Shown here in pieces: positions 1-64,000 of a DNA stretch of 64,000 bases (positions are counted from its first letter, which is position 1; the number at the start of each line of letters is the position of its first letter). Source of the stretch: Candidatus Brocadia pituitae (lineage in GTDB: Bacteria > Planctomycetota > Brocadiia > Brocadiales > Brocadiaceae); the NCBI GenBank assembly GCA_017347445.1, contig AP021856.1, positions 3,604,613 to 3,668,612 on the forward strand, written 5' to 3'. The notes under the pieces are model-generated. The model ran no database searches, had not been told where the DNA came from, and worked only from the letters and a program-made list of their open reading frames with translations. Both the position numbers and the translations under genes were made by a program.

Positions 1-2232
1 ACCTGCCCGTGCATGGTATTCTCTTAAAAAACCGTAGAATGCCTCTACAATACCATTAAAATCAGGCAAAGAATTTCCCATTTCTTCTTTGCTAATTTCC
101 CTGAATCTTTCCTTAGTAAAGCGGAATTGAGGGGAATCATTTTCATTGTCTTTTGGAGCACGACACGACAGAGGCGTCTCATTTAAAATCTCTTTGCGGT
201 AATCTAAGAGATGATTGGTGCGAAGCGAGTATATCTCCCGATCGGTTAAGCCTACGAGAGGTGAGCGCAGGACACCCACCAATGCAATCAGATCGTGAGG
301 ATTCTCGATGATGCGCAGGAGATTGATGAAGTCAAGAATTTCCTGCGTGGAATAGAAGTATTTTTCGCCTTCCACGATATAAGGGATATCGTATCTTTTA
401 AGCGCTTCAACATAAGGTCTCACCTGGGTAAACGCACGCAACAGCAATGCAACATCCTTATATGCGAGCTTGCGAATCCTGTTTTCAGCCAAGGGATCTT
501 CCATAGTTTCATGATTCACGTGTCTGGCAATCCATCGTGCAATCCACTCTGCCTCTGCCTCCCTTGCCTCGTCTGCCTTTAGTTCTTTGCCTTCCTTATC
601 GGAAACCAGGACGATATCAACGTTCTGAAAGGGGTGTCTCTTTTGTCTCTGTGCATGGATAGGAATATAGCATGCTTGTAAGCCAGGCTGTTCTACCATG
701 ATTCTTCCGTCAAAGAGCTGGTTTACCACCTCAATGATGCCGGAATGACTCCTGAAATTTTCCTGTAATTTCAACGGTCCATCTGGTCCGCACACCTGAT
801 TAACCACCTGTTCATACGCCTCAATGTCCGCCCTGCGAAATGCATAAATGGACTGCTTGGGGTCACCCACGATGAAGAGTTTTCCCTCTTCAAGTGTTAT
901 CTTTCTGACGTCTGTGCTGTAATGTCCCAGCTCCTCAGAGAGAAAAAGGACGATTTCGTACTGGACAGGATCCGTGTCTTGGAACTCATCAACAAGCATT
1001 ACCCGGAAATCGTTCTTCAGCTTCTCACGGATATAACGATGCTCTTTCCTTTGCAATAAATCCCTGGTAAGGGCAAGCAGTCCGTCAAAAGAGACGTATC
1101 CCTGAGAAAGATACGATTGCCGAAAGGCCTTTGCGAACGACAGGATGAGGCTTGTCGTAGCCGAGATGAAGCCATCATCGACCTTTTTTAATTTCTTTAG
1201 GAAGGCATGACACTCTTTTACCACTTCCTGTGCGATTTCAAATCCTTCGTCTGCCCAACCATTCTTTGCTTCGGAAGCTTTTTTATCGAGATCATATTCT
1301 AACGCATGCAGATACCCGATACCCTGCTTTTTTATTGCATCAAGGATCTTCGATAGTTCATGTAATTGTGAGAGGAGATTGTTATTGGGCTTTTCACAAT
1401 GCGGAATAATCTTAAGGATTTTGGTTTGTATGGGTTCAATTAGGGTTGTGAGGGTTGATGTTTTCCCCGGTACAACGCCCCCTAACCCTCCTCCACCAAG
1501 GGAGGGAAGTATGTGCGGGGATGATCTAGAGTACTGGTGAGCTGTTACAGATGTATCATCCATCTCCGGTGTAAGGGATTCCAGAGGAATCGTAAACCCT
1601 GACAATTTCTTTGCAAGGTCTTTGAGATATGCAAGATCTAATCGCCTCAATACGTCCTTCCAGAGGTGTGCACGGGGAGAAGTCAGCGTAAGTTCTTCCG
1701 CGATCCAGATATTCCATTCTTTATCAAAGAGTTCCTCAAAGGCATCGCCTTCATCCACGATAAATCCTGGTACCACGCCCGATTCGATAGGATACAGTCG
1801 TAATATATGGGCGGCAAAGCTGTGAATCGTCCCGATAAGGGCCTTGTCCATGTCTTCCAGCGATTTCCTTGCACGGCATTCAATCTCGGCATGAGTCGTA
1901 TGATACACATCGCGGATATGCGCAAGAAATTTCTCTCTCTTTTTCAGCTCTTCTGGTGAAGCGTTCCCATTGATTGCGGCTACAACCCCTTCCAGCTCCC
2001 CCATCAGCCTCACCTTCATATCGCTTGCGGCCTTCTCCGTAAAGGTCATAGCCACAATTCTGAGGATAGGACTTTCTTCTTTCTGCAGCCGTTTGTGACC
2101 TAAGAGCACATGTAACAAGCGATTTACCAGGAGTGTTGTCTTTCCTGTTCCAGCCCCGGCAATGACAACGACATTTCTCTCCAGTTCGGATACAGCAACT
2201 TCTCTTGTTTCATTATCGATGGGTTCTGGCAT
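1..2232 (-). CDS. AddA/UvrD-type superfamily 1 DNA helicase (3' part outside window)
   Basis: The gene reads leftward and runs off the window edge with 744 codons and no stop, so only the N-terminal two-thirds is visible. The Walker A motif GAGTGKTT lies at residues 26-33. Motif II VDEFQDTDP (about 412-420), motif III GDPKQSIYAFR (about 455-465) and motif IV QENFRSHSG follow. This order is typical of UvrD/AddA/RecB helicases that unwind DNA in double-strand-break processing. The long insertions between motifs and the early Walker A fit AddA better than UvrD, but the nuclease domain would lie outside the window. Start chosen: ATG 2232-2230. A few upstream in-frame codons are open, so the true start could be slightly earlier. 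Residues about 239-250 (LPSLGGGGLGGVV) are encoded by a copy of a dispersed G/C-rich repeat. Confidence 0.85.
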   Translation of the reverse strand, partial: MPEPIDNETREVAVSELERNVVVIAGAGTGKTTLLVNRLLHVLLGHKRLQKEESPILRIVAMTFTEKAASDMKVRLMGELEGVVAAINGNASPEELKKREKFLAHIRDVYHTTHAEIECRARKSLEDMDKALIGTIHSFAAHILRLYPIESGVVPGFIVDEGDAFEELFDKEWNIWIAEELTLTSPRAHLWKDVLRRLDLAYLKDLAKKLSGFTIPLESLTPEMDDTSVTAHQYSRSSPHILPSLGGGGLGGVVPGKTSTLTTLIEPIQTKILKIIPHCEKPNNNLLSQLHELSKILDAIKKQGIGYLHALEYDLDKKASEAKNGWADEGFEIAQEVVKECHAFLKKLKKVDDGFISATTSLILSFAKAFRQSYLSQGYVSFDGLLALTRDLLQRKEHRYIREKLKNDFRVMLVDEFQDTDPVQYEIVLFLSEELGHYSTDVRKITLEEGKLFIVGDPKQSIYAFRRADIEAYEQVVNQVCGPDGPLKLQENFRSHSGIIEVVNQLFDGRIMVEQPGLQACYIPIHAQRQKRHPFQNVDIVLVSDKEGKELKADEAREAEAEWIARWIARHVNHETMEDPLAENRIRKLAYKDVALLLRAFTQVRPYVEALKRYDIPYIVEGEKYFYSTQEILDFINLLRIIENPHDLIALVGVLRSPLVGLTDREIYSLRTNHLLDYRKEILNETPLSCRAPKDNENDSPQFRFTKERFREISKEEMGNSLPDFNGIVEAFYGFLREYHARAG
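1480..1520. repeat. Dispersed C/G-run repeat inside the helicase gene
   Basis: The stretch has the pattern CCCCCTAACCCT...CCAAGGGAGGG seen in intergenic repeats elsewhere in the window (7378-7530, 42179-42246). Here it lies in frame within the helicase ORF and encodes a Gly-rich loop between motifs. Confidence 0.5.
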
Positions 2233-2374
2233 GGTGATAAACTGCAGCTCTGTGATTGCAAACGTTGAGTAAGATTGTGTTGAACGCAAGTAAAACCCAA
2301 CAGCAGCCTCTGCGACCCGTGATCACGTTGTTTCGCTGGGACGAGAAGGAGTACGGAAGCGTTTTTTCCGGTTT

Positions 2375-2500
2375 TTACTCTGGAGAAGGTGTTTTGTCAC
2401 CCTTTTTTCCGAAGATAATGCCCAGGGAAACAAAACCCAGCATCACGGTAATGAACGTAATATATGCTGCAATCAATAGCCTTCCGTAGAATCCACCCAT
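2375..2500 (-). CDS. Small single-span membrane protein (41 aa)
   Basis: This short ORF starts with ATG behind an AGGAG Shine-Dalgarno sequence (minus strand, about 7 nt upstream) and encodes 41 residues. After MGGFYGRLLIAA comes one hydrophobic helix (about residues 8-30), then a short charged tail GKKGDKTPSPE. It lies 9 bp downstream of the BatE-like gene on the same strand, so it is probably the last gene of the Bat operon. No family is recognised. The ribosome site, spacing and clean membrane segment make it more likely real than chance. It could be a small subunit or regulator of the membrane Bat proteins; that is inference. Confidence 0.6.
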   Translation of the reverse strand: MGGFYGRLLIAAYITFITVMLGFVSLGIIFGKKGDKTPSPE

Positions 2501-2509
2501 TTCACGCTC

Positions 2510-3418
2510 CTAAATCAGATCCACATATTTTTTTTGCAGCCACCCTCTCCTCACCTCTCTGCTTGCCTTTTCTCCGACACCCGTTTCTGAACCTGCACCT
2601 CGTTTTACCCCTACTTTTACATATACCCGATACCAATCGTCTTTTTCATCTTCAATCACACATTCGGCGCCATTATGTATTTCAAATTTCGGTTCATATT
2701 CTTCCCCAGGTCCATATCGTACCTCGCACTCTGAAGTAACAATCACCCCATAATTTACCCCTTGTTCAAGGTAAATTTTAATACCGAAAGATACTATCAC
2801 AACAAACAAGATGGAAGCAAAACCGATGGAGAGCTTTTTCATTCCTGCATGTCTGCGAATGGTCGAAAAAAACAAGATGGCCATCAACACCACATATAGC
2901 GATATTGCCACGAGTGATAATTCGTTTCGGTTCAGGAAAAATAACCAAAAGAATATCCGCTTTATCACAGCCGGAATTTCTGTTGATAATTCTTTATCCT
3001 TGGTGGAACCTTTCGCTAACCTCAGATTCGCGTTGATATCCGCATTTCTAGGCATGAGTCGCTCTGCCCTCCGGTAGTTTACAATTGCCTTCCCCAATTC
3101 CCCGCGTCGATAATAGGTATTTCCCAGATTATAATATATCTGACCGTTCCTGAAACCGCCTGTCAGCACGGCCTCGTAGAGATCTGTTGCTTCTTTTAGT
3201 TTCTGATCTGCTTCCGGTATGCTTTTTGAGGCAATCAACTTCATTGCCTGCAGATATTTCTCGTTGGCTTCCGCACATAATTTAACCGCCTCATCCCTTG
3301 AAATTCCGGATTTCGGATTTTGTATTTTGGATTTTAATGATCCGCTATGTGCACTCGGTATTCCGCAATCCAAAAAGGGAAGGAGAAATAAAAAAAGAAC
3401 CCATAAACGTATCATCAT
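2510..3418 (-). CDS. BatE-like TPR and SH3 domain membrane protein
   Basis: The 302-aa protein has an N-terminal hydrophobic export segment, a TPR pair (about residues 50-130, with the YYNLGNTYYRRGELGKAI pattern), two transmembrane helices (about 150-215) and a C-terminal bacterial SH3-like domain (about 225-300, ending RRGWLQKKYVDLI). This layout matches BatE proteins of aerotolerance-type operons. BatE acts in the envelope with the BatA/BatB von Willebrand proteins; its molecular role is not settled. The start overlaps the stop of the upstream batD gene by 4 bp, which suggests translational coupling. Residues about 28-38 (KSKIQNPKS) look like translated dispersed repeat sequence. Confidence 0.75.
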   Translation of the reverse strand: MMIRLWVLFLFLLPFLDCGIPSAHSGSLKSKIQNPKSGISRDEAVKLCAEANEKYLQAMKLIASKSIPEADQKLKEATDLYEAVLTGGFRNGQIYYNLGNTYYRRGELGKAIVNYRRAERLMPRNADINANLRLAKGSTKDKELSTEIPAVIKRIFFWLFFLNRNELSLVAISLYVVLMAILFFSTIRRHAGMKKLSIGFASILFVVIVSFGIKIYLEQGVNYGVIVTSECEVRYGPGEEYEPKFEIHNGAECVIEDEKDDWYRVYVKVGVKRGAGSETGVGEKASREVRRGWLQKKYVDLI

Positions 3419-5298
3419 GACAATTGTCTCTCCATCTTCGTAATGAGTTCTTCCGCAAGCTTTAACGAACGCTCCATCTCGTCCACGGTCCCGCTGTCTT
3501 TCGAGAATCGCCGATGGTCATAATCCGTGAAACAGCGGGAAACATCTTCGATGACATCATCTTTAATCCCTCGTTGTTGCAGGAGTGAAACCACTTTATC
3601 TTCTGTAGCGCTTGCCGGAGGAATATTGAATTTATCCGCCAGGTAATCGGACACTGCTTTTGATAGGCAGGAAAAAAACTCTGCCGGCGAATTCTGACGG
3701 AGCATAGATCTCGCCTCTTCCAGCCTCTTTTTTGCCATCACATGCGCCCGTCTTGTCCTGGCATATCCAATATCAGAGGTTAATCTGTCGTTATGCCGGC
3801 TTATTAACAAAGAGGTAATAACCACGACTGCAGGAATAAAAAGAAACCCGGCGATGTATGGATTCCGGTAAACAGGGTTTCCTTGATTCCGCAATGCGGC
3901 CAGATTTGTCATGATGGGCAGAATATCTTCCGTTAGCAGTTGCACCTGGTGTTTGGCAGGGATCACATTGTTATGAGAAAGTGTTAGCTGAATAGGCACC
4001 TCCTGTTCTCCCGCTTCGACCGTAATGGGAATCGGTTCTTTGGTAATCGTTTTATATTGCCCTGCATGCGGGTCAAAAAAGCTAAAGACGATTGCCGGTG
4101 TAGATTTTAGGTCTGGTTTTTGTGGCTCTATGACCTTACTAAACACCTTTCGTCCGCGTATCACTTCTTCTCTGTTCGTAATTTGTGTAGTAGATTCTGA
4201 TGGATACACTTTAAAATCGTTTTCTTTGTTTATAATCAGCACGGGTTCATGAATCGTCTGGATATTTCCTTCCCCATATACTGACATGGAAAGTGTTATC
4301 GGGTCACCGACCTTTACGTGCTGTGACTGTGTTGAGACCTCCATATGAAAGGCGCCTACCGCGCCTTTAAACTCTTTGGGTTTACCTTCTTCCGGCAACG
4401 GCTTCACTTTGAGGGTAATCGAGTCAGTTGTCCTTTCTATGGGATATCGTTTCTGTTCCCTGCCAAAAAAGTCATCGAAGAAGGCGTCACTAAAAAAACT
4501 ATCAGAAGGTGTATTCCTCCGGTCTCTCTGTTGCCGAACAATCAAATTACATTTCACTTTGGCTGCTGATATTGTTAGGTCTCCGGACATCATTGGAAAA
4601 AGCGCTGTACGCAGTTCTAGGACATTGTAGAGAATTCCATCCCGGATCTCTTCATATTGTCTCTGGTCCCCAAGCTTTTCTTCCATAAAGCTTTTTGCAG
4701 CCGGCGCTGTATAGTCGATATCACCCACCGGCAATCCTTTTTGAAAATAGAATTTGAATGACAGTGCGATCTGTTCGTATACATACGCCTCATGCTTGTC
4801 AACGCTCAACTCAACAAAGACAAGTTTTTCCAAATTCTGGGCTTGTGCATCTGATGAACGGGGCATATCAACCACTTCTACCTTTAATGGTTGAGAAGAA
4901 TAGACCTTTCCTTTGTACTCCAGCGTTGATGGACCAATGGTGAATTTCCCTTTTGCGGAAGGTTGCAAGACATAGGTATAACTCTTTCTGACCGAGACTG
5001 CTCCATTAATATTAAATTCTTGTGCGGAGATGCTTGGGCCATACAGCAGGGTAAATCCCTCAATGGCTGGGAAAGACGGGTGCGCGGTATCCTGTGTGCC
5101 ATGAATGGTTAATGTCAATTTCAGCTGATCATTCAGTGTCAGGATATTCTGATCGACGGTCGCCGTTACCAGAATATCCTGTGCACATAGTTTTCCCACG
5201 CATGCAAAAATGGCAAAAACAGACATCAAAATACTGCAATAGTGCTTATATACGCTCATCGTAAAGACCTTTTTGAAAAAATCACCAATCCTTTTCAA
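3415..5298 (-). CDS. BatD-family oxygen tolerance protein
   Basis: The 627-aa protein has an N-terminal signal/anchor segment ending at about residue 40 (CVGKLCAQD). Long beta-rich periplasmic domains of the BatD type follow (TVDQNILTLNDQLKLTLTI and the YTYVLQPSAKGKFTIGP motif). A transmembrane helix lies at about 480-500, and a cytoplasmic helical tail resembles the C-terminus of other Bat-operon proteins (AEFFSCLSKAVSDYLADKF). BatD is thought to work with the MoxR ATPase and the VWA proteins in envelope assembly or stress resistance. A later Met at residue 15 would give a more typical signal peptide. The gene overlaps batC by 17 bp upstream and batE by 4 bp downstream. Confidence 0.85.
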   Translation of the reverse strand: MKRIGDFFKKVFTMSVYKHYCSILMSVFAIFACVGKLCAQDILVTATVDQNILTLNDQLKLTLTIHGTQDTAHPSFPAIEGFTLLYGPSISAQEFNINGAVSVRKSYTYVLQPSAKGKFTIGPSTLEYKGKVYSSQPLKVEVVDMPRSSDAQAQNLEKLVFVELSVDKHEAYVYEQIALSFKFYFQKGLPVGDIDYTAPAAKSFMEEKLGDQRQYEEIRDGILYNVLELRTALFPMMSGDLTISAAKVKCNLIVRQQRDRRNTPSDSFFSDAFFDDFFGREQKRYPIERTTDSITLKVKPLPEEGKPKEFKGAVGAFHMEVSTQSQHVKVGDPITLSMSVYGEGNIQTIHEPVLIINKENDFKVYPSESTTQITNREEVIRGRKVFSKVIEPQKPDLKSTPAIVFSFFDPHAGQYKTITKEPIPITVEAGEQEVPIQLTLSHNNVIPAKHQVQLLTEDILPIMTNLAALRNQGNPVYRNPYIAGFLFIPAVVVITSLLISRHNDRLTSDIGYARTRRAHVMAKKRLEEARSMLRQNSPAEFFSCLSKAVSDYLADKFNIPPASATEDKVVSLLQQRGIKDDVIEDVSRCFTDYDHRRFSKDSGTVDEMERSLKLAEELITKMERQLS

Positions 5299-6199
5299 CG
5301 GACTTATGCTGCAGGCGCTGTTTATCCCGCATCTCCTGCCTTGTCTCTTTCTCTGCGTGATTTAACGCATTAAGAAACCGCTCTGCCTCCTCCTTTGACA
5401 TTTGTCTCTGACCCTGATGTGGGGTTGGCTGAGGCTGCTGTGCCTGTTGTTCTTTTTGTTTATTCTTGTCCGGCTGAGCCTGCCTATGCTCTTTGTTTTG
5501 GCTATCACTTTCCGGGGTATTTTCGGGACTGGGTTCCTGTTTGTTCTGTTGTGATTTGTCTTGTTCTTTCTCTTCGTTTTTATCTTCCTTTTGGCGCTGA
5601 TCTTCCTTGTTGTTCTTGTCGTCCTGCTTCTGCTGTTGATTGTTTTGATCCTGATCCTGATCTTGCTCCTTCTGATTCTGCTCCTGATCTTGACCCTGCT
5701 GCTGTTGCTTTTGTTCATTTTCTTTTATCTTCCGTTCAACGAACTCATAGTTATATCTGGCATCGTTTTTCAGGGCATCAATTGACTCATCACCCTTGTA
5801 CCCCAGCCCATCGGCAAGATCCACCGCCTTCTTATAATATTCCATAGCCTCTTTCATCTTCCCCTGCCGGTACAGAGTATTCCCCATATTAAAGCTTGCC
5901 TTCGCCTGCATCTCTGGATTGCCAGACTGCACTACTTTGTCAAACAATTGAGCAGCCTCATCATATTTTTTTCTTTGATATTGAGTACCAGCTATATTAA
6001 AGTCTAATTGAGGTAGCGGAGGAGAATCAATCCGGGCATTAACATATTTATCCAGGGCATCATCATACGCACCGCGATGGTACAACTCGTTCCCTTCTCT
6101 CACCTTGTCAGCCAGCGGATCGATCCATCCCAGGGAAACCAGCACAAGGAATACCTTCATAAAAAAACCGGATTTACGCATATTTCCTTTGTTATTCAA
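5282..6199 (-). CDS. BatC-like TPR protein with low-complexity tail
   Basis: The 305-aa protein has an N-terminal export/anchor helix (FFMKVFLVLVSLG), three to four TPR motifs (about residues 30-165, including NMGNTLYRQGKMKEAMEYY) and a very acidic/basic Gln-Lys-Glu-Asp tail (about 170-260). The tail ends in a more ordered helix that contains SKEEAERFLNALNHAE. This is the usual BatC layout, and that final helix is a common BatC ending. The gene sits between batB and batD and overlaps both, which supports co-translation. The low-complexity tail produces long open frames on the other strand that are not genes. Confidence 0.8.
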   Translation of the reverse strand: MNNKGNMRKSGFFMKVFLVLVSLGWIDPLADKVREGNELYHRGAYDDALDKYVNARIDSPPLPQLDFNIAGTQYQRKKYDEAAQLFDKVVQSGNPEMQAKASFNMGNTLYRQGKMKEAMEYYKKAVDLADGLGYKGDESIDALKNDARYNYEFVERKIKENEQKQQQQGQDQEQNQKEQDQDQDQNNQQQKQDDKNNKEDQRQKEDKNEEKEQDKSQQNKQEPSPENTPESDSQNKEHRQAQPDKNKQKEQQAQQPQPTPHQGQRQMSKEEAERFLNALNHAEKETRQEMRDKQRLQHKSVEKDW

Positions 6200-7244
6200 C
6201 AGAGTTGCCTTTTGCTGAGCGAAACCTCACGTTTGCTACCTTCTTCCTGTCCAACCAAAAACTCTCCATGGCGATAAGCACCATGGCAATAAAAAGAGGA
6301 ATTTGGTACCGGTTCACGTACCGCTTTACCCGTTGGGTTTTATAGGTAGACTCCTCAATCTTGGCAATACTGTCCTTATAAATCTTTTCCAGCCCCCACC
6401 TGGTATCATATGCCGGTGTATATAATCCTCCCGTCTCTAAGGCGATTTTATTTAAGGTAATTTCATCCAGCCTTGACTTAACGACCTGACCTTGTCTGTC
6501 TTTCAGTAATCGCTCCTGACCACTTTCATCCCTGATTCTGATATAGGAACCGTCCTTCTTTCCCACACCTACCGTGTAAATAACAATACCTTTCTCTTTG
6601 GCAGCAGCGGCAGCTTTTAACGGGTCGTCTTCGTGAGTCTCACCATCGGTGATCAGGATAATAGCCTTGTGATTTTTTGAATCTGTCTCAAACGCATCAA
6701 TCCCTTTTCTAATCGCCTCAGACAGGGCAGTGCCCCCCAGCGGAATGATATTTGTATTTACATCCTGCAAAAAGAGCCGGAAAGCGCCATAATCTGACGT
6801 GAGCGGGCAGTAAAGAAACGCTGAACCTGCAAATACGACCAGCCCGACACGGTCTCCCGCCAGGACATGCAACAGATCTTCAATCTCCCTTTTTGCTACT
6901 TCCAGCCGGTTGGGTTTCACATCATCGGCCAGCATGCTTCGCGAAGTGTCCACGGCAACAACGATATCAATCCCTTTTTTCTCGACGTCTTCCCAATGGT
7001 AACCCCACTTCGGCTCAATAAGGGTAAGAATCAAAAACAGGATACCGGCGATCATGAAAACAGCCTTCAGCCATAGTTTTTTCTTATGAACGGAGAGACC
7101 GGTTTTTTGCAGCAATTCGATACTTGCAAAGGTATTGAGATCGCGCATCTTTTTCTTGAAAACAAGGAAGTATCCGAGACTCAACACCGGAATAACAGCA
7201 AGCAGGTAAAGGTAACTAAGGTTTCCGTATTTCATAATTTGCAT
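6192..7244 (-). CDS. BatB, membrane-anchored von Willebrand factor A protein
   Basis: The 350-aa protein has two N-terminal transmembrane helices (about residues 8-25 and 55-75), then a VWA domain (about 90-290) with an intact metal-ion-dependent adhesion site: DTSRSM, the later threonine in LGGTALSEA, and ITDGETHED. A final helix lies near 310-330. It closely resembles its neighbour BatA, as expected for the BatA/BatB pair. The VWA domain probably binds a protein partner in the periplasm through a divalent cation. The gene overlaps batC by 8 bp downstream. It is separated from batA by about 300 bp of repeat sequence, so it may also have its own promoter. Confidence 0.88.
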   Translation of the reverse strand: MQIMKYGNLSYLYLLAVIPVLSLGYFLVFKKKMRDLNTFASIELLQKTGLSVHKKKLWLKAVFMIAGILFLILTLIEPKWGYHWEDVEKKGIDIVVAVDTSRSMLADDVKPNRLEVAKREIEDLLHVLAGDRVGLVVFAGSAFLYCPLTSDYGAFRLFLQDVNTNIIPLGGTALSEAIRKGIDAFETDSKNHKAIILITDGETHEDDPLKAAAAAKEKGIVIYTVGVGKKDGSYIRIRDESGQERLLKDRQGQVVKSRLDEITLNKIALETGGLYTPAYDTRWGLEKIYKDSIAKIEESTYKTQRVKRYVNRYQIPLFIAMVLIAMESFWLDRKKVANVRFRSAKGNSVE

Positions 7245-7377
7245 TAAAAAACGTGGAAAAAAGAGACGAGTAAGAATTTAAACGACACCGGTCGATTTCT
7301 CTGTATTATCTCTATTATCTTTTGCTATTACGATTTTAAACATTAAAAGACAAAAACCCCAACGACTTTTATTTTTA

Positions 7378-7532
7378 CACACCCATGCCCCTCTCAAGAG
7401 GGCATGTGAGAAGTCCACTCTTGGGAGGGGACTCAGGGGTGGGTTGTTCCCTTTCCTTTGAAGGGAGGAGCTAGGGGGTGACTATTCTTCTTTTACCCCC
7501 ATCTTAACCTCCCCCATCGAGGGAGAAGTACT
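7378..7532. repeat. Palindromic C/G-run repeats between batA and batB
   Basis: The 308-bp gap between batA and batB contains no ORF of note. It holds a tandem set of palindromes of the type CCCCTCTCAAGAGGG followed by CTCTTGGGAGGGG, then CTTTGAAGGGAGG and CTCCCCCATCGAGGGAG units. A closely similar copy in the same orientation is at 42179-42246. The repeats could form hairpins that attenuate or process the bat transcript. Confidence 0.7.
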
Positions 7533-7552
7533 TTTTTTGAAATTCCTGTGCA

Positions 7553-8548
7553 TCAAGGTAATTTCCTTAACCGTGTTTTCTTTAGACCTAATTCGATTAA
7601 TAACAACCCAAAAGCCGGTAATAAAAAATAATGAAACAATTCCTTGTATTCTGTATACTGAGTCACCTCTGATTCTGTTTTTTCGAGTTTATCGATCTGC
7701 CGGTAAATTTCTTTTAACGACTCGGTATCGGTTGCCCGGTAATAGTTCCCGTCGGTAATCTTTGCAATTTCCCTCAGGGCATCATCGTCAATATCAATCT
7801 TTACCTGTTTCATGACCCTGTTTCCAAAGATGTCTAGTGCCGGAAACGGGGCAAGGCCCTTTGTACCGGCGCCAATCGTATAAACCTTGATTCCAAAGGT
7901 CCTGGCTATTTCTGCAGCGGTAAGAGGGTCGATTTCACCCGCATTGTTTCTCCCGTCCGTTAAGAGGATAATTACCTTACTCTTTGCCTTCGTATCCTTC
8001 AGTCTTTCAATTGATGAACCAAGGGCAGATCCTATAGCGGTGCCGTCCTCAACCATTCCAATTTCCACCTTTTCCAGAAGCTGCAGCAACATATCGTGGT
8101 CGAGAGTCATCGGGCACTGGGTATACGGACGTCCGGCAAAAACAACCAAACCGATACGGTCATTGGTGCGTTGCAGGATAAAATCTTTTACCACCGGTTT
8201 AATAATATGAAGCCGGTTATAGCGCTGACCTCTGATTTCAAAATCCTCAGCCAACATACTCCCTGATACATCCACGGCAAGCACAATATCAATCCCCTCT
8301 GTCGCAACTTTCGTTTGTTCGTTTCCGTACTGCGGACGCGCCAGGGCAATCACCATCAAAACAAGAGCTGCGGATCTGAGGGCAATAAGTATGTGTCTGT
8401 ATCTCTGGGCAAATGAAGGTTTTGTTTTTTTTAACGCTCCAAGAGAGGGAAAGACAACCTGATTGCTTCCCTTGCTTCGAAAGTAACTATAGATCAAGGG
8501 TGGAATGATAACAAGGAATACCAGGAGTAACGGGTTATGAAAGATCAT
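7553..8548 (-). CDS. BatA, membrane-anchored von Willebrand factor A protein
   Basis: The 331-aa protein has an N-terminal transmembrane pair (about residues 5-22 and 55-72), a VWA domain (about 85-290) and a C-terminal helix (about 308-325). The metal-binding site is complete: DVSGSM, DGTAIGSALG and LLTDGRNN. The opening segment (NPLLLVFLVIIPPLIYSYF) and the ALARPQYGN linker are characteristic of BatA. It lies in the Bat operon downstream of the MoxR ATPase and DUF58 genes, and is expected to act with them at the cytoplasmic membrane. The upstream gene ends only 6 bp away. Confidence 0.9.
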   Translation of the reverse strand: MIFHNPLLLVFLVIIPPLIYSYFRSKGSNQVVFPSLGALKKTKPSFAQRYRHILIALRSAALVLMVIALARPQYGNEQTKVATEGIDIVLAVDVSGSMLAEDFEIRGQRYNRLHIIKPVVKDFILQRTNDRIGLVVFAGRPYTQCPMTLDHDMLLQLLEKVEIGMVEDGTAIGSALGSSIERLKDTKAKSKVIILLTDGRNNAGEIDPLTAAEIARTFGIKVYTIGAGTKGLAPFPALDIFGNRVMKQVKIDIDDDALREIAKITDGNYYRATDTESLKEIYRQIDKLEKTESEVTQYTEYKELFHYFLLPAFGLLLIELGLKKTRLRKLP

Positions 8549-8554
8549 GGAAAC

Positions 8555-9073
8555 TTATATGCTCGTAAAAGAAAACCGCACCTGCTCCCCTTTTGAAATA
8601 GCATTCCAGATATCTGTTTCCGGAATTTCCTTATCGATGAAAATATCCACAAGGGCCTGGAGGGCTTCATTAGCCGACCGGATAAGATCTTCCATCCCTG
8701 TTGTATGGGTAAAATACCGGTTAAGATTCATTTCTGCCTGTTTATACATTTGCGCCCCCGCAAGCTCTTTCCTGAAGCCCATGTTCACCTCATATTCCAT
8801 AGAAATACCTTTTTCCACATACATCAGGCTTAAACTTGCCTTTTCACTTTCTATTTCAAAAAAACGGATTGTCTGTTCCTTTGCAAGGATTTCTTTGATC
8901 TCCGGGGTGCCATAGATGTCCCATAAGGTCTGCAAATTATTTTTGAGTCTTTCAAGTTCTTCTGCGGAAATTTTGCGCACCGGCATGACTGATGATTTTG
9001 CTCTTGTCTTCCCTTCAGAACCTTTTTCGTGGCTTAAATACTCATCCAAAAATTTTTCTGGCGCTTTTACCAT
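8555..9073 (-). CDS. Uncharacterised protein inside the Bat operon
   Basis: The 172-aa soluble protein has no signal peptide, no membrane helix and no family I recognise. It looks mixed alpha/beta, with a charged N-terminal region and a helical section (about residues 35-70), then possible beta strands and more helices (RSANEALQALVDIFI). It lies 6 bp upstream of batA and on the same strand as the operon, so it is very likely co-expressed with the Bat proteins. Usual Bat operons do not have a gene of this kind at this place. About 135 bp of non-coding sequence separates it from the upstream BatD-like gene. Confidence 0.65.
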   Translation of the reverse strand: MVKAPEKFLDEYLSHEKGSEGKTRAKSSVMPVRKISAEELERLKNNLQTLWDIYGTPEIKEILAKEQTIRFFEIESEKASLSLMYVEKGISMEYEVNMGFRKELAGAQMYKQAEMNLNRYFTHTTGMEDLIRSANEALQALVDIFIDKEIPETDIWNAISKGEQVRFSFTSI

Positions 9074-9208
9074 TATCTTTTATCCTTTTAAAAAAGTTTA
9101 CGTTCTCCCCCACGAATTACGTATTTCCAAACCACAACCGCAAAAGGAAATCTTTTTGGTACTATGCGACTGATAACGGGCATTTCAACCCTGGACAAGC
9201 TTGAGTTT

Positions 9209-10246
9209 CTACGCAGGAACCACCTCCTTTTCCTCAAAACGCTCTTTGGTTTCATCGATGAATCGTTTTGCTGCGTCATACGCTTCCTGAATTTCCAGCT
9301 TTGATGGACCATACGTTGCGTACTTTACCATATCGCAGCGTTCAAGGAATTCCTGCATCAATCGTTTATGGGTGTCGAGTAATTTGCTGGTATGTGCCAG
9401 TTCTCCAAGAAATTCTTCTGTTGTATGCTCCGGCGCCGACAAACCAAACCGATTTTCTATATAATGGCGCACGATGCCAGTTAAGCGATAATAATATTCT
9501 TTGATGAATCCCTTTGCTATCATGTCTTCTTTCAATAACCCTTCCAGCAATTCATAGGCAATTTCATGAGGTAATCTTACGACTATTTCATGCCCCCGTC
9601 CTTTTTCTCTCTTTTTCAGTTTCCTGATTAACCAAAAAATCATCCCTGCTAACAACAACATGGAGGATACAACACCTATCCACGGAAGCAGCCTCCTGAA
9701 ACGAACAGGCACGTCAGCCGGCGGAACAATTTCCTTTATATCGCCGGAAATTTCTCCTTCCTGCAAAACACCCCTGACATCAACCGTTATCTCATAAGTA
9801 ACGATTTCTCCTTCGCCATGGGTGCCCTGGTAAGATATTTTCAATGGCGGAATCGTTTGAGGTCCAATTTCATATGAACTCAGCACACAAGAATAATCAA
9901 CCGTGAAACGACCGTCTTTTTCTCTTTTTGGCGCGTCAACAACTCCTGCTTTTTTTACCGTAAAGACGCCAAGTTGCTGACCAAATTCAGGAAACCGCGG
10001 AACAATACCATCTTTATACGTTACACGAATTCCAAATCTTATCTTGTCGCCAATCGTTATCTCATTTCTGTCGGCATATGCAGTTGCCTCTATCACAGGG
10101 ACGCTTTCTGCACCCAGATTTTCCATGGCAAAGAGACCATTCACATCCTTATCTAGTGTATAAACTACCACAAACAAAAGCAATAGGATATTTAGCAATG
10201 AAGTATAACGTTTTATAACCATTTTCACCCAAACCAAGGTAATCAA
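9209..10246 (-). CDS. BatD-like/DUF4381-like membrane protein of the Bat operon
   Basis: The 345-aa protein has an N-terminal signal anchor (about residues 12-30). A periplasmic beta domain follows (about 48-165, resembling one BatD domain: ADRNEITIGDKIRFGIRVTY). After a transmembrane helix (about 188-208) and a basic KLKKREKGRG segment comes a cytoplasmic helical domain (about 220-335). This matches the short BatD/DUF4381-type proteins that accompany MoxR-DUF58-VWA clusters. The start overlaps the stop of the DUF58 gene by 4 bp. With the long BatD gene downstream, the operon carries two proteins of this general type. Confidence 0.75.
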   Translation of the reverse strand: MITLVWVKMVIKRYTSLLNILLLLFVVVYTLDKDVNGLFAMENLGAESVPVIEATAYADRNEITIGDKIRFGIRVTYKDGIVPRFPEFGQQLGVFTVKKAGVVDAPKREKDGRFTVDYSCVLSSYEIGPQTIPPLKISYQGTHGEGEIVTYEITVDVRGVLQEGEISGDIKEIVPPADVPVRFRRLLPWIGVVSSMLLLAGMIFWLIRKLKKREKGRGHEIVVRLPHEIAYELLEGLLKEDMIAKGFIKEYYYRLTGIVRHYIENRFGLSAPEHTTEEFLGELAHTSKLLDTHKRLMQEFLERCDMVKYATYGPSKLEIQEAYDAAKRFIDETKERFEEKEVVPA

Positions 10247-11118
10247 TATCTCTTTTCCCTTAACCTGAAGAAACGCACAATAGGCTCAACGTAATGCCTG
10301 TTGGTACTGATAATAATCTCGTCTACGCCCATTGATCGAAACAATCGTGACCGCTCCTGCTTTTGTCTGACATTGATCGCGCCAAATTCCTTTCTTGCCG
10401 GCGGATTCGCCGTATCGACCAGGAGTATCTCACCTGACTCAGCATCTCGTAATTCAATAAAACCTACATTCGGCAATTCTTGTTCCCGCGGATCAACGAC
10501 CGTAACCGCAATCACATCATGTCTCTTGTTTGCAATGCGGAGTGCATGCGCATAATCATTCGCCAGAAAATCAGACACAAGAAAAGAAATCGTACGCCGT
10601 GAGGAAATCTTGTTCATGTACTCCAGCGCAACAGCGATATTGGTTCCTTTCCCTGCCGGTTCTGCGCACATGAGTTCACGAATGACGCGCAATACATGTT
10701 TCGCTCCTTTTTTGGGAGGAATAAATTTTTCAATTCTATCCGTAAACATAATCATGCCCACTTTATCATTATTCTTTATAGCAGAAAATGCAAGCAGTGC
10801 GCAGACCTCTGTCGCAATTTCATTCTTTAATTGTCTGACGGACCCAAAATTTCCGGAAGCGCTTACGTCCACAAGAAGCATTACCGTTAGCTCCCGCTCT
10901 TCTACATAGCGCTTGATAAAGGGGCGTCCCATACGGGCAGTCACATTCCAGTCAATCGTCCTTATTTCATCCCCAGGCTGATATTCCCGCACCGCGTCAA
11001 ATTCCATACCCCGCCCCTTGAAAACACTATGGTACTCACCAATAAACGACTCATTCACAAGACGACGGGTATGAATCTCTATCTGCTGGATTTTTTTCAG
11101 GAGATCTTTTGTAATCAT
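10243..11118 (-). CDS. DUF58 domain protein of the MoxR-Bat cluster
   Basis: The 291-aa protein carries the DUF58 signature (about residues 35-75: FKGRGMEFDAVREYQPGDE, then IDWNVTARMGRPFIK). A VWA-like fold follows with a partial metal site (LVDVSASGNFGS). DUF58 proteins are encoded next to MoxR AAA ATPases and VWA proteins, and are thought to be clients or adaptors of the ATPase. There is no signal peptide and no membrane helix, so it is cytoplasmic. It overlaps the next gene by 4 bp. A 125-bp repeat-like element lies between it and moxR. Confidence 0.88.
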   Translation of the reverse strand: MITKDLLKKIQQIEIHTRRLVNESFIGEYHSVFKGRGMEFDAVREYQPGDEIRTIDWNVTARMGRPFIKRYVEERELTVMLLVDVSASGNFGSVRQLKNEIATEVCALLAFSAIKNNDKVGMIMFTDRIEKFIPPKKGAKHVLRVIRELMCAEPAGKGTNIAVALEYMNKISSRRTISFLVSDFLANDYAHALRIANKRHDVIAVTVVDPREQELPNVGFIELRDAESGEILLVDTANPPARKEFGAINVRQKQERSRLFRSMGVDEIIISTNRHYVEPIVRFFRLREKRY

Positions 11119-11152
11119 ATAGCAAACGTATTAAATAAGTTAACATGTGCTG

Positions 11153-11277
11153 GTCATTGCGAACGATAGCAAAGCCAAAGTTGCGGGCACAAGCGGAGCA
11201 AACCCATGAGAATCCTCGTTTTGCCCGGAATAACAGTCACCGCAGAGATCGCTTCTGGCTAACGCCCCCGCAATGAC
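11153..11277. repeat. 125-bp element bounded by GTCATTGC/GCAATGAC
   Basis: The element starts GTCATTGC and ends with the exact reverse complement GCAATGAC. It lies in the 265-bp gap between the moxR and DUF58 genes and has no coding content. The ends resemble widespread bacterial repeats of the CATTGCGAGC...GCAATG type. It is probably a non-autonomous repeat that forms an extended hairpin within the operon transcript. Confidence 0.6.
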
Positions 11278-11383
11278 GAATTTCTCTATGCTTTTCCTAT
11301 AGTGAGCTGCCATGTCAAATGGTTCATGTTTCGCTAATCTATTGAAAGCCCATGAAGCGGCTTAAACCGATTGATCCGATACT

Positions 11384-12373
11384 CTATGGGACCTCGACCG
11401 TATCGAATATCTTTTGCACAATATCTTCGGCGCGTATCTCCTCAGCTTCTGCCTCATAGGTAATAATTATCCGATGGCGAAGGACATCCATTCCTATCGA
11501 TTTTATATCCTGTGGAGTAACAAACCCCCTGCCTTTTATAAAAGCGTGCGCCTTGGCGGCAAGGGTCAGATAAATCGTGGCGCGCGGAGATGCACCGTAT
11601 TCGATAAATTCTTCCAGTTTCAGATTATACGCCTTAGGATCCCTTGATGCATATACAATATCAATAATATAATCCTTGATCTTATCATCAATATAAATCT
11701 CATCAACGATGGCACGCAAACGCAGGATGTCCGCAGGAGATATTACGGGGGTTACCTTGAAATCTTTCCTGGTCAATGCCATGCGTTCCAGGATTTCACG
11801 TTCCTCCTTTTTGTCTGGATACGTGATGTGTAATTTCAGCATAAACCGGTCCACCTGTGCCTCTGGCAAAGGATAGGTGCCTTCATGCTCAATGGGATTT
11901 TGAGTAGCCAGCACAAGAAACGGGTCTTCTAAGGTAAAGGTCTGATCGCCAATGGTGACCTGCCTGTCCTGCATTGCCTCCAGGAGTGCGCTCTGCACCT
12001 TTGCAGGCGCCCGGTTGATCTCGTCGGCAAGAACAATGTTGGTAAAAATGGGGCCCCTGCGCACCGTAAAATCTCCGCTCTTCGGGTTATAAATGAGGGT
12101 ACCAATAAGATCGGCGGGGAGTAAATCCGGCGTAAACTGGATCCTCTGAAACCCGGCTTGCATTGCCTTGGCAAGGGTCATAACCGACATCGTTTTTGCG
12201 AGCCCCGGCACGCCTTCCAGTAATACATGGCCATTGGAGAGGATGCCAATGAGCAATCTTTCAAGTAAATACTTCTGGCCGACAATTACTTTCCCAACCT
12301 CATACATCAGGGTATTCACAAAATCACTTTCCTGCTTTACCTTTTCCGTGATCTTTTTAACGTCTGATTCCAT
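11384..12373 (-). CDS. MoxR-family AAA+ ATPase
   Basis: The 329-aa protein has Walker A GVPGLAKT (about residues 53-60), Walker B VLADEINRAP and a sensor-1 LATQNPIEHEGTYPLPEAQVDRF region. The C-terminal lid has the GASPRATIYL motif of MoxR proteins. MoxR ATPases act as chaperones that remodel or activate metal-binding VWA partners, here presumably the Bat proteins encoded downstream. I chose the ATG at 12373 because a GGAGGGAG ribosome site lies just before it on the minus strand. The longer GTG start would begin inside that site. This is the first gene of the operon. Confidence 0.9.
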   Translation of the reverse strand: MESDVKKITEKVKQESDFVNTLMYEVGKVIVGQKYLLERLLIGILSNGHVLLEGVPGLAKTMSVMTLAKAMQAGFQRIQFTPDLLPADLIGTLIYNPKSGDFTVRRGPIFTNIVLADEINRAPAKVQSALLEAMQDRQVTIGDQTFTLEDPFLVLATQNPIEHEGTYPLPEAQVDRFMLKLHITYPDKKEEREILERMALTRKDFKVTPVISPADILRLRAIVDEIYIDDKIKDYIIDIVYASRDPKAYNLKLEEFIEYGASPRATIYLTLAAKAHAFIKGRGFVTPQDIKSIGMDVLRHRIIITYEAEAEEIRAEDIVQKIFDTVEVP

Positions 12374-12649
12374 TACTCCCTCCACGACAATTCGTTAATT
12401 GCTCAAATTAGATATCGTTATTTATGAAAACGGCCACACGCATGGTATTTGCGCAAAATACCGTGCACCAGATGCAGTCGAGAACAAAATACCAATCACG
12501 TAAATTTTATTAACAGCAAATATCCCGGAATTTGTTCCTTGTGCATAAAACCGCCCATTTCTAATACCACGTCACAACGGCTAAACATTATATACAAATT
12601 TTCTTAATTTGAAATACCCATTTCGCAAATTTCTGGGAAAGGAATGTCC

Positions 12650-12678
12650 TTGACACCGTATGCAAGAGATGCTACGAT
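12650..12678 (+). promoter_or_regulatory. Sigma70-type promoter upstream of mobB
   Basis: TTGACA (12650-12655) and TACGAT (12673-12678) are separated by exactly 17 bp. Transcription would start near 12685 and give a leader of about 120 nt before mobB. The rest of the 430-bp divergent gap between moxR and mobB is AT-rich and shows no other gene. Confidence 0.65.
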
Positions 12679-12805
12679 TTTTCATTCCGAGCAGTGTTAA
12701 ACACCATTGATTTAAATTTTTATGAAGTGTAAAAATCCTTACAGGTCTTTATCGAAATGGCATTGAATATTGGAACTCTTTTTCAGAATACCAGATAAAT
12801 AAACC

Positions 12806-13306
12806 TTGTTAAAGGCTATACCCGTTGTTTCGATTATTGGTAAGCAAAATGCCGGTAAGACAACACTCATTGAGATGCTTATTCCTTTATTAAAGAAGAG
12901 GGGATACCGGGTAGGAACGATTAAATATAATATCCCTTCTTTTCAAATCGATTACGAAGGTAAGGACACGTATCGGCATTATGAGGCAGGGGCAGATATC
13001 GTTTCTATATCTTCTCCGGAAAAACTGGCGATCATAAAAAGGACGGATGGTAAATCGCCATCGCTCAAGAGTATTATAGAAAGCGATTATCGGGATGTTG
13101 ATATCATCCTTGTTGAGGGATATAGACACTGGGATTATCCTGCTATTGAAATAGAAAATAACCAGCATTGCATGATATCAAAAAACAAGGAGTCGAAACA
13201 CGGGTTACGGATTACCAGTGTTGCAAAAACATCGACTCAGGCGCCAGGTTTTAGCCAAGATGATTTAGACAAGGTTATTCATTTTATAGAATCCAGGATA
13301 AAGTAA
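12806..13306 (+). CDS. mobB: Molybdopterin-guanine dinucleotide biosynthesis protein MobB
   Basis: The 166-aa protein opens with the P-loop GKQNAGKTTL (about residues 12-21). The MobB pattern follows: RGYRVGTIKY, DTYRHYEAGAD and VEGYRHWDYPAIEI. MobB is a GTP-binding adaptor that helps attach GMP to molybdopterin, so it points to a bis-MGD molybdoenzyme elsewhere in the genome, such as formate dehydrogenase or nitrate reductase. Length is normal for the family. The start is TTG at 12806; no strong ribosome site is visible, so a slightly different start is possible. The preceding TTGACA-N17-TACGAT promoter supports an independent transcript. Confidence 0.9.
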   Translation: MLKAIPVVSIIGKQNAGKTTLIEMLIPLLKKRGYRVGTIKYNIPSFQIDYEGKDTYRHYEAGADIVSISSPEKLAIIKRTDGKSPSLKSIIESDYRDVDIILVEGYRHWDYPAIEIENNQHCMISKNKESKHGLRITSVAKTSTQAPGFSQDDLDKVIHFIESRIK

Positions 13307-13441
13307 ACCCAACAGGAGGTGATGCAGGTTCAGAAAAAGACCGTAAATAGACAGTGTCATAATGCCAGGTTTCACAAACGTACTTTTAGAACTGATTTTG
13401 TAATATTCAAATATTCAGATGATTTTTGAGAGGAGATTTCA

Positions 13442-13789
13442 TTGAAAAAGATATTAACTAATTGCACAATTCCTATTGCAACGATGTTTGGTATATACTT
13501 AAGTTTTTCCAGTGTCACAGCACATGCCGGTGACGTGAAAAAGATTTACAAGGACACCTGTGAACTCTGCCATGGCGCTGACGGAAAAGGGAGTGAGGCG
13601 GGAAAGCAATTTCAAGTACCAGACTTCACAAATCCGGAATATCAGAAGTCGAGGACTGACGCAGACATGAAAAAGTCAATGACCGAAGGCACCAAAAACC
13701 CAAATTATGTAAAACTCTCCGACCTTGGAGTTGATGCTGCTGACCTTGACCCTCTTGTCAAGTTAGTTCGGGAATTTGGCGGTAAATAA
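13442..13789 (+). CDS. Exported monoheme c-type cytochrome
   Basis: The 115-aa protein has a signal peptide (cleavage probably after ...VTAHA, about residue 29) and one heme-binding CELCH motif (about residues 41-45). A later Met (MTEGTKNPNY region) could supply the second axial ligand. It is a class I small cytochrome c, similar in plan to cytochromes of the c551/c552 type, and would act as a periplasmic or anammoxosomal electron carrier. The start is TTG 13442, chosen because GAGAGGAG lies 6 nt upstream. A strong hairpin downstream (13913-13938) probably ends its transcript. Confidence 0.9.
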   Translation: MKKILTNCTIPIATMFGIYLSFSSVTAHAGDVKKIYKDTCELCHGADGKGSEAGKQFQVPDFTNPEYQKSRTDADMKKSMTEGTKNPNYVKLSDLGVDAADLDPLVKLVREFGGK

Positions 13790-13912
13790 TGTAAAGTTTA
13801 GGGATTGCAAACCAACGGTAGTGGCAAGATGCGCCTTGGCGCTCGTTTGTTATTATAAAACGTGCGAAATGCTTAATTCAATTTGGCATACAAGTAGTAT
13901 TGAAATAGCATA

Positions 13913-13938
13913 AGGGTAGGACATCCGCGTCCTACCCT
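13913..13938 (+). terminator. Intrinsic terminator after the cytochrome gene
   Basis: A 9-bp perfect stem, AGGGTAGGA with TCCTACCCT, encloses an 8-nt loop and is followed by TTTCTTTTC. It lies 124 bp past the cytochrome stop and ends only 16 bp before the rtcA start codon. Confidence 0.75.
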
Positions 13939-13954
13939 TTTCTTTTCAGCACAC

Positions 13955-14998
13955 ATGAAGAAGGATATCATTGCTATTGACGGTTCCTTCGGTGAGGGGG
14001 GAGGACAAATCCTGCGCACTGCCCTTTCGCTCTCCGCCATCACTCAAAGGCCCTTCGAGATTTACAAGATACGGGCGCAGAGAAAAGCACCGGGACTCAG
14101 CCCTCAGCACCTGCAAGCAGTCAATGCCTCTGCCCGCATCTGCAACGCAGAAGTGATGGGGAACCAGTTGCGGTCTACCGATCTCAAATTTTTCCCAGGG
14201 GAGATTCAGCCTGGCACCTATCATTTTGACATTGGAACGGCTGGCTCTGTTTCACTCGTTTTGCAGACCATATTTTATCCACTCAGCCTGACGAATAAAC
14301 CTTCTTCGGTTACCATCACGGGAGGCACACACGTCAGTCACAGCCCCTGCGTAGATTACCTCACGCAACAGTGGCTGCACTTTCTTAAGCAAATTGGCTT
14401 TATTGCCGGGATACAAATCCTGCGGACAGGATTCTACCCGCGCGGTGGTGGTGAGGTCATCGCCACAATACATCCAATAGGCCCGCAACATCCGGTACAT
14501 CTGGAAGACAGAGGAAAACTCCTCATGGTACATGGGTTATCCGTGATAAGTAATCTGGACAGCACGATTGCACAGAGACAGCAATCACAGGCAAAGAAGA
14601 AATTACTGGAGCGAAACATTCCCCATGAAATAGGCATTGCAGAAATACCGTCTACCGGAAAGGGCACGATGCTGCTACTGGTGGGAAAATTTGAACAAGG
14701 CCAATGTTGCTATTTTAGTTTAGGCGCCATAGGCAAACGTGCAGAAACTGTTGCAGACGAAGCTTGCAATCAGTTCCTCTGCTTTCTTGAAACCAAAGGC
14801 ATCATCGATGAGTACCTTGCTGACCAGCTCATCATTCCCCTTGCCCTTACAAAAGGAATATCACAATACATTACCCCCAAAATTACCCAACACCTGCTTA
14901 CCAATATTGAAATTGTAAAATTGTTTTTACCGGTAACTATCGAAGTTACCGGAAATCTGTCTGAAGAAGGTTTGGTTAAAATAGACTGTCCCCCTTAA
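13955..14998 (+). CDS. rtcA: RNA 3'-terminal phosphate cyclase RtcA
   Basis: The 347-aa protein shows the RtcA hallmarks: DGSFGEGGGQILRT at the N-terminus, RAQRKAPGLSPQH, the GTAGSVSLVLQT segment and the FYPRGGGEV motif. The catalytic His is expected near the C-terminus (the ITQHL region is a candidate). RtcA uses ATP to convert RNA 3'-phosphates to 2',3'-cyclic phosphates, through an enzyme-AMP intermediate. No RtcB ligase or RtcR regulator is in the window. The ATG lies 16 bp after a terminator hairpin and has no clear ribosome site, so its own promoter must overlap the hairpin or read-through occurs. It ends 17 bp from a convergent gene. Confidence 0.92.
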   Translation: MKKDIIAIDGSFGEGGGQILRTALSLSAITQRPFEIYKIRAQRKAPGLSPQHLQAVNASARICNAEVMGNQLRSTDLKFFPGEIQPGTYHFDIGTAGSVSLVLQTIFYPLSLTNKPSSVTITGGTHVSHSPCVDYLTQQWLHFLKQIGFIAGIQILRTGFYPRGGGEVIATIHPIGPQHPVHLEDRGKLLMVHGLSVISNLDSTIAQRQQSQAKKKLLERNIPHEIGIAEIPSTGKGTMLLLVGKFEQGQCCYFSLGAIGKRAETVADEACNQFLCFLETKGIIDEYLADQLIIPLALTKGISQYITPKITQHLLTNIEIVKLFLPVTIEVTGNLSEEGLVKIDCPP

Positions 14999-15015
14999 GG
15001 GAAACGATGGGACCA

Positions 15016-16056
15016 TTATATCCGAACCGGTAGCAACGTTGCGACTGATTCAATCGCCTTTCTGAAAGGCGTATTCCGGACATATCTCCATTTTTCATCT
15101 ACCATTCCGTGCTCCGGGGAAGTAATGTTGTTGATCAGGGGAAATCCCTTAAGCCCTTTTTTGAAGGTAATCGCCCGTGTCCTGGAACCTGCCTCACCCA
15201 TGGGGATAATATCGGTAACAAAATCAACCACTACTTGTGCGTCATCAAAAACCTCGGTTGTTATTTCCTGTCCTTTCTTATTGTTACCTATGGTTGCATC
15301 GGGAACTACTTCTGCAAGATTCATGCAAGCAAATACCGCATCTTCGCCCACATGGATGGCGCTTCTTGGTATGCCCACGACAATATCTTTAAAGAGTGCA
15401 TCCACAAATATCTTCTTAAAGAAATGTTTTGTGGCTTCCAATGCATTGGCAGGAGATTTTTCACCGTCCGGTGCATATTTGCCCAAGGTCATTCCCCCTG
15501 CCATATCTTTGAAAAAACTCGCCATCGTGCCTCCCAATCCCACCTTTTTCCCTTCCCGAACGCTACCATCCTTATCAATATATTTAAATGTTGCGCCAGT
15601 CCCCATATCCTTAAAGATATTTAAGAAATTTTCACCGGCGTCCTTTATGTCTTTTCCAACCCTTACCGTAAATTTCGATAGATCTTCACGACGATCTATT
15701 CCTTTCGTATCTTTTTTCAGGCTAAAGTAATCTCCCCCAGGGTTTGATAACAGCTGATCTTCTTTATATTTCTGAAACTGATTTTTCAGTGACATGGGTT
15801 GTATATCTTTCTTTTCCTTTGCATAGGTTATCGATGTCTCAAACGTATTACGCTCAAGCGAAGACAATGCTCCTCCCATGATCCTGGTAGTTACGGTATC
15901 AAAGGTATGCCTTTTATTTACCTCCTGATCACACCTCGCTACTTCATCATAGATGATTTCTTTAAAAGGAGAAGTTTCTCTGCTGCTATATGCACCTAAC
16001 TGAACATCAAACTTTATGGGTTTACTACCTTGGAATACTTTTGAAGTTTCTATCAT
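15016..16056 (-). CDS. Uncharacterised 346-aa protein
   Basis: I do not recognise a family. The protein has no signal peptide. The N-terminal third is charged and probably helical. The middle contains Gly/Ala-rich amphipathic stretches (GLGGTMASFFKDMAGGM) and helices (HFFKKIFVDALFKDIVVGIPRS). The C-terminal part is mixed (VFDDAQVVVDFVTDIIPMGEAGS). The start ATG is clear, and the gene is isolated between the convergent rtcA gene and a 380-bp gap. Its codon use looks like that of neighbours. Lipid or membrane association through the amphipathic middle is possible but unproven. Confidence 0.55.
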   Translation of the reverse strand: MIETSKVFQGSKPIKFDVQLGAYSSRETSPFKEIIYDEVARCDQEVNKRHTFDTVTTRIMGGALSSLERNTFETSITYAKEKKDIQPMSLKNQFQKYKEDQLLSNPGGDYFSLKKDTKGIDRREDLSKFTVRVGKDIKDAGENFLNIFKDMGTGATFKYIDKDGSVREGKKVGLGGTMASFFKDMAGGMTLGKYAPDGEKSPANALEATKHFFKKIFVDALFKDIVVGIPRSAIHVGEDAVFACMNLAEVVPDATIGNNKKGQEITTEVFDDAQVVVDFVTDIIPMGEAGSRTRAITFKKGLKGFPLINNITSPEHGMVDEKWRYVRNTPFRKAIESVATLLPVRI

Positions 16057-16340
16057 GAGTGACGGTATTTAGCAAACTATGTGCCTTCATGACTTGTTTT
16101 TGTCCCATCTTGCACATGGAAATCTGCACGGCTCTAAATCTTGACATAATTGACGTTTAGGACAACTATCAGTTTGTCTTAGCCATATGGTAGAGAATGA
16201 TTAACCCGACACCGGGAATATATTTCCAGCTTCATGATCACTCACGGGAAATTCTGTTCTGCTGTATAGAGTCAAATATGGGCAAATAAGTTTGCAGTTC
16301 TCCTGAGCGCTTATGACGGAAACCCTGCTATTTATACCAC
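16057..16340. other. Intergenic gap without recognised gene
   Basis: This gap separates the divergent unknown gene and the isomerase-like gene. I see no ORF of note. A TTGACA (about 16142) followed 17 bp later by AACTAT is a weak promoter candidate on the plus strand. Confidence 0.4.
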
Positions 16341-16368
16341 TTGACGTAAGTGACCTTTCCTATACGAT
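16341..16368 (+). promoter_or_regulatory. Promoter upstream of the isomerase-like gene
   Basis: TTGACG (16341-16346) and TACGAT (16363-16368) have a 16-bp spacer. Predicted transcription starts near 16375, which gives a leader of about 60 nt and excludes the upstream GTG start for the gene. Confidence 0.5.
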
Positions 16369-16433
16369 TAAATTATTACAATTTTTTAAAATTCATCTTT
16401 CATTTCGGAAAAAAGTTTTTATACTGGAGTATT

Positions 16434-17333
16434 ATGAAAATTGAGCTGAGCACCATGTGTTTTCGTCAAGACGAAATTCTTCCCAAGGTGAAACGATGCA
16501 GAGAGGTTATTGAATCGCAAGGATTTGAATTTGGCATACAGTTGCATAATTCAGTTACCATCGGTCTGTACGACAAAATAAAACGACTCGATGTTCCATT
16601 CACCATTCATGCCCCTGTGCTTTCAGACTACTTTATCAATCTTGCAAATAACGATTTTCAAACTGCCCTGGCGGCATTTGAAAACACAGCGCAGGTAATG
16701 CAGTCCCTGAAGTGTACGGTGGTATTATTTCATGGGTTTTTTATGACGTCAAAACCGGTCAAAAATGACCCTAACAACTACAACAAGGTATTACGTGAAG
16801 CTATTGATGATAGATACCGTCTTGATAATACGCGGGTCATGGATCCAAAATTCCTGGAGACGGAAGAGTTCAAAAAGTACCAACATACCGTAAAAACCCA
16901 TATGAAACAACTCAGGGAACGGTATCCATCCTACACCCTTTGCATGGAAAACGATTTTCCCGGTATCGGAAACGGCAACCAGACACCGGAACATATGAGA
17001 TATCTCGAGTGTCCAGTTTGGCTCGATACTGGCCACCTCTGGGCATCTGCCATCTTAAATAAGTTTGATTTTTACCTAGGGCTGGAATGGGTTTGTAAAA
17101 ACTGTCAGGTAATTGGCGTGCATCTGAATACCAACAGAACCCCGCTTAATTGGAATCTGAAATATCCGGATGGCGACACACACTCGCATTTCTCTAAAAA
17201 ATATGATATGAATATGGACAAAGTTATCTCGGTTCTTAAAAAGAATCATATCAAGCACTTTACCATTGAAATCATAGATGGAGACGTTGATGACATCAAT
17301 TTTTTCATCGAAGCGTATCAGTCGGTCAATTAG
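16434..17333 (+). CDS. Xylose isomerase-like TIM-barrel protein
   Basis: The 299-aa protein fits the AP-endonuclease-2/sugar-isomerase superfamily. Candidate metal ligands lie at strand ends: CMEN (Glu, about residue 170), WLDTGHLW (Asp and His, about 195-201), GVHLN (His) and FTIEI (Glu near the C-terminus). Such proteins isomerise or epimerise sugars, or act as endonuclease-IV-like enzymes. Substrate cannot be told from sequence alone. I chose ATG 16434 (TGGAGT just upstream) over a GTG 84 bp earlier, because the latter lies upstream of the predicted transcription start. It is a single-gene unit followed by a separate promoter. Confidence 0.75.
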   Translation: MKIELSTMCFRQDEILPKVKRCREVIESQGFEFGIQLHNSVTIGLYDKIKRLDVPFTIHAPVLSDYFINLANNDFQTALAAFENTAQVMQSLKCTVVLFHGFFMTSKPVKNDPNNYNKVLREAIDDRYRLDNTRVMDPKFLETEEFKKYQHTVKTHMKQLRERYPSYTLCMENDFPGIGNGNQTPEHMRYLECPVWLDTGHLWASAILNKFDFYLGLEWVCKNCQVIGVHLNTNRTPLNWNLKYPDGDTHSHFSKKYDMNMDKVISVLKKNHIKHFTIEIIDGDVDDINFFIEAYQSVN

Positions 17334-17334
17334 C

Positions 17335-17362
17335 TTGACAAAATAAAATTTATTTGTATGAT
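17335..17362 (+). promoter_or_regulatory. Promoter for the Cache sensor gene
   Basis: TTGACA (17335-17340) and TATGAT (17357-17362) are separated by 16 bp. The promoter starts directly after the isomerase-like stop codon. Predicted leader length before the GTG start at 17493 is about 120 nt. Confidence 0.6.
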
Positions 17363-17492
17363 CGTGTACTGATAATCGCAAGACACTGCGCTGCAAACAT
17401 TACAATTATAAGAATTTTTCAAAAAATGAACGAATCACTTTATACCTTTGATCATAGCGGGGCAAGTATCCAGAGAACCTTGAATTCTTATT

Positions 17493-18512
17493 GTGAAACC
17501 TTTTCATAAAATCCTGATTGCTTCGGCTATCGCTGTTGTTACCTTTTTAGTTATTATGGGGCCACTGACATACAGGACTCTTGTTCCCTCATTTCGAAAC
17601 GAGTTCATTAATCATTTAATTTCCGTCCGAGAAATTAAAAAATTGCAAATTCATAATTTTTTCCACGAAAGATACGGAGATATCCATGTCCTGTCGAAAA
17701 ATCCCATCGTTGTTCAAAGCCTGCCCCGGTTCTCAAACGCTTTTAAATCAGGCGGTTTTGATAACTCTGAATACAAACAAGTAGACACCTATTTTGGACC
17801 TCTGCTTGAACATTTCCTCAGACAATATGGGTATAATAACATTTTCTTAGTAGATACTGACGGGAATGTCGTCTTCGGAGTGAAAAGAGACGAATATCTT
17901 GGGACTAATCTTTATAGCGGTGATTATAGCTCGTTTACCATTGGTGGGCTATTTAAAGAAGGGTTGAGCAATATAAAGTTCTCTGATTTAACGTGGTGCG
18001 AAGAGACAAAAGATTTTATACTCATTGGCTGTGCACCGGTATATGACGTTAGCAATAAGCTTCTGGGTGTCGTTGTTGCTGAAATTCCCTACTCTGCTAT
18101 TGATGCTTTCATGTCCCAGAAGGATGGACTGGGAGAGACCGGTGAGATTTACATCGTAGGTGATGACTATTTCATGCGAACGAAATCGAGATTTTTGGCC
18201 CAAAATACGATTCTAAAACTTGAAATTAATACAAAGGGCGTGCAAGACGCACTTCGTGGAAACACAGACGTCAAAATTGTCAAAGATTATCGAAATATCT
18301 CCGTACTAAGCGCTTATACACCGCTCGATAATCTGAAGGATGTTAACTGGGTACTTTTGGTAAAGATTGATGTGAAAGAGGCTTTTCATCCTATTCTCGT
18401 CATCAAAACTGACTTAATTATTATTGGCGCTGTCATTGGAAGCATTACGGGTATCTATCTTTATTTCACCATCAGAAGACGTGCAAAAAATAATCCTGTA
18501 AGATTTTCATAG
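17493..18512 (+). CDS. Membrane-anchored double-Cache sensor without output domain
   Basis: The 339-aa protein has an N-terminal transmembrane helix (about residues 8-27), a large extracytoplasmic dCache region (about 35-305) and a second transmembrane helix (about 309-328). Typical Cache features are visible: YGYNNIFLVDTDGNVVFGV, then VYDVSNKLLGVVVAEIPY and a second lobe with GETGEIYIVGDD. Only about 10 residues follow the last helix, so the usual HAMP, kinase, cyclase or chemotaxis output is missing. It could signal through a partner, or it may be a truncated receptor. Start is GTG 17493. The 3' end overlaps the convergent neighbour by 41 bp. Confidence 0.8.
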   Translation: MKPFHKILIASAIAVVTFLVIMGPLTYRTLVPSFRNEFINHLISVREIKKLQIHNFFHERYGDIHVLSKNPIVVQSLPRFSNAFKSGGFDNSEYKQVDTYFGPLLEHFLRQYGYNNIFLVDTDGNVVFGVKRDEYLGTNLYSGDYSSFTIGGLFKEGLSNIKFSDLTWCEETKDFILIGCAPVYDVSNKLLGVVVAEIPYSAIDAFMSQKDGLGETGEIYIVGDDYFMRTKSRFLAQNTILKLEINTKGVQDALRGNTDVKIVKDYRNISVLSAYTPLDNLKDVNWVLLVKIDVKEAFHPILVIKTDLIIIGAVIGSITGIYLYFTIRRRAKNNPVRFS

Positions 18513-20214
18513 GATAGATATAAACGGGGTATTCCCTAAATTGAACCATGTTATTATAGGCAAGCTTGACATTGACTTCGTCCATCTCTTTCTTTTTCTG
18601 TTGAAGTTCACTACCTATGTGGGCCAGATTTAATTTATTCAATTCTCCTACCCGATTAAAATAAAGCTGTTTCTCTTCTCTGTTACAAACGGCCATCATC
18701 TCCAACAGTCTCCGTTTTTCTTTCACCCGGCTGATAAATCCTTCATCATGAAGACGCTCTGCCGATGCATACCGCTCAGGATTGTAACTCATGTCCGCAA
18801 GTTCATGGCGAAGGATTTGCTGCATACCCCCATCCACATCGAAGATATCCAATGGCAAAAACAGGGTTGTGGAGATCGTGGCGAAAGACGGGGGATCAAT
18901 GCCGAAAAAGTCCCTGATAATTTCATCGGTAATGGTATCGTATTTTGCCCCTCCAATCCCATGAATAAAGATGTCCGAAAAGAGGAGTCGCGAAAAGATC
19001 GTTGTAGTGATTGCCCGCGGACGTATCTTAACATGGGCATTCTTCAAATCCCTTAATTCCGACATATTTGCCCGGGAATCTTTGTTTTTTTCGAGAGCAG
19101 CGAAAACATTCGATCCATCAGTAAGTTTTATGGACTTCTCTTCCTTTCTCAGGTAGCACCTTGACCTCTTTCCCCCTGCTTTCCATATCCAAAAGGGCAA
19201 CTCAACTGCATGCCCATCAATCTGCAAGTCGGGAAGCGGATTTGCCTTTGAACGAATCTTGTGGAGAGCACGGTATTCAGCTAATTTTTCGTTATAAATG
19301 TGAGCAAACCGTTCCGCATCAGAAACAAGATGTAGCAAAAAATGATAAAAACCTTCGGTATTGCACATCCAGGAAACGGGAACTTCCAGATTACCCATGC
19401 CAAAGTCTGCTTCTAAGGAACACCGTGCAGCGCTTAATAAACCCACCATATCAGTACAGCCCTTCTGATAGCATTGAACCATGCAGTTCATAAAATTCTC
19501 AAACGTGGACTGCATCAATCCCATAGTGATTTTTATCGTTTCATCCAGTAGATTTTCCTGAAACACGCTGAGAACTTCCTCTCGGAACCGATGTATTGTT
19601 TTAACATTATCAAAAACGACCTCTTCGTATGCAACATCATCCATGCCATTTACCAATGTTACCTTCCGGATGCTTGCCGGTCTTTCTGACAAAACCGGCA
19701 TGTGCATAAAACCCATCTTGCAGGCATCGTTGTCTACAATCATATTTACCCCAATGCCGCACATCTTATTGGCTAAAGATTGTGCAAGATGATTCTTTAT
19801 CCATACCCCTGGATAGTAAAAAACCGGCTCGTGTCCTGTCTGGATAATCGGAATGTCTTTGATTGACACGGAATCCAGGTCCAGCCCCTTAAGGGATAAA
19901 AGTGCTTGTGTTCTGTGCCGCGATGCATCTTCCCGGCTGCCATTCCGCACATACAGACACGACTCTGTCCGGTTCTTTTGAATCAGGGATTGCATCCCTT
20001 CCGTGTACCGAACCGCAATACGCAACAATTCTTCCCGGGCCTTATCTCGCAATACCGGTAAGGGTACGCCGTTGATTTCAACAGTATAACCATTTATTTT
20101 ATGCCTGTTTGCCTGTATCGTGTCCGGAATACGGTGTATCGCCGGATCAACAAAGACCTCCTTGTTGTTCTTTGGTATTGCATAGGTAATATTTTTCATT
20201 GCACTTTTTATCAA
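18472..20214 (-). CDS. Uncharacterised 580-aa protein
   Basis: I cannot assign this protein to a family. It has no signal peptide or membrane helix. Visible features are an early GHEPVFYYPGVWIKN segment, a central region with several Cys and His, the IFIHGIGGAKYD segment (about residue 420) and a charged helical C-terminus (about 500-560). The order of an N-terminal GH.P..YYPGVW motif and a late GIGGAKYD motif hints at an enzyme fold distantly like BshC-type ligases, but this is a weak guess. The sequence is full length and open, and its codon use is like that of neighbours. It overlaps the convergent Cache gene by 41 bp. Confidence 0.6.
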   Translation of the reverse strand: MIKSAMKNITYAIPKNNKEVFVDPAIHRIPDTIQANRHKINGYTVEINGVPLPVLRDKAREELLRIAVRYTEGMQSLIQKNRTESCLYVRNGSREDASRHRTQALLSLKGLDLDSVSIKDIPIIQTGHEPVFYYPGVWIKNHLAQSLANKMCGIGVNMIVDNDACKMGFMHMPVLSERPASIRKVTLVNGMDDVAYEEVVFDNVKTIHRFREEVLSVFQENLLDETIKITMGLMQSTFENFMNCMVQCYQKGCTDMVGLLSAARCSLEADFGMGNLEVPVSWMCNTEGFYHFLLHLVSDAERFAHIYNEKLAEYRALHKIRSKANPLPDLQIDGHAVELPFWIWKAGGKRSRCYLRKEEKSIKLTDGSNVFAALEKNKDSRANMSELRDLKNAHVKIRPRAITTTIFSRLLFSDIFIHGIGGAKYDTITDEIIRDFFGIDPPSFATISTTLFLPLDIFDVDGGMQQILRHELADMSYNPERYASAERLHDEGFISRVKEKRRLLEMMAVCNREEKQLYFNRVGELNKLNLAHIGSELQQKKKEMDEVNVKLAYNNMVQFREYPVYIYPMKILQDYFLHVF

Positions 20215-20634
20215 TTTTGTTTACGTGTGCCAAATTTTACTCAGACTTCATATGCGACAGGAGAATACACATTGCATAGTTGGAACACATAATACTGGAT
20301 ACATGACACAAGGCACAAGACAATAGAAAATAAAAATGCATTATACACCAAATAAGGGCATCGTAGCGTGGTATTCATAATTTTGGGATAAAGATAATAC
20401 CGACTCCAAATCTTAATGAAACCCTATGCTGGTCTGAAAAAGAAGATTTGGAAAGTGACGAAACGTCCAGCCGGGATTCTCTTGGAATTAAGACGTTTGC
20501 CGGACAGATTGCAAAGGTCTGACACCATCCCATTATGTGTCTTGCCAAGAGGCTGTCCGAAGAACCAAAAGCGGAAATACAAAGTGTCGGCACCTAATTA
20601 TTCCAATCTCTTTTCCAAATCAACCTGTTGTGCC
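20215..20634. other. Intergenic region without supported gene
   Basis: Short open frames occur on both strands, but none has a ribosome site or recognisable product. The stretch borders the accessory region and may hold decayed sequence. Confidence 0.4.
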
Positions 20635-20883
20635 GTAACTATTCAGCGTACTTTCGTCTACAATTACTACACGTGAACAAAATGTTGATTCTGTAATCCC
20701 GAAGGGATGTCATGATTATAGCATATTGTCATGGAATTGTGGTTAACCCCGTAGGGGTGGCATGGTATCATCCATTTTTGCGATATTTCACCCCTATGGG
20801 GTTAAATATTGTGGTGTCTATTTTCTATAAACATGTCATCCGCTCGGGATTTTTTGGTCTATCAATTTTTGCTGAATAGTTAC
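20635..20883. repeat. 249-bp element with 13-bp perfect terminal inverted repeats
   Basis: The element is bounded by GTAACTATTCAGC and its exact reverse complement GCTGAATAGTTAC. Inside are nested inverted repeats: TTAACCCC with GGGGTTAA, and AATCCCGA with TCGGGATT. It has no coding content and fits a MITE-like non-autonomous element or a large structured repeat. Confidence 0.65.
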
Positions 20884-20932
20884 TTTTCTTCTGCCTTTTT
20901 CAGACTGATATATTCAAAGCCATTTTTCCTAA

Positions 20933-20976
20933 TAAAAAAACCATCGCAGTTCTCAAAACTTTGAGATTTGCGATGG
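20933..20976 (-). terminator. Intrinsic terminator, probably original tRNA-Ala terminator
   Basis: On the minus strand CCATCGCA pairs with TGCGATGG, with an inner CTCAAA/TTTGAG stem, and is followed by seven T. It lies about 75 bp beyond the orphan tRNA-Ala 3' half at 21049-21093. It therefore probably ended the tRNA transcript before an island was inserted. Confidence 0.65.
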
Positions 20977-21043
20977 CCTCTTTCCCTAAGTACTTTTTCC
21001 GTTGGCGGGATTTTGGTATGAATAATGAACCGCGTTAATGCTA

Positions 21044-21093
<50 letters not shown>

Positions 21094-21309
21094 ACTTTTT
21101 ATGGAGTAGGTGATTTATTGTACGTTGGTTGCTATTGCTTGATTTTGTTGGAAATTCTTAAGTCGAAGAGGTAACATCTTTGTTGGTGTTACCCCTTATT
21201 TTATTTTGTCTACTATACAAAAACTATACAGTCTTTTTTGAACAAACCGAGTTAAGGCGATTCATAAAATACCAATAAGATTCTCCCTATTTACAAAGTA
21301 ATTTAGAAA

Positions 21310-22950
21310 AGACTTCTGCAAAATTCATAACCTCTTACTAACAGGCAATTTATATTTATTTTTCTCTTGTCTTTTCCTCCAGCCTTGCTATAATATAACT
21401 TCTTGTAAATAAATGACTTAAAGCAATTATTGGGGGAAAATTCTATGCAAAAATTCCAGTTGTCTCTTTTTTATAATCTGCAAGCCGTCGTTGAAATGTC
21501 AGCCTTCTACCGTAAGTATCACCTGATCTTTCAGTCTCTTTCTCTTTCAAAGTTTCCCGATAAAAACTATGGCGTTGGGCGTACTGGCTATTCACGACAT
21601 GCTATGCTCAAGGCTTTCATCATTAAACACATCGAACAGATTAAATCCGTTCCCCGGCTTATTGAATTTCTTGATTCTCACCCGATACTTACTCATCGGT
21701 GCGGTTTCGAAATGGGTGCACTTCCTGACGAAAGCCAGTTTTACCGATTCATTAAAGAGATACCCACCTCGCTCTTTGAGGACATCCACACCGAAGTCAA
21801 CCGCCAACTCATTGCCGCAGGCGTCGTATCTCTTGACACCTTTCTGATAGACTCAAAACCCATCATGGCCGCCACCAGAGAAAACAACTTCAAGAATCCC
21901 AAACGCAACACTCATAACAAGGAAAAACGCCCAAAACGAAATCATCAAGCCACGCTCGGTTACTATTCCTATCAGGAAGTTCAGGGGAAAAAAGACAACT
22001 TTATCTTCTTTTGGGGCTACCGTACTCATGTCATTGTGTCGAAAGAAGGCGTCCCGCTCGTCACGAAAACCCTGCCAAACAACTCCACCGACGCCCAGGT
22101 TGCTGTGCAGCTTATCAAAAAACTCAAACGGCTTTTCAAATTCAAAAAAGGAGCCCTCTTTATCGCTGATGCCGCCTATGATGTCCGGGAGCTCTATAAC
22201 CTCATCGTCAATACCATGAAAAGCCAGGCCTTCATACCCCTGAATCCCAGGAACCGGCAACCAGACAAAACCCTTGGGCATCATGGATGCCCTTTGTGCG
22301 ATGCCGGGCTGGAGATGAAATCCTCTGGTTCATGGACTGAAGGGCCACGAACCCGCCTCAAATTCCGATGCCCGCTCAAGGCCGACAGCAAGGTCGCTGC
22401 GAACTACCCCAAGGGTTGTCCCATTCAACATCCCCGCTTGACTCAAGGCAAGGCCTACGGCTGCACACAATATCTCGACATTACCCATGATGCACGCTCT
22501 CAGGTACCACGAGACACAGACTTTTTCAAAGAAACTCATAAGCTCCGCATTGCGGTTGAACAGTATTTCAGCCGTCTTGGTGACCGGGAGGCTGAACAAA
22601 CCACCCATTACAAACTACAGATTGTTCAAAACCAGATGGCTATTGCCCATTTATCGATGAGCCTTGTTGCCTCGGCTGCGGCTCTCCTTCTCAAACAACC
22701 TGACAAAATCAGGTGTTTTAGAACATTCTCACAACGGCCTCTTCTCAAGCAAAGCGCTTAAAGTATCGTAAAACTCACCTTTCAAAGCACTGCCACAGAA
22801 TCGGTACGCCCACATTTTCCTTAGTCCCAGTTCTTTTTGACTTTTCCCTCCCCAACAACCCACCAAATCCATTCCTGGCCAGACAATTCCCTGCTCAACC
22901 GGCCTGCACTCATTCATCCCTCACCAACAAAAGCTATTTTGCAAAAGTCT
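21310..22950 (+). mobile_element. Complete insertion sequence (1641 bp) with DDE transposase
   Basis: The ends are imperfect 15-bp inverted repeats: AGACTTCTGCAAAAT at the left (21310-21324) and ATTTTGCAAAAGTCT at the right (22936-22950), with 14 of 15 matching. An 18-bp direct repeat, TACAAAGTAATTTAGAAA, flanks the element at 21292-21309 and 22951-22968 and marks the target duplication. The single transposase gene is intact, so the element may be active. Confidence 0.85.
21445..22761 (+). CDS. DDE transposase with DUF772 N-terminal domain (IS5/IS1182-like)
   Basis: The 438-aa protein begins with the helical DUF772-type domain (about residues 35-110: YSRHAMLKAFIIKHIEQIKSV, ...LPDESQFYRFIKE). 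A DDE nuclease region follows, with candidate Asp in DTFLIDSKP (about 138-146), Asp in ALFIADAAYD (about 235) and a Glu late in the protein (RIAVEQYFSRLGDREAE). A Cys-rich insert (GCPLCDAGLEM) is typical of IS1182-like transposases. It catalyses cut-and-paste movement of the surrounding IS. I chose ATG 21445 because of the GGGGGAAA preceding it; a TTG at 21430 is possible. Confidence 0.88.
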   Translation: MQKFQLSLFYNLQAVVEMSAFYRKYHLIFQSLSLSKFPDKNYGVGRTGYSRHAMLKAFIIKHIEQIKSVPRLIEFLDSHPILTHRCGFEMGALPDESQFYRFIKEIPTSLFEDIHTEVNRQLIAAGVVSLDTFLIDSKPIMAATRENNFKNPKRNTHNKEKRPKRNHQATLGYYSYQEVQGKKDNFIFFWGYRTHVIVSKEGVPLVTKTLPNNSTDAQVAVQLIKKLKRLFKFKKGALFIADAAYDVRELYNLIVNTMKSQAFIPLNPRNRQPDKTLGHHGCPLCDAGLEMKSSGSWTEGPRTRLKFRCPLKADSKVAANYPKGCPIQHPRLTQGKAYGCTQYLDITHDARSQVPRDTDFFKETHKLRIAVEQYFSRLGDREAEQTTHYKLQIVQNQMAIAHLSMSLVASAAALLLKQPDKIRCFRTFSQRPLLKQSA

Positions 22951-23025
22951 TACAAAGTAATTTAGAAATAAAGCTAAGAAGTGGAACTCATGCTCTGGAA
23001 ATTTGCAGGATTGGTATTACAGAGC

Positions 23026-23054
23026 TTGACATCAAAAACTATTATTGGTAAATT
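23026..23054 (+). promoter_or_regulatory. Promoter of toxin-antitoxin pair, predicted leaderless
   Basis: TTGACA (23026-23031) and TAAATT (23049-23054) are separated by 17 bp. Transcription should start about 7 bp further, at the A of the ATG at 23061, leaving no 5' leader and no room for a ribosome-binding site. Confidence 0.6.
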
Positions 23055-23060
23055 GTACCA

Positions 23061-23351
23061 ATGGCAAAAGGTAGCCTTATAAAACACAGTAAGGTTGTGG
23101 AAGATACGGGAAATATTATCGAGGTGAAATTATGGCAAGTAGAGCCTGCCATTGATACACCGCATGGATATAAATATTCGCTCGTCTATATTGTGAAGGG
23201 TAAGCGAGTAATTGGTTATGACAATGCCGAGGGAAAGGGAGATCACAGGCATTATGGAAGCAGAACAGAGACTTACCGTTTTACTGATTTAAGGACGTTG
23301 GTAGATGACTTTTACGGTGATATAGAAAAATTTAAGAAGGGAAATTTATGA
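23061..23351 (+). CDS. TumE-like (DUF6516) toxin family protein
   Basis: The 96-aa protein has the pattern of the TumE/DUF6516 family: PHGYKYSLVYI, GKRVIGYDNAEGKGDHRHYG and a C-terminal LVDDFYGDIEKF. Family members are the proposed toxins of two-gene modules, but their target is not well established. It overlaps the next gene by 4 bp (ATGA), with toxin first and antitoxin second. It lies inside the tRNA-Ala island, where such modules often stabilise the element. The ATG coincides with the predicted transcription start. Confidence 0.75.
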   Translation: MAKGSLIKHSKVVEDTGNIIEVKLWQVEPAIDTPHGYKYSLVYIVKGKRVIGYDNAEGKGDHRHYGSRTETYRFTDLRTLVDDFYGDIEKFKKGNL

Positions 23352-23722
23352 AGGTAAAAAAATTTAAAATTGGTATAAAAAGCGTAAAAGACGTGTTAGA
23401 TGATTTTGTAAAGGCTGGTGAAGCAATAGAAAGAGGCGAAGAAGTAAAGAAGGAAAAGGCTATTTATTTTGAAAGTGTCAAGGGATTCAGGAAGGCGATT
23501 ACACCAAAAAGGATCGAACTGCTTCATTTAATCAAAGAAAAACATCCTAAAAGCATCCAGGAGCTTGCAAGAATAGCCAGGAGAGATATAAAAAGCATTG
23601 TAACAGACATGAGCATATTGGAGGAATTAGGTCTGATTGATATAAAAAGAAAAAAGGACGGACGTAAAGAGTCAATGCCGGTAGTTGACTATCATAGAAT
23701 AAATCTTGAAATAGCAGTGTAA
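23348..23722 (+). CDS. HTH-type antitoxin partner (TumA-like)
   Basis: The 124-aa protein has a basic, helical N-terminus. A winged helix-turn-helix of the MarR/ArsR type follows (about residues 55-110: RIELLHLIKEKHPKSIQELARIA, then MSILEELGLIDIKR). The KKDGRKESMPVVDYHRI wing is common in antitoxins of this type. It would neutralise the DUF6516 protein and repress their shared promoter. The start overlaps the toxin stop by 4 bp, so the two are translationally coupled. No separate promoter is visible. Confidence 0.75.
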   Translation: MKVKKFKIGIKSVKDVLDDFVKAGEAIERGEEVKKEKAIYFESVKGFRKAITPKRIELLHLIKEKHPKSIQELARIARRDIKSIVTDMSILEELGLIDIKRKKDGRKESMPVVDYHRINLEIAV

Positions 23723-23800
23723 AAACACGGTAGGCTTATTCCTTGATTCGTCTTTACTTAAAAGTTGCGAATAATGAGTAATATCGGTTTTGCCTTGATT

Positions 23801-23881
<81 letters not shown>

Positions 23882-24090
23882 CCTAATGAGTTTTCAGTTA
23901 CCGGTGATAGTTGCCCAGTTACCTTATGTTGAATCTTGATAGTTAATAGAAAATAACATGATACATAAGTATTGTCAAGGCTTTTCAGTCTGAATTTCGG
24001 TTGATTCGGAGTGAAATTTTGATAGAATTCAAATTCTACTGAAGATCTTCAAAGAATTTGTAATGGAACCACTTTTTAAAGGGAATTTGA

Positions 24091-26592
24091 ATGGCAAAAA
24101 GGGAGTATAACTTTACCGATATCGAAGGTAAATGGCAGGGATTTTGGGAAGGGTGCGGACTGTTCCGCGCCGATGAAGCCAGCAGGAAAGAGAAATTCTA
24201 TTGTCTTGTTATGTTCCCGTATCCATCGGGTACCCTCCATGTCGGTCACGGCAGAAACTACATTATTGGTGATGTCGTTGCTCGGTACAAGATGATGAAG
24301 GGCTACAACGTGCTTTCGACTATAGGGTGGGATGCCTTTGGTCTTCCCGCTGAGAATGCCGCCATTAAAGGCGGCATCCATCCTGCCGTCTGGACGAAAA
24401 ACAATATTAAGGTCATGAAGCGGCAACTGCATCGGTGGGGGGTTGGATACGATTGGGAACGGGAGATCACTTCCTGCAATCCCGATTACTATAAGTGGAC
24501 TCAATGGATATTCCTAAAGCTCTACGAAAATAACCTGGCATATAAAAAGAAGGCCGCCGTGAATTGGTGTCCTTCCTGCGCTACCGTACTGGCCAACGAA
24601 CAGGTTGTGGACGGCTGTTGTGAACGTTGCGATAGCCCGGTACGGCAGCGAGACCTTGAGCAATGGTTCTTCCGTATCAGTCAATATGCCCAGAAGCTGC
24701 TGGATGACATTTCTCTGTTAGACGGCTGGCCTGAGCGGGTCAAGACGATGCAGGCAAACTGGATCTGTCGTAGTGAGGGAATTCGGATCGATTTTAAGTT
24801 AGAAGGTTCAGGTAAAACGCTACCTTGTTTTACCACACGCCCTGATACGCTCTATGGGGTAACCTTTATTTCTTTAGCCCCGGAACACCCCATGGTTCAG
24901 GAATTGATTTCGGGTACTCCACAGGAAAAAGCAGTGATGGATTTTGCAGAGAGGGCACGCAACCAGGGGATGGTGGAACGCACCGCTGAAGGGACAGAGA
25001 AGGAGGGTGTATTTACCGGCAGGTACGTTGTTAATCCTGTCAATAATGACAAGGTTCCGGTTTGGGTAGCCAACTATGTGCTTATGGAATATGGGACGGG
25101 GGCTGTTATGGGTGTACCCGCACACGACCAGCGCGACTTCCTCTTTGCAAAGAAATATAATCTCCCCATCAAAATTGTTATTCAGCCAGAAGGCAACGAA
25201 CTAAACGCCGGCACGATGCAAGAGGCGTACGTCGATGATGGCATACAGATAAATTCAGGGAATTTCGATGGATTGCCGAATACCGAGGCGATAAATAAAA
25301 TTACCATACACCTCGAATTCAAAGGGCTTGGCACAAAGACCGTAACCTACCGGCTGAGGGATTGGCTTATCTCCCGTCAGCGTTACTGGGGTGCACCTAT
25401 ACCCATCATCTATTGTGAAAAATGCGGTACGGTGCCGGTGCCTGAATCACAACTTCCCGTAGTACTACCCGAAGCGGTGGAATTTAAACCGCATGGCATG
25501 AATCCTCTGGCGGAGGTGAACTCCTTCATCAATTCGGTTTGCCCAGAATGTTCAGGAACGGCATGGCGGGAGATCGACACCATGGATACCTTTGTTGATT
25601 CGAGCTGGTATTTCCTGAGGTATCTCTCGCCGAAGGATGATCGTCAACCGTTTGTCACAAAGATAGTCAACAAGTGGTTACCGGTGGACCAGTATATTGG
25701 TGGGGTAGAACATGCCATCCTACACCTCCTCTACTCACGGTTTATTACCAAGGTGCTTTACGATCTTGGCCTTGTCAATTTCAAAGAACCCTTCCAGCAT
25801 CTTTTTACCCAGGGTATGATTATCAAAGAGGGGGCGAAGATGTCCAAGTCCAGAGGCAACGTGGTAAGCCCCGATATCCTCATTGATAAGTACGGGGCCG
25901 ATACCCAGCGCCTCTATATCCTTTTCATCGGCCCACCCCAGAAGGATGCCGAGTGGAATGATCGCGGCGTGCTGGGCGCGTCCAGATTTCTAAGCCGTCT
26001 GTGGCAGAAGATTACGGATTACGAAGACGTCTATGCCAGGATACAGCGGGTGGATATTGTTATGAGCAAACTCTCCCCTGCGGCCAAGACCCTTTATCGG
26101 CAGATGAACCAGACGGCTAAGAAGGTTACCGAAGATATGGAGACCTCATGGCACTTCAATACGGCCATTGCATCTGTCATGGAGTTATTAAATAATGTGG
26201 ATACATTTCATGTTGTCATACCCACCAATGCCGCGGAAGAGCTTGATTTTCATGTCTTCCGCCATACCATGGAAACCATCCTCTTGCTAATGGCGCCTTT
26301 TACCCCGCACATCTGCGAGGAGTTGTGGGAGGTTATGGGACACAAGCCAAGCATCTTTCAGCAACCATGGCCTGTATATGACAAGGATGCGATTCTGGAG
26401 GAGGTCATAGAGATTGTTGTTCAGATCAACAGCAAGGTCAAAAGTCGTTTATCAGTGCCGGTTGATATGAGTGAAGATGAATTAAAAAAACGGGTATTAA
26501 GCGATGAACGCATTGCCGTGTTTTTGCAAGGCAAGCAGGTAATGAATACCGTCATAGTGCCCGGAAAATTGGTGAATATTGTGGCAAAATGA
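24091..26592 (+). CDS. leuS: Leucyl-tRNA synthetase
   Basis: The 833-aa class Ia synthetase has the HIGH motif as HVGHG (about residue 50) and KMSKS near residue 585. The CP1 editing domain (TTRPDTLYGVTF, then GTGAVMGVPAHDQRD) and the LeuRS zinc-like Cys clusters (CPSCATVLANEQV, CEKCGTVPVP) are also present. It charges tRNA-Leu with leucine and hydrolyses mischarged products. Length and domain order are normal for the bacterial enzyme. Start ATG 24091 follows an AAAGGGAAT ribosome site. It appears to be transcribed alone, away from the island on its left. Confidence 0.97.
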   Translation: MAKREYNFTDIEGKWQGFWEGCGLFRADEASRKEKFYCLVMFPYPSGTLHVGHGRNYIIGDVVARYKMMKGYNVLSTIGWDAFGLPAENAAIKGGIHPAVWTKNNIKVMKRQLHRWGVGYDWEREITSCNPDYYKWTQWIFLKLYENNLAYKKKAAVNWCPSCATVLANEQVVDGCCERCDSPVRQRDLEQWFFRISQYAQKLLDDISLLDGWPERVKTMQANWICRSEGIRIDFKLEGSGKTLPCFTTRPDTLYGVTFISLAPEHPMVQELISGTPQEKAVMDFAERARNQGMVERTAEGTEKEGVFTGRYVVNPVNNDKVPVWVANYVLMEYGTGAVMGVPAHDQRDFLFAKKYNLPIKIVIQPEGNELNAGTMQEAYVDDGIQINSGNFDGLPNTEAINKITIHLEFKGLGTKTVTYRLRDWLISRQRYWGAPIPIIYCEKCGTVPVPESQLPVVLPEAVEFKPHGMNPLAEVNSFINSVCPECSGTAWREIDTMDTFVDSSWYFLRYLSPKDDRQPFVTKIVNKWLPVDQYIGGVEHAILHLLYSRFITKVLYDLGLVNFKEPFQHLFTQGMIIKEGAKMSKSRGNVVSPDILIDKYGADTQRLYILFIGPPQKDAEWNDRGVLGASRFLSRLWQKITDYEDVYARIQRVDIVMSKLSPAAKTLYRQMNQTAKKVTEDMETSWHFNTAIASVMELLNNVDTFHVVIPTNAAEELDFHVFRHTMETILLLMAPFTPHICEELWEVMGHKPSIFQQPWPVYDKDAILEEVIEIVVQINSKVKSRLSVPVDMSEDELKKRVLSDERIAVFLQGKQVMNTVIVPGKLVNIVAK

Positions 26593-26648
26593 AGCGAATC
26601 TTTCGGCGGGTTCAAATTGCAAATGTGAAATAATAAAAATTCTTAACA

Positions 26649-26730
26649 ATTTAGTTTTTTGAAAAAGTAGGGGCGAAGCATTTGTTGCAATTGGTATACA
26701 TGTATTCATACCCGATCAGGCAAATGCTTC
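26649..26730. repeat. Partial MITE-like repeat downstream of leuS
   Basis: The left edge TTTTTTGAAAAAGTAGGGGC resembles the left edge of the palindromic element at 30058-30182. Inside, AAGCATTTG and CAAATGCTT form an interrupted inverted repeat. The right edge fuses to the reading frame of the gene remnant that follows. Confidence 0.45.
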
Positions 26731-26743
26731 CGTTGGCTCGAAG

Positions 26744-27052
26744 ATGAACGATTATATGCCAGAGCTTATGACGACCTTTTTTATCCATAACTGGCTTGGT
26801 GGTCAGAAGGTAAAGGATGCCGCAAAAAATGCTTATAATGTCACCATTCCATTTTATACAATTGTTTATCCGCCAACGACAAGAATACGATACAAGAAAA
26901 TCAAGGTTCAATATCCATGTCCAACATGGAATGACCCACTCAAGATGTGCCAGAGAGAAGTAGATGTTCCAGATGGCGTTGACTTGGTAACAAACTCAAA
27001 GATTGTTGAGACAGAGCTTATCGCAGGAGGAAACGGTAACACGGTTTTTTAG
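26744..27052 (+). pseudogene. Headless gene remnant (102 codons visible)
   Basis: The frame is open from a TGA at 26660 and continues from the repeat-like sequence into an ordinary protein sequence (MPELMTTFFIHNWLGG, VTIPFYTIVYPPTTRIRY, VDVPDGVDLVTNSKI). The homologous-looking reading starts before the first ATG and no ribosome site is seen, so this is probably the 3' end of a larger gene whose start was lost when the repeat arrived. Alternatively it is a short cassette ORF belonging to the attC-like site 20 bp downstream. I do not recognise the family. Confidence 0.5.
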
Positions 27053-27072
27053 GGTAACATTGGAGTGTCTAC

Positions 27073-27153
27073 GCCTAACAATCGCGTCAACCCGGACGGC
27101 AAAAAGTGCTGCTTCGCTTTGCTTTTTGCCGCCGGTTACGCGAAACGTTCGGC
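27073..27153 (+). other. Integron attC-like recombination site (81 bp)
   Basis: The left end GCCTAAC matches the attC R' consensus RYYYAAC. The right end GTTCGGC is one base from its complement GTTAGGC. Inside, CGCGTCAACCCGG and CCGGTTACGCG pair with two unpaired bases on one strand, as in attC inner boxes with extrahelical bases. A variable hairpin follows, with CGGCAAAAAG pairing CTTTTTGCCG. The site starts 20 bp after the stop of the preceding ORF, the normal place in a gene cassette. No integron integrase is in the window. Confidence 0.65.
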
Positions 27154-27285
27154 TGGAAATATCTACTAATCTCAAAACTTTCTAACGCATGTATTATTGA
27201 TAAACACTATTTCCTGTAGTAAACATTTCGGCAGATAGAATCTTCCTCTCCTAATTATCAAATCTGAAAAACTACAAACCTATTT

Positions 27286-27420
27286 CAATGAAACATACAT
27301 GAGCCTTTGGCTCACAAGAGATAATAAAAATGTCGCCCTGAGCCGAAGGCGAAGGGTCTCGTTAAGACCAGATTCTTCGCTTCACTCAGAATGACAGTGG
27401 CTTGTTATTTTCAGGCGAAA
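27286..27420. repeat. Dispersed 135-bp repeat, copy A
   Basis: This stretch matches 38041-38177 in inverted orientation over its full length. Shared parts include ATGAAACATACATGAG, GGCTCACAAGAGATAATAAA, CAGATTCTT and TTATTTTCAGG. It contains the CGCTTCACTCAGAATGAC type of sequence common in bacterial dispersed repeats. Confidence 0.8.
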
Positions 27421-27444
27421 AACAATATACTTGTGAAATAGGAA

Positions 27445-27610
27445 TGATGAAATATTTACAAATGCCTTTTAAAGCCGGGCGCATTCAACTAACCTTTAAG
27501 AAAGCTTTGAAATGTGCAGAAATAGAGGACTTACGATTCCATGACGTACGGTATTGTTTTGCATCCTGGCATCATCAATCAGGGGTTGACCTGTATACCC
27601 CTATGATCCT
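27445..27610 (+). pseudogene. Tyrosine recombinase (phage integrase) fragment
   Basis: About 50 codons resemble the catalytic C-terminal part of phage-type integrases: TFKKALKCAEIEDLRFHDVRYCFASW, of which the last part corresponds to the usual LRFHDLRHTFASW box. The Arg is kept, but the second His position is Cys. The match stops after SGVDLYT and the catalytic Tyr region is missing. It is a dead remnant of a mobile element. The open frame continues by chance over the ferredoxin gene on the other strand. Confidence 0.7.
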
Positions 27611-27644
27611 CGTTAAAAAGTCCGATCTTTTTTCAGCAACCTCT

Positions 27645-28097
27645 TCAAGCGGGTTGGTATTTGGCGTGTTTCTCGGTATACACGAGCGCCCCGGTTTTGC
27701 AAGCCTCCACGCATGCCATCGTCTCAAACCCCTTGCAATCATCACAATTGAACGCAAAATTGAGTTCGATATCCTTCGTGATAGCTCCAAACGGGCATTG
27801 CGTCACACACGCCCAGCACCCGACACATTTCTTGGTATCAATAATCACGTTCCCATCTTCATATTTTGTAATAGCGCCATATTCACAGGCCGCCATACAC
27901 TTGGGCTTTGCGCAATTCTGGCATACGGTCATATGAGGTTTGTCTTTTCTTGTCGATACTTGTAACCGGTAACGGGGCTTTGGGGTTTCTGCAAAGGACT
28001 CGTAAATATTTTTGGATACTGAATGCCGCACACCGCACTCTAACATACACTGTTTACAGGTAACACATTTATCTTTTACAAATTTCTTTTTTAGCAT
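27645..28097 (-). CDS. Polyferredoxin with four [4Fe-4S] clusters (HycB/DmsB-like)
   Basis: The 150-aa protein has four Cys groups: CVTCKQCMLEC, CQNCAKPKCMAAC, CVGCWACVTQC and CDDC...CVEAC. This is the pattern of electron-transfer subunits such as HycB, CooF or DmsB, which pass electrons between a redox enzyme and a membrane partner. No catalytic subunit is encoded next to it, so its partner is unknown. There is no signal peptide, so it is probably cytoplasmic. The gene reads toward the integron/integrase scar and ends close to it. Confidence 0.88.
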   Translation of the reverse strand: MLKKKFVKDKCVTCKQCMLECGVRHSVSKNIYESFAETPKPRYRLQVSTRKDKPHMTVCQNCAKPKCMAACEYGAITKYEDGNVIIDTKKCVGCWACVTQCPFGAITKDIELNFAFNCDDCKGFETMACVEACKTGALVYTEKHAKYQPA

Positions 28098-28363
28098 GTA
28101 TTGATACTCCTCAATCTTCGGACAAAAAATTTCATGTTCTTTATAGTATCTCTAGGTAAGAAACTTCTTTTCCTCCATTCCTCATTTCCACAAGGACATG
28201 TTTTAGCAAGTATTTTCACAACCCCCCTTCGCCCCCTTTACTAAGGGGGATTTGGTTGCGACGTAGCCGTATTATGTGCTTTTTAAATATGTGATGAATA
28301 AAACATTTCGCTTATAAATTTTATATCATAATACCGCAAGTCGCAATGAAAAAGACGCATCAT

Positions 28364-29902
28364 TTAAGATTTTTCAGCAGATGAAGCAGCAGTGCTTTCC
28401 AGAATAGCGCTCACGAGACCGGGAATGGTGTACTCATTCGCCTTAATGGTAATGCGGAGTCCCATCTCTTCGGCAGTTTGTGTCGTGATTGGGCCAATAC
28501 TGGCATACTGGACGTGACTATTCAACGCCAGAAGGTTTTCTTTGCCAATGATCTCAGCAAAATTCCTTACCGTTGATGAACTGGTAAACGTAACGATATG
28601 TACCTCGCCATTTCTGATTTTATCAGCAAGATTAATATTTCTGGGTTGTGCCATTATGGTCTTGTAGGCCACCAAATCAGTTACCTTCCCCCCTAATTTT
28701 TGCAGTTCCTCAGGCAAAAAACTCCTGGCAATATCTGCCCGCGGCAGCAGGAACCTTTCACCCTTTATCGTTGTCACCTTCTTCAACTCGTCTACCACCG
28801 ATTCTGCAACAAATTTGGGAGGTCTGCAATCGACTTTTATATAATACTTCCTGATGCCGTCCTCTGTTGCCGGGCCAATGGCACAGACCTTGATACCTTT
28901 CAGCTCACGAATATCCTTTCCCAGCTCAAACAGGCGTTGGAAGAAGGCATCGGCACCGTTGATGCTGGTAAAGACAAGCCAATCGTAGGATTGGATGTTG
29001 TTTATCGCTTCATCCAGGGATTGAACAGTGTCAGGTTTTGCAATCTCGATGGTAGGAAATTCAATGACCTGTGCACCATATTCGTAAAGCTGATCGGCAA
29101 ACTCACTGGCCTGCTCTCTTGAACGTGTCACGACGATTGTCTTTCCGAACAAGGGTTTTGACTCAAACCAGTTGAGCTGGTCACGGAGGTTTACTACTTC
29201 ACCAACGATAGTGATTGCCGGAGGTTTTATGTCTTTCGTTTTTTGGACGATCGTACTGAGCGTCCCTATTACTGTTTTTTGCTGGGGCGTTGTTCCCCAC
29301 CGGATAACGGCAACGGGGGTATCTTTGGAACGGCCATGTTTCATGAGCTGTTCAGTAATGTAAGGGAGATTCTTGATGCCCATATAAAAGGCAAGCGTGC
29401 CGATTCCGGTGCTGATCTTTGCCCAATCTATGGAACTTTCATCTTTCGTGGGGTCTTCATGTCCGGTGATCAGCCCAAAGGTAGAGGTAAAGCCACGATG
29501 GGTAACCGGAATGCCTGCATAATTCGGGGTTGCGATGGCAGCGGTAATGCCGGGGACTACCTCAAAAGGGATGTGGTTTTCGTAAAGCACGATTGCCTCT
29601 TCCCCGCCCCGTCCAAAGATATAGGGGTCGCCTCCCTTTAACCGGGTTACGATTTTGTCCTCCATGGCCTTTTTTACAATCAGCTTATTAATGTCGTCCT
29701 GTTCCATGGTATGTGCGCCTCCCTGTTTTCCGACATAAATAAATTCTGCATCCGCCCTGGCAGCTTTGAGGAGGTCTACATTTACCAGATAGTCGTAAAT
29801 AATAACATCGGCCTTTTTAATACATTCCAGTCCTTTTACGGTGATGAGCCGTGGGTCACCCGGACCAGCACCCACGAGGTATACCAGATTACGCTTTATC
29901 AA
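28364..29902 (-). CDS. Uroporphyrinogen-III methyltransferase/synthase fusion (CobA-HemD)
   Basis: The 512-aa protein joins two tetrapyrrole enzymes. Residues 1-245 form a SUMT/CobA domain (VGAGPGDPRLIT, RLKGGDPYIFGRGGEE, GIPVTHRG) that methylates uroporphyrinogen III with SAM to precorrin-2. Residues 255-505 form a HemD domain (GKTIVVTRSREQASEF, VFTSINGADAFF, FTSSSTVRNFAE) that closes hydroxymethylbilane to uroporphyrinogen III. The fusion is common in Clostridia and some planctomycetes and feeds both heme and siroheme/cobalamin routes. It is separated by about 265 bp of repeat-containing sequence from the ferredoxin gene. Confidence 0.95.
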   Translation of the reverse strand: MIKRNLVYLVGAGPGDPRLITVKGLECIKKADVIIYDYLVNVDLLKAARADAEFIYVGKQGGAHTMEQDDINKLIVKKAMEDKIVTRLKGGDPYIFGRGGEEAIVLYENHIPFEVVPGITAAIATPNYAGIPVTHRGFTSTFGLITGHEDPTKDESSIDWAKISTGIGTLAFYMGIKNLPYITEQLMKHGRSKDTPVAVIRWGTTPQQKTVIGTLSTIVQKTKDIKPPAITIVGEVVNLRDQLNWFESKPLFGKTIVVTRSREQASEFADQLYEYGAQVIEFPTIEIAKPDTVQSLDEAINNIQSYDWLVFTSINGADAFFQRLFELGKDIRELKGIKVCAIGPATEDGIRKYYIKVDCRPPKFVAESVVDELKKVTTIKGERFLLPRADIARSFLPEELQKLGGKVTDLVAYKTIMAQPRNINLADKIRNGEVHIVTFTSSSTVRNFAEIIGKENLLALNSHVQYASIGPITTQTAEEMGLRITIKANEYTIPGLVSAILESTAASSAEKS

Positions 29903-30057
29903 GACAACAACCTTTCAAGAGTATAATTAACGTATGGATTTCATTTGGACGCAAATGAATATCATGTGGCAGGACCACAGCGAAAGAACCCGCTCCCGGA
30001 TTTCACTCTTTTATAAGGAGAAAAAATGAGGGAAGGTAAAACAACGTATAAAAAAAT

Positions 30058-30182
30058 AGTTTAGGTTTTTGAAAAATAATATCCATGTATCATCGGTATT
30101 ACGGTAGGGGCAGGTTTCAAACCTGCCCCTACAGAGCGACGGCATACCGTTGTCGTTATTGAAATTTTCCAAAAACCAAACT
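30058..30182. repeat. 125-bp palindromic element
   Basis: The outer arms AGTTTAGGTTTTTGAAAAAT and ATTTTCCAAAAACCAAACT are imperfect complements. The core is a strong hairpin in which GTAGGGGCAGGTTT pairs with AAACCTGCCCCTAC. It has no coding content and lies between the divergent-facing ends of cobA-hemD and the GDPD gene. Confidence 0.75.
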
Positions 30183-30230
30183 ATTCCATACAAAATCATA
30201 TTGAAAATTTCCGTATTAATCAATGATCTT

Positions 30231-32198
30231 TTATGGTTCCTGAAGGTGCTCTTTTTGATAGGCCGTTTTTTCTTTCTTTGACATAATTCTCTCTATGGCC
30301 TCAGCCGCATTCTCGTGGACATCGACGTTTTTGTTGTTAACCAGTTCCTGAAGTGCATCAAATGCTTTAGGATTGCCAATCCTGCCTAACGCCCACGCTG
30401 CAGCACTCACGACGGAAGGCTCTTTGTCCTTCAATGCCCAGATGAGTGAAGTGACAACGCTGTCATCACCGATCCAACCAAGGACGTGTGCAGCACGTTC
30501 GCGGGTATCTTTATGAATTTCACGCAAGGAACCCATAAGCGCCTTTACTGCGGGAGTTCCAATCTTTATCAAAGCCCATCCCGCCCTGCGCCTCGTTCCT
30601 TCTTCATTGTCATTCAGGGCACTTATCAGCAGGGAGACGGACCTTTGGCCAATTGCGGCTAATCCCCATGCGGCTTTCATACGTGTCCATGCCGCATCCT
30701 CCCCGGCATCGGTAACCAGGATCTTGGCAAGGGCATTCATAGCCATGTCATTACCAATACTGCCCAGCGCTTCAACACATCCGCTTTTGACATACCAACT
30801 TTGTTCTTTTGCAAGGACATTTGTCATGGGAAAAACTGCACTCCGGTCACCCAGCGTCCCCAGAGTTCTTGCAATGTCATATTTAACACCCTGATCGGTT
30901 TCACTCTTGAATACCGCGAGAAGTGCAGGAACCGAATGCGTAGCGCCCAACCTTTTCAGTGCAAGAACTGCTTCCCGCCGCACGTCTCTATTTTTGTCTT
31001 TCAGAAGTGATTCAATATCCCTTGATACGCTGTCATCACCGCAAAATCCAAGCGACCAGGCAGCATGTTGCTTTACCTGCGGGCTGGAATCTCTGAGAAG
31101 TTTTACCAGCGGTGAGGTCGTGTATCCAGGCGGTAACACCATCAGAGCCATTGCAGCGGACCTTGCTTTGTCATAATCCGCATCTTCGATGGTTTTTACC
31201 AGGGTCTTTATTTGCTCCTGAAAGTGTGCGGCATTATTGTTATCTTCCTGCCGGGGATTATGTGTTTCTCGGTCTTTTCGCTTCTTCCCGGTGTTTGCTT
31301 GGTCTGAGACGTTCAGAAGATCCATGGCAACACATGGATAATCAGCCAGAATTACGTCCACACCCATTTTGATTCGTTCTTTTATAACCTTTCTGCTATC
31401 GTTCTCCAGGATAATCGAGAATGCATATTTTTTTTCCTCGTGGACAAGATCAATCTTTTCTTTTGTCATTTCTTCTGCAGATAAAAAAACCAGTTCTTTT
31501 CCATCGGAGTCCGCGTCTTCCGTCCTTAAATTTCTCAGCGTCCCCCACAAATATGTTTGCGAAGACATTTCGCATTCCCTGACGACATCCAACACCTGTT
31601 TCTCCAAACAGGTCTGTTTTACATTCAGGATCACCTTAAGATCATTAATTTTACAGAATTTTAGCGCATCAGAAAGGAGGGGTACCCGTTCTTTCTGAAA
31701 CCCAGGTCCACGCCACGAACCGGCATCATATTGTTGTAATTCAGCATATAATAATTGGTCAACATGCCCTTTCCCGTCAGTCGTCCTGTCGATCGTTTCA
31801 TCACACATCAGGACAAGCTGATTATCCTTTGTTTGCCGGATGTCAATGGCAATACCATCGACTCCTAACTCAGCTACCCGGCGTAATGCAGCAAAGGTAT
31901 TTTCCGGAACGTCCTCCAGCACGCCATGGTGCGCAAAGATTTCAACCTGCCTTGTATTTTCTGCAAAAACTGGGAAATACGGGGAGATCAGGAAAAATAT
32001 CATGATGGAACAGAGCTGCAGCCAGGTACTCCTTTGGCGCCGTTGCCATGGTTTTACGAGCGTACCATGCACGGCGTTAAACGCTGAGCTTGCCGAAGGG
32101 GCAGTCATACGAAGAGGGAGGTACAGAGAGTTGAAAAAAACGTGCACACCGTAGAATTTGTGATAGAGGGACGTTATTGTGACCAGCATATACTGCAT
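30231..32198 (-). CDS. Degenerate glycerophosphodiesterase domain plus HEAT repeats
   Basis: The protein of up to 655 aa has a hydrophobic export segment at about residues 60-80 (ending FPVFAENT), so it is secreted or anchored. Residues 85-300 form a GDPD TIM barrel (HHGVLEDVPENTF, then DRTTDGKGHVDQL), and residues 330-640 hold about eight HEAT repeats. Key catalytic residues are changed. The HRG motif reads HHG, E-x-D reads AID, the catalytic HD reads CD, and the later Glu of the INIE motif reads NVKQ. It therefore probably binds rather than cleaves phospholipid headgroups or another ligand. The first 60 residues include repeat-like sequence (APSASSA) and may not be translated. It follows the LptC-LptA-like gene by 4 bp. 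Confidence 0.75.
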   Translation of the reverse strand: MQYMLVTITSLYHKFYGVHVFFNSLYLPLRMTAPSASSAFNAVHGTLVKPWQRRQRSTWLQLCSIMIFFLISPYFPVFAENTRQVEIFAHHGVLEDVPENTFAALRRVAELGVDGIAIDIRQTKDNQLVLMCDETIDRTTDGKGHVDQLLYAELQQYDAGSWRGPGFQKERVPLLSDALKFCKINDLKVILNVKQTCLEKQVLDVVRECEMSSQTYLWGTLRNLRTEDADSDGKELVFLSAEEMTKEKIDLVHEEKKYAFSIILENDSRKVIKERIKMGVDVILADYPCVAMDLLNVSDQANTGKKRKDRETHNPRQEDNNNAAHFQEQIKTLVKTIEDADYDKARSAAMALMVLPPGYTTSPLVKLLRDSSPQVKQHAAWSLGFCGDDSVSRDIESLLKDKNRDVRREAVLALKRLGATHSVPALLAVFKSETDQGVKYDIARTLGTLGDRSAVFPMTNVLAKEQSWYVKSGCVEALGSIGNDMAMNALAKILVTDAGEDAAWTRMKAAWGLAAIGQRSVSLLISALNDNEEGTRRRAGWALIKIGTPAVKALMGSLREIHKDTRERAAHVLGWIGDDSVVTSLIWALKDKEPSVVSAAAWALGRIGNPKAFDALQELVNNKNVDVHENAAEAIERIMSKKEKTAYQKEHLQEP

Positions 32199-32202
32199 AT
32201 CC

Positions 32203-34185
32203 TTATTTATCTGTACGTGTTGTGCCGCTGCTCATGATCTGCCAGTGTGGCCTGCCTTCCCAGGTAACCTGATTCTCTGCCATATTAAAATAGACCTTTT
32301 CCGAAAATGTCCGTGACCCTTCTTTTCGTAATTCCGCTTTTGGGTTGCCTGTCAATAAGGCGCTATCCTGAACCAGATCCCAGGTGAAAAGAGATCCAAA
32401 TCCCTCACTGTTCTCCAGACGCTTACTGGAAAAGTGAACATTGCCTGTGGCGATAATCTTATGGATGTTCTTATCATTGCCCAGGTAGGCATCAATCTGG
32501 TCTCCCTGTAATTTTTGTCCACCCCGTGTTGCTTCTGCCTCTTCATAAAAGCTTACCTTCCTGAGGGTATCATAATACAGCATCTTTTTGGTCCAATTGA
32601 CTTTGAGATCAGTTTCTTCTGTGCTTTGATTGGGAAACTTCCCTTCTCCCCTATCATATAAACTTCCTTTACCTTCACACAACACCGTTTTTCCGTCTTC
32701 ATAAAAGAAGACCCGGGGAACAAGAATTTGCCGTCTATTTCCTTCTCTCAGAAGGGCAAAGGGTTGTCCCCGTAAGATGGTAACTTTGTTTTTTGCGTCC
32801 CACGTAGCCCGATCTCCGACGGCCTCGCTGAACAGGTTATCACGTTTATCGATAATATGGATTTTGTCTGTAGCCTTTAATGACTGGATATTATAATCAC
32901 GGTCATTAAATGTCACATTCAGATTATCGCAAAGGAGAGTGGAATTTTCCCTTTGAACTTCAATGTTCTTTTCAAAACTGGCCTCCCTCGTGTTGTCCAG
33001 GAAATTCATTTTCCCTTCCCATGTTACGGTGACATTATTATCTGCCTTGCCTGCAACGGCTGCGGCATTTTTTTTACCTGCCTTTTCCCTGAGTTTTGCC
33101 TTTAAGCTGCCAGGACTTGGAATGTCTATTTTCCCGGTATCTTTATAAAAAATTATTTTCTGTGCATCGATATTGAGGTCGTCTTTTACAAATTCTGCCT
33201 TTTGATTATCTTCCAGGATTGCGCTTTGGGTATTAACATCCCACGTCAGAAAACTCCCTTTGGCAATTTTCGTTCCTTGTGATGCAAGGACATTTCCGCT
33301 GGCAATGGCCTGTTTTGTTTGTTTTGTCTGAGGGTCAAGAAAAATGACCAGTTTATCGGAAAAAACGGTTGAACTGCCCTTCCTTGCCTCCACATTGTCG
33401 TTGAAGGTCATGATATTTGCTTCAGGTTGCCGATCAAAGGTAAGTTGTCCGCCAGAACGTATGAAAGTTTTTTCACGTGCCACTTCCTGTGTGCCTGTTT
33501 TCGAAGGAGAGAGGGTGTTGTTCTCCTGAACCTGTGGAGTTTGTAATGCGCTATCCTGCGACAGAAAAAAGAGATCATTTTGAATACCATCCATTTCCAT
33601 CTCCACGTCTTTTTTGATCCACATCTTCTTGTTTGTAAGGTCTATTTCGCAGCCTTGTCCGACAATTTTTATGCCTTTCCCATGAATAGTAACGGGTTCG
33701 TCCGTGCAAACAAGCTTTTTTTCCGGTAAATACCGCAGATGGTCAGTGTGAAGCCGGGTATCAGGATCGAATTGTACGACTACATTGTCTGAGAGGAAGC
33801 CTTCGTCTGAAGTGCTGTTCATCTCCCCCTCCTTGGCGGTAATGAAAACGGATTGCGTGCCCTGCTCGGAATGGGTATAGTCCATGACTTCAATTTCCGG
33901 TGTGACAATTTTGTATAGGTTATCATTAAGCAGGAAGGTGTTCTGGCCGCGCATGATTACCACCTCCTGCCCCTGTTTATCGTAACTTGGCATGGTTAAA
34001 CCCTGTACCGTTTGTGTCACGGTATCTGTGCCACTCCCGGGAACATGCTGTAATGGCTGGACAGGAGCGGTGTTTTCCTTTTTGCTCTTTGTTTCTCCTT
34101 TTGGCTTGGATATAACCAAAGATATGATAATGGCGAGCATGCAGGCTACCGGGATGCCAATGAGTATGTATCTTCGTAGGGTCAT
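32203..34185 (-). CDS. LptC-LptA-like (OstA) LPS transport fusion protein
   Basis: The 660-aa protein has an N-terminal transmembrane helix (about residues 6-26). An LptC-like beta segment follows (about 60-220: MPSYDKQGQEVVIM, VFITAKEGEMNSTSDEG), then two or more OstA/LptA-like repeats (about 240-640, with FNDNVEARKGSSTVFSDKL and IATGNVHFSSKRLENSEG). LptC and LptA normally are separate proteins of about 190 residues that form the periplasmic bridge for lipopolysaccharide. Here one chain could span more of the periplasm. It lies downstream of the Kdo genes kdsC and kdsD on the same strand, which supports a role in LPS export. Confidence 0.75.
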   Translation of the reverse strand: MTLRRYILIGIPVACMLAIIISLVISKPKGETKSKKENTAPVQPLQHVPGSGTDTVTQTVQGLTMPSYDKQGQEVVIMRGQNTFLLNDNLYKIVTPEIEVMDYTHSEQGTQSVFITAKEGEMNSTSDEGFLSDNVVVQFDPDTRLHTDHLRYLPEKKLVCTDEPVTIHGKGIKIVGQGCEIDLTNKKMWIKKDVEMEMDGIQNDLFFLSQDSALQTPQVQENNTLSPSKTGTQEVAREKTFIRSGGQLTFDRQPEANIMTFNDNVEARKGSSTVFSDKLVIFLDPQTKQTKQAIASGNVLASQGTKIAKGSFLTWDVNTQSAILEDNQKAEFVKDDLNIDAQKIIFYKDTGKIDIPSPGSLKAKLREKAGKKNAAAVAGKADNNVTVTWEGKMNFLDNTREASFEKNIEVQRENSTLLCDNLNVTFNDRDYNIQSLKATDKIHIIDKRDNLFSEAVGDRATWDAKNKVTILRGQPFALLREGNRRQILVPRVFFYEDGKTVLCEGKGSLYDRGEGKFPNQSTEETDLKVNWTKKMLYYDTLRKVSFYEEAEATRGGQKLQGDQIDAYLGNDKNIHKIIATGNVHFSSKRLENSEGFGSLFTWDLVQDSALLTGNPKAELRKEGSRTFSEKVYFNMAENQVTWEGRPHWQIMSSGTTRTDK

Positions 34186-34328
34186 GATGGTCTAAAAAAC
34201 AAGAGGTTTCATTTTAATCTTTCAATTTCTCTTGTCTCAGCTTTTACAAAATCTATAAAAAACAACTTTATAACTAACAATAATATATTAACAAGTCTTT
34301 TCTTGTTTTTGTTGCGACAGTCTCTCTT

Positions 34329-34752
34329 TTAACAATTATGAATAATTTTTAGAATTGCATCTCGGTAAGCCGTAAAATTATTAAGGTTGTTTCTCAATAT
34401 CCCGATAACAATCGCCTCGTCTACGGTATCGTATTAATGGACTACGATATTTCTAAACCGTGCCATTTTTAACATAATTTCAAAAAGGTCGTTCTTAAGC
34501 ACGCCATTTTCGTGAAGAACCTGAAATGTATCTCCGTAATTGTCAGGGGTGCGATACCCTCTGTCTGAGATGATATGATTGGCTATATCTGCGCATATTT
34601 CTATCATCATTTGCAATGTTCTTTCCACAATACGCTGCACCTTTCAAACATCTGGCAGCAAATGGTCAATATTTTCAGGCAATCGACGGTATTTCATCAT
34701 TTTCTGACAAGTGCCGTAATAGTACGCTAAGGGTTTCCTCTGTTTTGGGCAT
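34329..34752 (-). pseudogene. Decayed HepT-like (DUF86, HEPN) toxin gene
   Basis: One continuous frame matches HepT proteins: YYYGTCQKMMKYRRLPENID, then VQRIVERTLQMMIEICADIANHIIS, and the catalytic R-x4-H box as RNIVVH. It is broken by a TGA at 34644-34646 and a TAA at 34434-34436, after which the frame continues as YDTVDEAIVIGILRNN to a final stop at 34329. No MntA nucleotidyltransferase partner is next to it. It is a non-functional remnant of an MNT-HEPN toxin-antitoxin module. Confidence 0.75.
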
Positions 34753-35283
34753 TCACATTTCTTTTCCTTGTATATCAGGTTTTTGATATCGTTCCATGAT
34801 GAGGTGCCATTTATCCTGAAATTTAAGTATCTTTTCTGCAACCTCTCTCACCGCGCCACACCCTCCTTTTAACCTGGTAACATACACTGAGTGCTTTTTA
34901 ACAAGTGGGGAGGCATTGGCAACTGCAACGGGAAATCCTACGCGATACAGAATAGGGAGGTCAATAAGATCATCGCCAATGTAGCATATCTCTTCATCAC
35001 GAAGGGCATATTTTCCCAGGATATCTTTATAGGCATCTATCTTGTTCATAACTCCCTGGTAAACGTCCTCAATATTCAATTCCTTGGCCCGATGGATTAC
35101 GGCATCACAGGTTCTCCCGCTGATAATGGCTGTTTTGATACCAGCCCGATGGAGGTAGGAGATGCCAGTGCCATCCAATACATGAAATGCCTTTGATTCA
35201 CACCCCTGGGAATCAATGTAAATAGCGCCGTCGGTTAAAACACCGTCAACATCCAGAATAACGAGCTTTATATTTTTTATCAA
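34753..35283 (-). CDS. kdsC: 3-deoxy-D-manno-octulosonate-8-phosphate phosphatase KdsC-like
   Basis: The 176-aa HAD hydrolase has the small KdsC form with no cap domain. Motif I is LDVDGVLTDG (about residues 9-18), motif II is ISGR, and motif IV is CYIGDDLIDLPIL. It removes phosphate from Kdo-8-phosphate in the route to the LPS sugar Kdo. The neighbour kdsD-like gene makes the substrate precursor arabinose-5-phosphate, which fits. The start is TTG at 35283. The C-terminus runs a little longer than usual after VREVAEKIL and ends at the hepT remnant. Confidence 0.88.
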   Translation of the reverse strand: MIKNIKLVILDVDGVLTDGAIYIDSQGCESKAFHVLDGTGISYLHRAGIKTAIISGRTCDAVIHRAKELNIEDVYQGVMNKIDAYKDILGKYALRDEEICYIGDDLIDLPILYRVGFPVAVANASPLVKKHSVYVTRLKGGCGAVREVAEKILKFQDKWHLIMERYQKPDIQGKEM

Positions 35284-35416
35284 GGTATGTGTGTAGGATG
35301 GATAAAGGCGTTGGTTTTTACGCTGTATCCACCTTCAATATTTTGTGATAGGGGGATTTGCTTCGCTCAATCCACCTTACCGCAAAACCGCTTAAATAAA
35401 ATAAAGGCCTGTACAC

Positions 35417-36391
35417 TTAAAATCCTACTTCCAGTAAATCCTGCACATCGATGATCCCGATGGGTGTGTGGGAGTCATCTACGACGGGAATCTGATCAAT
35501 TTTGTAATCTTTGAGTATTTTGTATGCTTCGGCAACAAGACAATGGGCGTGGATGACCTTTGGCGATGGTGTCATAACCTCCTTTGCACTGCAATGCAAA
35601 AATGAGATGCCATTTTTCAAATGTCTTCTCAGGTCTCCATCAGTGAAAAACCCCACAAGCTTATTTTGCTTATCGACAATACTCACTGCCCCTGGTTTGC
35701 CCGCGGTTTCTGTCATAACCGTAAGAACGTCCAGCAAAGGGGTATCTTCATCGGCGACAGGGTTTTCTTCATTCTTACGCATGACCATTTCCACAGTAAG
35801 CAATTTTCTGCCCAGCTCCCCGCCCGGATGATAAAAAGCATAGTCTTCTTTCCTGAGATTCCGTTTTTTAAATATCGTAAGGGCTAAGGCGTCACCAAGT
35901 GCGAGCATTGCTGTCGAGCTTGCTGATGGGGCAAGGCCTAAAGGGCATGGCTCCTCAATTTTTCCAATATCAAGAATCACATCGCTGTGCTTTGCCAGGG
36001 AAGACTTATTGTTTCCCGTAATGGCAACCACTTTTGCCCCGATCTGTTTCACAAAGGGCAAGAGGGTAACAACCTCAGTTTCGCCGCTATTCGAAAGCAC
36101 CAAAACGATGTCATCCGCAACAACGCGTCCAAGGTCGCCATGCCTCGCCTCGGAAGAATGAATCCAGTAGGAAGGTGTCCCGGTGCTGGCAAGGGTAGCA
36201 GAGATTTTCTGGCCGATAATCCCAGCCTTCCCGATGCCCGTAACTACGACCCGGCCTCTGCAGGCAAAGATCAGATCCACGGCTATTTGAAAGCCATGAT
36301 CAAGTCGGTTGATCAGGTTTTTGATTGCTACCGACTCGAGAAGGAGTACCTCCTTTGCGAAATCAATATCAGACACAGGGTTTTCTTTCAT
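35417..36391 (-). CDS. kdsD: Arabinose-5-phosphate isomerase (KdsD/KpsF)
   Basis: The 324-aa protein has an N-terminal SIS domain (about residues 35-170: RGRVVVTGIGKAGIIGQK, TPSYWIHSSEARHGDLG, VLSNSGETEVV) and two CBS domains in the C-terminal half (about 200-320). It converts ribulose-5-phosphate to arabinose-5-phosphate for Kdo synthesis. I chose ATG 36391 (MKENPVSD) because the 30 residues upstream of it in the longer frame are unlike the family. The longer start at 36481 cannot be excluded. The gene faces away from a strong promoter for the site-2 protease gene. Confidence 0.92.
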   Translation of the reverse strand: MKENPVSDIDFAKEVLLLESVAIKNLINRLDHGFQIAVDLIFACRGRVVVTGIGKAGIIGQKISATLASTGTPSYWIHSSEARHGDLGRVVADDIVLVLSNSGETEVVTLLPFVKQIGAKVVAITGNNKSSLAKHSDVILDIGKIEEPCPLGLAPSASSTAMLALGDALALTIFKKRNLRKEDYAFYHPGGELGRKLLTVEMVMRKNEENPVADEDTPLLDVLTVMTETAGKPGAVSIVDKQNKLVGFFTDGDLRRHLKNGISFLHCSAKEVMTPSPKVIHAHCLVAEAYKILKDYKIDQIPVVDDSHTPIGIIDVQDLLEVGF

Positions 36392-36532
36392 CTGGTTGTC
36401 TTCATACGTTGTGCATCGATAAAATCTGCGATTTTTCCCTGCAGGCAGATTGATTATAGTGGTCATTCCTGCAACATTCAAGAGAAAAGAACGACTTCTC
36501 CGGGAAAAGAATGTGCATTCAGTGTTCTGCGC

Positions 36533-36561
36533 TTGACAACATATTTGCCTTGTGTTAGGAT
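36533..36561 (+). promoter_or_regulatory. Sigma70-type promoter for the site-2 protease operon
   Basis: TTGACA (36533-36538) and TAGGAT (36556-36561) are 17 bp apart, giving a start near 36568. This lies downstream of an in-frame ATG at 36560 and so excludes that start codon. Confidence 0.65.
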
Positions 36562-36580
36562 GTTTTTGTTTACCGCTTCA

Positions 36581-37234
36581 ATGAAGGGAGATGTTGCAAA
36601 ATCAGTGAATTTCAATAACTTATTAATCACCATTCCTGCGATACTGTATGCGCTCACTATCCATGAGTATTTTCATGGATGGACTGCAAACAAGTTCGGG
36701 GACCCCACGGCAAGACTACAGGGACGGTTGACCCTCAACCCCCTCGCCCATATTGACATTCTCGGGGCATTATGTTTTGTTTTTGCGAATTTTGGATGGG
36801 GGAAGCCTGTTCCCATCAATCCCTATAACTTCAAAAATCCCCGTCGGGATAATGTGCTCGTGTCCTTTGCGGGCCCCGCCTCTAATTTCGTTTCTGCCTT
36901 TTTATTTGGTGTAATCTTTCAACTCCTGCGCAATACAACGTTCATACCGATGAACGTATCTACCAATTTGTTTAATTTGCTCCTGTCGGGAATTATGATG
37001 AATCTTTCGCTGGCAATTTTTAACATGATTCCTTTATTTCCTCTGGACGGTTCACACATCCTGGAGGGCTTGTTGCCCTCCGCAATGGCGCGGAAATATA
37101 AGGAGATAGAACGGTACAGTCCTTTTATTCTGCTGGGGCTCATCATTATGGGAAATTATGGGGGCATCTCAATCTTTAGCATGGTACTCGGTCCGCCGAT
37201 ACACTATTTTCTCAGATTGTTTACCGGTTTATAG
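36581..37234 (+). CDS. Site-2 protease family membrane metallopeptidase
   Basis: The 217-aa protein is a short site-2 protease of the group without PDZ or CBS domains. The zinc site is HEYFHG (HExxH, about residues 28-32), with the third ligand in FPLDGSHI (about residue 148). About five to six hydrophobic segments surround the site. Such proteins cleave transmembrane segments of signalling proteins; the substrate is unknown. The family is often encoded next to scpA and ribosome or tRNA genes, as here. I chose ATG 36581 because the promoter excludes earlier starts; GTG 36605 is an alternative. Confidence 0.9.
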   Translation: MKGDVAKSVNFNNLLITIPAILYALTIHEYFHGWTANKFGDPTARLQGRLTLNPLAHIDILGALCFVFANFGWGKPVPINPYNFKNPRRDNVLVSFAGPASNFVSAFLFGVIFQLLRNTTFIPMNVSTNLFNLLLSGIMMNLSLAIFNMIPLFPLDGSHILEGLLPSAMARKYKEIERYSPFILLGLIIMGNYGGISIFSMVLGPPIHYFLRLFTGL

Positions 37235-37285
37235 CCGCAACAGGCACTACATTTCCTCATCGCCATTTTTCTGCAGGGCACAGAA

Positions 37286-38038
37286 ATGACAAATGAATAT
37301 AAAGTAGATCTGGATATTTACAACGGTCCCCTTGATTTACTCCTGTACTTGATCAGAAAAGAGGAAGTTAATATCTGCGACATCCCCATTGCGCGGATTA
37401 CCGATCAGTACTTACAATATGTAGAAGCTTTACAGGCTTTGGACATGAATATTGTCGGCGACTTTTTAGTCATGGCGGCAACGCTTATGTATGTAAAGTC
37501 GTATATGCTCCTTCCCCGCACTGAGATACAAGAAGATGAAGAGGAGGTGGAAGACCCCAGGTCTTCTTTGGTAAAACAGTTGCTGGAATATAAGCGGTAC
37601 AAGGAGCGCACTTTCATCCTGGCCGACCGGGCTGCTGAGTGGGAAAAAAAATGTCCCCGTATTTCCCGTGAGCCCCTCATTGAAATACCCGAAGAAAAAG
37701 GGGAGCAACTACCACTGGAAGGCATCAGGATTTGGGATCTTTTACAAAGGTTTTCCCAGCTCATGAAACAGCTGTCGCTGGATGTATCCGCCAGGGTAAC
37801 GTATGATGACACGCCGATACAGGAGTATATGAATAATGTCCTCGATAAGGTGCGCCTCCATACCTCGATCTCTTTTGCAGACCTTTTTGCGGGGATGTCT
37901 GAAAGAAAACGGATTATTGGCTTCTTTTTGGCCTTACTGGAACTGGTCCGGCTCGCGAGGATCAAGATCGAACAACCGGTAAACTATGCGGACATCCATA
38001 TCTCCCTCTTTTCACAAACGATCACTGAGTGTTTATGA
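37286..38038 (+). CDS. scpA: Segregation and condensation protein A
   Basis: The 250-aa protein has the ScpA signature: N-terminal VDLDIYNGPLDLLLYLIRKEEVNI, then FLVMAATLMYVKSYMLLP. An acidic linker follows (EDEEEVEDP), and a winged-helix C-terminus (FFLALLELVRLARIKIEQ) is present. ScpA is the kleisin subunit that joins SMC and ScpB in the bacterial condensin, which compacts and segregates chromosomes. ScpB is not in the window. The gene starts 51 bp after the site-2 protease stop and is probably in the same transcript. Confidence 0.95.
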   Translation: MTNEYKVDLDIYNGPLDLLLYLIRKEEVNICDIPIARITDQYLQYVEALQALDMNIVGDFLVMAATLMYVKSYMLLPRTEIQEDEEEVEDPRSSLVKQLLEYKRYKERTFILADRAAEWEKKCPRISREPLIEIPEEKGEQLPLEGIRIWDLLQRFSQLMKQLSLDVSARVTYDDTPIQEYMNNVLDKVRLHTSISFADLFAGMSERKRIIGFFLALLELVRLARIKIEQPVNYADIHISLFSQTITECL

Positions 38039-38040
38039 AT

Positions 38041-38177
38041 TTTCACCTGAAAATAATAACCCACGGTCATTCTGAGCAAAGCAAAGAATCTGGCCTTAGC
38101 AGGACCATTCGTGTTCGGCCCAGGGTGACTTTTTATTATCTCTTGTGAGCCAGAAGCTCATGTATGTTTCATTTTAA
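38041..38177. repeat. Dispersed 137-bp repeat, copy B
   Basis: This is an inverted copy of 27286-27420, located just after scpA. It contains CGGTCATTCTGAGCAAAGC and a GAGC...GCTC hairpin. It covers most of the gap to the next gene. Confidence 0.8.
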
Positions 38178-38278
38178 TCAACATAAATCACGATTTTCCC
38201 ATTATAGTTTCTATTTGAAATTCCGGAGATAGTTTGTTAGCATGCAATGCTTGTGATAATTTTATTGAGAGTTTCCCA

Positions 38279-38461
38279 ATGATTACAAAAGAATTACTGG
38301 ACATCCTTGCATGTCCCCTCTGCAAGACGGATGTTCGCCTGGAAGGTGGCAGAATTGTGTGTATTACGTGCGGACGTCGGTATCCCATAAGAGACGAAAT
38401 TCCTGTTATGCTTATTGATGAGGCTGAATTGCCGGAGGAACCAGAAAAGACCCATGGATAA
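38279..38461 (+). CDS. Trm112/UPF0434 family zinc-ribbon-like protein
   Basis: The 60-aa protein begins MITKELLDILACPLCK and has a second Cys pair in IVCITCGRRYPI, giving a four-Cys ribbon. It belongs to the UPF0434/Trm112-like group (YcaR type), whose members assist methyltransferases or envelope sugar enzymes in some bacteria. The TAA stop overlaps the yidC start in ATGGATAA, so the two are translationally coupled. I chose the ATG at 38279 over an earlier one because the family sequence starts there. Confidence 0.85.
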   Translation: MITKELLDILACPLCKTDVRLEGGRIVCITCGRRYPIRDEIPVMLIDEAELPEEPEKTHG

Positions 38462-40139
38462 AAAAGCGCTTATTGCAGTGATTGTTTGTGGGATAATTAT
38501 GATATTGTATTACCCTTTCATACTCCCCTTGCTTTCGTCTAAAAAGGCCACCGTCACCGAAGAACCAACGGAAGTTGTCATTCCGCAAAAACCCCAGGAG
38601 ATAAAGACTACCGAGTCGCCACGGTCATTACCAGGCCAGGCCATTCAACCACAGAAGGATATTCCGGCGCAGGAAATTGTTCTTGAAAATGCCTTTGTTA
38701 AAACCGTATGGACGAACGAAGGTGCGGCACTCAAAACGATTCAGCTCAAACATTTCAAAGATGCGGAGGCAAAAAACATCCTTGATTTAGTAAAGAACGG
38801 AAATGCGGAATACCGTCCCCTTGCTATCGATGCCATACTTCAGCAAACGAATTTTCAACGGCAGCGATACCAAATCGCAGAACAAAGCGGGGACAAGATT
38901 GTGTTTACTACCAGACTGGAAGAAGGGATAAATCTTTTCAAAACGGTTTCTGTGCCTCCCGACAAGTATCATATCAGCATGGATATTGCCATAGAAAATA
39001 CTAGTGATGCCGAAGCCTCTGCCTCATATAGTATTATTGCATCTTCACTGATTACCCTTGAAGGTGAACCTTCTGCCGACATAGCAGCTGTGGCAGGAGT
39101 AGATATGGGAAACAAAAGGACAAAATTGATGAGGATGGCACCAAAGGAATTGCCTTCTAAAAATGAATCGATGGGTATTGTTTGGGCAGGATCGACAAAT
39201 AAGTATTTCTCTACGATCCTGAAACCCATTTCAAACGATTTGATTGCATTTATCAATGCGCAGGCATTTAGTGCGGAGGGAATGCCTACGAATGAAAAGA
39301 CAGAGCACGCTGACTTTATGGTCACCATGCAAACAAACAAGTTTCGGATTCCGCCACATGAGACCGTCAGGCACAGCTATATCTATTTTATGGGACCGAA
39401 AAAAGAGCAAGTTCTGGGACAATATGAGACCTTCGACATCCTTTTAAGCTATGGATGGTTCACAGTAATAAGCAAAGTGCTTTTGGCGTTTTTAAATGCC
39501 GTTTATCGGGTAATACCTAACTATGGTATCTCTATTATCGTGTTGACCATCATAATCAAGGCTATACTTTTCCCCCTCACCAGGAAAAGCCAGGTTTCCA
39601 TGTTTCGTATGCAGCAGCTGCAGCCCATGATTAATCAACTCAAGGAAAAGTACAAGCATGATAAACAGAGAATGGGAAAAGAGCAGATGTTGTTATTTAA
39701 AAAATACGGGGTTAATCCTATGAGCGGTTGTTTGCCCATGCTCTTACAACTCCCGGTGTTTTTTGCGCTCTTCCGCACTTTGCAGCTTTCTTTCGAAATG
39801 AGACAGGCGCCCTTCATGTTTTGGATCAATGATCTCTCAAGACCGGACACCTTGATGCTGCTCCCCTTTAGCATCCCTTTCATCGGGAATGCCCTCAATA
39901 TCCTGCCGTTAATCATGACCGGGGCCTCCTTTGCCCAGATGAAGGTTACCCCCAAAGCGCCGGCTGCAGATCCACAGGCGCAGGCGCAGCAGAAGATGAT
40001 GTCGTTTATGCCAATCATGTTCGCCTTCATCCTCTATCACATGCCCTCAGGGCTTACGATTTACTGGACAACAAGCACCATATTCAGCATTATCGAAGGT
40101 GTCGTGATCAGAAAAACCATTAAAAAGATACGAACCTAA
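38454..40139 (+). CDS. yidC: Membrane protein insertase YidC
   Basis: The 561-aa protein has an N-terminal helix (about residues 5-25) and a large periplasmic beta domain typical of Gram-negative YidC (about 60-330). Five C-terminal membrane helices carry the family motifs (LFPLTRKSQVSMFRMQQLQP, MSGCLPMLLQLPVFFALF and GLTIYWTTS). YidC inserts proteins into the cytoplasmic membrane alone or with SecYEG. The neighbour mnmE is its usual partner downstream. The usual upstream genes rpmH and rnpA are missing here; rpmH lies 17 kb away. Start ATG overlaps the previous stop. Confidence 0.96.
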   Translation: MDKKALIAVIVCGIIMILYYPFILPLLSSKKATVTEEPTEVVIPQKPQEIKTTESPRSLPGQAIQPQKDIPAQEIVLENAFVKTVWTNEGAALKTIQLKHFKDAEAKNILDLVKNGNAEYRPLAIDAILQQTNFQRQRYQIAEQSGDKIVFTTRLEEGINLFKTVSVPPDKYHISMDIAIENTSDAEASASYSIIASSLITLEGEPSADIAAVAGVDMGNKRTKLMRMAPKELPSKNESMGIVWAGSTNKYFSTILKPISNDLIAFINAQAFSAEGMPTNEKTEHADFMVTMQTNKFRIPPHETVRHSYIYFMGPKKEQVLGQYETFDILLSYGWFTVISKVLLAFLNAVYRVIPNYGISIIVLTIIIKAILFPLTRKSQVSMFRMQQLQPMINQLKEKYKHDKQRMGKEQMLLFKKYGVNPMSGCLPMLLQLPVFFALFRTLQLSFEMRQAPFMFWINDLSRPDTLMLLPFSIPFIGNALNILPLIMTGASFAQMKVTPKAPAADPQAQAQQKMMSFMPIMFAFILYHMPSGLTIYWTTSTIFSIIEGVVIRKTIKKIRT

Positions 40140-40156
40140 TATCCCGATCTTCTTTT

Positions 40157-41557
40157 ATGTACCCCGGAATTCAGGATACTATCGTTGCGGTTTCCACACC
40201 GTCGGGAAGATCATTCCATGCAATCATCAGGGTCAGCGGAGCCGAAGCGATTCCGTGCACTAAAAGTCTCTTTGTTCCCGCTACGAGCGCCGATTTAGAA
40301 GGTCTTCCATCCTATACCTCATTAAAGGGACATATTCATTCGTCACGGGAAGGTGTTAATATCCCTGTCCTTTTGTATCTCATGAAAAGACCTTGTTCTT
40401 ACACAAAGGAAGATGTGGTAGAAATTCATACCTTTGGCTCTCCGCCGCTTCTGGAAATGCTTTTGGACATCCTCCTGTCAGAAAGAAGCGAAACAAAAAG
40501 GCGTATCCGGCTTTCACAGCCTGGAGAATTTACAAAACGCGCCTTTTTACACGGGCGGATCGACCTTACACAGGCTGAAGCTGCCATGCGTATCATCCGG
40601 GCACATACCGACCTTGAACTAAAAGCAGCGGTTGCGCAACTAACAGGAAGCGTTTCACAGCAGGTCAGGCGGGTACAAGACAATGCAGTTTCTCTCCTGG
40701 CGCAGACAGAGGCAGCTATCGATTTTTCAGACCAGGACATCGAACTAATATCAGCAACGGAAATCATCCATCAGTTGGAAGAACTGAAAACTGGCATTTC
40801 CCGTCTTTTGCAGCAGCCTGAAACCGGCAAGGTTTCGCCGGAAGGGATTGATACCATTTTTTATGGCAAGCCCAATGTGGGGAAATCGAGCCTGATTAAT
40901 GCCCTCCTGGGAAAGAGGAGATCCATCGTGAGCGATATACCGGGAACAACAAGGGATATGGTTACCGACATTTTAGAGATAGACGGAATCCGTTTTAAAT
41001 TAATGGATACCGCAGGGGTGGAAGCAGCCCCAGAAAACAGGATCACAGGCCTGACGGAAAAGGTGCCATCTGTTTTGAGACAGGCGCAGGTTGTGTTGCT
41101 TGTCTTTGATGGCAGTGCCGATTTGGGTGAACAATTCCTGCAACTAATGGTAGGCGGTTTGAGCGCCAATACGATTGTCATCGTCAACAAATCTGATCTA
41201 AAAAGAATCAGTCCCCGCCAAGACCTTCCGCCAGAGCTTGCAAAGTATCCTGTTGTCTATACCTCTGCACAAACTGGAGAAGGGATGGACAGATTGAAAA
41301 GTTTGTTGTTCGATAGCGTTCTGAGAGGCAGGATAGAAACCATTCCGTGCCTTATGAATGTACGTCAAAAGGATGCCCTGCAGCGAACCCTCCATTCGGT
41401 TCAATATGCCATGGAATCAGCGCAACGTAATGAAAGCCACGAATTTATCGCATTAGACTTGCGTGCAGCAGTAGATACCATAGGTGAGGTTTTGGGATCA
41501 GTTACAACAGAAGATATCTTAACAAAAATATTTTCTGAATTTTGTATTGGGAAATAA
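40157..41557 (+). CDS. mnmE: tRNA modification GTPase MnmE
   Basis: The 466-aa protein has the N-terminal folate-binding domain (residues 1-120), a helical middle and an inserted G domain. The G domain shows G1 GKPNVGKSSL, G3 DTAG, G4 NKSD and the TTRDM switch. It ends with the catalytic CIGK (C-x-G-K). With MnmG it installs the carboxymethylaminomethyl group at U34 of certain tRNAs. It starts 17 bp after yidC, so the two are co-transcribed. Length and motifs are complete. Confidence 0.96.
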   Translation: MYPGIQDTIVAVSTPSGRSFHAIIRVSGAEAIPCTKSLFVPATSADLEGLPSYTSLKGHIHSSREGVNIPVLLYLMKRPCSYTKEDVVEIHTFGSPPLLEMLLDILLSERSETKRRIRLSQPGEFTKRAFLHGRIDLTQAEAAMRIIRAHTDLELKAAVAQLTGSVSQQVRRVQDNAVSLLAQTEAAIDFSDQDIELISATEIIHQLEELKTGISRLLQQPETGKVSPEGIDTIFYGKPNVGKSSLINALLGKRRSIVSDIPGTTRDMVTDILEIDGIRFKLMDTAGVEAAPENRITGLTEKVPSVLRQAQVVLLVFDGSADLGEQFLQLMVGGLSANTIVIVNKSDLKRISPRQDLPPELAKYPVVYTSAQTGEGMDRLKSLLFDSVLRGRIETIPCLMNVRQKDALQRTLHSVQYAMESAQRNESHEFIALDLRAAVDTIGEVLGSVTTEDILTKIFSEFCIGK

Positions 41558-41632
41558 GATGTCGTTGCTTATTACAGACATCGTGGAGAGCAGGAGATGA
41601 AACGAACTATCAACAACTCCTATAGTCTAAAG

Positions 41633-41678
41633 TGCAGGAATTTCAATTACCTCCCCATAATCCCCCCGTTTACGGGCT
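41633..41678. repeat. Short dispersed repeat, left copy
   Basis: This 46-bp stretch (GCAGGAATTTCAATTACCT, then CCCCATAATCCCCCC and GTTTACGGG) is an imperfect inverted copy of 45514-45563. The two copies flank the livF remnant, copA and mgtC. The rest of 41558-41936 shows no gene. Confidence 0.7.
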
Positions 41679-41936
41679 CATCGTTACCCACATTTAATAC
41701 TGGATACAGGAGGAGGATGAAATAAGTGAGGGGCAAGGACAGACAGGGAAATTTTCCACACTTCCGTGATATCCTCTAACCTCTGAAGCCCAAGCCACAA
41801 GGTTTGAGTTCCCGGCTCTCCATCGCATTTGCTGCCTAACCCGACCTCAACAAAAGCGTCATAGAAGAGGTGGAAAAATGGTAAAAAATCAAGCAAGTAA
41901 AAGTGGTAACCTATTGGTTTGGCTAGATATTAAATT

Positions 41937-42110
41937 GTGGACATAAACAAATCGGGGAGAAGCGTTCTCCTCGTTGAACAAAACGCACGCATGGCACTTG
42001 AGATAGCTCACCGGGGTTATGTTTTCAAAATAGGTTCAATATTCCTGGAGGGTGTTGGTAAAGAGTTTCTTGAAAAAGAGGTTGTAAAAAAGGTATTATA
42101 TAGTAATTGA
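41937..42110 (+). pseudogene. C-terminal remnant of a LivF-type ABC ATPase
   Basis: Fifty-seven codons and a stop match the end of branched-chain amino acid transporter ATPase LivF: the SVLLVEQNARMALEIAHRGY segment, then VFKIGSIFLEGVGKEFLEKEVVKK. Walker A, the signature motif and Walker B are absent. Nothing upstream continues the frame, so this is a leftover from deletion or rearrangement. Confidence 0.75.
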
Positions 42111-42178
42111 CCATGAAGTACCGTTATTAACTTGAAGTTTAAGAATTTCGATTCTTTTTTTGCTAATTTATGAATAAA

Positions 42179-42246
42179 CACACCCCTTGCCCCTCTCAAG
42201 AGGGGAATTTGTGAAGTCCCCTCTTGGGAGGGGATTTAGGGGTGGG
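42179..42246. repeat. Palindromic C/G-run repeat upstream of copA
   Basis: CCCCTCTCAAGAGGGG followed by CCCCTCTTGGGAGGGG matches the repeat at 7378-7442 in the same orientation at roughly four of five positions. It lies in the leader region of copA and could form strong hairpins there. Confidence 0.7.
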
Positions 42247-42319
42247 TAAAAAAGTCGCTGGGCTTCCCTTGCCTTTTAAACCCCAACCTAACTTAAATGT
42301 TAACACTATGAACTGAACA

Positions 42320-44518
42320 ATGCCTGAACAGACGATAAAATTTGATATTGCCGGTATGCACTGCGTCAATTGTGCCATGACGATTGAAAGAAGGCTGAAG
42401 GATTTGCAGGGGATTAAGTCCGCCCGGGTTAATTTTTCCCGCGCAGCCGGGATCGTGACCTACGATGCCGATGTCACAAACAAATCCCAAATCACGAGGT
42501 ATGTGAAAGAGATCGGCTATACTGCCAAAGAACGTGTTCGACTCGATCAAACCTCACAGGCATCTATTCAGATGGGATGGCTTATCCTTAGTATCCTGGC
42601 CTCCGTAGCCATGATGACACTCATGTATGCACCCATGCCAGACTCAGTGCATATTTACATGCCGTACGTGATGATGGGGATTGCTACCATAACGGTACTG
42701 GGGCCGGGCATGGATTTCTTCATCAGCGCCTATAAGTCCATCAGAAATCTCTTTGCCAATATGGATGTGCTGGTTTCGATGGGTGTTTTGTCTGCCTATA
42801 TATACAGTACCTTTGCGGTTTTGGGTACCTTTGACACATCCGGCCATGCCTTTTTCGAAACAGCAGTGATGCTGATTGCCTTCATCCGCATCGGAAAATA
42901 TCTGGAGGAACGGGTAAAGGGCAGGGCAAGTCATGCACTCCAGAAATTGGTAAAACTCCAGGCCGACAAGGCTAGGTTACTAACGCCGGAAGGAAAAGAA
43001 TCTGAGGTCAACGCCTCCTCCCTTCAAATAGGGGATATTGTGGTAGTCAGGGCGGGTGAAATTATTCCTGTGGATGGTGAGGTGATGGAAGGCACTTCGT
43101 CGGTAGATGAATCCATGGTGACGGGAGAGTCTATGCCCGTGGTAAAGCAGAAAGGTGACAGTGTCGTGGGGGCCACCATAAATAAAACGGGGGTTTTAAA
43201 GGTAAAGACCGCAAGGGTGGGCGAAGAAACTGTTCTTTCGCAGATTATCACGATGGTTGAAGATGCCCAGATGGATAAAGCTCCTATCCAGCGTTTTGCA
43301 GACCGGGTATCCAACATATTTGTTCCCATAGTCGTCGGGCTATCTATAGTAACCTTTCTCTGCTGGTATTTTGTGTTTTATGATGCTGCCGGGCAACAAC
43401 CCTTTGTATGGGCGTTAAAGACGGCTATTGCGGTACTGGTGATCGCATGCCCCTGTGCCATGGGACTTGCAACCCCTACAGCTATTATGGTGGGAAGTGG
43501 TGTGGGTCTTGATCATGCCATCCTTATCAAACGCGCCAGCGCCCTTGAGGAGGTTGCACGGCTCAATGTCATGGTATTCGATAAAACAGGCACCATTACA
43601 GAAGGACGTTTTACCGTAACTGATGTTGTTCTATCAAATACCTTTACTGAAGCTGAGTTGATAATCCTGGCAGCTGCCGGGTGTGCCTTTTCCAATCACC
43701 CCCTCGCTCAATCGGTGGTAGATGAAGCAAGGAAAAGGAAGCTCACGTGGGATACGGTTCAAAATTTTCAGGAAAAGGCAGGGAGTGGAATTGTCTGCCG
43801 TTACAAGGAAAAAGAGTTGCTGATTGGAAACGAGGGGCTTCTGAGCTCTCACGGAGTTGCCATTGATAAACTAAAAGACAAGGTTGAAGAATTAGCATCC
43901 CACGGAAAGTCGTTCATGTTCGTAGCATATGGTGGCACAGGTATGGGGGTTCTGGCTCTTATGGATAAAATAAAACAAACTGCACGGGATGTCGTGATGC
44001 AATTACAACAGATGAACATACGGGCTATCATGATGACGGGCGATAGCGAACAAGTGGCAAAGGCCGTGGCTTCAGCGGTGGGCATTGAAGAGCATCGCGC
44101 AAAAGTCTTACCCGCGGAAAAGATGGAGGTTATAAAGGGTTTTCAGGAAAAAGGGCTGAAGGTAGGTATGGCAGGTGACGGTATCAATGATGCCCCGGCA
44201 CTTGCACAGGCAGATGTGGGCATTGCTATCGGTGCAGGGACTGACGTCGCGAAGGAAACAGGGGATATTGTCTTAATAAAAAATGATATAATGGACGTCA
44301 TAAGAGCGATTCAATTGGGCAAAAGAACGCTGTCCAAGGTCAGACAGAATTTATTCTGGGCTTTTTTTTACAACGTGATTGGGATTCCCATTGCGGCAGG
44401 CGTCCTGTACCCAATTTTCGGCATTAGTCTGAAACCGGAATATGCCGGACTAGCGATGGCCTTCTCCTCTGTATCGGTGGTAACCAATTCCTTATTACTT
44501 AAAGCGCGTCGCATGTAA
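42320..44518 (+). CDS. copA: Copper-translocating P1B-type ATPase
   Basis: The 732-aa protein has one N-terminal heavy-metal domain with GMHCVNC (about residues 12-18). Eight membrane helices are predicted, with the metal-binding CPC motif (about residue 377). The actuator loop has TGESMP, the phosphorylation site is DKTGT (about 420), the nucleotide-binding region has the SNHPLA (HP) motif, and [10 protein letters not shown] is the hinge. CPC together with the single HMA points to Cu(I) export. It protects periplasmic or anammoxosome copper and cytochrome systems or supplies copper enzymes. No CopZ or CsoR/CueR regulator is nearby. Confidence 0.95.
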
Positions 44519-44655
44519 TACGTGTCATTAATACTTCCCTGTCAATGGAAACATTTGACATTCATTGTCAACCTGTTTATACTCTCTGTCACACCTGTAA
44601 ATATCTTCAACATCAGAGGTTATTGGTTAAAATTTTCATTCGATAAGGAGCCGAT

Positions 44656-45357
44656 ATGCATTACCTGTTAACTCTTATGGAAAGTGTTGATAACCCCATC
44701 GGAAAACTTCTCATCGCATCCGTACTCGGTGGAATTATTGGGTGGGAACGGGAACGGCGGGGACGTCCTGCCGGATTGCGGACACACATCCTGGTCTGCG
44801 TCGGGGTAACCCTAATGATGGTGGTATCTGAGCATATCTTTGAAAAGTACAAAACATTTGCTGCCAATCCTATCCTTCGGATTGACCCTGCAAGGATCGC
44901 TGCCCAGGTGGTAACGGGTATCGGATTCCTGGGTGCGGGCACCATTATAAGGTTTAAAACAACGGTACGGGGTTTAACAACTGCCGCATCCTTATGGGTT
45001 GTAGCGGGCATCGGTTTGGCAGTTGGAAGCAGTTGTTATACTCCTGCAATGCTTACTACCCTTATAACCCTTTTCGCACTATTCCTGGGTCCGCTCTTTG
45101 AACGTGAGATTAGTCGTGATACCTATAGAACCCTGAAGGTGTGTGTTTCCGGTACAGAACCTTATTTTGCATCCATTACAGAGATACTAAAAAACAACTC
45201 CATAGAACTCCAGCATTACGAGTTTGAGCGAGACATTGCGAAGAATGAAGTTCAGTACAATATTAGTGTCCGGTATAAGGACGAGGCGCTAGTCCCAAAG
45301 GTTTGCGACGACATTACAAAGTCGATCAAAGAGATTAGCAAGCTTGGTTGGGAATAA
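44656..45357 (+). CDS. MgtC/SapB family membrane protein
   Basis: The 233-aa protein has the MgtC N-terminal membrane domain (about residues 12-150). Motifs are IGWERERRGRPAGLRTHILVC and the GIGFLGAGTII segment, with four to five helices. A cytoplasmic ACT-like C-terminal domain follows (about 155-230). MgtC proteins affect magnesium adaptation and, in pathogens, bind the F-type ATP synthase; their role in anammox-type bacteria is unknown. A ribosome site AAGGAG precedes ATG 44656. The gene lies 137 bp after copA and may be in its own transcript. Confidence 0.9.
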   Translation: MHYLLTLMESVDNPIGKLLIASVLGGIIGWERERRGRPAGLRTHILVCVGVTLMMVVSEHIFEKYKTFAANPILRIDPARIAAQVVTGIGFLGAGTIIRFKTTVRGLTTAASLWVVAGIGLAVGSSCYTPAMLTTLITLFALFLGPLFEREISRDTYRTLKVCVSGTEPYFASITEILKNNSIELQHYEFERDIAKNEVQYNISVRYKDEALVPKVCDDITKSIKEISKLGWE

Positions 45358-45513
45358 ACCTTTTTCTCATTATCTAACTACCGACCAAATAAACATTTGA
45401 CAATACATAACCGATTTGATATATTCCCCCCTGAAAGTACGAAATAATTAGCAATTTTTCAAGGGACGTAGTTTCATTAGACCTTCGGCGACTTCCTCCC
45501 CTGTTTCCCCCTC

Positions 45514-45563
45514 GTAAACTGGGGGGGGAATTATGGGGAAGGTAATTGAAATTTCTGTACTGC
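45514..45563. repeat. Short dispersed repeat, right copy
   Basis: Inverted, imperfect copy of 41633-41678 (CTCGTAAACTGGGGGGGGAA, then TTATGGGGAAGGTAATTG and AAATTTCTG). It lies in the 290-bp gap before the TPR lipoprotein gene, which holds no other recognised feature. Confidence 0.7.
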
Positions 45564-45649
45564 GAGATACTCAAAATTTCTGAATGTCAAATAAGTCCCT
45601 TATAAACAATTCCACACCATCGATAACCGTTTTCATGGGAGATTTGATA

Positions 45650-46906
45650 ATGATAAAGAATCTAGTATCGCCATTCAGGACATTAGCGTTCATGGCAGTA
45701 TTAGCTTCTGGAGGTATATACGGATGTTCCAAGGTTGACATGCCTGATGAAGTTATCACCGCATATCGTAAGGCTATCCAGATTAACCCGGGAATGGCGG
45801 TGGCCCATTATGACCTGGGCATAGCTTACAATGATCGTACCATGGTTGATGAGGCGATTGCAGAGCTAAAAAAGGCCATAGAGATTGATCCAAACTATAA
45901 GGACGCCCTTCTTCAACTGGGCTTGCTGTGCATGGAGAAGGGTCTTTGGGAAGATGCAGTTGCTGCCCTCGAATCTGTGGTCCAATTGGATCCCGCGAAC
46001 GAATTGGCGATTGGTAAGCTGGCCGATGTCTATAAATCCAGAAAGATGTTTAGTGAGGCCGTTCATGAATATAAACGGATGTTGGAGGCTAATCCCAAAG
46101 ACGTTGTGTCCCTGTATCTTTTAGGCACTGTTTATGCCGAAAAAAAAGAACCAGAAGAAGCAATGAAGGCCTTCAAAAAGGCCATTGAGCTCAATCCGAA
46201 TTATACTGACGCACATTTTGGTTTAGGGCAGATATTTTTAGATAGGAAACAATATGACGACGCGGTGCTGGCATTGAAAAAGGCTACTGATATCAACCCA
46301 AACCACGCCCCCGCACATTATTATCTCGGTTTGACCTACTATGCTCAACGCGACAATATCAAGGCAGCGGAGGCCTTCCGTCGGTCAATAGAACTTGATG
46401 CCAAAAATCCACAGGTGCATTATCATCTGGGGATTGTGTATGCGGACGAGAGGCTCTTTGATAAGGCGATAGAAGAATTTCGCACGGTAGTAAAGCTTGA
46501 TGCTGGCAATGCTGAGGCGCATTACCGGCTTGGAAAGGCCTATGCAGACAAACGGGTGCTGGTAAATGCGATTGCCACGGTTCGCAAAGCAGCGGCAGCT
46601 CATTATAATATACGAAATCCTTATTCTGACAAGAGGGCGCTGGACGAGGCAATTGCCGCATTACAAAAGGCAATTGAAGTAAATCCTTACAATCCATCGG
46701 TATATTTTGACCTTGGAAGCGCCTATTCACAAAGCAGGATTCTGGATGAGGCTGCAGCGGCTCTTGAAGAGACCGTCAGAATTGATCCGAATTTTGCCAG
46801 GGCACATTACGGCTTAAGTGTTATTTATGATCGAAAAGGGATGAAAGAAGAGGCACATCGGGAGTTTTCATCATATAAACAATTAACGGGCGAATGCAGG
46901 AATTAA
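45650..46906 (+). CDS. TPR-repeat lipoprotein
   Basis: The 418-aa protein starts with a signal sequence that ends in a lipobox-like IYGC (about residue 27), so it is probably membrane-anchored. The rest is about eleven to twelve TPR repeats of the DEAIAELKKAIEIDPN type. One repeat near residue 320 is irregular (VRKAAAAHYNIRNP), which suggests a small internal rearrangement. TPR lipoproteins act as scaffolds in the envelope; the partners are unknown. I chose ATG 45650 because GGGAG lies 8 bp upstream. A terminator follows 70 bp after the stop. Confidence 0.8.
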   Translation: MIKNLVSPFRTLAFMAVLASGGIYGCSKVDMPDEVITAYRKAIQINPGMAVAHYDLGIAYNDRTMVDEAIAELKKAIEIDPNYKDALLQLGLLCMEKGLWEDAVAALESVVQLDPANELAIGKLADVYKSRKMFSEAVHEYKRMLEANPKDVVSLYLLGTVYAEKKEPEEAMKAFKKAIELNPNYTDAHFGLGQIFLDRKQYDDAVLALKKATDINPNHAPAHYYLGLTYYAQRDNIKAAEAFRRSIELDAKNPQVHYHLGIVYADERLFDKAIEEFRTVVKLDAGNAEAHYRLGKAYADKRVLVNAIATVRKAAAAHYNIRNPYSDKRALDEAIAALQKAIEVNPYNPSVYFDLGSAYSQSRILDEAAAALEETVRIDPNFARAHYGLSVIYDRKGMKEEAHREFSSYKQLTGECRN

Positions 46907-46973
46907 ATTTCCTGAAGATATATCTCCTCCCAAAGGTTGTAATCTTCAGATATATGAAGCATTCATGGGTGTT

Positions 46974-47005
46974 ATTAAAAAGAGGGTCAAATCCCTCTTT
47001 TTTTA
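46974..47005 (+). terminator. Intrinsic terminator after the TPR gene
   Basis: AAAGAGGG pairs with CCCTCTTT around the 6-nt loop TCAAAT and is followed by a run of T. It is near-symmetric, so it may also act on the minus strand. Confidence 0.85.
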
Positions 47006-47156
47006 TTTCAATTCAATTATTTCCAAATATAATTTGTATTCAATACCGCATTTCCAGCATTGGAAATCAATAAAATCCTTTTTCTTTGTGTCGTACATCT
47101 TTGTGGCTACAAGTAGCTGAAGGCCTAATTCATGAGGGGAGAGACCGCCAAGCCCT

Positions 47157-48650
47157 ATGCGGGACAAGATATATGCATACCTGAAGTCTCAGGAGTCAGG
47201 CGCTACCAGCAGTGAACTGGTTGAACAGGTTTTAAAGATTAAAGGCGCCACACCCGGAGTCAGTAAAACACTCATACAGACGGCCGTTGCAGGAGACCGC
47301 AGATTCACCACAGACGAGCAACACCGCTGGAGAATAGCAGAAAGAGGGGGCACGCCCTTTCCTGAGACAGAGTTTGTTCTGCTCAGTTTCATAACGATTG
47401 ACACCTCTGAAAGATCAAAAACTCTTGTCGAGGTGAGTGCACAAAAATTGAGAAATGATACGATAACAGACCGGCTACACGTCTGCATACATCCCGGTTT
47501 GTCCGTAGCATCATCCCTCCACCTGCCTCCGGATTTTGCACAAGAAGTCAAAGGCGGAGTTCCTGGCGAGAAAGCGGCCTCTCTTCTCGCTCATTTCTTC
47601 GGAGAGGCGGTTTTGGTTGGCTATGACATCCAGACTGCCATTCACCAGATCAATAAGATGCTGAATACCTCCCATAAAACAATTGAAAATCCGCCACTGT
47701 GTTTACGCCATCTTACCAGGAAACTCATGCCGATGCTGCAGCAGAAATCACTGAACGATATCGCTTCATACTTCAAACTTCCCGTCCTGGATGTCCGGCG
47801 TACCGAAAGGGAGATTAATGCCGTTGTCGATATCTTTTCCCGGTATAGGGATCTTTTGAAAGCACAGGGCTTCGGCACCGTGGAGGAGGCGCTGGAATTT
47901 CAATACCCTCATATTGAGAATATCGATTTCAGCAGATATGCCTTCGATAAATATTTCCTAACATCCCTTCCTCAGAAACCCGGCGTCTATACAATGAAGG
48001 ACAAAGACGGCGCGGTAATTTATCTGGGCAAGGCAAAGAATCTGAGGGCTCGGGTGAGTTCCTATTTTTGGAATACCGCAGACCGGTTGCAAAAAACAAC
48101 CGACTTATTGCGGGACGTTCACCGCATTGAATATGAGGTTACCGGCTCAGAACTTGCCGCAATGCTTATTGAATACCGGCTGATACAGCTATACCGGCCG
48201 CGATTGAACCAGCAGCTCGAGGTACACGAAAGGCCTGCCAGATACGGGAAATTAAGAAATCTCATCGCCATCTTGCCTTCACCGGCAGAAGCAAGATTTG
48301 ATCTCTTCTTTATCGGGGAAGGATTGCCCCTGGAACAATATGAAGTCTTAAAAGATGCCGTAAATCTTTCAGAAATCGAAAGAATTTTAGACACCATGTA
48401 TTATGGAGGCGAGACAGATGGCCGTTCTTCCGGGTCTGCAAACGGCTGGAAAAATCCCCGAAATGACCGTTTGCCTGCTCGCATTGAAAACGGGGAGATT
48501 GACATTGTGTTGAGTTGGTTAGAAGCAAATAAGGATCACGTGAATTATATCAACATAGATACCGTTTGCACGAAAGAGGCATGCCTGGAACTGGTAATGG
48601 ACTATGTCAGAGACGAGGAAACAGCACAAAAGAAGCATTTCAGGAGATGA
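47157..48650 (+). CDS. GIY-YIG endonuclease with degenerate DnaQ-like domain
   Basis: The 497-aa protein starts with a winged-helix-like region (residues 1-65). An exonuclease-like fold (about 70-245) has lost the acidic residues expected in the first motif (FVLLSFITIDT) and reads LVGYDIQTAIHQ where LVGHN is expected. A GIY-YIG nuclease domain of UvrC/Cho type follows (about 275-370: KPGVYTMKDKDGAVIYLGKAKNLRARVSSYF). DnaQ-GIY-YIG fusions exist in bacteria and act in DNA repair. Here the exonuclease part is probably structural only. The stop overlaps the urea transporter start in ATGA. Confidence 0.75.
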   Translation: MRDKIYAYLKSQESGATSSELVEQVLKIKGATPGVSKTLIQTAVAGDRRFTTDEQHRWRIAERGGTPFPETEFVLLSFITIDTSERSKTLVEVSAQKLRNDTITDRLHVCIHPGLSVASSLHLPPDFAQEVKGGVPGEKAASLLAHFFGEAVLVGYDIQTAIHQINKMLNTSHKTIENPPLCLRHLTRKLMPMLQQKSLNDIASYFKLPVLDVRRTEREINAVVDIFSRYRDLLKAQGFGTVEEALEFQYPHIENIDFSRYAFDKYFLTSLPQKPGVYTMKDKDGAVIYLGKAKNLRARVSSYFWNTADRLQKTTDLLRDVHRIEYEVTGSELAAMLIEYRLIQLYRPRLNQQLEVHERPARYGKLRNLIAILPSPAEARFDLFFIGEGLPLEQYEVLKDAVNLSEIERILDTMYYGGETDGRSSGSANGWKNPRNDRLPARIENGEIDIVLSWLEANKDHVNYINIDTVCTKEACLELVMDYVRDEETAQKKHFRR

Positions 48651-49516
48651 CACCGATTTTCATATTCGCTAAATATTTTGTAGAAATACTTCTCCGGGGT
48701 ATCAGCCAGGTTTTTTTACTAAATAATGTAATAACAGGCGTCTTATTTCTGGCAGGAGTTTTTTATGCCTCCTGGCGCATGGGGATGGGGGCTGTCATCG
48801 GGGCGCTAGCGGGCACGGTTACTGCACTTATCCTGAAATACCATCGGGACGATATCAATCAGGGACTCTACGGATATAATAGTACGCTCGTGTGCCTGGC
48901 GATTTTCTATTTCTTCGGATTCACTGCGACATCCCTAATTGCTGCCATCACGGGATCCGTTCTTTCTGCAGTTATTACGAAGGTAATGCGGCATAGATGC
49001 AAACTACCCACCTTTACGGCGCCGTTCATTATTTCAACCTGGCTCGTAATGACTGTCCTCCTGACGTTTCATCCCGGTACCATACAAACATCCCTATCGT
49101 CAGACGCAGACAAGCTGGAGATCGTTCCTGCCTTGAGCTTAGGTGTTGGTCAGGTAATGTTTCAGGAAGATATGATTTCCGGCATCCTATTGTATATCGG
49201 GATACTGGTGAGTTCAAGGATAGCTGCATTCTATGCACTTTTGGGGGCTTTGCTTGGAGTTATTGTGGCCTTTGCATCTTCGTTCCCCCTCAATATGATA
49301 AATGCCGGGTTGTTTGGTTTTAATGGAGTTTTATGCGGGATAGCCTTTTCGGGCAACAAGTGGACCCGCGGAGTATTGGCAATAGCAGCCATTACCGGTT
49401 CTGTCTTTATAACGTATGGAACCATGAATCTTGGTATCATTAGTTTAACCTCGCCGTTTGTGATATCCACGTGGCTCGTTTTATTGATCAACAGCAAGAT
49501 AAGAGGAAGTACATGA
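48647..49516 (+). CDS. UT-family urea transporter
   Basis: The 289-aa protein has about ten hydrophobic helices in two homologous halves. Each half carries the UT signature: NQGLYGYNSTLVCLAIF (about residues 65-81) and INAGLFGFNGVLCGIAF (about 217-233). UT channels conduct urea down its gradient. For an anammox bacterium, urea could be a source of ammonium, but no urease gene is in the window. The ATG lies inside the stop of the upstream gene. It follows AGGAG directly and ends in an ATGA overlap with truD. Confidence 0.9.
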   Translation: MTPIFIFAKYFVEILLRGISQVFLLNNVITGVLFLAGVFYASWRMGMGAVIGALAGTVTALILKYHRDDINQGLYGYNSTLVCLAIFYFFGFTATSLIAAITGSVLSAVITKVMRHRCKLPTFTAPFIISTWLVMTVLLTFHPGTIQTSLSSDADKLEIVPALSLGVGQVMFQEDMISGILLYIGILVSSRIAAFYALLGALLGVIVAFASSFPLNMINAGLFGFNGVLCGIAFSGNKWTRGVLAIAAITGSVFITYGTMNLGIISLTSPFVISTWLVLLINSKIRGST

Positions 49517-50961
49517 TCAAAATAAAGGTCAGGCCGGAAGATTTTATTGTTGAAGAGATAGCTGACCTTCCGTTTCAGAAAGACGGGGATTTCTGCGTCT
49601 ATCTTTTGAAAAAAAGGGGATGGAATACCGTTGACATCTTAAAAATGCTTTCCAAAAAATTTACCGTACCATATTCACGTTTTTCCTACGGCGGTAAAAA
49701 GGATAAATATGCCTTAACTGCGCAGTACATCACCATCGCGCGGAAGAGCGAAAACCGAGCACTTCTCACTTTTCCCCGGTCTTCAGAACGAGGAAACAAA
49801 GATGATGGAAGTAATTCCGGGGACAGAACAACAATTGCACGGTTTCTTACAGAAGATAACACGGCAAAATCAAATTTAATGGCACGGCATAAATACCCAG
49901 TCCCCGTGAAGGTTGATGAGGAGAATTATTCCCTGGGTTTCGTTGGCGCTATGAACAGGCACATGGGACCTGACCTCATAAAGGGAAACAGATTTCACCT
50001 GGTCGTCAGAAATCTTACGGAAAATGAGTTAATGGCAGCGCTCAGTCAAATTGAATGCGTAAAAAAAGACGGTTACCCCAATTATTTTGATGATCAGCGA
50101 TTTGGTAGTTACGATACGCATCAGGGATTTGTCGCGGAAAAGATACTCAGGAAACATTACAACGGAGCGTTGAAGATATACTTTTCCCGCATCCATCCGG
50201 AGGACAGTAAGGAAGAAAAGGAACACCGGAAATTTTTCAGGGAAAATTGGGGAAACTGGCAGGTATGCCTGAAAGGGGCCAGGAACAGGTTCGAAAAAGA
50301 ATCGTTCAGCTACCTGCAAAAAGATCCCAAAGGATTTATTCCCATCCTGCAAAGGATATCCCACGAAGAAATGGTGCTCTTTTTTTCTGCATATCAATCA
50401 CACCTGTGGAACGAAGTTTTAAGGAAAATTATACGTTCGGTGAGCAACGATAATTTCATGCCATGGAATTCCGAGGGTAAGATTCTTCGTCGTCTCACTT
50501 CCTTTGGCTCACCCGGGACAGACACCCAGAATGACACAATTCTTCATTCTGGGAAACCCTGTCATTCTGAGCGGAGCGAAGAATCACATTTAAAAATTTC
50601 CAGAGGGATTACGGGTGATTATCTATTTTATATCCAGTTAGACGACGGGGGTAAAGCGTATTTAAGCACGTTAATCATTCCCATGCCCGCATCCAATATT
50701 AGAATGCCCGATGCATTTACCGAAAACCTGTATGCAGAGGTCTTACAGGAAAACAATGTAAAGTCCCCCATGTTTAACATAAGAAAATTAAGACAGGCAT
50801 TTTTTAAGGGTATCGAACGGAGGGCAATCGTTACCCCTGAAGATCTTTCGGTTGACTCGGCAGAGGATGAGATTTACCATGGCAAAAAAAAGTTGATCCT
50901 GAAATTCTTTTTACCGAGGGGATGCTACGGCACCATGTTTATTAAGAGACTGCTCTGCTGA
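49513..50961 (+). CDS. truD: tRNA pseudouridine synthase D with repeat-derived insert
   Basis: The 482-aa protein has the TruD catalytic segment GGKKDKYALT (Asp at about residue 62), an N-terminal RPEDFIVEEI and the FDDQRFGSYDTHQGF motif. It converts U13 of tRNA to pseudouridine. Residues about 335-362 are encoded by a dispersed repeat inserted in frame (GTDTQNDTILHSG, then CHSERSEESHL), in the region between the catalytic core and the C-terminal part. The gene stays open after the insert, so the protein may still work. It is the last gene of an overlapping three-gene operon. Confidence 0.93.
   Translation: MIKIKVRPEDFIVEEIADLPFQKDGDFCVYLLKKRGWNTVDILKMLSKKFTVPYSRFSYGGKKDKYALTAQYITIARKSENRALLTFPRSSERGNKDDGSNSGDRTTIARFLTEDNTAKSNLMARHKYPVPVKVDEENYSLGFVGAMNRHMGPDLIKGNRFHLVVRNLTENELMAALSQIECVKKDGYPNYFDDQRFGSYDTHQGFVAEKILRKHYNGALKIYFSRIHPEDSKEEKEHRKFFRENWGNWQVCLKGARNRFEKESFSYLQKDPKGFIPILQRISHEEMVLFFSAYQSHLWNEVLRKIIRSVSNDNFMPWNSEGKILRRLTSFGSPGTDTQNDTILHSGKPCHSERSEESHLKISRGITGDYLFYIQLDDGGKAYLSTLIIPMPASNIRMPDAFTENLYAEVLQENNVKSPMFNIRKLRQAFFKGIERRAIVTPEDLSVDSAEDEIYHGKKKLILKFFLPRGCYGTMFIKRLLC
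50518..50600. repeat. In-frame dispersed repeat inside truD
   Basis: The stretch contains CCCAGAATGACA and GTCATTCTGAGCGGAGCG followed by AAGAATC. These are the hallmark words of the widespread TCATTCTGAGC...GAAGAATC repeat family also present at 27286-27420 and 38041-38177. Its translation includes HSERSEES. Confidence 0.8.
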
Positions 50962-51076
50962 TTATCAAATTGCTTTTAGTTTGTTCTCAACAGGTGTCCC
51001 CGTAATCTGCTTCGTAAGATCCGCTCTCTTGACTCACGAATTGCCCTTTTGCGTTTAATATTTAAGACGCAACTCT

Positions 51077-51832
51077 CTACGCTTCCTGCGCTTTCCCCAG
51101 AAAGAATGGTGTCTCTAACCCCGTTTCGACAGGATGCCTGAGAAATTCTCCGTCATATTGAGCCGTCTTCTGCATAAGGTAGAAAGTCGAATGCGCCAAC
51201 GATGGAAATAGGCGAGCAAGGACGCGCGCCATTGACTGTGGAAAGGGATAAAATTGTGCGCCGCGCCGCAGTACACAGTGAAAGCCACCAGGGAAGCAGA
51301 CAGAAAAGAAGCGGGGGATTTCTGATGCGGTAAAGCCCCGGACGTGGGCAGAATAGGATTTCATTTGGGATGGCTGCATACCCCACAGAAAGGTCAGGCG
51401 ATTATGCAGTGCGCCAATATTGGGTACCCCAATAATAATGTGACCTCCAAGACGGAGCCTGAGTGCAATTTGGTGACTGATTCAGAAGAGCTCCTTCACG
51501 TGTTCGAACACCTGGTTCGCGATAAACAGGTCTACGCTTGCATCGTCGAAGGGAATGACCGCGCGCTCGAGATCGAGGACCCGAAGCTCGATACCATGTC
51601 CCTGTAAGCGTTGCCTATGCGCCTCGACGGAGTCAATCCCGATCAGTTGTGCTCCTGGAAAACGTCTCTTGACCAGACAAAGGTCGAACCCCTTGCCTGC
51701 ACCGAGGTCGCATGCGAGAAGCACATCAGGGAGACGCAAGAGCATTTCCTCAATGACATACCGTCCGTATTGTTCGTGTATATCGACAAACCGCAGAAGG
51801 CGGGAAGACCCGCCAAAAGCACCTGGTCTCAT
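51077..51832 (-). pseudogene. Class I SAM methyltransferase broken by an in-frame TGA
   Basis: One frame of 252 codons encodes a methyltransferase with the SAM site CDLGAGKGFDL (about residues 40-50) and an acidic GIDSVEAHRQ loop. Motif FIANQVFEHVKELF is followed by a TGA at 51482-51484, where homologues would be expected to have Trp or a similar residue. The same frame then continues as SHQIALRLRLGGHIIIGVPN and on to a normal end. The start ATG 51832 has GAGGAGAGG upstream. It is either a recent nonsense mutation, a sequencing error or, less likely, a recoded stop. Small-molecule or protein methylation is the family role. Confidence 0.75.
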
Positions 51833-52540
51833 ATGCCTAGATTCCTCTCCTCAAGAGTCACCGAACATAAAGTAAGCATACCATCCGCTGCATGAAGGAC
51901 ACCAGTAAGGTTTTTTCGAATCCCATCTTTCATAAATGACAGTTCGTGTTTTTTCAACCGATTCCCTGAAAATTAGATTTCTGAAAGGCTTGTCTATGAC
52001 GAGATCGACTTCACGTTCAAAAATTATTCAAGTTACTCCTTCAATTCAAAGTATTTACCACAAAGGGCACACTTCTTCCCTTTGTGCTATCAAAATACCA
52101 TTCTCTGAGAAATAAATCAAGACTGCGAACATTATAACAACACCTTCCATCTCGTTCCCAAAATTCATTTGGACACACAATGGCTTGAGAAACTCCGTTT
52201 CGATACACACGAAAATTTGATTTTTGTCATTCAGAAACTCTTGGATGGTACCTTACAAACAGCACAACCTTCGCCTTCCTGCCTTTATTGAACAACAAAA
52301 TAGACGCAGGGATTGTTTTGTCAAAATAGATTTGAATGAATGATTGTATCATGCTGCCAAATATTACACACGCATTTTGCCTTTTGTCAATCTTGTTTGT
52401 AAAATACTATTGAGGCATAATGGGTGTTTAAATAAAATATGTTTTTTGTTTCGACTAAGGCATATTGATTATATCGGAGGGATTCGCAGTATTTCCTGTC
52501 GAAGGACACAATGATACAAAAAGAATAGGAAGGAACGATT
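51833..52540. other. Long intergenic gap without recognised gene
   Basis: About 700 bp separate the methyltransferase remnant and rlmN. I see only short open frames with no ribosome site. A short hairpin at about 52050-52070 (AAAGGGCACA...TTTGTGCT) is present. The sequence is AT-rich and may be decayed. Confidence 0.4.
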
Positions 52541-53647
52541 ATGGACGAAACAGAGATTCAATCAATTACCAATATGACTCTATCTGATTTAGAGGCATTG
52601 TGTATCTCCATGGGCGAACCTGTTTACCGGGCGAAACAGATGCTTTTCTGGATTTACGATAAAGGGGCAACGGCCTTTGGCCAGATGTCCAATCTGTCTA
52701 AAAATTTTCAAAAACAGATTGCCGGGCAGTATCAGGTTTTTCAAACAAAAGTGAGCACTATTACACAAACTGCATACGGCACAGAAAAATATTTGATTCA
52801 TTTGCCCGATGAAAACGTAATCGAATGCGTACTTCTCAGGGAGGGTAAAAAGATCACTGCGTGCGTCTCAACCCAGGTAGGTTGTGCCATGGCATGCCAG
52901 TTTTGTGCAAGCGGCCTCCTGGGCATGGAAAGGGATCTGACCACCAGTGAGATTGTTGAGCAGGCACTCCATATCAAAAGTCATCTCCTCCCTGAAGAAC
53001 GCCTCACCAATATTGTATTCATGGGCATTGGCGAGCCACTTATGAACTATGATAACGTTATCAGGGCTGTCAGGATTATGAACGCCGAATGGGGGTTAGG
53101 AATTGGTGCCCGACATATCACCATCTCAACGGTGGGCGTTATCGATGGCATCCGCCGGTTGGCGCACGAAGGGCTTCAGGTAAATCTTGCAATATCCCTT
53201 CATGCACCCAACGATATCATAAGGTCAGAGATTATCCCATCGAATAAGAAAACTGGCATAAAGAACCTTGTTGCTACAGCCAGGGAATATTTCGAAATTA
53301 CCAGGCGTGACATCAGCTTTGAATACCTCTTGATCGAAGGAGTCAATGCATCCAAACATGATGCTGAATCCCTGACAAGGCTGCTGAAAGGCCTTCAGTG
53401 CAACATAAACGTTCTTCCCGTAAATCCCGTTGAAGAATTTCACCGGAGGCCACCTTCCCAGGAAACGATTGAAACATTTTGCAGCACATTGGAAAAACAT
53501 GGTCTCGTTGTTACCCTCCGGAAGAAAAAAGGCAGCCATATCAATGCCGCTTGCGGTCAGCTTCGTTTGCAGCGGGAGAACATCAGCGGGAGAAAATTGT
53601 ATGGAAAAGCAAAGAATATTTTGTTAAATACATGGGTTATATTGTAG
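52541..53647 (+). CDS. rlmN: Dual-specificity rRNA/tRNA methyltransferase RlmN
   Basis: The 368-aa radical SAM enzyme has the C-x3-C-x2-C motif CAMACQFC (about residues 117-124) and the conserved QVGC just before it. GEPLMNYDNV and the catalytic C-terminal Cys in NAACGQL are also present. It methylates C2 of A2503 in 23S rRNA and A37 of some tRNAs through a methylated-Cys intermediate. The length is normal. Start ATG follows a GGAAGGAACG ribosome site. It is followed by tldD after about 90 bp and may be co-transcribed. Confidence 0.95.
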   Translation: MDETEIQSITNMTLSDLEALCISMGEPVYRAKQMLFWIYDKGATAFGQMSNLSKNFQKQIAGQYQVFQTKVSTITQTAYGTEKYLIHLPDENVIECVLLREGKKITACVSTQVGCAMACQFCASGLLGMERDLTTSEIVEQALHIKSHLLPEERLTNIVFMGIGEPLMNYDNVIRAVRIMNAEWGLGIGARHITISTVGVIDGIRRLAHEGLQVNLAISLHAPNDIIRSEIIPSNKKTGIKNLVATAREYFEITRRDISFEYLLIEGVNASKHDAESLTRLLKGLQCNINVLPVNPVEEFHRRPPSQETIETFCSTLEKHGLVVTLRKKKGSHINAACGQLRLQRENISGRKLYGKAKNILLNTWVIL

Positions 53648-53738
53648 AATGGCATCTCTCGCCGACAGAGGCAACTTGGTTCAGCCATAACACCAGCATA
53701 AAGCGATAATTAAAAAGGAACAGATAAGGAGTATTCTC

Positions 53739-55289
53739 ATTGCAAGTCGCATAAAAACCGGACTCTTAGATACCCTCAGGGAAACGGCTGTAAAGGTTAT
53801 CCAAAAAACCAGTTCTTTGAAGAATTGCAGGTATGCTGATGTCAGGCTTGGTATCCATGAAGTGAAGTATGCCCATGCCGAGAACGGCAAGGCCAAGGGC
53901 ATGGACGAAGATGCTTCTCTCTCATTTGGGATCAGAATGCTTGCAGGGGAAATGAGTGCTTGGGGATTTTACAGTCAATCCATCGGCGGGAGTGAAGCTC
54001 GTCCTAAAAGTTTTGGCGAAATACTCACCCTTGGAGTGCAAAAGGCATACGCACGGGCTATTGCCAATGCACATAAAAAGGCAGAATTTAAACCCTTTGC
54101 TCCGTCTTTAACTGAGGTGACACTTGCCAGAGTCAATCCTTGCCGGGATGCCATTGATTCCGTTTTTGATGAAGATCCCAGAGCGATACCCGTGAAAGAC
54201 ATTCTCGCCCTTTGCATAAAAATTTCTGGGGCAATGCACAGCATTGGTAAGGATGTGCGGTATGCCTTTCTGCAGGTACAGACAGGCATACACCGGGAAG
54301 TGTTTTGCAGTTCTGAGGGTGCCTGCATTGACCAGGCACATGCACTTACGCAGGGAACACTGGCTGTTGTGGCACAAAAAGCAGGCGGTGTCCCTGAGGT
54401 TTGCCATGACTATCTGGGAGATCTCCGCGGATGGGAAGTGTTACAGGGGAAAAATATCTACCGGCAGCCCCTTGCTGAGTTTGCAGGTATGCGGACACAT
54501 GAAACCCTCGAACTTACCGAGGCTGAATTTCTCCCTGCTACGAACGAGCCGGTTGTCGTGGTAACAAACCCTCATTTTAATGCACTTTTGGTCCACGAAA
54601 TTATCGGGCATCCAACAGAGGCCGATCGGGCATTGAAACTGGAAACAGCCTACGCCGGGCGATCCTGGCTCTTGAGAGATTTACAGAACAACGAATTGGG
54701 AAAACAGATCGCGTCACCCTTATTAAACGCATATTCAGATCCATCCATGAATGGCTATGGACACTACAAGTACGATGCAGAAGGAACGCCTGCAAAACGG
54801 GTAAATCTTATTGAAAACGGCATATGTAAAGAGTTTATGAACGGGCGTGAACAGGCCGCGATTCTGCAGCATCCGCCAAATGGCTCTATGAGGGCAACCG
54901 ATCCTCATTCTGTCCCTCTCGTGCGAATGACCAACACTGTCTTTGCAAAGGGGGATAAATCCCCCGCAGAAATCATTGCCGAAGTCAAGGACGGGTACTT
55001 TATCGTCAACCATCGAATCCCATCTATTAGCGAATCCAGGGAAAATTTTCGGATTTCCGCGCAAAAGGTATATAAGGTTGAAAGCGGAAAAATTACCAAA
55101 TTATACCGGCAAGGAGGCATTACGGCTGATTCGAAGGATTTTCTTATGAATATCGATGCCGTGGGAAGTGACTTTTCAGTCTTTCCGATACCCAATTGCG
55201 GGAAAGGACAACCGATGCAGATCATGCGCGTTGGAAATGGCGGACCAACCCTGCGTTCGCGGGCAAAATTAACAGGACTTCGAACATGA
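53739..55289 (+). CDS. tldD: Metalloprotease TldD, probable ATT start
   Basis: The 516-aa protein has the TldD zinc motif HEIIGH (HExxxH, about residues 289-294) and typical GYGHYKYDAEGTPAKR and NGREQAA segments. The first usual start codon in frame is TTG 53817. However, the frame upstream encodes a normal TldD N-terminal helix (LLDTLRETAVKVIQKTSSL), which would otherwise be lost. The only candidate initiators before this are ATT/ATA codons. ATT 53739 lies 7 bp after a good AAGGAG, so I use it as start. TldD and TldE form a heterodimeric protease that matures peptides and degrades unfolded substrates. It overlaps tldE by 4 bp. Confidence 0.88.
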   Translation: MASRIKTGLLDTLRETAVKVIQKTSSLKNCRYADVRLGIHEVKYAHAENGKAKGMDEDASLSFGIRMLAGEMSAWGFYSQSIGGSEARPKSFGEILTLGVQKAYARAIANAHKKAEFKPFAPSLTEVTLARVNPCRDAIDSVFDEDPRAIPVKDILALCIKISGAMHSIGKDVRYAFLQVQTGIHREVFCSSEGACIDQAHALTQGTLAVVAQKAGGVPEVCHDYLGDLRGWEVLQGKNIYRQPLAEFAGMRTHETLELTEAEFLPATNEPVVVVTNPHFNALLVHEIIGHPTEADRALKLETAYAGRSWLLRDLQNNELGKQIASPLLNAYSDPSMNGYGHYKYDAEGTPAKRVNLIENGICKEFMNGREQAAILQHPPNGSMRATDPHSVPLVRMTNTVFAKGDKSPAEIIAEVKDGYFIVNHRIPSISESRENFRISAQKVYKVESGKITKLYRQGGITADSKDFLMNIDAVGSDFSVFPIPNCGKGQPMQIMRVGNGGPTLRSRAKLTGLRT

Positions 55290-56755
55290 TGATTGATACC
55301 GGGACGTTGAGAACGAGTGTCCGTAATGGAATTGAGTTCATCAAAAAACAAAGGGACGTCATTGATGCGGAGGTATTTGCGTCGTGGAATGAGCATATAA
55401 CGGTACGAGTCAACTATACCTCGGATATTCCTTGTAACGGCATCCACGAACCAAAATCAACACAAGGTTGCGGTATAGCTTTACGGGTTGTTTTTGGATC
55501 GGGAAAAGGAATAAAGGTCGGATTGGGCAATTCCGCCAATGATATTACCCAGAGAGGAATCATTGATGCATTCAGCAAAGCAAAAAGAAATAAAATATAC
55601 GATCCTGACTTTCTTTCGCTTCCTGTCCCTATCGGTGAACCGGTATTGCAAAACTATCACGATCCCGAGACAATGGAGATTGATGATGAGACCATCGTTC
55701 GTTTGGGTTGGCAGGGATTGAAAGGGGTGCTTGAGGAGTACCATCAAAACCGTTTCAGCACATCAATTATTGCCGGAGGCGATATTACGATCATCAGGGA
55801 ACGCATGGCCATTGCCAGCACAAAAGGTATTGACGACTTCGATGAATCTACGATCCTTACCGCCAATATAACCTCTATGGTTGAGAGGGAAAACGTGAAA
55901 GGTTCAGGATGGAATACGAGTACCCACGTATCCCGGTTTCGTCCTGAAGATGCAGGACGTGAATCTGCAGAGAGCGCAATAAAGACGATAGGAGGAGAAA
56001 GGATATCTTCAGGAACGTATGATGTTGTTTTTGGAAGACAACCCGTGGCGGATTTATGCGCCAACATACTCATACCGGCATTAAGTCTTTCTGCGGTTAA
56101 TGCATCCGATACCCCCTTCCTGGGAAAATTAGGACAAAAGGTCGCATCTGAAGCGCTCACCGTCTATGATGATGGTACCATAAAGGGCGCTATTGGCAGC
56201 AAGAAGATCTCGTGTGAAGGAATTCCTACAGGAAAGACCAGCCTCATTCACCATGGTTTTCTAACAGGATTTCTTGCGAATCATTATCTTGCAAAAAAAT
56301 TTGATAGCAGAATTGCCTCATTTATCCCAAGAAACGGATTCCGTTTTGAGAAAGGGAAAAGGAGTTATACCCAACAGCCGGGGATATCCCCAACGAATAT
56401 CGTTATAGAAGGCAAGGAAGAAATATCAAGCCGGTCTTTATTATCAGAGATAAACCATGGTATTTATATTGGTAGAATCTGGTATACCTATCCCATAAAT
56501 GGACTTGCCGCCGGCGATTTTACCAGCACAATCATTGCAGATTCTTACGTGGTAAAGGGGGGGGAAATTGCTCATCCCCTCAGACCGAATACCGTAAGAA
56601 TCAATAGCAATATCATGGATATCATAAAGAATATAATTGCGATATCAAACGATAAAAGGCAGACAATCCTTTGGGGGAATGAAGAGATCGTGCTTGCACC
56701 GGAAATAGCTGTTCAGGGGGTTCAGTTAGACAGCATATCCGGCTTTATCGCTTAA
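55286..56755 (+). CDS. pmbA: Metalloprotease subunit TldE/PmbA
   Basis: The 489-aa protein is the non-zinc partner of TldD. It matches PmbA/TldE: an N-terminal domain with YTSDIPCNGIHEP, then GKRSYTQQPGISPTNIVIE, and the LLSEINHGIYIGRIW and YPINGLAAGDFTSTI segments. It lacks HExxxH, as expected for TldE. Together they form the barrel-shaped protease that acts on microcin-like and unfolded peptides. The start ATG 55286 overlaps the tldD stop in ATGA, so I prefer it over the earlier frame extension. The two subunits would be made in equal amounts. Confidence 0.92.
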   Translation: MMIDTGTLRTSVRNGIEFIKKQRDVIDAEVFASWNEHITVRVNYTSDIPCNGIHEPKSTQGCGIALRVVFGSGKGIKVGLGNSANDITQRGIIDAFSKAKRNKIYDPDFLSLPVPIGEPVLQNYHDPETMEIDDETIVRLGWQGLKGVLEEYHQNRFSTSIIAGGDITIIRERMAIASTKGIDDFDESTILTANITSMVERENVKGSGWNTSTHVSRFRPEDAGRESAESAIKTIGGERISSGTYDVVFGRQPVADLCANILIPALSLSAVNASDTPFLGKLGQKVASEALTVYDDGTIKGAIGSKKISCEGIPTGKTSLIHHGFLTGFLANHYLAKKFDSRIASFIPRNGFRFEKGKRSYTQQPGISPTNIVIEGKEEISSRSLLSEINHGIYIGRIWYTYPINGLAAGDFTSTIIADSYVVKGGEIAHPLRPNTVRINSNIMDIIKNIIAISNDKRQTILWGNEEIVLAPEIAVQGVQLDSISGFIA

Positions 56756-56896
56756 AATGTTCGTTGAGTTTTAGTGAGAAATTTTTTATAATAGGAACGG
56801 GAAGGAGGGGGATAAAGATAGAAATAATTAATGTTTTGTTTTATTTTACGGATTCCAGTGACTTTTAACTATGTATGAAGGATAAGGAGATTAATC

Positions 56897-57085
56897 ATGC
56901 GTGCAAAAGTAGACCCTGATATTTGTACTGGCTGTGAACTTTGTGTACAAACGTGTCCTGACGTTTTCTCTATGAAAGGAGACGTGGCTGAGGCAAAAAA
57001 TGGTGATGTGCCTGCTCAGGACGAAGATCTTTGCAGACAGGCTGCTGAAGAGTGTCCGGTAGAAGCAATAATAATTACTGATTAA
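56897..57085 (+). CDS. Small [4Fe-4S]/[3Fe-4S] ferredoxin
   Basis: The 62-aa ferredoxin has one cluster: CTGCELCVQTCP (C-x2-C-x2-C-x3-C-P, residues 10-21) and a distant CP near the C-terminus (EECPVEAI). The separate second Cys group of 2[4Fe-4S] ferredoxins is absent, so it resembles the single-cluster ferredoxins of sulfate reducers and thermophiles. It is a soluble low-potential electron carrier. The ribosome site is AAGGAG. A terminator follows immediately, so it is transcribed alone. Confidence 0.93.
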   Translation: MRAKVDPDICTGCELCVQTCPDVFSMKGDVAEAKNGDVPAQDEDLCRQAAEECPVEAIIITD

Positions 57086-57092
57086 TCAAACT

Positions 57093-57148
57093 GTAAAAAA
57101 AGACCTTACATATCATGTCATACAAGAGATCTGTAAGGTCTTTTTATT
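57093..57148. terminator. Bidirectional terminator between ferredoxin and rpmH
   Basis: AAAAAGACCTTACA pairs with TGTAAGGTCTTTTT, a 14-bp near-perfect stem flanked by A on the left and T on the right. It serves the ferredoxin on the plus strand and rpmH on the minus strand, which converge here. Confidence 0.92.
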
Positions 57149-57155
57149 TGTAAAA

Positions 57156-57293
57156 TTAAACGTCGAGAAGCGGTCTTCTGCCAATCCTCCTTCTTCTCTT
57201 TATAATCGCACGTCCCCCCTTTGTGCGCATCCTTTTTCGGAAACCGCACATTTTTTTATGCTTAATTGAACTTTTTCTGATATTTACTTTCAT
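57156..57293 (-). CDS. rpmH: 50S ribosomal protein L34
   Basis: The 45-aa basic protein reads MKVNIRKSSIKHKKMCGFRKRM, then RTKGGRAIIKRRRRIGRRPL. It matches L34 by length, the GFR.RM.TKGGRA core and the Arg/Lys-rich tail. It is part of the large ribosomal subunit. AAGGAG precedes the start on the minus strand. L34 is usually followed by rnpA and yidC; here the gene stands alone, with a terminator directly downstream, and no rnpA is visible nearby. Confidence 0.9.
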   Translation of the reverse strand: MKVNIRKSSIKHKKMCGFRKRMRTKGGRAIIKRRRRIGRRPLLDV

Positions 57294-57464
57294 GCTTACG
57301 CAACTCCTTAAAATTTTCCAAGAGTCTTAAATAATCCAACATTAACAACAGATGGTAACATATTAATGTTTATTCATTTTTTGTCAAGATAATTTAACAG
57401 ATCACCGTACCGTAGTTCTTTTTTTGTATCTTAAATTTTGACACTGAAAAGTGTTAAAATCGTA

Positions 57465-57493
57465 TTGACATTAATCTTTTGAATTGATAATAT
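57465..57493 (+). promoter_or_regulatory. Strong sigma70-type promoter for the HU-like gene
   Basis: TTGACA (57465-57470) and TAATAT (57488-57493) are exactly 17 bp apart. Transcription from about 57500 would give a leader of about 165 nt before the HU-like gene. Confidence 0.75.
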
Positions 57494-57666
57494 GTCGCAG
57501 TTAATCATAAAGGCCATGTCTAAAAGTTAGTTAAGATTAAGGGTGTTTTCTTGCGTTCCTTCTGAAACAAGGGGGGTGATATTTTGTTTTGATTGACCAT
57601 TCATATCGATTTTCCATAAAACTACCACCTACGTATCTATTCTATCGTCATAAAAGGAGAATTGTA

Positions 57667-57984
57667 ATGCAAACAACGACAAAGAGGGATATCTGCGAGA
57701 AGATTGCTCGAAGAACCGACAACACCCATATGGTCGTAAAGAAAACGATCCAGATGTTTTTGGATGAGATCATTAGCGAGCTTGCGCAAGGTAATCGCAT
57801 CGAATTACGTGATTTCGGGGTTTTCGAAATACGGCAACGTGCTGCGCGAAAGGCAAGGAATCCGCGGACGGGAGAGGTGGCTTTTGTGCCGGCAAAAAAT
57901 GTGGTGGTGTTTAAAGTTGGAAAATTGATGCGGGAAAAGGTTGGCAATCCAACCCAGGCTCAACAACCTACCCAAGGGACTTAA
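57667..57984 (+). CDS. HU/IHF-family DNA-binding protein
   Basis: The 105-aa protein has the HU fold: helix-turn-helix at the N-terminus (TKRDICEKIARRTDNTHMVVKKTI), the IELRDFGVFEI strand, and the DNA-binding arm with ARKARNPRTGE. The Pro in RNP that intercalates in DNA is kept. IHF-like R-N-P-x-T-G-E is seen, but a single gene of this kind is more often HU-like. It bends and compacts DNA. I chose ATG 57667 because AAAAGGAGAA lies just upstream; an earlier ATT/TTG region is not supported. Its Gln-rich C-tail is unusual. Confidence 0.92.
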   Translation: MQTTTKRDICEKIARRTDNTHMVVKKTIQMFLDEIISELAQGNRIELRDFGVFEIRQRAARKARNPRTGEVAFVPAKNVVVFKVGKLMREKVGNPTQAQQPTQGT

Positions 57985-58001
57985 CTGGTATTTGCCCAAT
58001 T

Positions 58002-58472
58002 ATGTTTAAAGAAAAAAAGTTTGTCGAAAAAGGGATTATCAAGTATACTAATGGCAATCGTGCAACGGTAGAAGTAATCAAACAGGATATGCAGCAAGAC
58101 TGTAAAAGCTGCATGAGTTGTGTGGATGCAGGAAACAAACCAGAGTTTATCGAAATCGATGCATTTCCCGGCCTGAATGCGGGACAACGGGTAACGTTGC
58201 AAACAATCAAACATTCGCCCTATAAAGGCATGCTTCTTATTTTCGTCCTTCCGGTTCTTAATCTGGTAATTGGCAGTTTCCTGGGGCAAAAAATCTGTGT
58301 CAGCTATCAAAAGTCGCAAGAAGTCAGCATACTATGTTGTGGTTTCCTTTTCTTTCTCTTGACGATTGTAGCAGTAAGTATTTATGAAAAAATGACAAAA
58401 AATAAAAAAAGCATTCATCGAAAAATCCTGTCTCCCGATACACAAAATACTGAAGATCTATTTCCAGGCTAA
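58002..58472 (+). CDS. SoxR-reducing system/RseC-MucC family membrane protein
   Basis: The 156-aa protein has an N-terminal soluble domain with a Cys cluster CKSCMSC and two membrane helices (about residues 77-95 and 107-127). The family pattern (VEVIKQDMQQDCKSC, then GQRVTL) matches RseC/MucC. In enterobacteria, RseC is encoded with genes for SoxR reduction and sigma-E control. Electron transfer through the Cys cluster is proposed. It starts 17 bp after the HU-like stop and is probably co-transcribed. Confidence 0.85.
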   Translation: MFKEKKFVEKGIIKYTNGNRATVEVIKQDMQQDCKSCMSCVDAGNKPEFIEIDAFPGLNAGQRVTLQTIKHSPYKGMLLIFVLPVLNLVIGSFLGQKICVSYQKSQEVSILCCGFLFFLLTIVAVSIYEKMTKNKKSIHRKILSPDTQNTEDLFPG

Positions 58473-58539
58473 TCAGTCACGTCTTTATTAATTTCTCTGA
58501 ACTCTAATCTCGTATTAACCTTTTCATCAGAAAGTATTT

Positions 58540-60678
58540 ATGGAAAGCAGACTAGATTTAGATACAGAATTTGCAAATCTTGCCATTTCAGAAGGATTCG
58601 CAACGCCAGATCAGGTGGATACCTGCCAGCACATCGCTGGTACCTTTGAGGATGAAGATCCACGAAGAAGCCTTGATGCCATCTTGGCAGAACGCGGTTA
58701 CATTACAACGGAACAAAGGGAGCGCCTCCTCAACATCCTCGAAATTACCTTTGTCTTCTGTCCACATTGTAAAAAAGGATTCAAGGAGACGTATGCCGAT
58801 CTTCAGGAAGTCATGTTTTGCAAACATTGCGAGAAGAGCTTTGAATACCAACATGACGCTCCGGCGGATATACATCAGGTATCGATAACATCAGGGAAAA
58901 CGCTGGCCTCTTTTTGCCAACAAGCATGCGATTTTTATATCGGGAAATCCCTGGGAGGAAAATACGAAATTGTAGAAAAAATTGCGGTTGGTGGCTGGAG
59001 TACCATCTATAAAGCCAAAAGAAAGATGCTGAATATTGACGATATTGTCGCCGTGAAAATATTGCATATAAACTTAAGTGACAATCCTCAGGATATTAAA
59101 CGATTTTATAATGAAGCGGCAACGGTCTGCGAACTACACCATCCCAATGCTATCCACCTGTATGATTTTGACCGTGACGCAAATGGCACAATTTACATGG
59201 CAATGGAGTTTGTCCACGGCAGGAATTTGAAGGAAATCATACGTGACAACGGACCATTCAATGTTGCAAGAATGTTGCAGGTTATTTTCCAGGTTTGCGA
59301 TGTTATCTCGGCAGCGCACAAACACTCTAAAAAAATCATACACCGGGATATTACCGCACAGAATATTATGTTGTCTCAGGCTGGTGAATTAGATAATTTT
59401 GTAAAAGTTTTGGATTTTGGCATAGCAAAACTTTGGTCCCATGACAATGTCTCCCTCACCGGAAGCATTATAGGAACTCCTCTTTATATGGCGCCAGAGC
59501 AATGGAGAGGCTCGTGCGATGAAAGGACGGATATCTATTCCCTGGGTATCATTATGTATGAAATGTTAACCGGCGAGCCACCCTTTCAAGGGGATCAGAT
59601 AGTATTGATGAATAAACATGTAAATGAAAAACCGACCCCCTTCCGGAAATTAGACAAAAAATTAGAAATTCCCAAACATATCGAACACGTTATTTTCAAA
59701 TGTTTAGAAAAAAATAGAGACAAGAGGCCCCAATCGGTAGATGAATTAAAGGCGTTATTGCAAAACGAGAAGGGAAGCACAAAGTCAACATTTGAAATCT
59801 ATTTCAGCCGCTTGGTGCTTATTACGATACTTATCTTCCTGTTAGTCACTTTATCACTTTACAGGTTTATTTGGTCTCCCGAACAGCAGAAAAATACCCC
59901 TGTTCCCACGAATAACATTCCGCTTCATACGATACTCCCCCCGGAAACCTCTGGATTTCGAAAAAACGATACCATGAATAGGCAGGTAGTCCCGGATAAT
60001 CCGGGAAAAAAATTTCCAGACAAAGAAATCAATACACAGGATAGCATCTATCAGCCCAGCATCAGCCATGGGCCAGTCCATACCCTGGAACATAGGACTG
60101 AGGGCGATAAAGGGCCCAGGCATACATTGGAGCACAAGACCCCGAGCGAGGATTCCCTTCATAAAGTGGTTGGCAAAGTCCAAAAACATAACAATGCGGA
60201 GGAACTGAAAAAACCACTGCCAGATAAAAATGAAATAATAAAAAATGAACTCCAACTGTGGTTGCTGGATTATAAAAAGGCATGGGAAAATGCAGATATT
60301 GAAGTATTAAAAGAACTAGGGCATATCTCTTCTGAAAAAGAGGAAAAGAAGTTGCGGCATCATTATTCATATGTACGCGATGTCACCGTCTCTATTCAAA
60401 ACGAAGCAATCAAGGTAAATAAAGACGGCAACCGCGCCATCATAAGCTTTGACAGAGAGGATGAATGGACAGACGAACGTGGCAGCCGGCACAGAGAACT
60501 TTTGCCAAGAATAACTAAGGTCCTTCAGAAGGAGGATGGCACGTGGAGGATTAAACAAAAAACAGATAAAACCAGCAAGCAAGAGATGATATATAAAAAG
60601 TACAAAGATTTTTTAGATGGCCTTACCATAAGATATAGTGATTTGATGAAACAAATTAATGATCATTTCAAGAAATGA
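58540..60678 (+). CDS. Membrane Ser/Thr protein kinase with zinc-ribbon and NTF2-like tail
   Basis: The 712-aa protein begins with a helical region and a zinc-ribbon-like pair CPHC/CKHC (residues 74-77 and 94-97). A PknB-type kinase domain spans about 142-405: VAVKIL lysine, HRDITAQNIM catalytic loop, LDFGIAKL, and MAPEQWRG. The Lys of HRDxK is replaced by Thr, as in some myxobacterial and planctomycete kinases. A transmembrane helix (about 421-440), a low-complexity Pro/His linker and an extracytoplasmic NTF2/Cif-like domain (about 570-700) follow. It probably links an envelope signal to cytoplasmic phosphorylation. The substrate is unknown. Confidence 0.88.
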   Translation: MESRLDLDTEFANLAISEGFATPDQVDTCQHIAGTFEDEDPRRSLDAILAERGYITTEQRERLLNILEITFVFCPHCKKGFKETYADLQEVMFCKHCEKSFEYQHDAPADIHQVSITSGKTLASFCQQACDFYIGKSLGGKYEIVEKIAVGGWSTIYKAKRKMLNIDDIVAVKILHINLSDNPQDIKRFYNEAATVCELHHPNAIHLYDFDRDANGTIYMAMEFVHGRNLKEIIRDNGPFNVARMLQVIFQVCDVISAAHKHSKKIIHRDITAQNIMLSQAGELDNFVKVLDFGIAKLWSHDNVSLTGSIIGTPLYMAPEQWRGSCDERTDIYSLGIIMYEMLTGEPPFQGDQIVLMNKHVNEKPTPFRKLDKKLEIPKHIEHVIFKCLEKNRDKRPQSVDELKALLQNEKGSTKSTFEIYFSRLVLITILIFLLVTLSLYRFIWSPEQQKNTPVPTNNIPLHTILPPETSGFRKNDTMNRQVVPDNPGKKFPDKEINTQDSIYQPSISHGPVHTLEHRTEGDKGPRHTLEHKTPSEDSLHKVVGKVQKHNNAEELKKPLPDKNEIIKNELQLWLLDYKKAWENADIEVLKELGHISSEKEEKKLRHHYSYVRDVTVSIQNEAIKVNKDGNRAIISFDREDEWTDERGSRHRELLPRITKVLQKEDGTWRIKQKTDKTSKQEMIYKKYKDFLDGLTIRYSDLMKQINDHFKK

Positions 60679-60703
60679 GCCAGACATTTTTTCTATTTTA
60701 CGC

Positions 60704-60733
60704 TTGACAGAAAAGGGCATTTATGTCATCCTA
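60704..60733 (+). promoter_or_regulatory. Promoter for the riboswitch-controlled gene
   Basis: TTGACA (60704-60709) is followed after 18 bp by ATCCTA (60728-60733), a weak -10. It lies 26 bp after the kinase stop and just ahead of the riboswitch, which suggests an independent transcript. Confidence 0.5.
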
Positions 60734-60746
60734 AGGAGACTTTCAT

Positions 60747-60850
60747 ATACCGATAAAGGCAAACCCTGAGTGATCAGGGGGCGCAAAGTAAAGGGTCTTG
60801 GTCTTACAGGGAAGTAAAGGCAAGAAAAGATAGCCTTACTGCCGAAGATG
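60747..60850 (+). ncRNA. Cyclic di-GMP-I (GEMM) riboswitch
   Basis: The aptamer has the GEMM hallmarks: AAAGGCAAACC at the 5' side (60755-60765), a helix CCCTGA/TCAGGG closed by a GTGA (GNRA) tetraloop, GGCGCAAAG (60780-60788), and ATAGCC followed by GCCGAAG at the 3' end (60841-60847). The G next to GCAAA is kept, which favours cyclic di-GMP over cyclic GMP-AMP. The 3' strand also pairs in a downstream terminator, so ligand binding should allow transcription of the TPR gene. Confidence 0.85.
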
Positions 60851-60888
60851 GATAGAATTTACATCTTTTGCAGTAAGGCTTTTTTTTT
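60832..60888 (+). terminator. Riboswitch expression-platform terminator
   Basis: AGCCTTACTGC (60832-60842, shared with the aptamer 3' end) pairs perfectly with GCAGTAAGGCT (60870-60880) and is followed by eight more T. Forming this hairpin would break the aptamer, so the two are mutually exclusive. Confidence 0.88.
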
Positions 60889-60904
60889 GAAAGGAGTTTT
60901 ATCT

Positions 60905-61633
60905 ATGCAGTTCATATCTTCCATTACAGCTGTTTTATGGATTGCCTTTTTATCCTTCTTTCCTTCTTCTTTTGCAATGGGAAGTGATAATAATGTTTCT
61001 GATCCTGACCACATCATGTATGAGATAAGTGAACGAGTGCTCGGAGATTTACCTTGTCAACATGATACAGGTCTGTTAAAGGAGTGTATGGGCTTTTATA
61101 TAGACAACCAGCATCTTGATAATCCTGCGGGAAGCTATAACAAGGCAATTCGCATTGGTTATCGAATTGTTACCATTGATCGTAAAGATATCGATACCTA
61201 TACTACGATGGCCTGGCTGCTGTGGTCGAAATGGGTATCCTGGACAAAAAACCCAAACCGGATGCCTGATGGTGAGGGAAAAGCAGATCAGGCCGTTGAA
61301 CTTCTGAATTGGGGAAAACAGTGGAACCAGAAATCAGAGCGTTTTTATAAAGAATCAGCCGATACCATATGGCCACTGGCGAAATATTATCGGACTGACC
61401 TCTATGAATTTGTGATTGAAAACTACCGAAAGGCGGATCTTTTGGCAGGAGAAAACGATCGTGTGAAAGTGCGGGTCCGTTTGAACCTGGGTCATGCCTA
61501 TCGCCAAATTCATGAGGATAGAACTGCTATCTCCTGGTATAAAAAAGTACTGGAAATTGCTCCGAAAAATGAGATAGCGCTCCACTATCTTGCTTGTCTG
61601 GAAAATAAATCTGAGAGGAAAAATATCTATTAA
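60905..61633 (+). CDS. Secreted TPR protein under riboswitch control
   Basis: The 242-aa protein starts after the riboswitch terminator with GAAAGGAG 9 bp upstream of ATG 60905. A signal peptide is predicted (FISSITAVLWIAFLSFFPSSFA), so it is exported. The rest is helical, with TPR-like segments: NKAIRIGYRIVTIDRKDIDTY, ADQAVELLNWGKQWNQ and a typical C-terminal TPR (VRLNLGHAYRQIHEDRTAISWY). The product is unknown, but it may act in surface or matrix processes as many cyclic di-GMP targets do. I reject a start at 60848, which lies inside the riboswitch. Confidence 0.85.
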   Translation: MQFISSITAVLWIAFLSFFPSSFAMGSDNNVSDPDHIMYEISERVLGDLPCQHDTGLLKECMGFYIDNQHLDNPAGSYNKAIRIGYRIVTIDRKDIDTYTTMAWLLWSKWVSWTKNPNRMPDGEGKADQAVELLNWGKQWNQKSERFYKESADTIWPLAKYYRTDLYEFVIENYRKADLLAGENDRVKVRVRLNLGHAYRQIHEDRTAISWYKKVLEIAPKNEIALHYLACLENKSERKNIY

Positions 61634-61669
61634 GATGCTTAACTTGTCGCCATAGAGCAGATAAGGAAA

Positions 61670-61721
61670 ACACCTCTTGATTTCGTCGCGACAAAACACT
61701 CACGATGAAATCAAGAGGTGT
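61670..61721 (-). terminator. Long hairpin between the TPR gene and mscL
   Basis: ACACCTCTTGATTTC pairs with GAAATCAAGAGGTGT, with further CG pairs, to form an 18-bp stem. On the minus strand it is followed by TTTTCCTT, so it probably ends the mscL transcript. It may also stop the TPR transcript. Confidence 0.7.
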
Positions 61722-61775
61722 AACAGACATGTGCTAAAAATGGAAGGCCTCTATCATTGCTTTCATAATTTGATA

Positions 61776-62219
61776 TTAGGCCTTTAACTCAGAGGTGCAA
61801 AATGGACATCGGGTTGCTTTGATCGGAACAGCAGAGATGCAGAATGCGCATTCTTTTGTTTTTGCAGGTGCAGCCACAGGTTTTGGTTGTGTTACCTTGT
61901 TGATGACCCGAACTAACATAAAGATGGCGAACGCAACTATGATAAAATCAATGATCGTATTGATAAATGCCCCATAACCGATCGTAGGTACCCCTGCAGC
62001 TTGTGCTTCTGCACGGCTGCCATACGATGTGCCTGATAGATTGACAAAGAGATTGCTGAAATCTACCTTCCCTAGAAGCAAACCAATGGGTGGCATGATG
62101 ACATCATTTACCAACGACGTGATGATTTTGCCAAAAGCTGCTCCTATGATAATACCGACGGCCAAATCGAGGACGTTGCCCCTCATCGCAAATGCCTTGA
62201 ATTCTTTTAAAATCGTCAT
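61776..62219 (-). CDS. mscL: Large-conductance mechanosensitive channel with zinc-ribbon tail
   Basis: The 147-aa protein has the MscL signature [26 protein letters not shown] and two transmembrane helices (about residues 12-45 and 85-110). The C-terminal tail holds four Cys (CAFCISAVP, then CPFCTSEL) instead of the usual charged helix. MscL opens under membrane tension and releases solutes during osmotic downshock. The Cys pairs suggest a zinc ribbon, a known variant in some bacteria. The gene is convergent with the TPR gene and transcribed alone. Confidence 0.95.
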
Positions 62220-62332
62220 TTTCCTTTCCTTTCTTATCTTAATAACACATTTTATTGGACAAGGCGATTAAATATAAACATGTTACATATCCGATATGTT
62301 TACCGATTCCCCGCTTGAGTTTTTAAGTTGCT

Positions 62333-62485
62333 TCATGCCCTTTTACCTCCCCGTAATGAATCGTCCCATATGTCCCTCTTCAGAGCATCAAGCGTGGTTT
62401 TAACGGCTATTTTTTTGTCGTCATTATTTCCCCTCAGGATAGAGATAAGCTTATTAATATACTTTTGTTCATCTGGTGAGTACAT
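62333..62485 (-). CDS. Small hypothetical protein (50 aa)
   Basis: This short ORF between cstA and mscL encodes 50 charged residues (MYSPDEQKYINKLISILRGN, then KKIAVKTTLDALKRDIW). A GGAGAA ribosome site lies about 10 bp upstream of the ATG. It is probably helical. It lies on the same strand as cstA and about 165 bp downstream. I recognise no family. It is listed because start and spacing look real, but chance cannot be excluded. Confidence 0.5.
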   Translation of the reverse strand: MYSPDEQKYINKLISILRGNNDDKKIAVKTTLDALKRDIWDDSLRGGKRA

Positions 62486-62650
62486 AGAATTATTATTCTC
62501 CTTTTCCTTAAAATAAGGGTGTATTATACTCAGATTTTTATTGAGAATGCAAATCCATTTTTTTCCCTAGCGTTGTTGTGGATGGATTGTTAATGGCTTG
62601 TTTCCCCACCTGGTCATGAAAACCGATAGTTACTTTCACAATTCAAGGCG

Positions 62651-64000
62651 TTATGGACCAAGAATCTCGTGCGTTATTATCCTTCTCTTACCTATAAAAT
62701 AGCCATACCATTTATGTATTGAATCAAAAAGGGCAATGACGGCAAGGATTGCCATAATGACAATGAGAACTGCATCGAGTTTAAAAGTGAAGGCCTCCCC
62801 CGGTACGGTTGATGATGCGGATTTCTCAAGAAAATCAAGGAAGAGTTGGTAAGACGCCACAAAAGTTGTTACGAACATAAAGACCATCGGCAGAAATGTC
62901 ATCCATGCATATCTGAGTTTATCCATCTTTATAATGATAGTTGTGCCCACACAGAAGGCAATTGCCGCTAAAAGCTGATTTGCAACACCAAACATCGGCC
63001 AAATGGTCGAAATACTTCCCGAATAGATGAGGTAACCCCATGAGCCAACCACGAGAAGGCTGGATACGATCGTTCCGGGAAGCCAGCTTGTCTTCCCTAA
63101 AGGTTTGTATGCATAACTACCTAATTCCTGAAGGATAAACCTGGCCACCCTTGTCCCCGTATCAACGGTGGTGAGAATAAAGAGCGCTTCAAACATGAGT
63201 GCAAAGTTATACCAGTATGGCATAAGGGATTTCATGCCGGGCAGACTTGAGAAGAGTGAGGCCATGCCAACTGCCAGAGAAACTGCACCGCCGGGTCTTC
63301 CCGCAATGTCGGTACCTACATCTTCAGAGAGTTGGAATATGTGGTTTACCGGAAAACCCAATTCTGCCAAAGCATCAAATGAAAGATGCGTATTGATTGC
63401 AAAGTAGTCCCCCGGTATCAGTATTGTTGCTGCAATGACTGCAATTACGGAGACAAATCCCTCGACCAGCATAGCGCCAAAACCGATCATCTTTATCTCC
63501 GACTCGTATTGAATCATCTTAGAGGTAGTACCTGACGAAACAAGGGCATGAAACCCGGATATTGCCCCGCATGCAATCGTAATAAACATAAAGGGAAATA
63601 AGGTCCCCGGTATTACCGGACCGCCACCATGGACAAACTTTGTAACGGCGGGCATTTGGATGGCAGGAGCCAGAAATATCACCCCCAAGGCGAGGAGGAT
63701 GATCGTGCCAATCTTCATATAGGTAGAAAGATAGTCCCTCGGACAGAGGAGCATCCACACGGGAAGAACCGATGCACTAAATCCGTACAACGCCATAAGT
63801 CCGACAATGAGCTTTCTGTCCAGGTTAAAATAGGGCTCAAGAGGAGAACCGGGGATATAACTGCCAAAAAAGACGGCTAATACAAGGAGAATCACCCCGA
63901 TAACGCTGACTTCTGCTACCTTCCCGTATCTGATTTTGTAAAGATACAACCCCATAAACAGCGCTATGGGTATGGTGGCCGCTATCGTGAAGGTGCCCCA
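62651..64000 (-). CDS. cstA: CstA carbon starvation/peptide transporter (5' part outside window)
   Basis: The gene reads leftward from beyond the window edge; 449 codons and the stop are visible. At least ten hydrophobic helices are predicted. Motifs include FITIACGAISGFHALVSSGT, GGAVSLAVGMASLF, LFILTTVDTGTRVARF and WPMFGVANQLLAA, which are typical of the CstA family. CstA proteins take up peptides or pyruvate under starvation. The missing N-terminus is outside the window. The small ORF at 62333 follows it. Confidence 0.95.
   Translation of the reverse strand, partial: WGTFTIAATIPIALFMGLYLYKIRYGKVAEVSVIGVILLVLAVFFGSYIPGSPLEPYFNLDRKLIVGLMALYGFSASVLPVWMLLCPRDYLSTYMKIGTIILLALGVIFLAPAIQMPAVTKFVHGGGPVIPGTLFPFMFITIACGAISGFHALVSSGTTSKMIQYESEIKMIGFGAMLVEGFVSVIAVIAATILIPGDYFAINTHLSFDALAELGFPVNHIFQLSEDVGTDIAGRPGGAVSLAVGMASLFSSLPGMKSLMPYWYNFALMFEALFILTTVDTGTRVARFILQELGSYAYKPLGKTSWLPGTIVSSLLVVGSWGYLIYSGSISTIWPMFGVANQLLAAIAFCVGTTIIIKMDKLRYAWMTFLPMVFMFVTTFVASYQLFLDFLEKSASSTVPGEAFTFKLDAVLIVIMAILAVIALFDSIHKWYGYFIGKRRIITHEILGP

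Follow-up and report, generated by a model that had tools for sequence, protein, structure and literature searches.

A predicted c-di-GMP ON riboswitch before an exported TPR protein gene, one of about 48 similar copies in Candidatus Brocadia pituitae

Which signal controls the gene for an exported TPR protein in Candidatus Brocadia pituitae, and does it turn that gene on or off? Anammox bacteria are active in granules and biofilms and are genetically hard to manipulate. Their matrix has been tied to c-di-GMP by correlation only (reviewed in PMC11224092). We analysed a 64,000-nucleotide stretch of the genome (the window; positions below are those of the window unless genome coordinates are indicated), in which a preliminary description had proposed a c-di-GMP-I riboswitch with an overlapping terminator upstream of the TPR gene. 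The sequence shows the aptamer, the terminator, their overlap, the conservation, the number of copies and the enrichment among targets; we infer the ligand, the direction of switching and the physiological role. The leader is best read as a transcriptional c-di-GMP ON riboswitch, with about 48 paralogous copies in all, which would together form a cis-encoded regulon for export, adhesion and matrix functions. We assign this reading a probability of roughly 0.86.

The aptamer lies at 60749-60847 on the forward strand. In a cmscan search of the whole window it matched RF03167 (c-di-GMP-I-GGC) with 66.0 bits against a gathering score of 59 (E 2.2e-13). A covariance-model search of the genome gave RF01051 69.2 bits at the same place, far above the cut-off of 35, and the proposed GEMM-I class is thereby confirmed. 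With Vc2 numbering and columns taken from the Rfam alignment, the ligand-contact bases are the canonical G20 (60758, the last base of J1/2), A47 (60785, in J2/3) and C92 (60842), all three as in RF01051; J1/3 consists of G60841-C60842. The P2 helix (60759-60784) is conserved and covaries, also as in RF01051. Over 42 genomic copies, standard pairs occupy 325 of 336 cells, with 13 both-side changes, a result that none of 500 shuffles equalled. The P3 5' strand, AGUAA-A-GGGUC at 60787-60797, pairs with 60829-60840 according to the Rfam alignment and pair counts. P1 is very short, with two canonical pairs. An outer extension of P1 through the CAU/AUG flanks was not supported by a fixed-register permutation test (p=0.53) and is not claimed.

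Rfam ranks RF03167 first, and the aptamer could accordingly belong to the GGC variant, its ligand preference then being different or altered. In the cmscan clan competition RF03167 comes out on top, and 17 copies in the genome exceed its gathering score. However, RF01051 is matched as well, with 69.2 bits against its gathering score of 35, and the intercalating position is an A here and in 48/48 copies. The RF03167 consensus has a G at this position (CGCGAA), whereas our aptamer reads CGCAAA. We presume that 'GGC' stands for G20-G47-C92; the aptamer passes the score of the family but carries A60785 in place of the consensus G at the position-47 equivalent. On this position we rejected the filing under the GGC variant, which we regard as very unlikely, and call the element a standard c-di-GMP-I aptamer with c-di-GMP as the predicted ligand.

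Another candidate ligand is cyclic GMP-AMP (cGAMP), sensed by riboswitches of the GEMM-Ib type as in Geobacter. An A at position 20 confers cGAMP preference elsewhere, and three other copies in the genome carry A20; the logic of the expression platform is also common to our leader and the cGAMP-sensing pilM switch. The aptamer at 60749-60847 has G60758 at this position instead, as do its orthologues in the leader alignment, and G20 is found in 45/48 copies. The genome encodes 16 GGDEF domains, 14 of which could be read at the guanine-contacting position. All 14 have Asp there, one of them with an altered flanking motif, and none has the Ser that we take to mark Hypr GGDEF domains, which fits c-di-GMP rather than cGAMP. 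With G20 and no Hypr-type signature among these 14 domains, cGAMP as the ligand is disfavoured, and we give it hardly any probability. The A20 copies are located at 2823847-2823973 (-), 128045-128171 (-) and 3564239-3564324 (+) in genome coordinates. The first of these is intact, has a terminator and lies upstream of a sigma-54 response regulator gene. Its A20 recurs in just one of the five other genomes in which this aptamer was read, the remaining four having G20.

How would c-di-GMP binding be passed on to the gene? The strand AGCCUUACUGC at 60832-60842 is perfectly complementary over 11 bp to GCAGUAAGGCU at 60870-60880. Inside this stem lies a second helix of 7 bp (60844-60850/60862-60868), and a T run, a U run in the RNA, occupies 60880-60888; the three together make up an intrinsic terminator at 60832-60888. 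The segment 60828-60890 folds with -27.5 kcal/mol, compared with -9.6 +/- 2.5 kcal/mol for shuffled sequences (z -7.2); since none of 200 shuffles folds as well, the terminator is not a product of chance. The perfect 11-bp stem and its overlap with the aptamer at 60832-60842 are exactly as first described. In the aptamer fold, the same strand serves as the P3 3' strand and J1/3. The terminator 5' arm contains two P3 bulge bases, seven bases of the P3 3' strand, and J1/3, and the ligand-pairing C60842 pairs with G60870 in the terminator. Formation of the terminator therefore dismantles P3 and also takes away the ligand-pairing C. The P3 5' strand and the terminator 3' arm are rivals for one strand, and the two folds are mutually exclusive, as had been proposed. 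The Shine-Dalgarno sequence AAGGAG (60891-60896), seen in the sequence and in the leader alignment, is 3' of the terminator and outside the aptamer. Because it and the start codon are downstream of the terminator and free, the simplest reading is that the ligand turns the gene on at the level of transcription. Folding of the whole leader as a lone strand, without ligand, is dominated by the terminator, and the switching must therefore be kinetic.

A promoter-like element precedes the aptamer, with TTGACA at 60704-60709, a 17-nt spacer and a weak -10-like CATCCT at 60727-60732, all on the forward strand. TTGAC is invariant across the 11 orthologous leaders of the genus. The element was absent from the list of a simple sigma-70 scan, which missed it because the -10 region is poor. 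In the proposed mechanism, RNA polymerase would initiate at the TTGACA promoter and transcribe the aptamer, and c-di-GMP would have to bind before the terminator 3' arm is synthesized, a window of ~25-33 nt of elongation. Once the ligand is bound, 60832-60842 would be held in P3 and J1/3 with C60842 paired to a ligand guanine, so that the terminator could not form and the TPR gene would be transcribed. Without the ligand, 60832-60842 would zip up with 60870-60880 and transcription would halt at the U run. The ON response put forward in the preliminary description is upheld as a prediction by the geometry of the platform, which matches that of the pilM ON switch in that the terminator 5' arm overlaps the aptamer up to and including the ligand-pairing C.

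The regulated gene (60905-61633, forward strand) starts at ATG 60905 and encodes a protein of 242 residues whose sequence shows a Sec-like signal peptide at about residues 1-24. Its Pfam TPR matches fall slightly under the Pfam cut-offs (TPR_1, 7.5e-6). Its AlphaFold2 model is an all-helical TPR solenoid (pLDDT 80.5) whose PDB matches are TPR proteins. The signal peptide and the model confirm the earlier view of an exported TPR protein, and suggest that it probably acts as a scaffold in the periplasm or at the surface. Weak NCBIfam matches to MamA and to PrsT, a TPR lipoprotein of the PEP-CTERM system, are far under their cut-offs. Clear orthologues are found only within the genus, in 11/11 genomes including the source (67-78% identity), and in all 11 the aptamer, switching strand, terminator and TTGAC element precede the gene. 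The gene for a membrane Ser/Thr protein kinase (58540-60678, forward strand; Pkinase 6e-46) is a separate unit. It does lie directly upstream here, as had been noted, and it adjoins the riboswitch-TPR unit in 7/11 genomes, with no kinase within 1.5 kb in the other four. A functional link between kinase and TPR protein is unsupported, because the two are not always neighbours and the riboswitch is preceded by a conserved promoter-like element of its own. We consider the kinase a neighbour rather than a partner and rejected a kinase-TPR operon.

The 4.08-Mb genome contains 47 matches to RF03167 and 45 to RF01051, which combine to 48 sites; one further GEMM-I site was seen through the terminator pattern. 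An aptamer-overlapping terminator arm with at least 9 of 11 pairs and a T-rich tail is present in 39/48 copies; across 42 copies, pairing in the terminator reaches 95%. The exact terminator pattern occurs in 11/11 genomes of the genus, with no occurrence in the reversed control. The copies have different upstream flanks and promoters, and the common unit is therefore the aptamer with its terminator. Such a number of similar copies, some of them degenerate or interrupted by repeats, and several of the downstream copies apparently degenerate or placed before transposases, could suggest that the TPR locus merely carries a degenerate or dispersed mobile or duplicated repeat with no regulatory role. 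Yet the copy at this locus scores near the top, with its ligand-contact bases, terminator and Shine-Dalgarno sequence all intact. It has been retained before the same gene in every genome of the genus, P2 shows compensatory changes, and sharing is limited to the aptamer-terminator unit. We find a mere repeat scarcely credible and retain the riboswitch reading for this locus.

Genomes of the genus contain 19-56 GEMM-I copies each; those of the family's other genera have 1-28, the rest of the order has 0-11, and for the remainder of the phylum the count is mostly 0-5. In part of this survey no more than 20 candidates were scored in each genome. Several features of individual copies were also observed. 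The P3 loops of many of them, e.g. 2012600-2012723 (+), contain repeats of units like CCGTTTAAA/CCGTTCAAA, an element type also present outside riboswitches near 448 kb and at 1.12-1.13 Mb; other P3 loops contain the ACCGCAAAGACGCTAAGGTCGCAAAG repeat. Tandem aptamers at 2195099-2195292 (-), without the usual terminator, precede the gene for a large exported BNR/sortilin-like protein, and a single-aptamer paralogue of this locus is found at 2295158 (all genome coordinates). Sigma-54-like GG-N10-G[CT] elements lie upstream of 6/48 aptamers, compared with 1.5% of control windows (p=7e-5). They are located ~35-50 nt upstream of aptamers 17, 22, 34, 35, 37 and 42 (stretches L080, L084, L091, L095 and L098). 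Two copies, at sites 30 and 36, have genes for sigma-54 activators downstream.

What do these copies control? By a home-made heuristic, 25/36 usable first downstream genes encode export-like N-termini, compared with 51/184 other genes (Fisher p=3e-6). The target families include an adhesin-like PKD/Big/cadherin giant protein, an autotransporter beta-domain, Big_5, BNR/sortilin and Kelch proteins, a GspH pseudopilin operon, a glycosyltransferase, Polysacc_synt_2, a caspase-PEGA protein, an amidase, a cytochrome c' and two sigma-54 activators. An exosortase (TIGR02602, 159 bits against a cut-off of 106) and an EpsI-like protein are encoded downstream of site 2155011. Site 3883850 is upstream of genes for a Cache protein and a GGDEF-EAL protein (stretch L146:5282-8725), and a feedback on the c-di-GMP level is possible there. 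The preliminary description had guessed at a role in aggregation or matrix formation. This idea gains support at the level of the regulon, since most of the other copies' targets are exported or act at the surface; applied to the TPR protein alone, the argument is guilt by association. With one common expression platform, the ~48 copies would constitute a c-di-GMP regulon for export, adhesion and matrix genes. A wider proposal, to which we give even odds, is that in Brocadia-type anammox bacteria a single c-di-GMP ON riboswitch, whose terminator platform stays fixed, has been expanded into a genome-wide regulon of ~20-56 copies. It would be the main route from c-di-GMP to exported, adhesive and exosortase-linked proteins of the granule matrix, working partly on sigma-54 promoters and with feedback on a GGDEF-EAL protein.

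As a single element, the leader belongs to a known kind of riboswitch; the interest lies in its amplification among anammox bacteria. Some 48 ON riboswitches before exported, adhesin, exosortase and polysaccharide genes would provide a direct and testable list of c-di-GMP targets and, if true, would represent an unusually large amplification of a single riboswitch class. Geobacter genomes are known to be rich in GEMM elements, with a few tens of copies. A search of the open literature, with most subscription papers outside its scope, found no description of a GEMM expansion in Brocadia or other anammox bacteria.

The aptamer shares the P1-P2-P3 fold and the G20/A47/C92 contacts of the Vibrio Vc2 type (RF01051). 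It differs in its very short P1, in the long variable P3 loops and inserted repeats of other copies, in an ON platform whose terminator uses the aptamer 3' strand, and in being present in ~48 copies. Compared with RF03167, the best-ranked family, it lacks the consensus G. The closest parallel for the platform is the GEMM-Ib pilM switch of Geobacter, for which experiments have shown that a C75-G102 pair of the terminator competes with the ligand and ligand binding gives ON (PMC9262584). Both have exclusive folds, and in both the terminator 5' arm captures the ligand-pairing C. In the structure of pilM with cGAMP, J1/2 comprises A9-A14, J2/3 has A41 and J1/3 is G74-C75 (PMC6274999). This numbering maps to the same alignment columns, and A14 of pilM, its G20 equivalent, corresponds to G60758 in our leader. 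The two switches would thus follow the same ON logic, pilM sensing cGAMP through a site with A where the Brocadia aptamer has G20.
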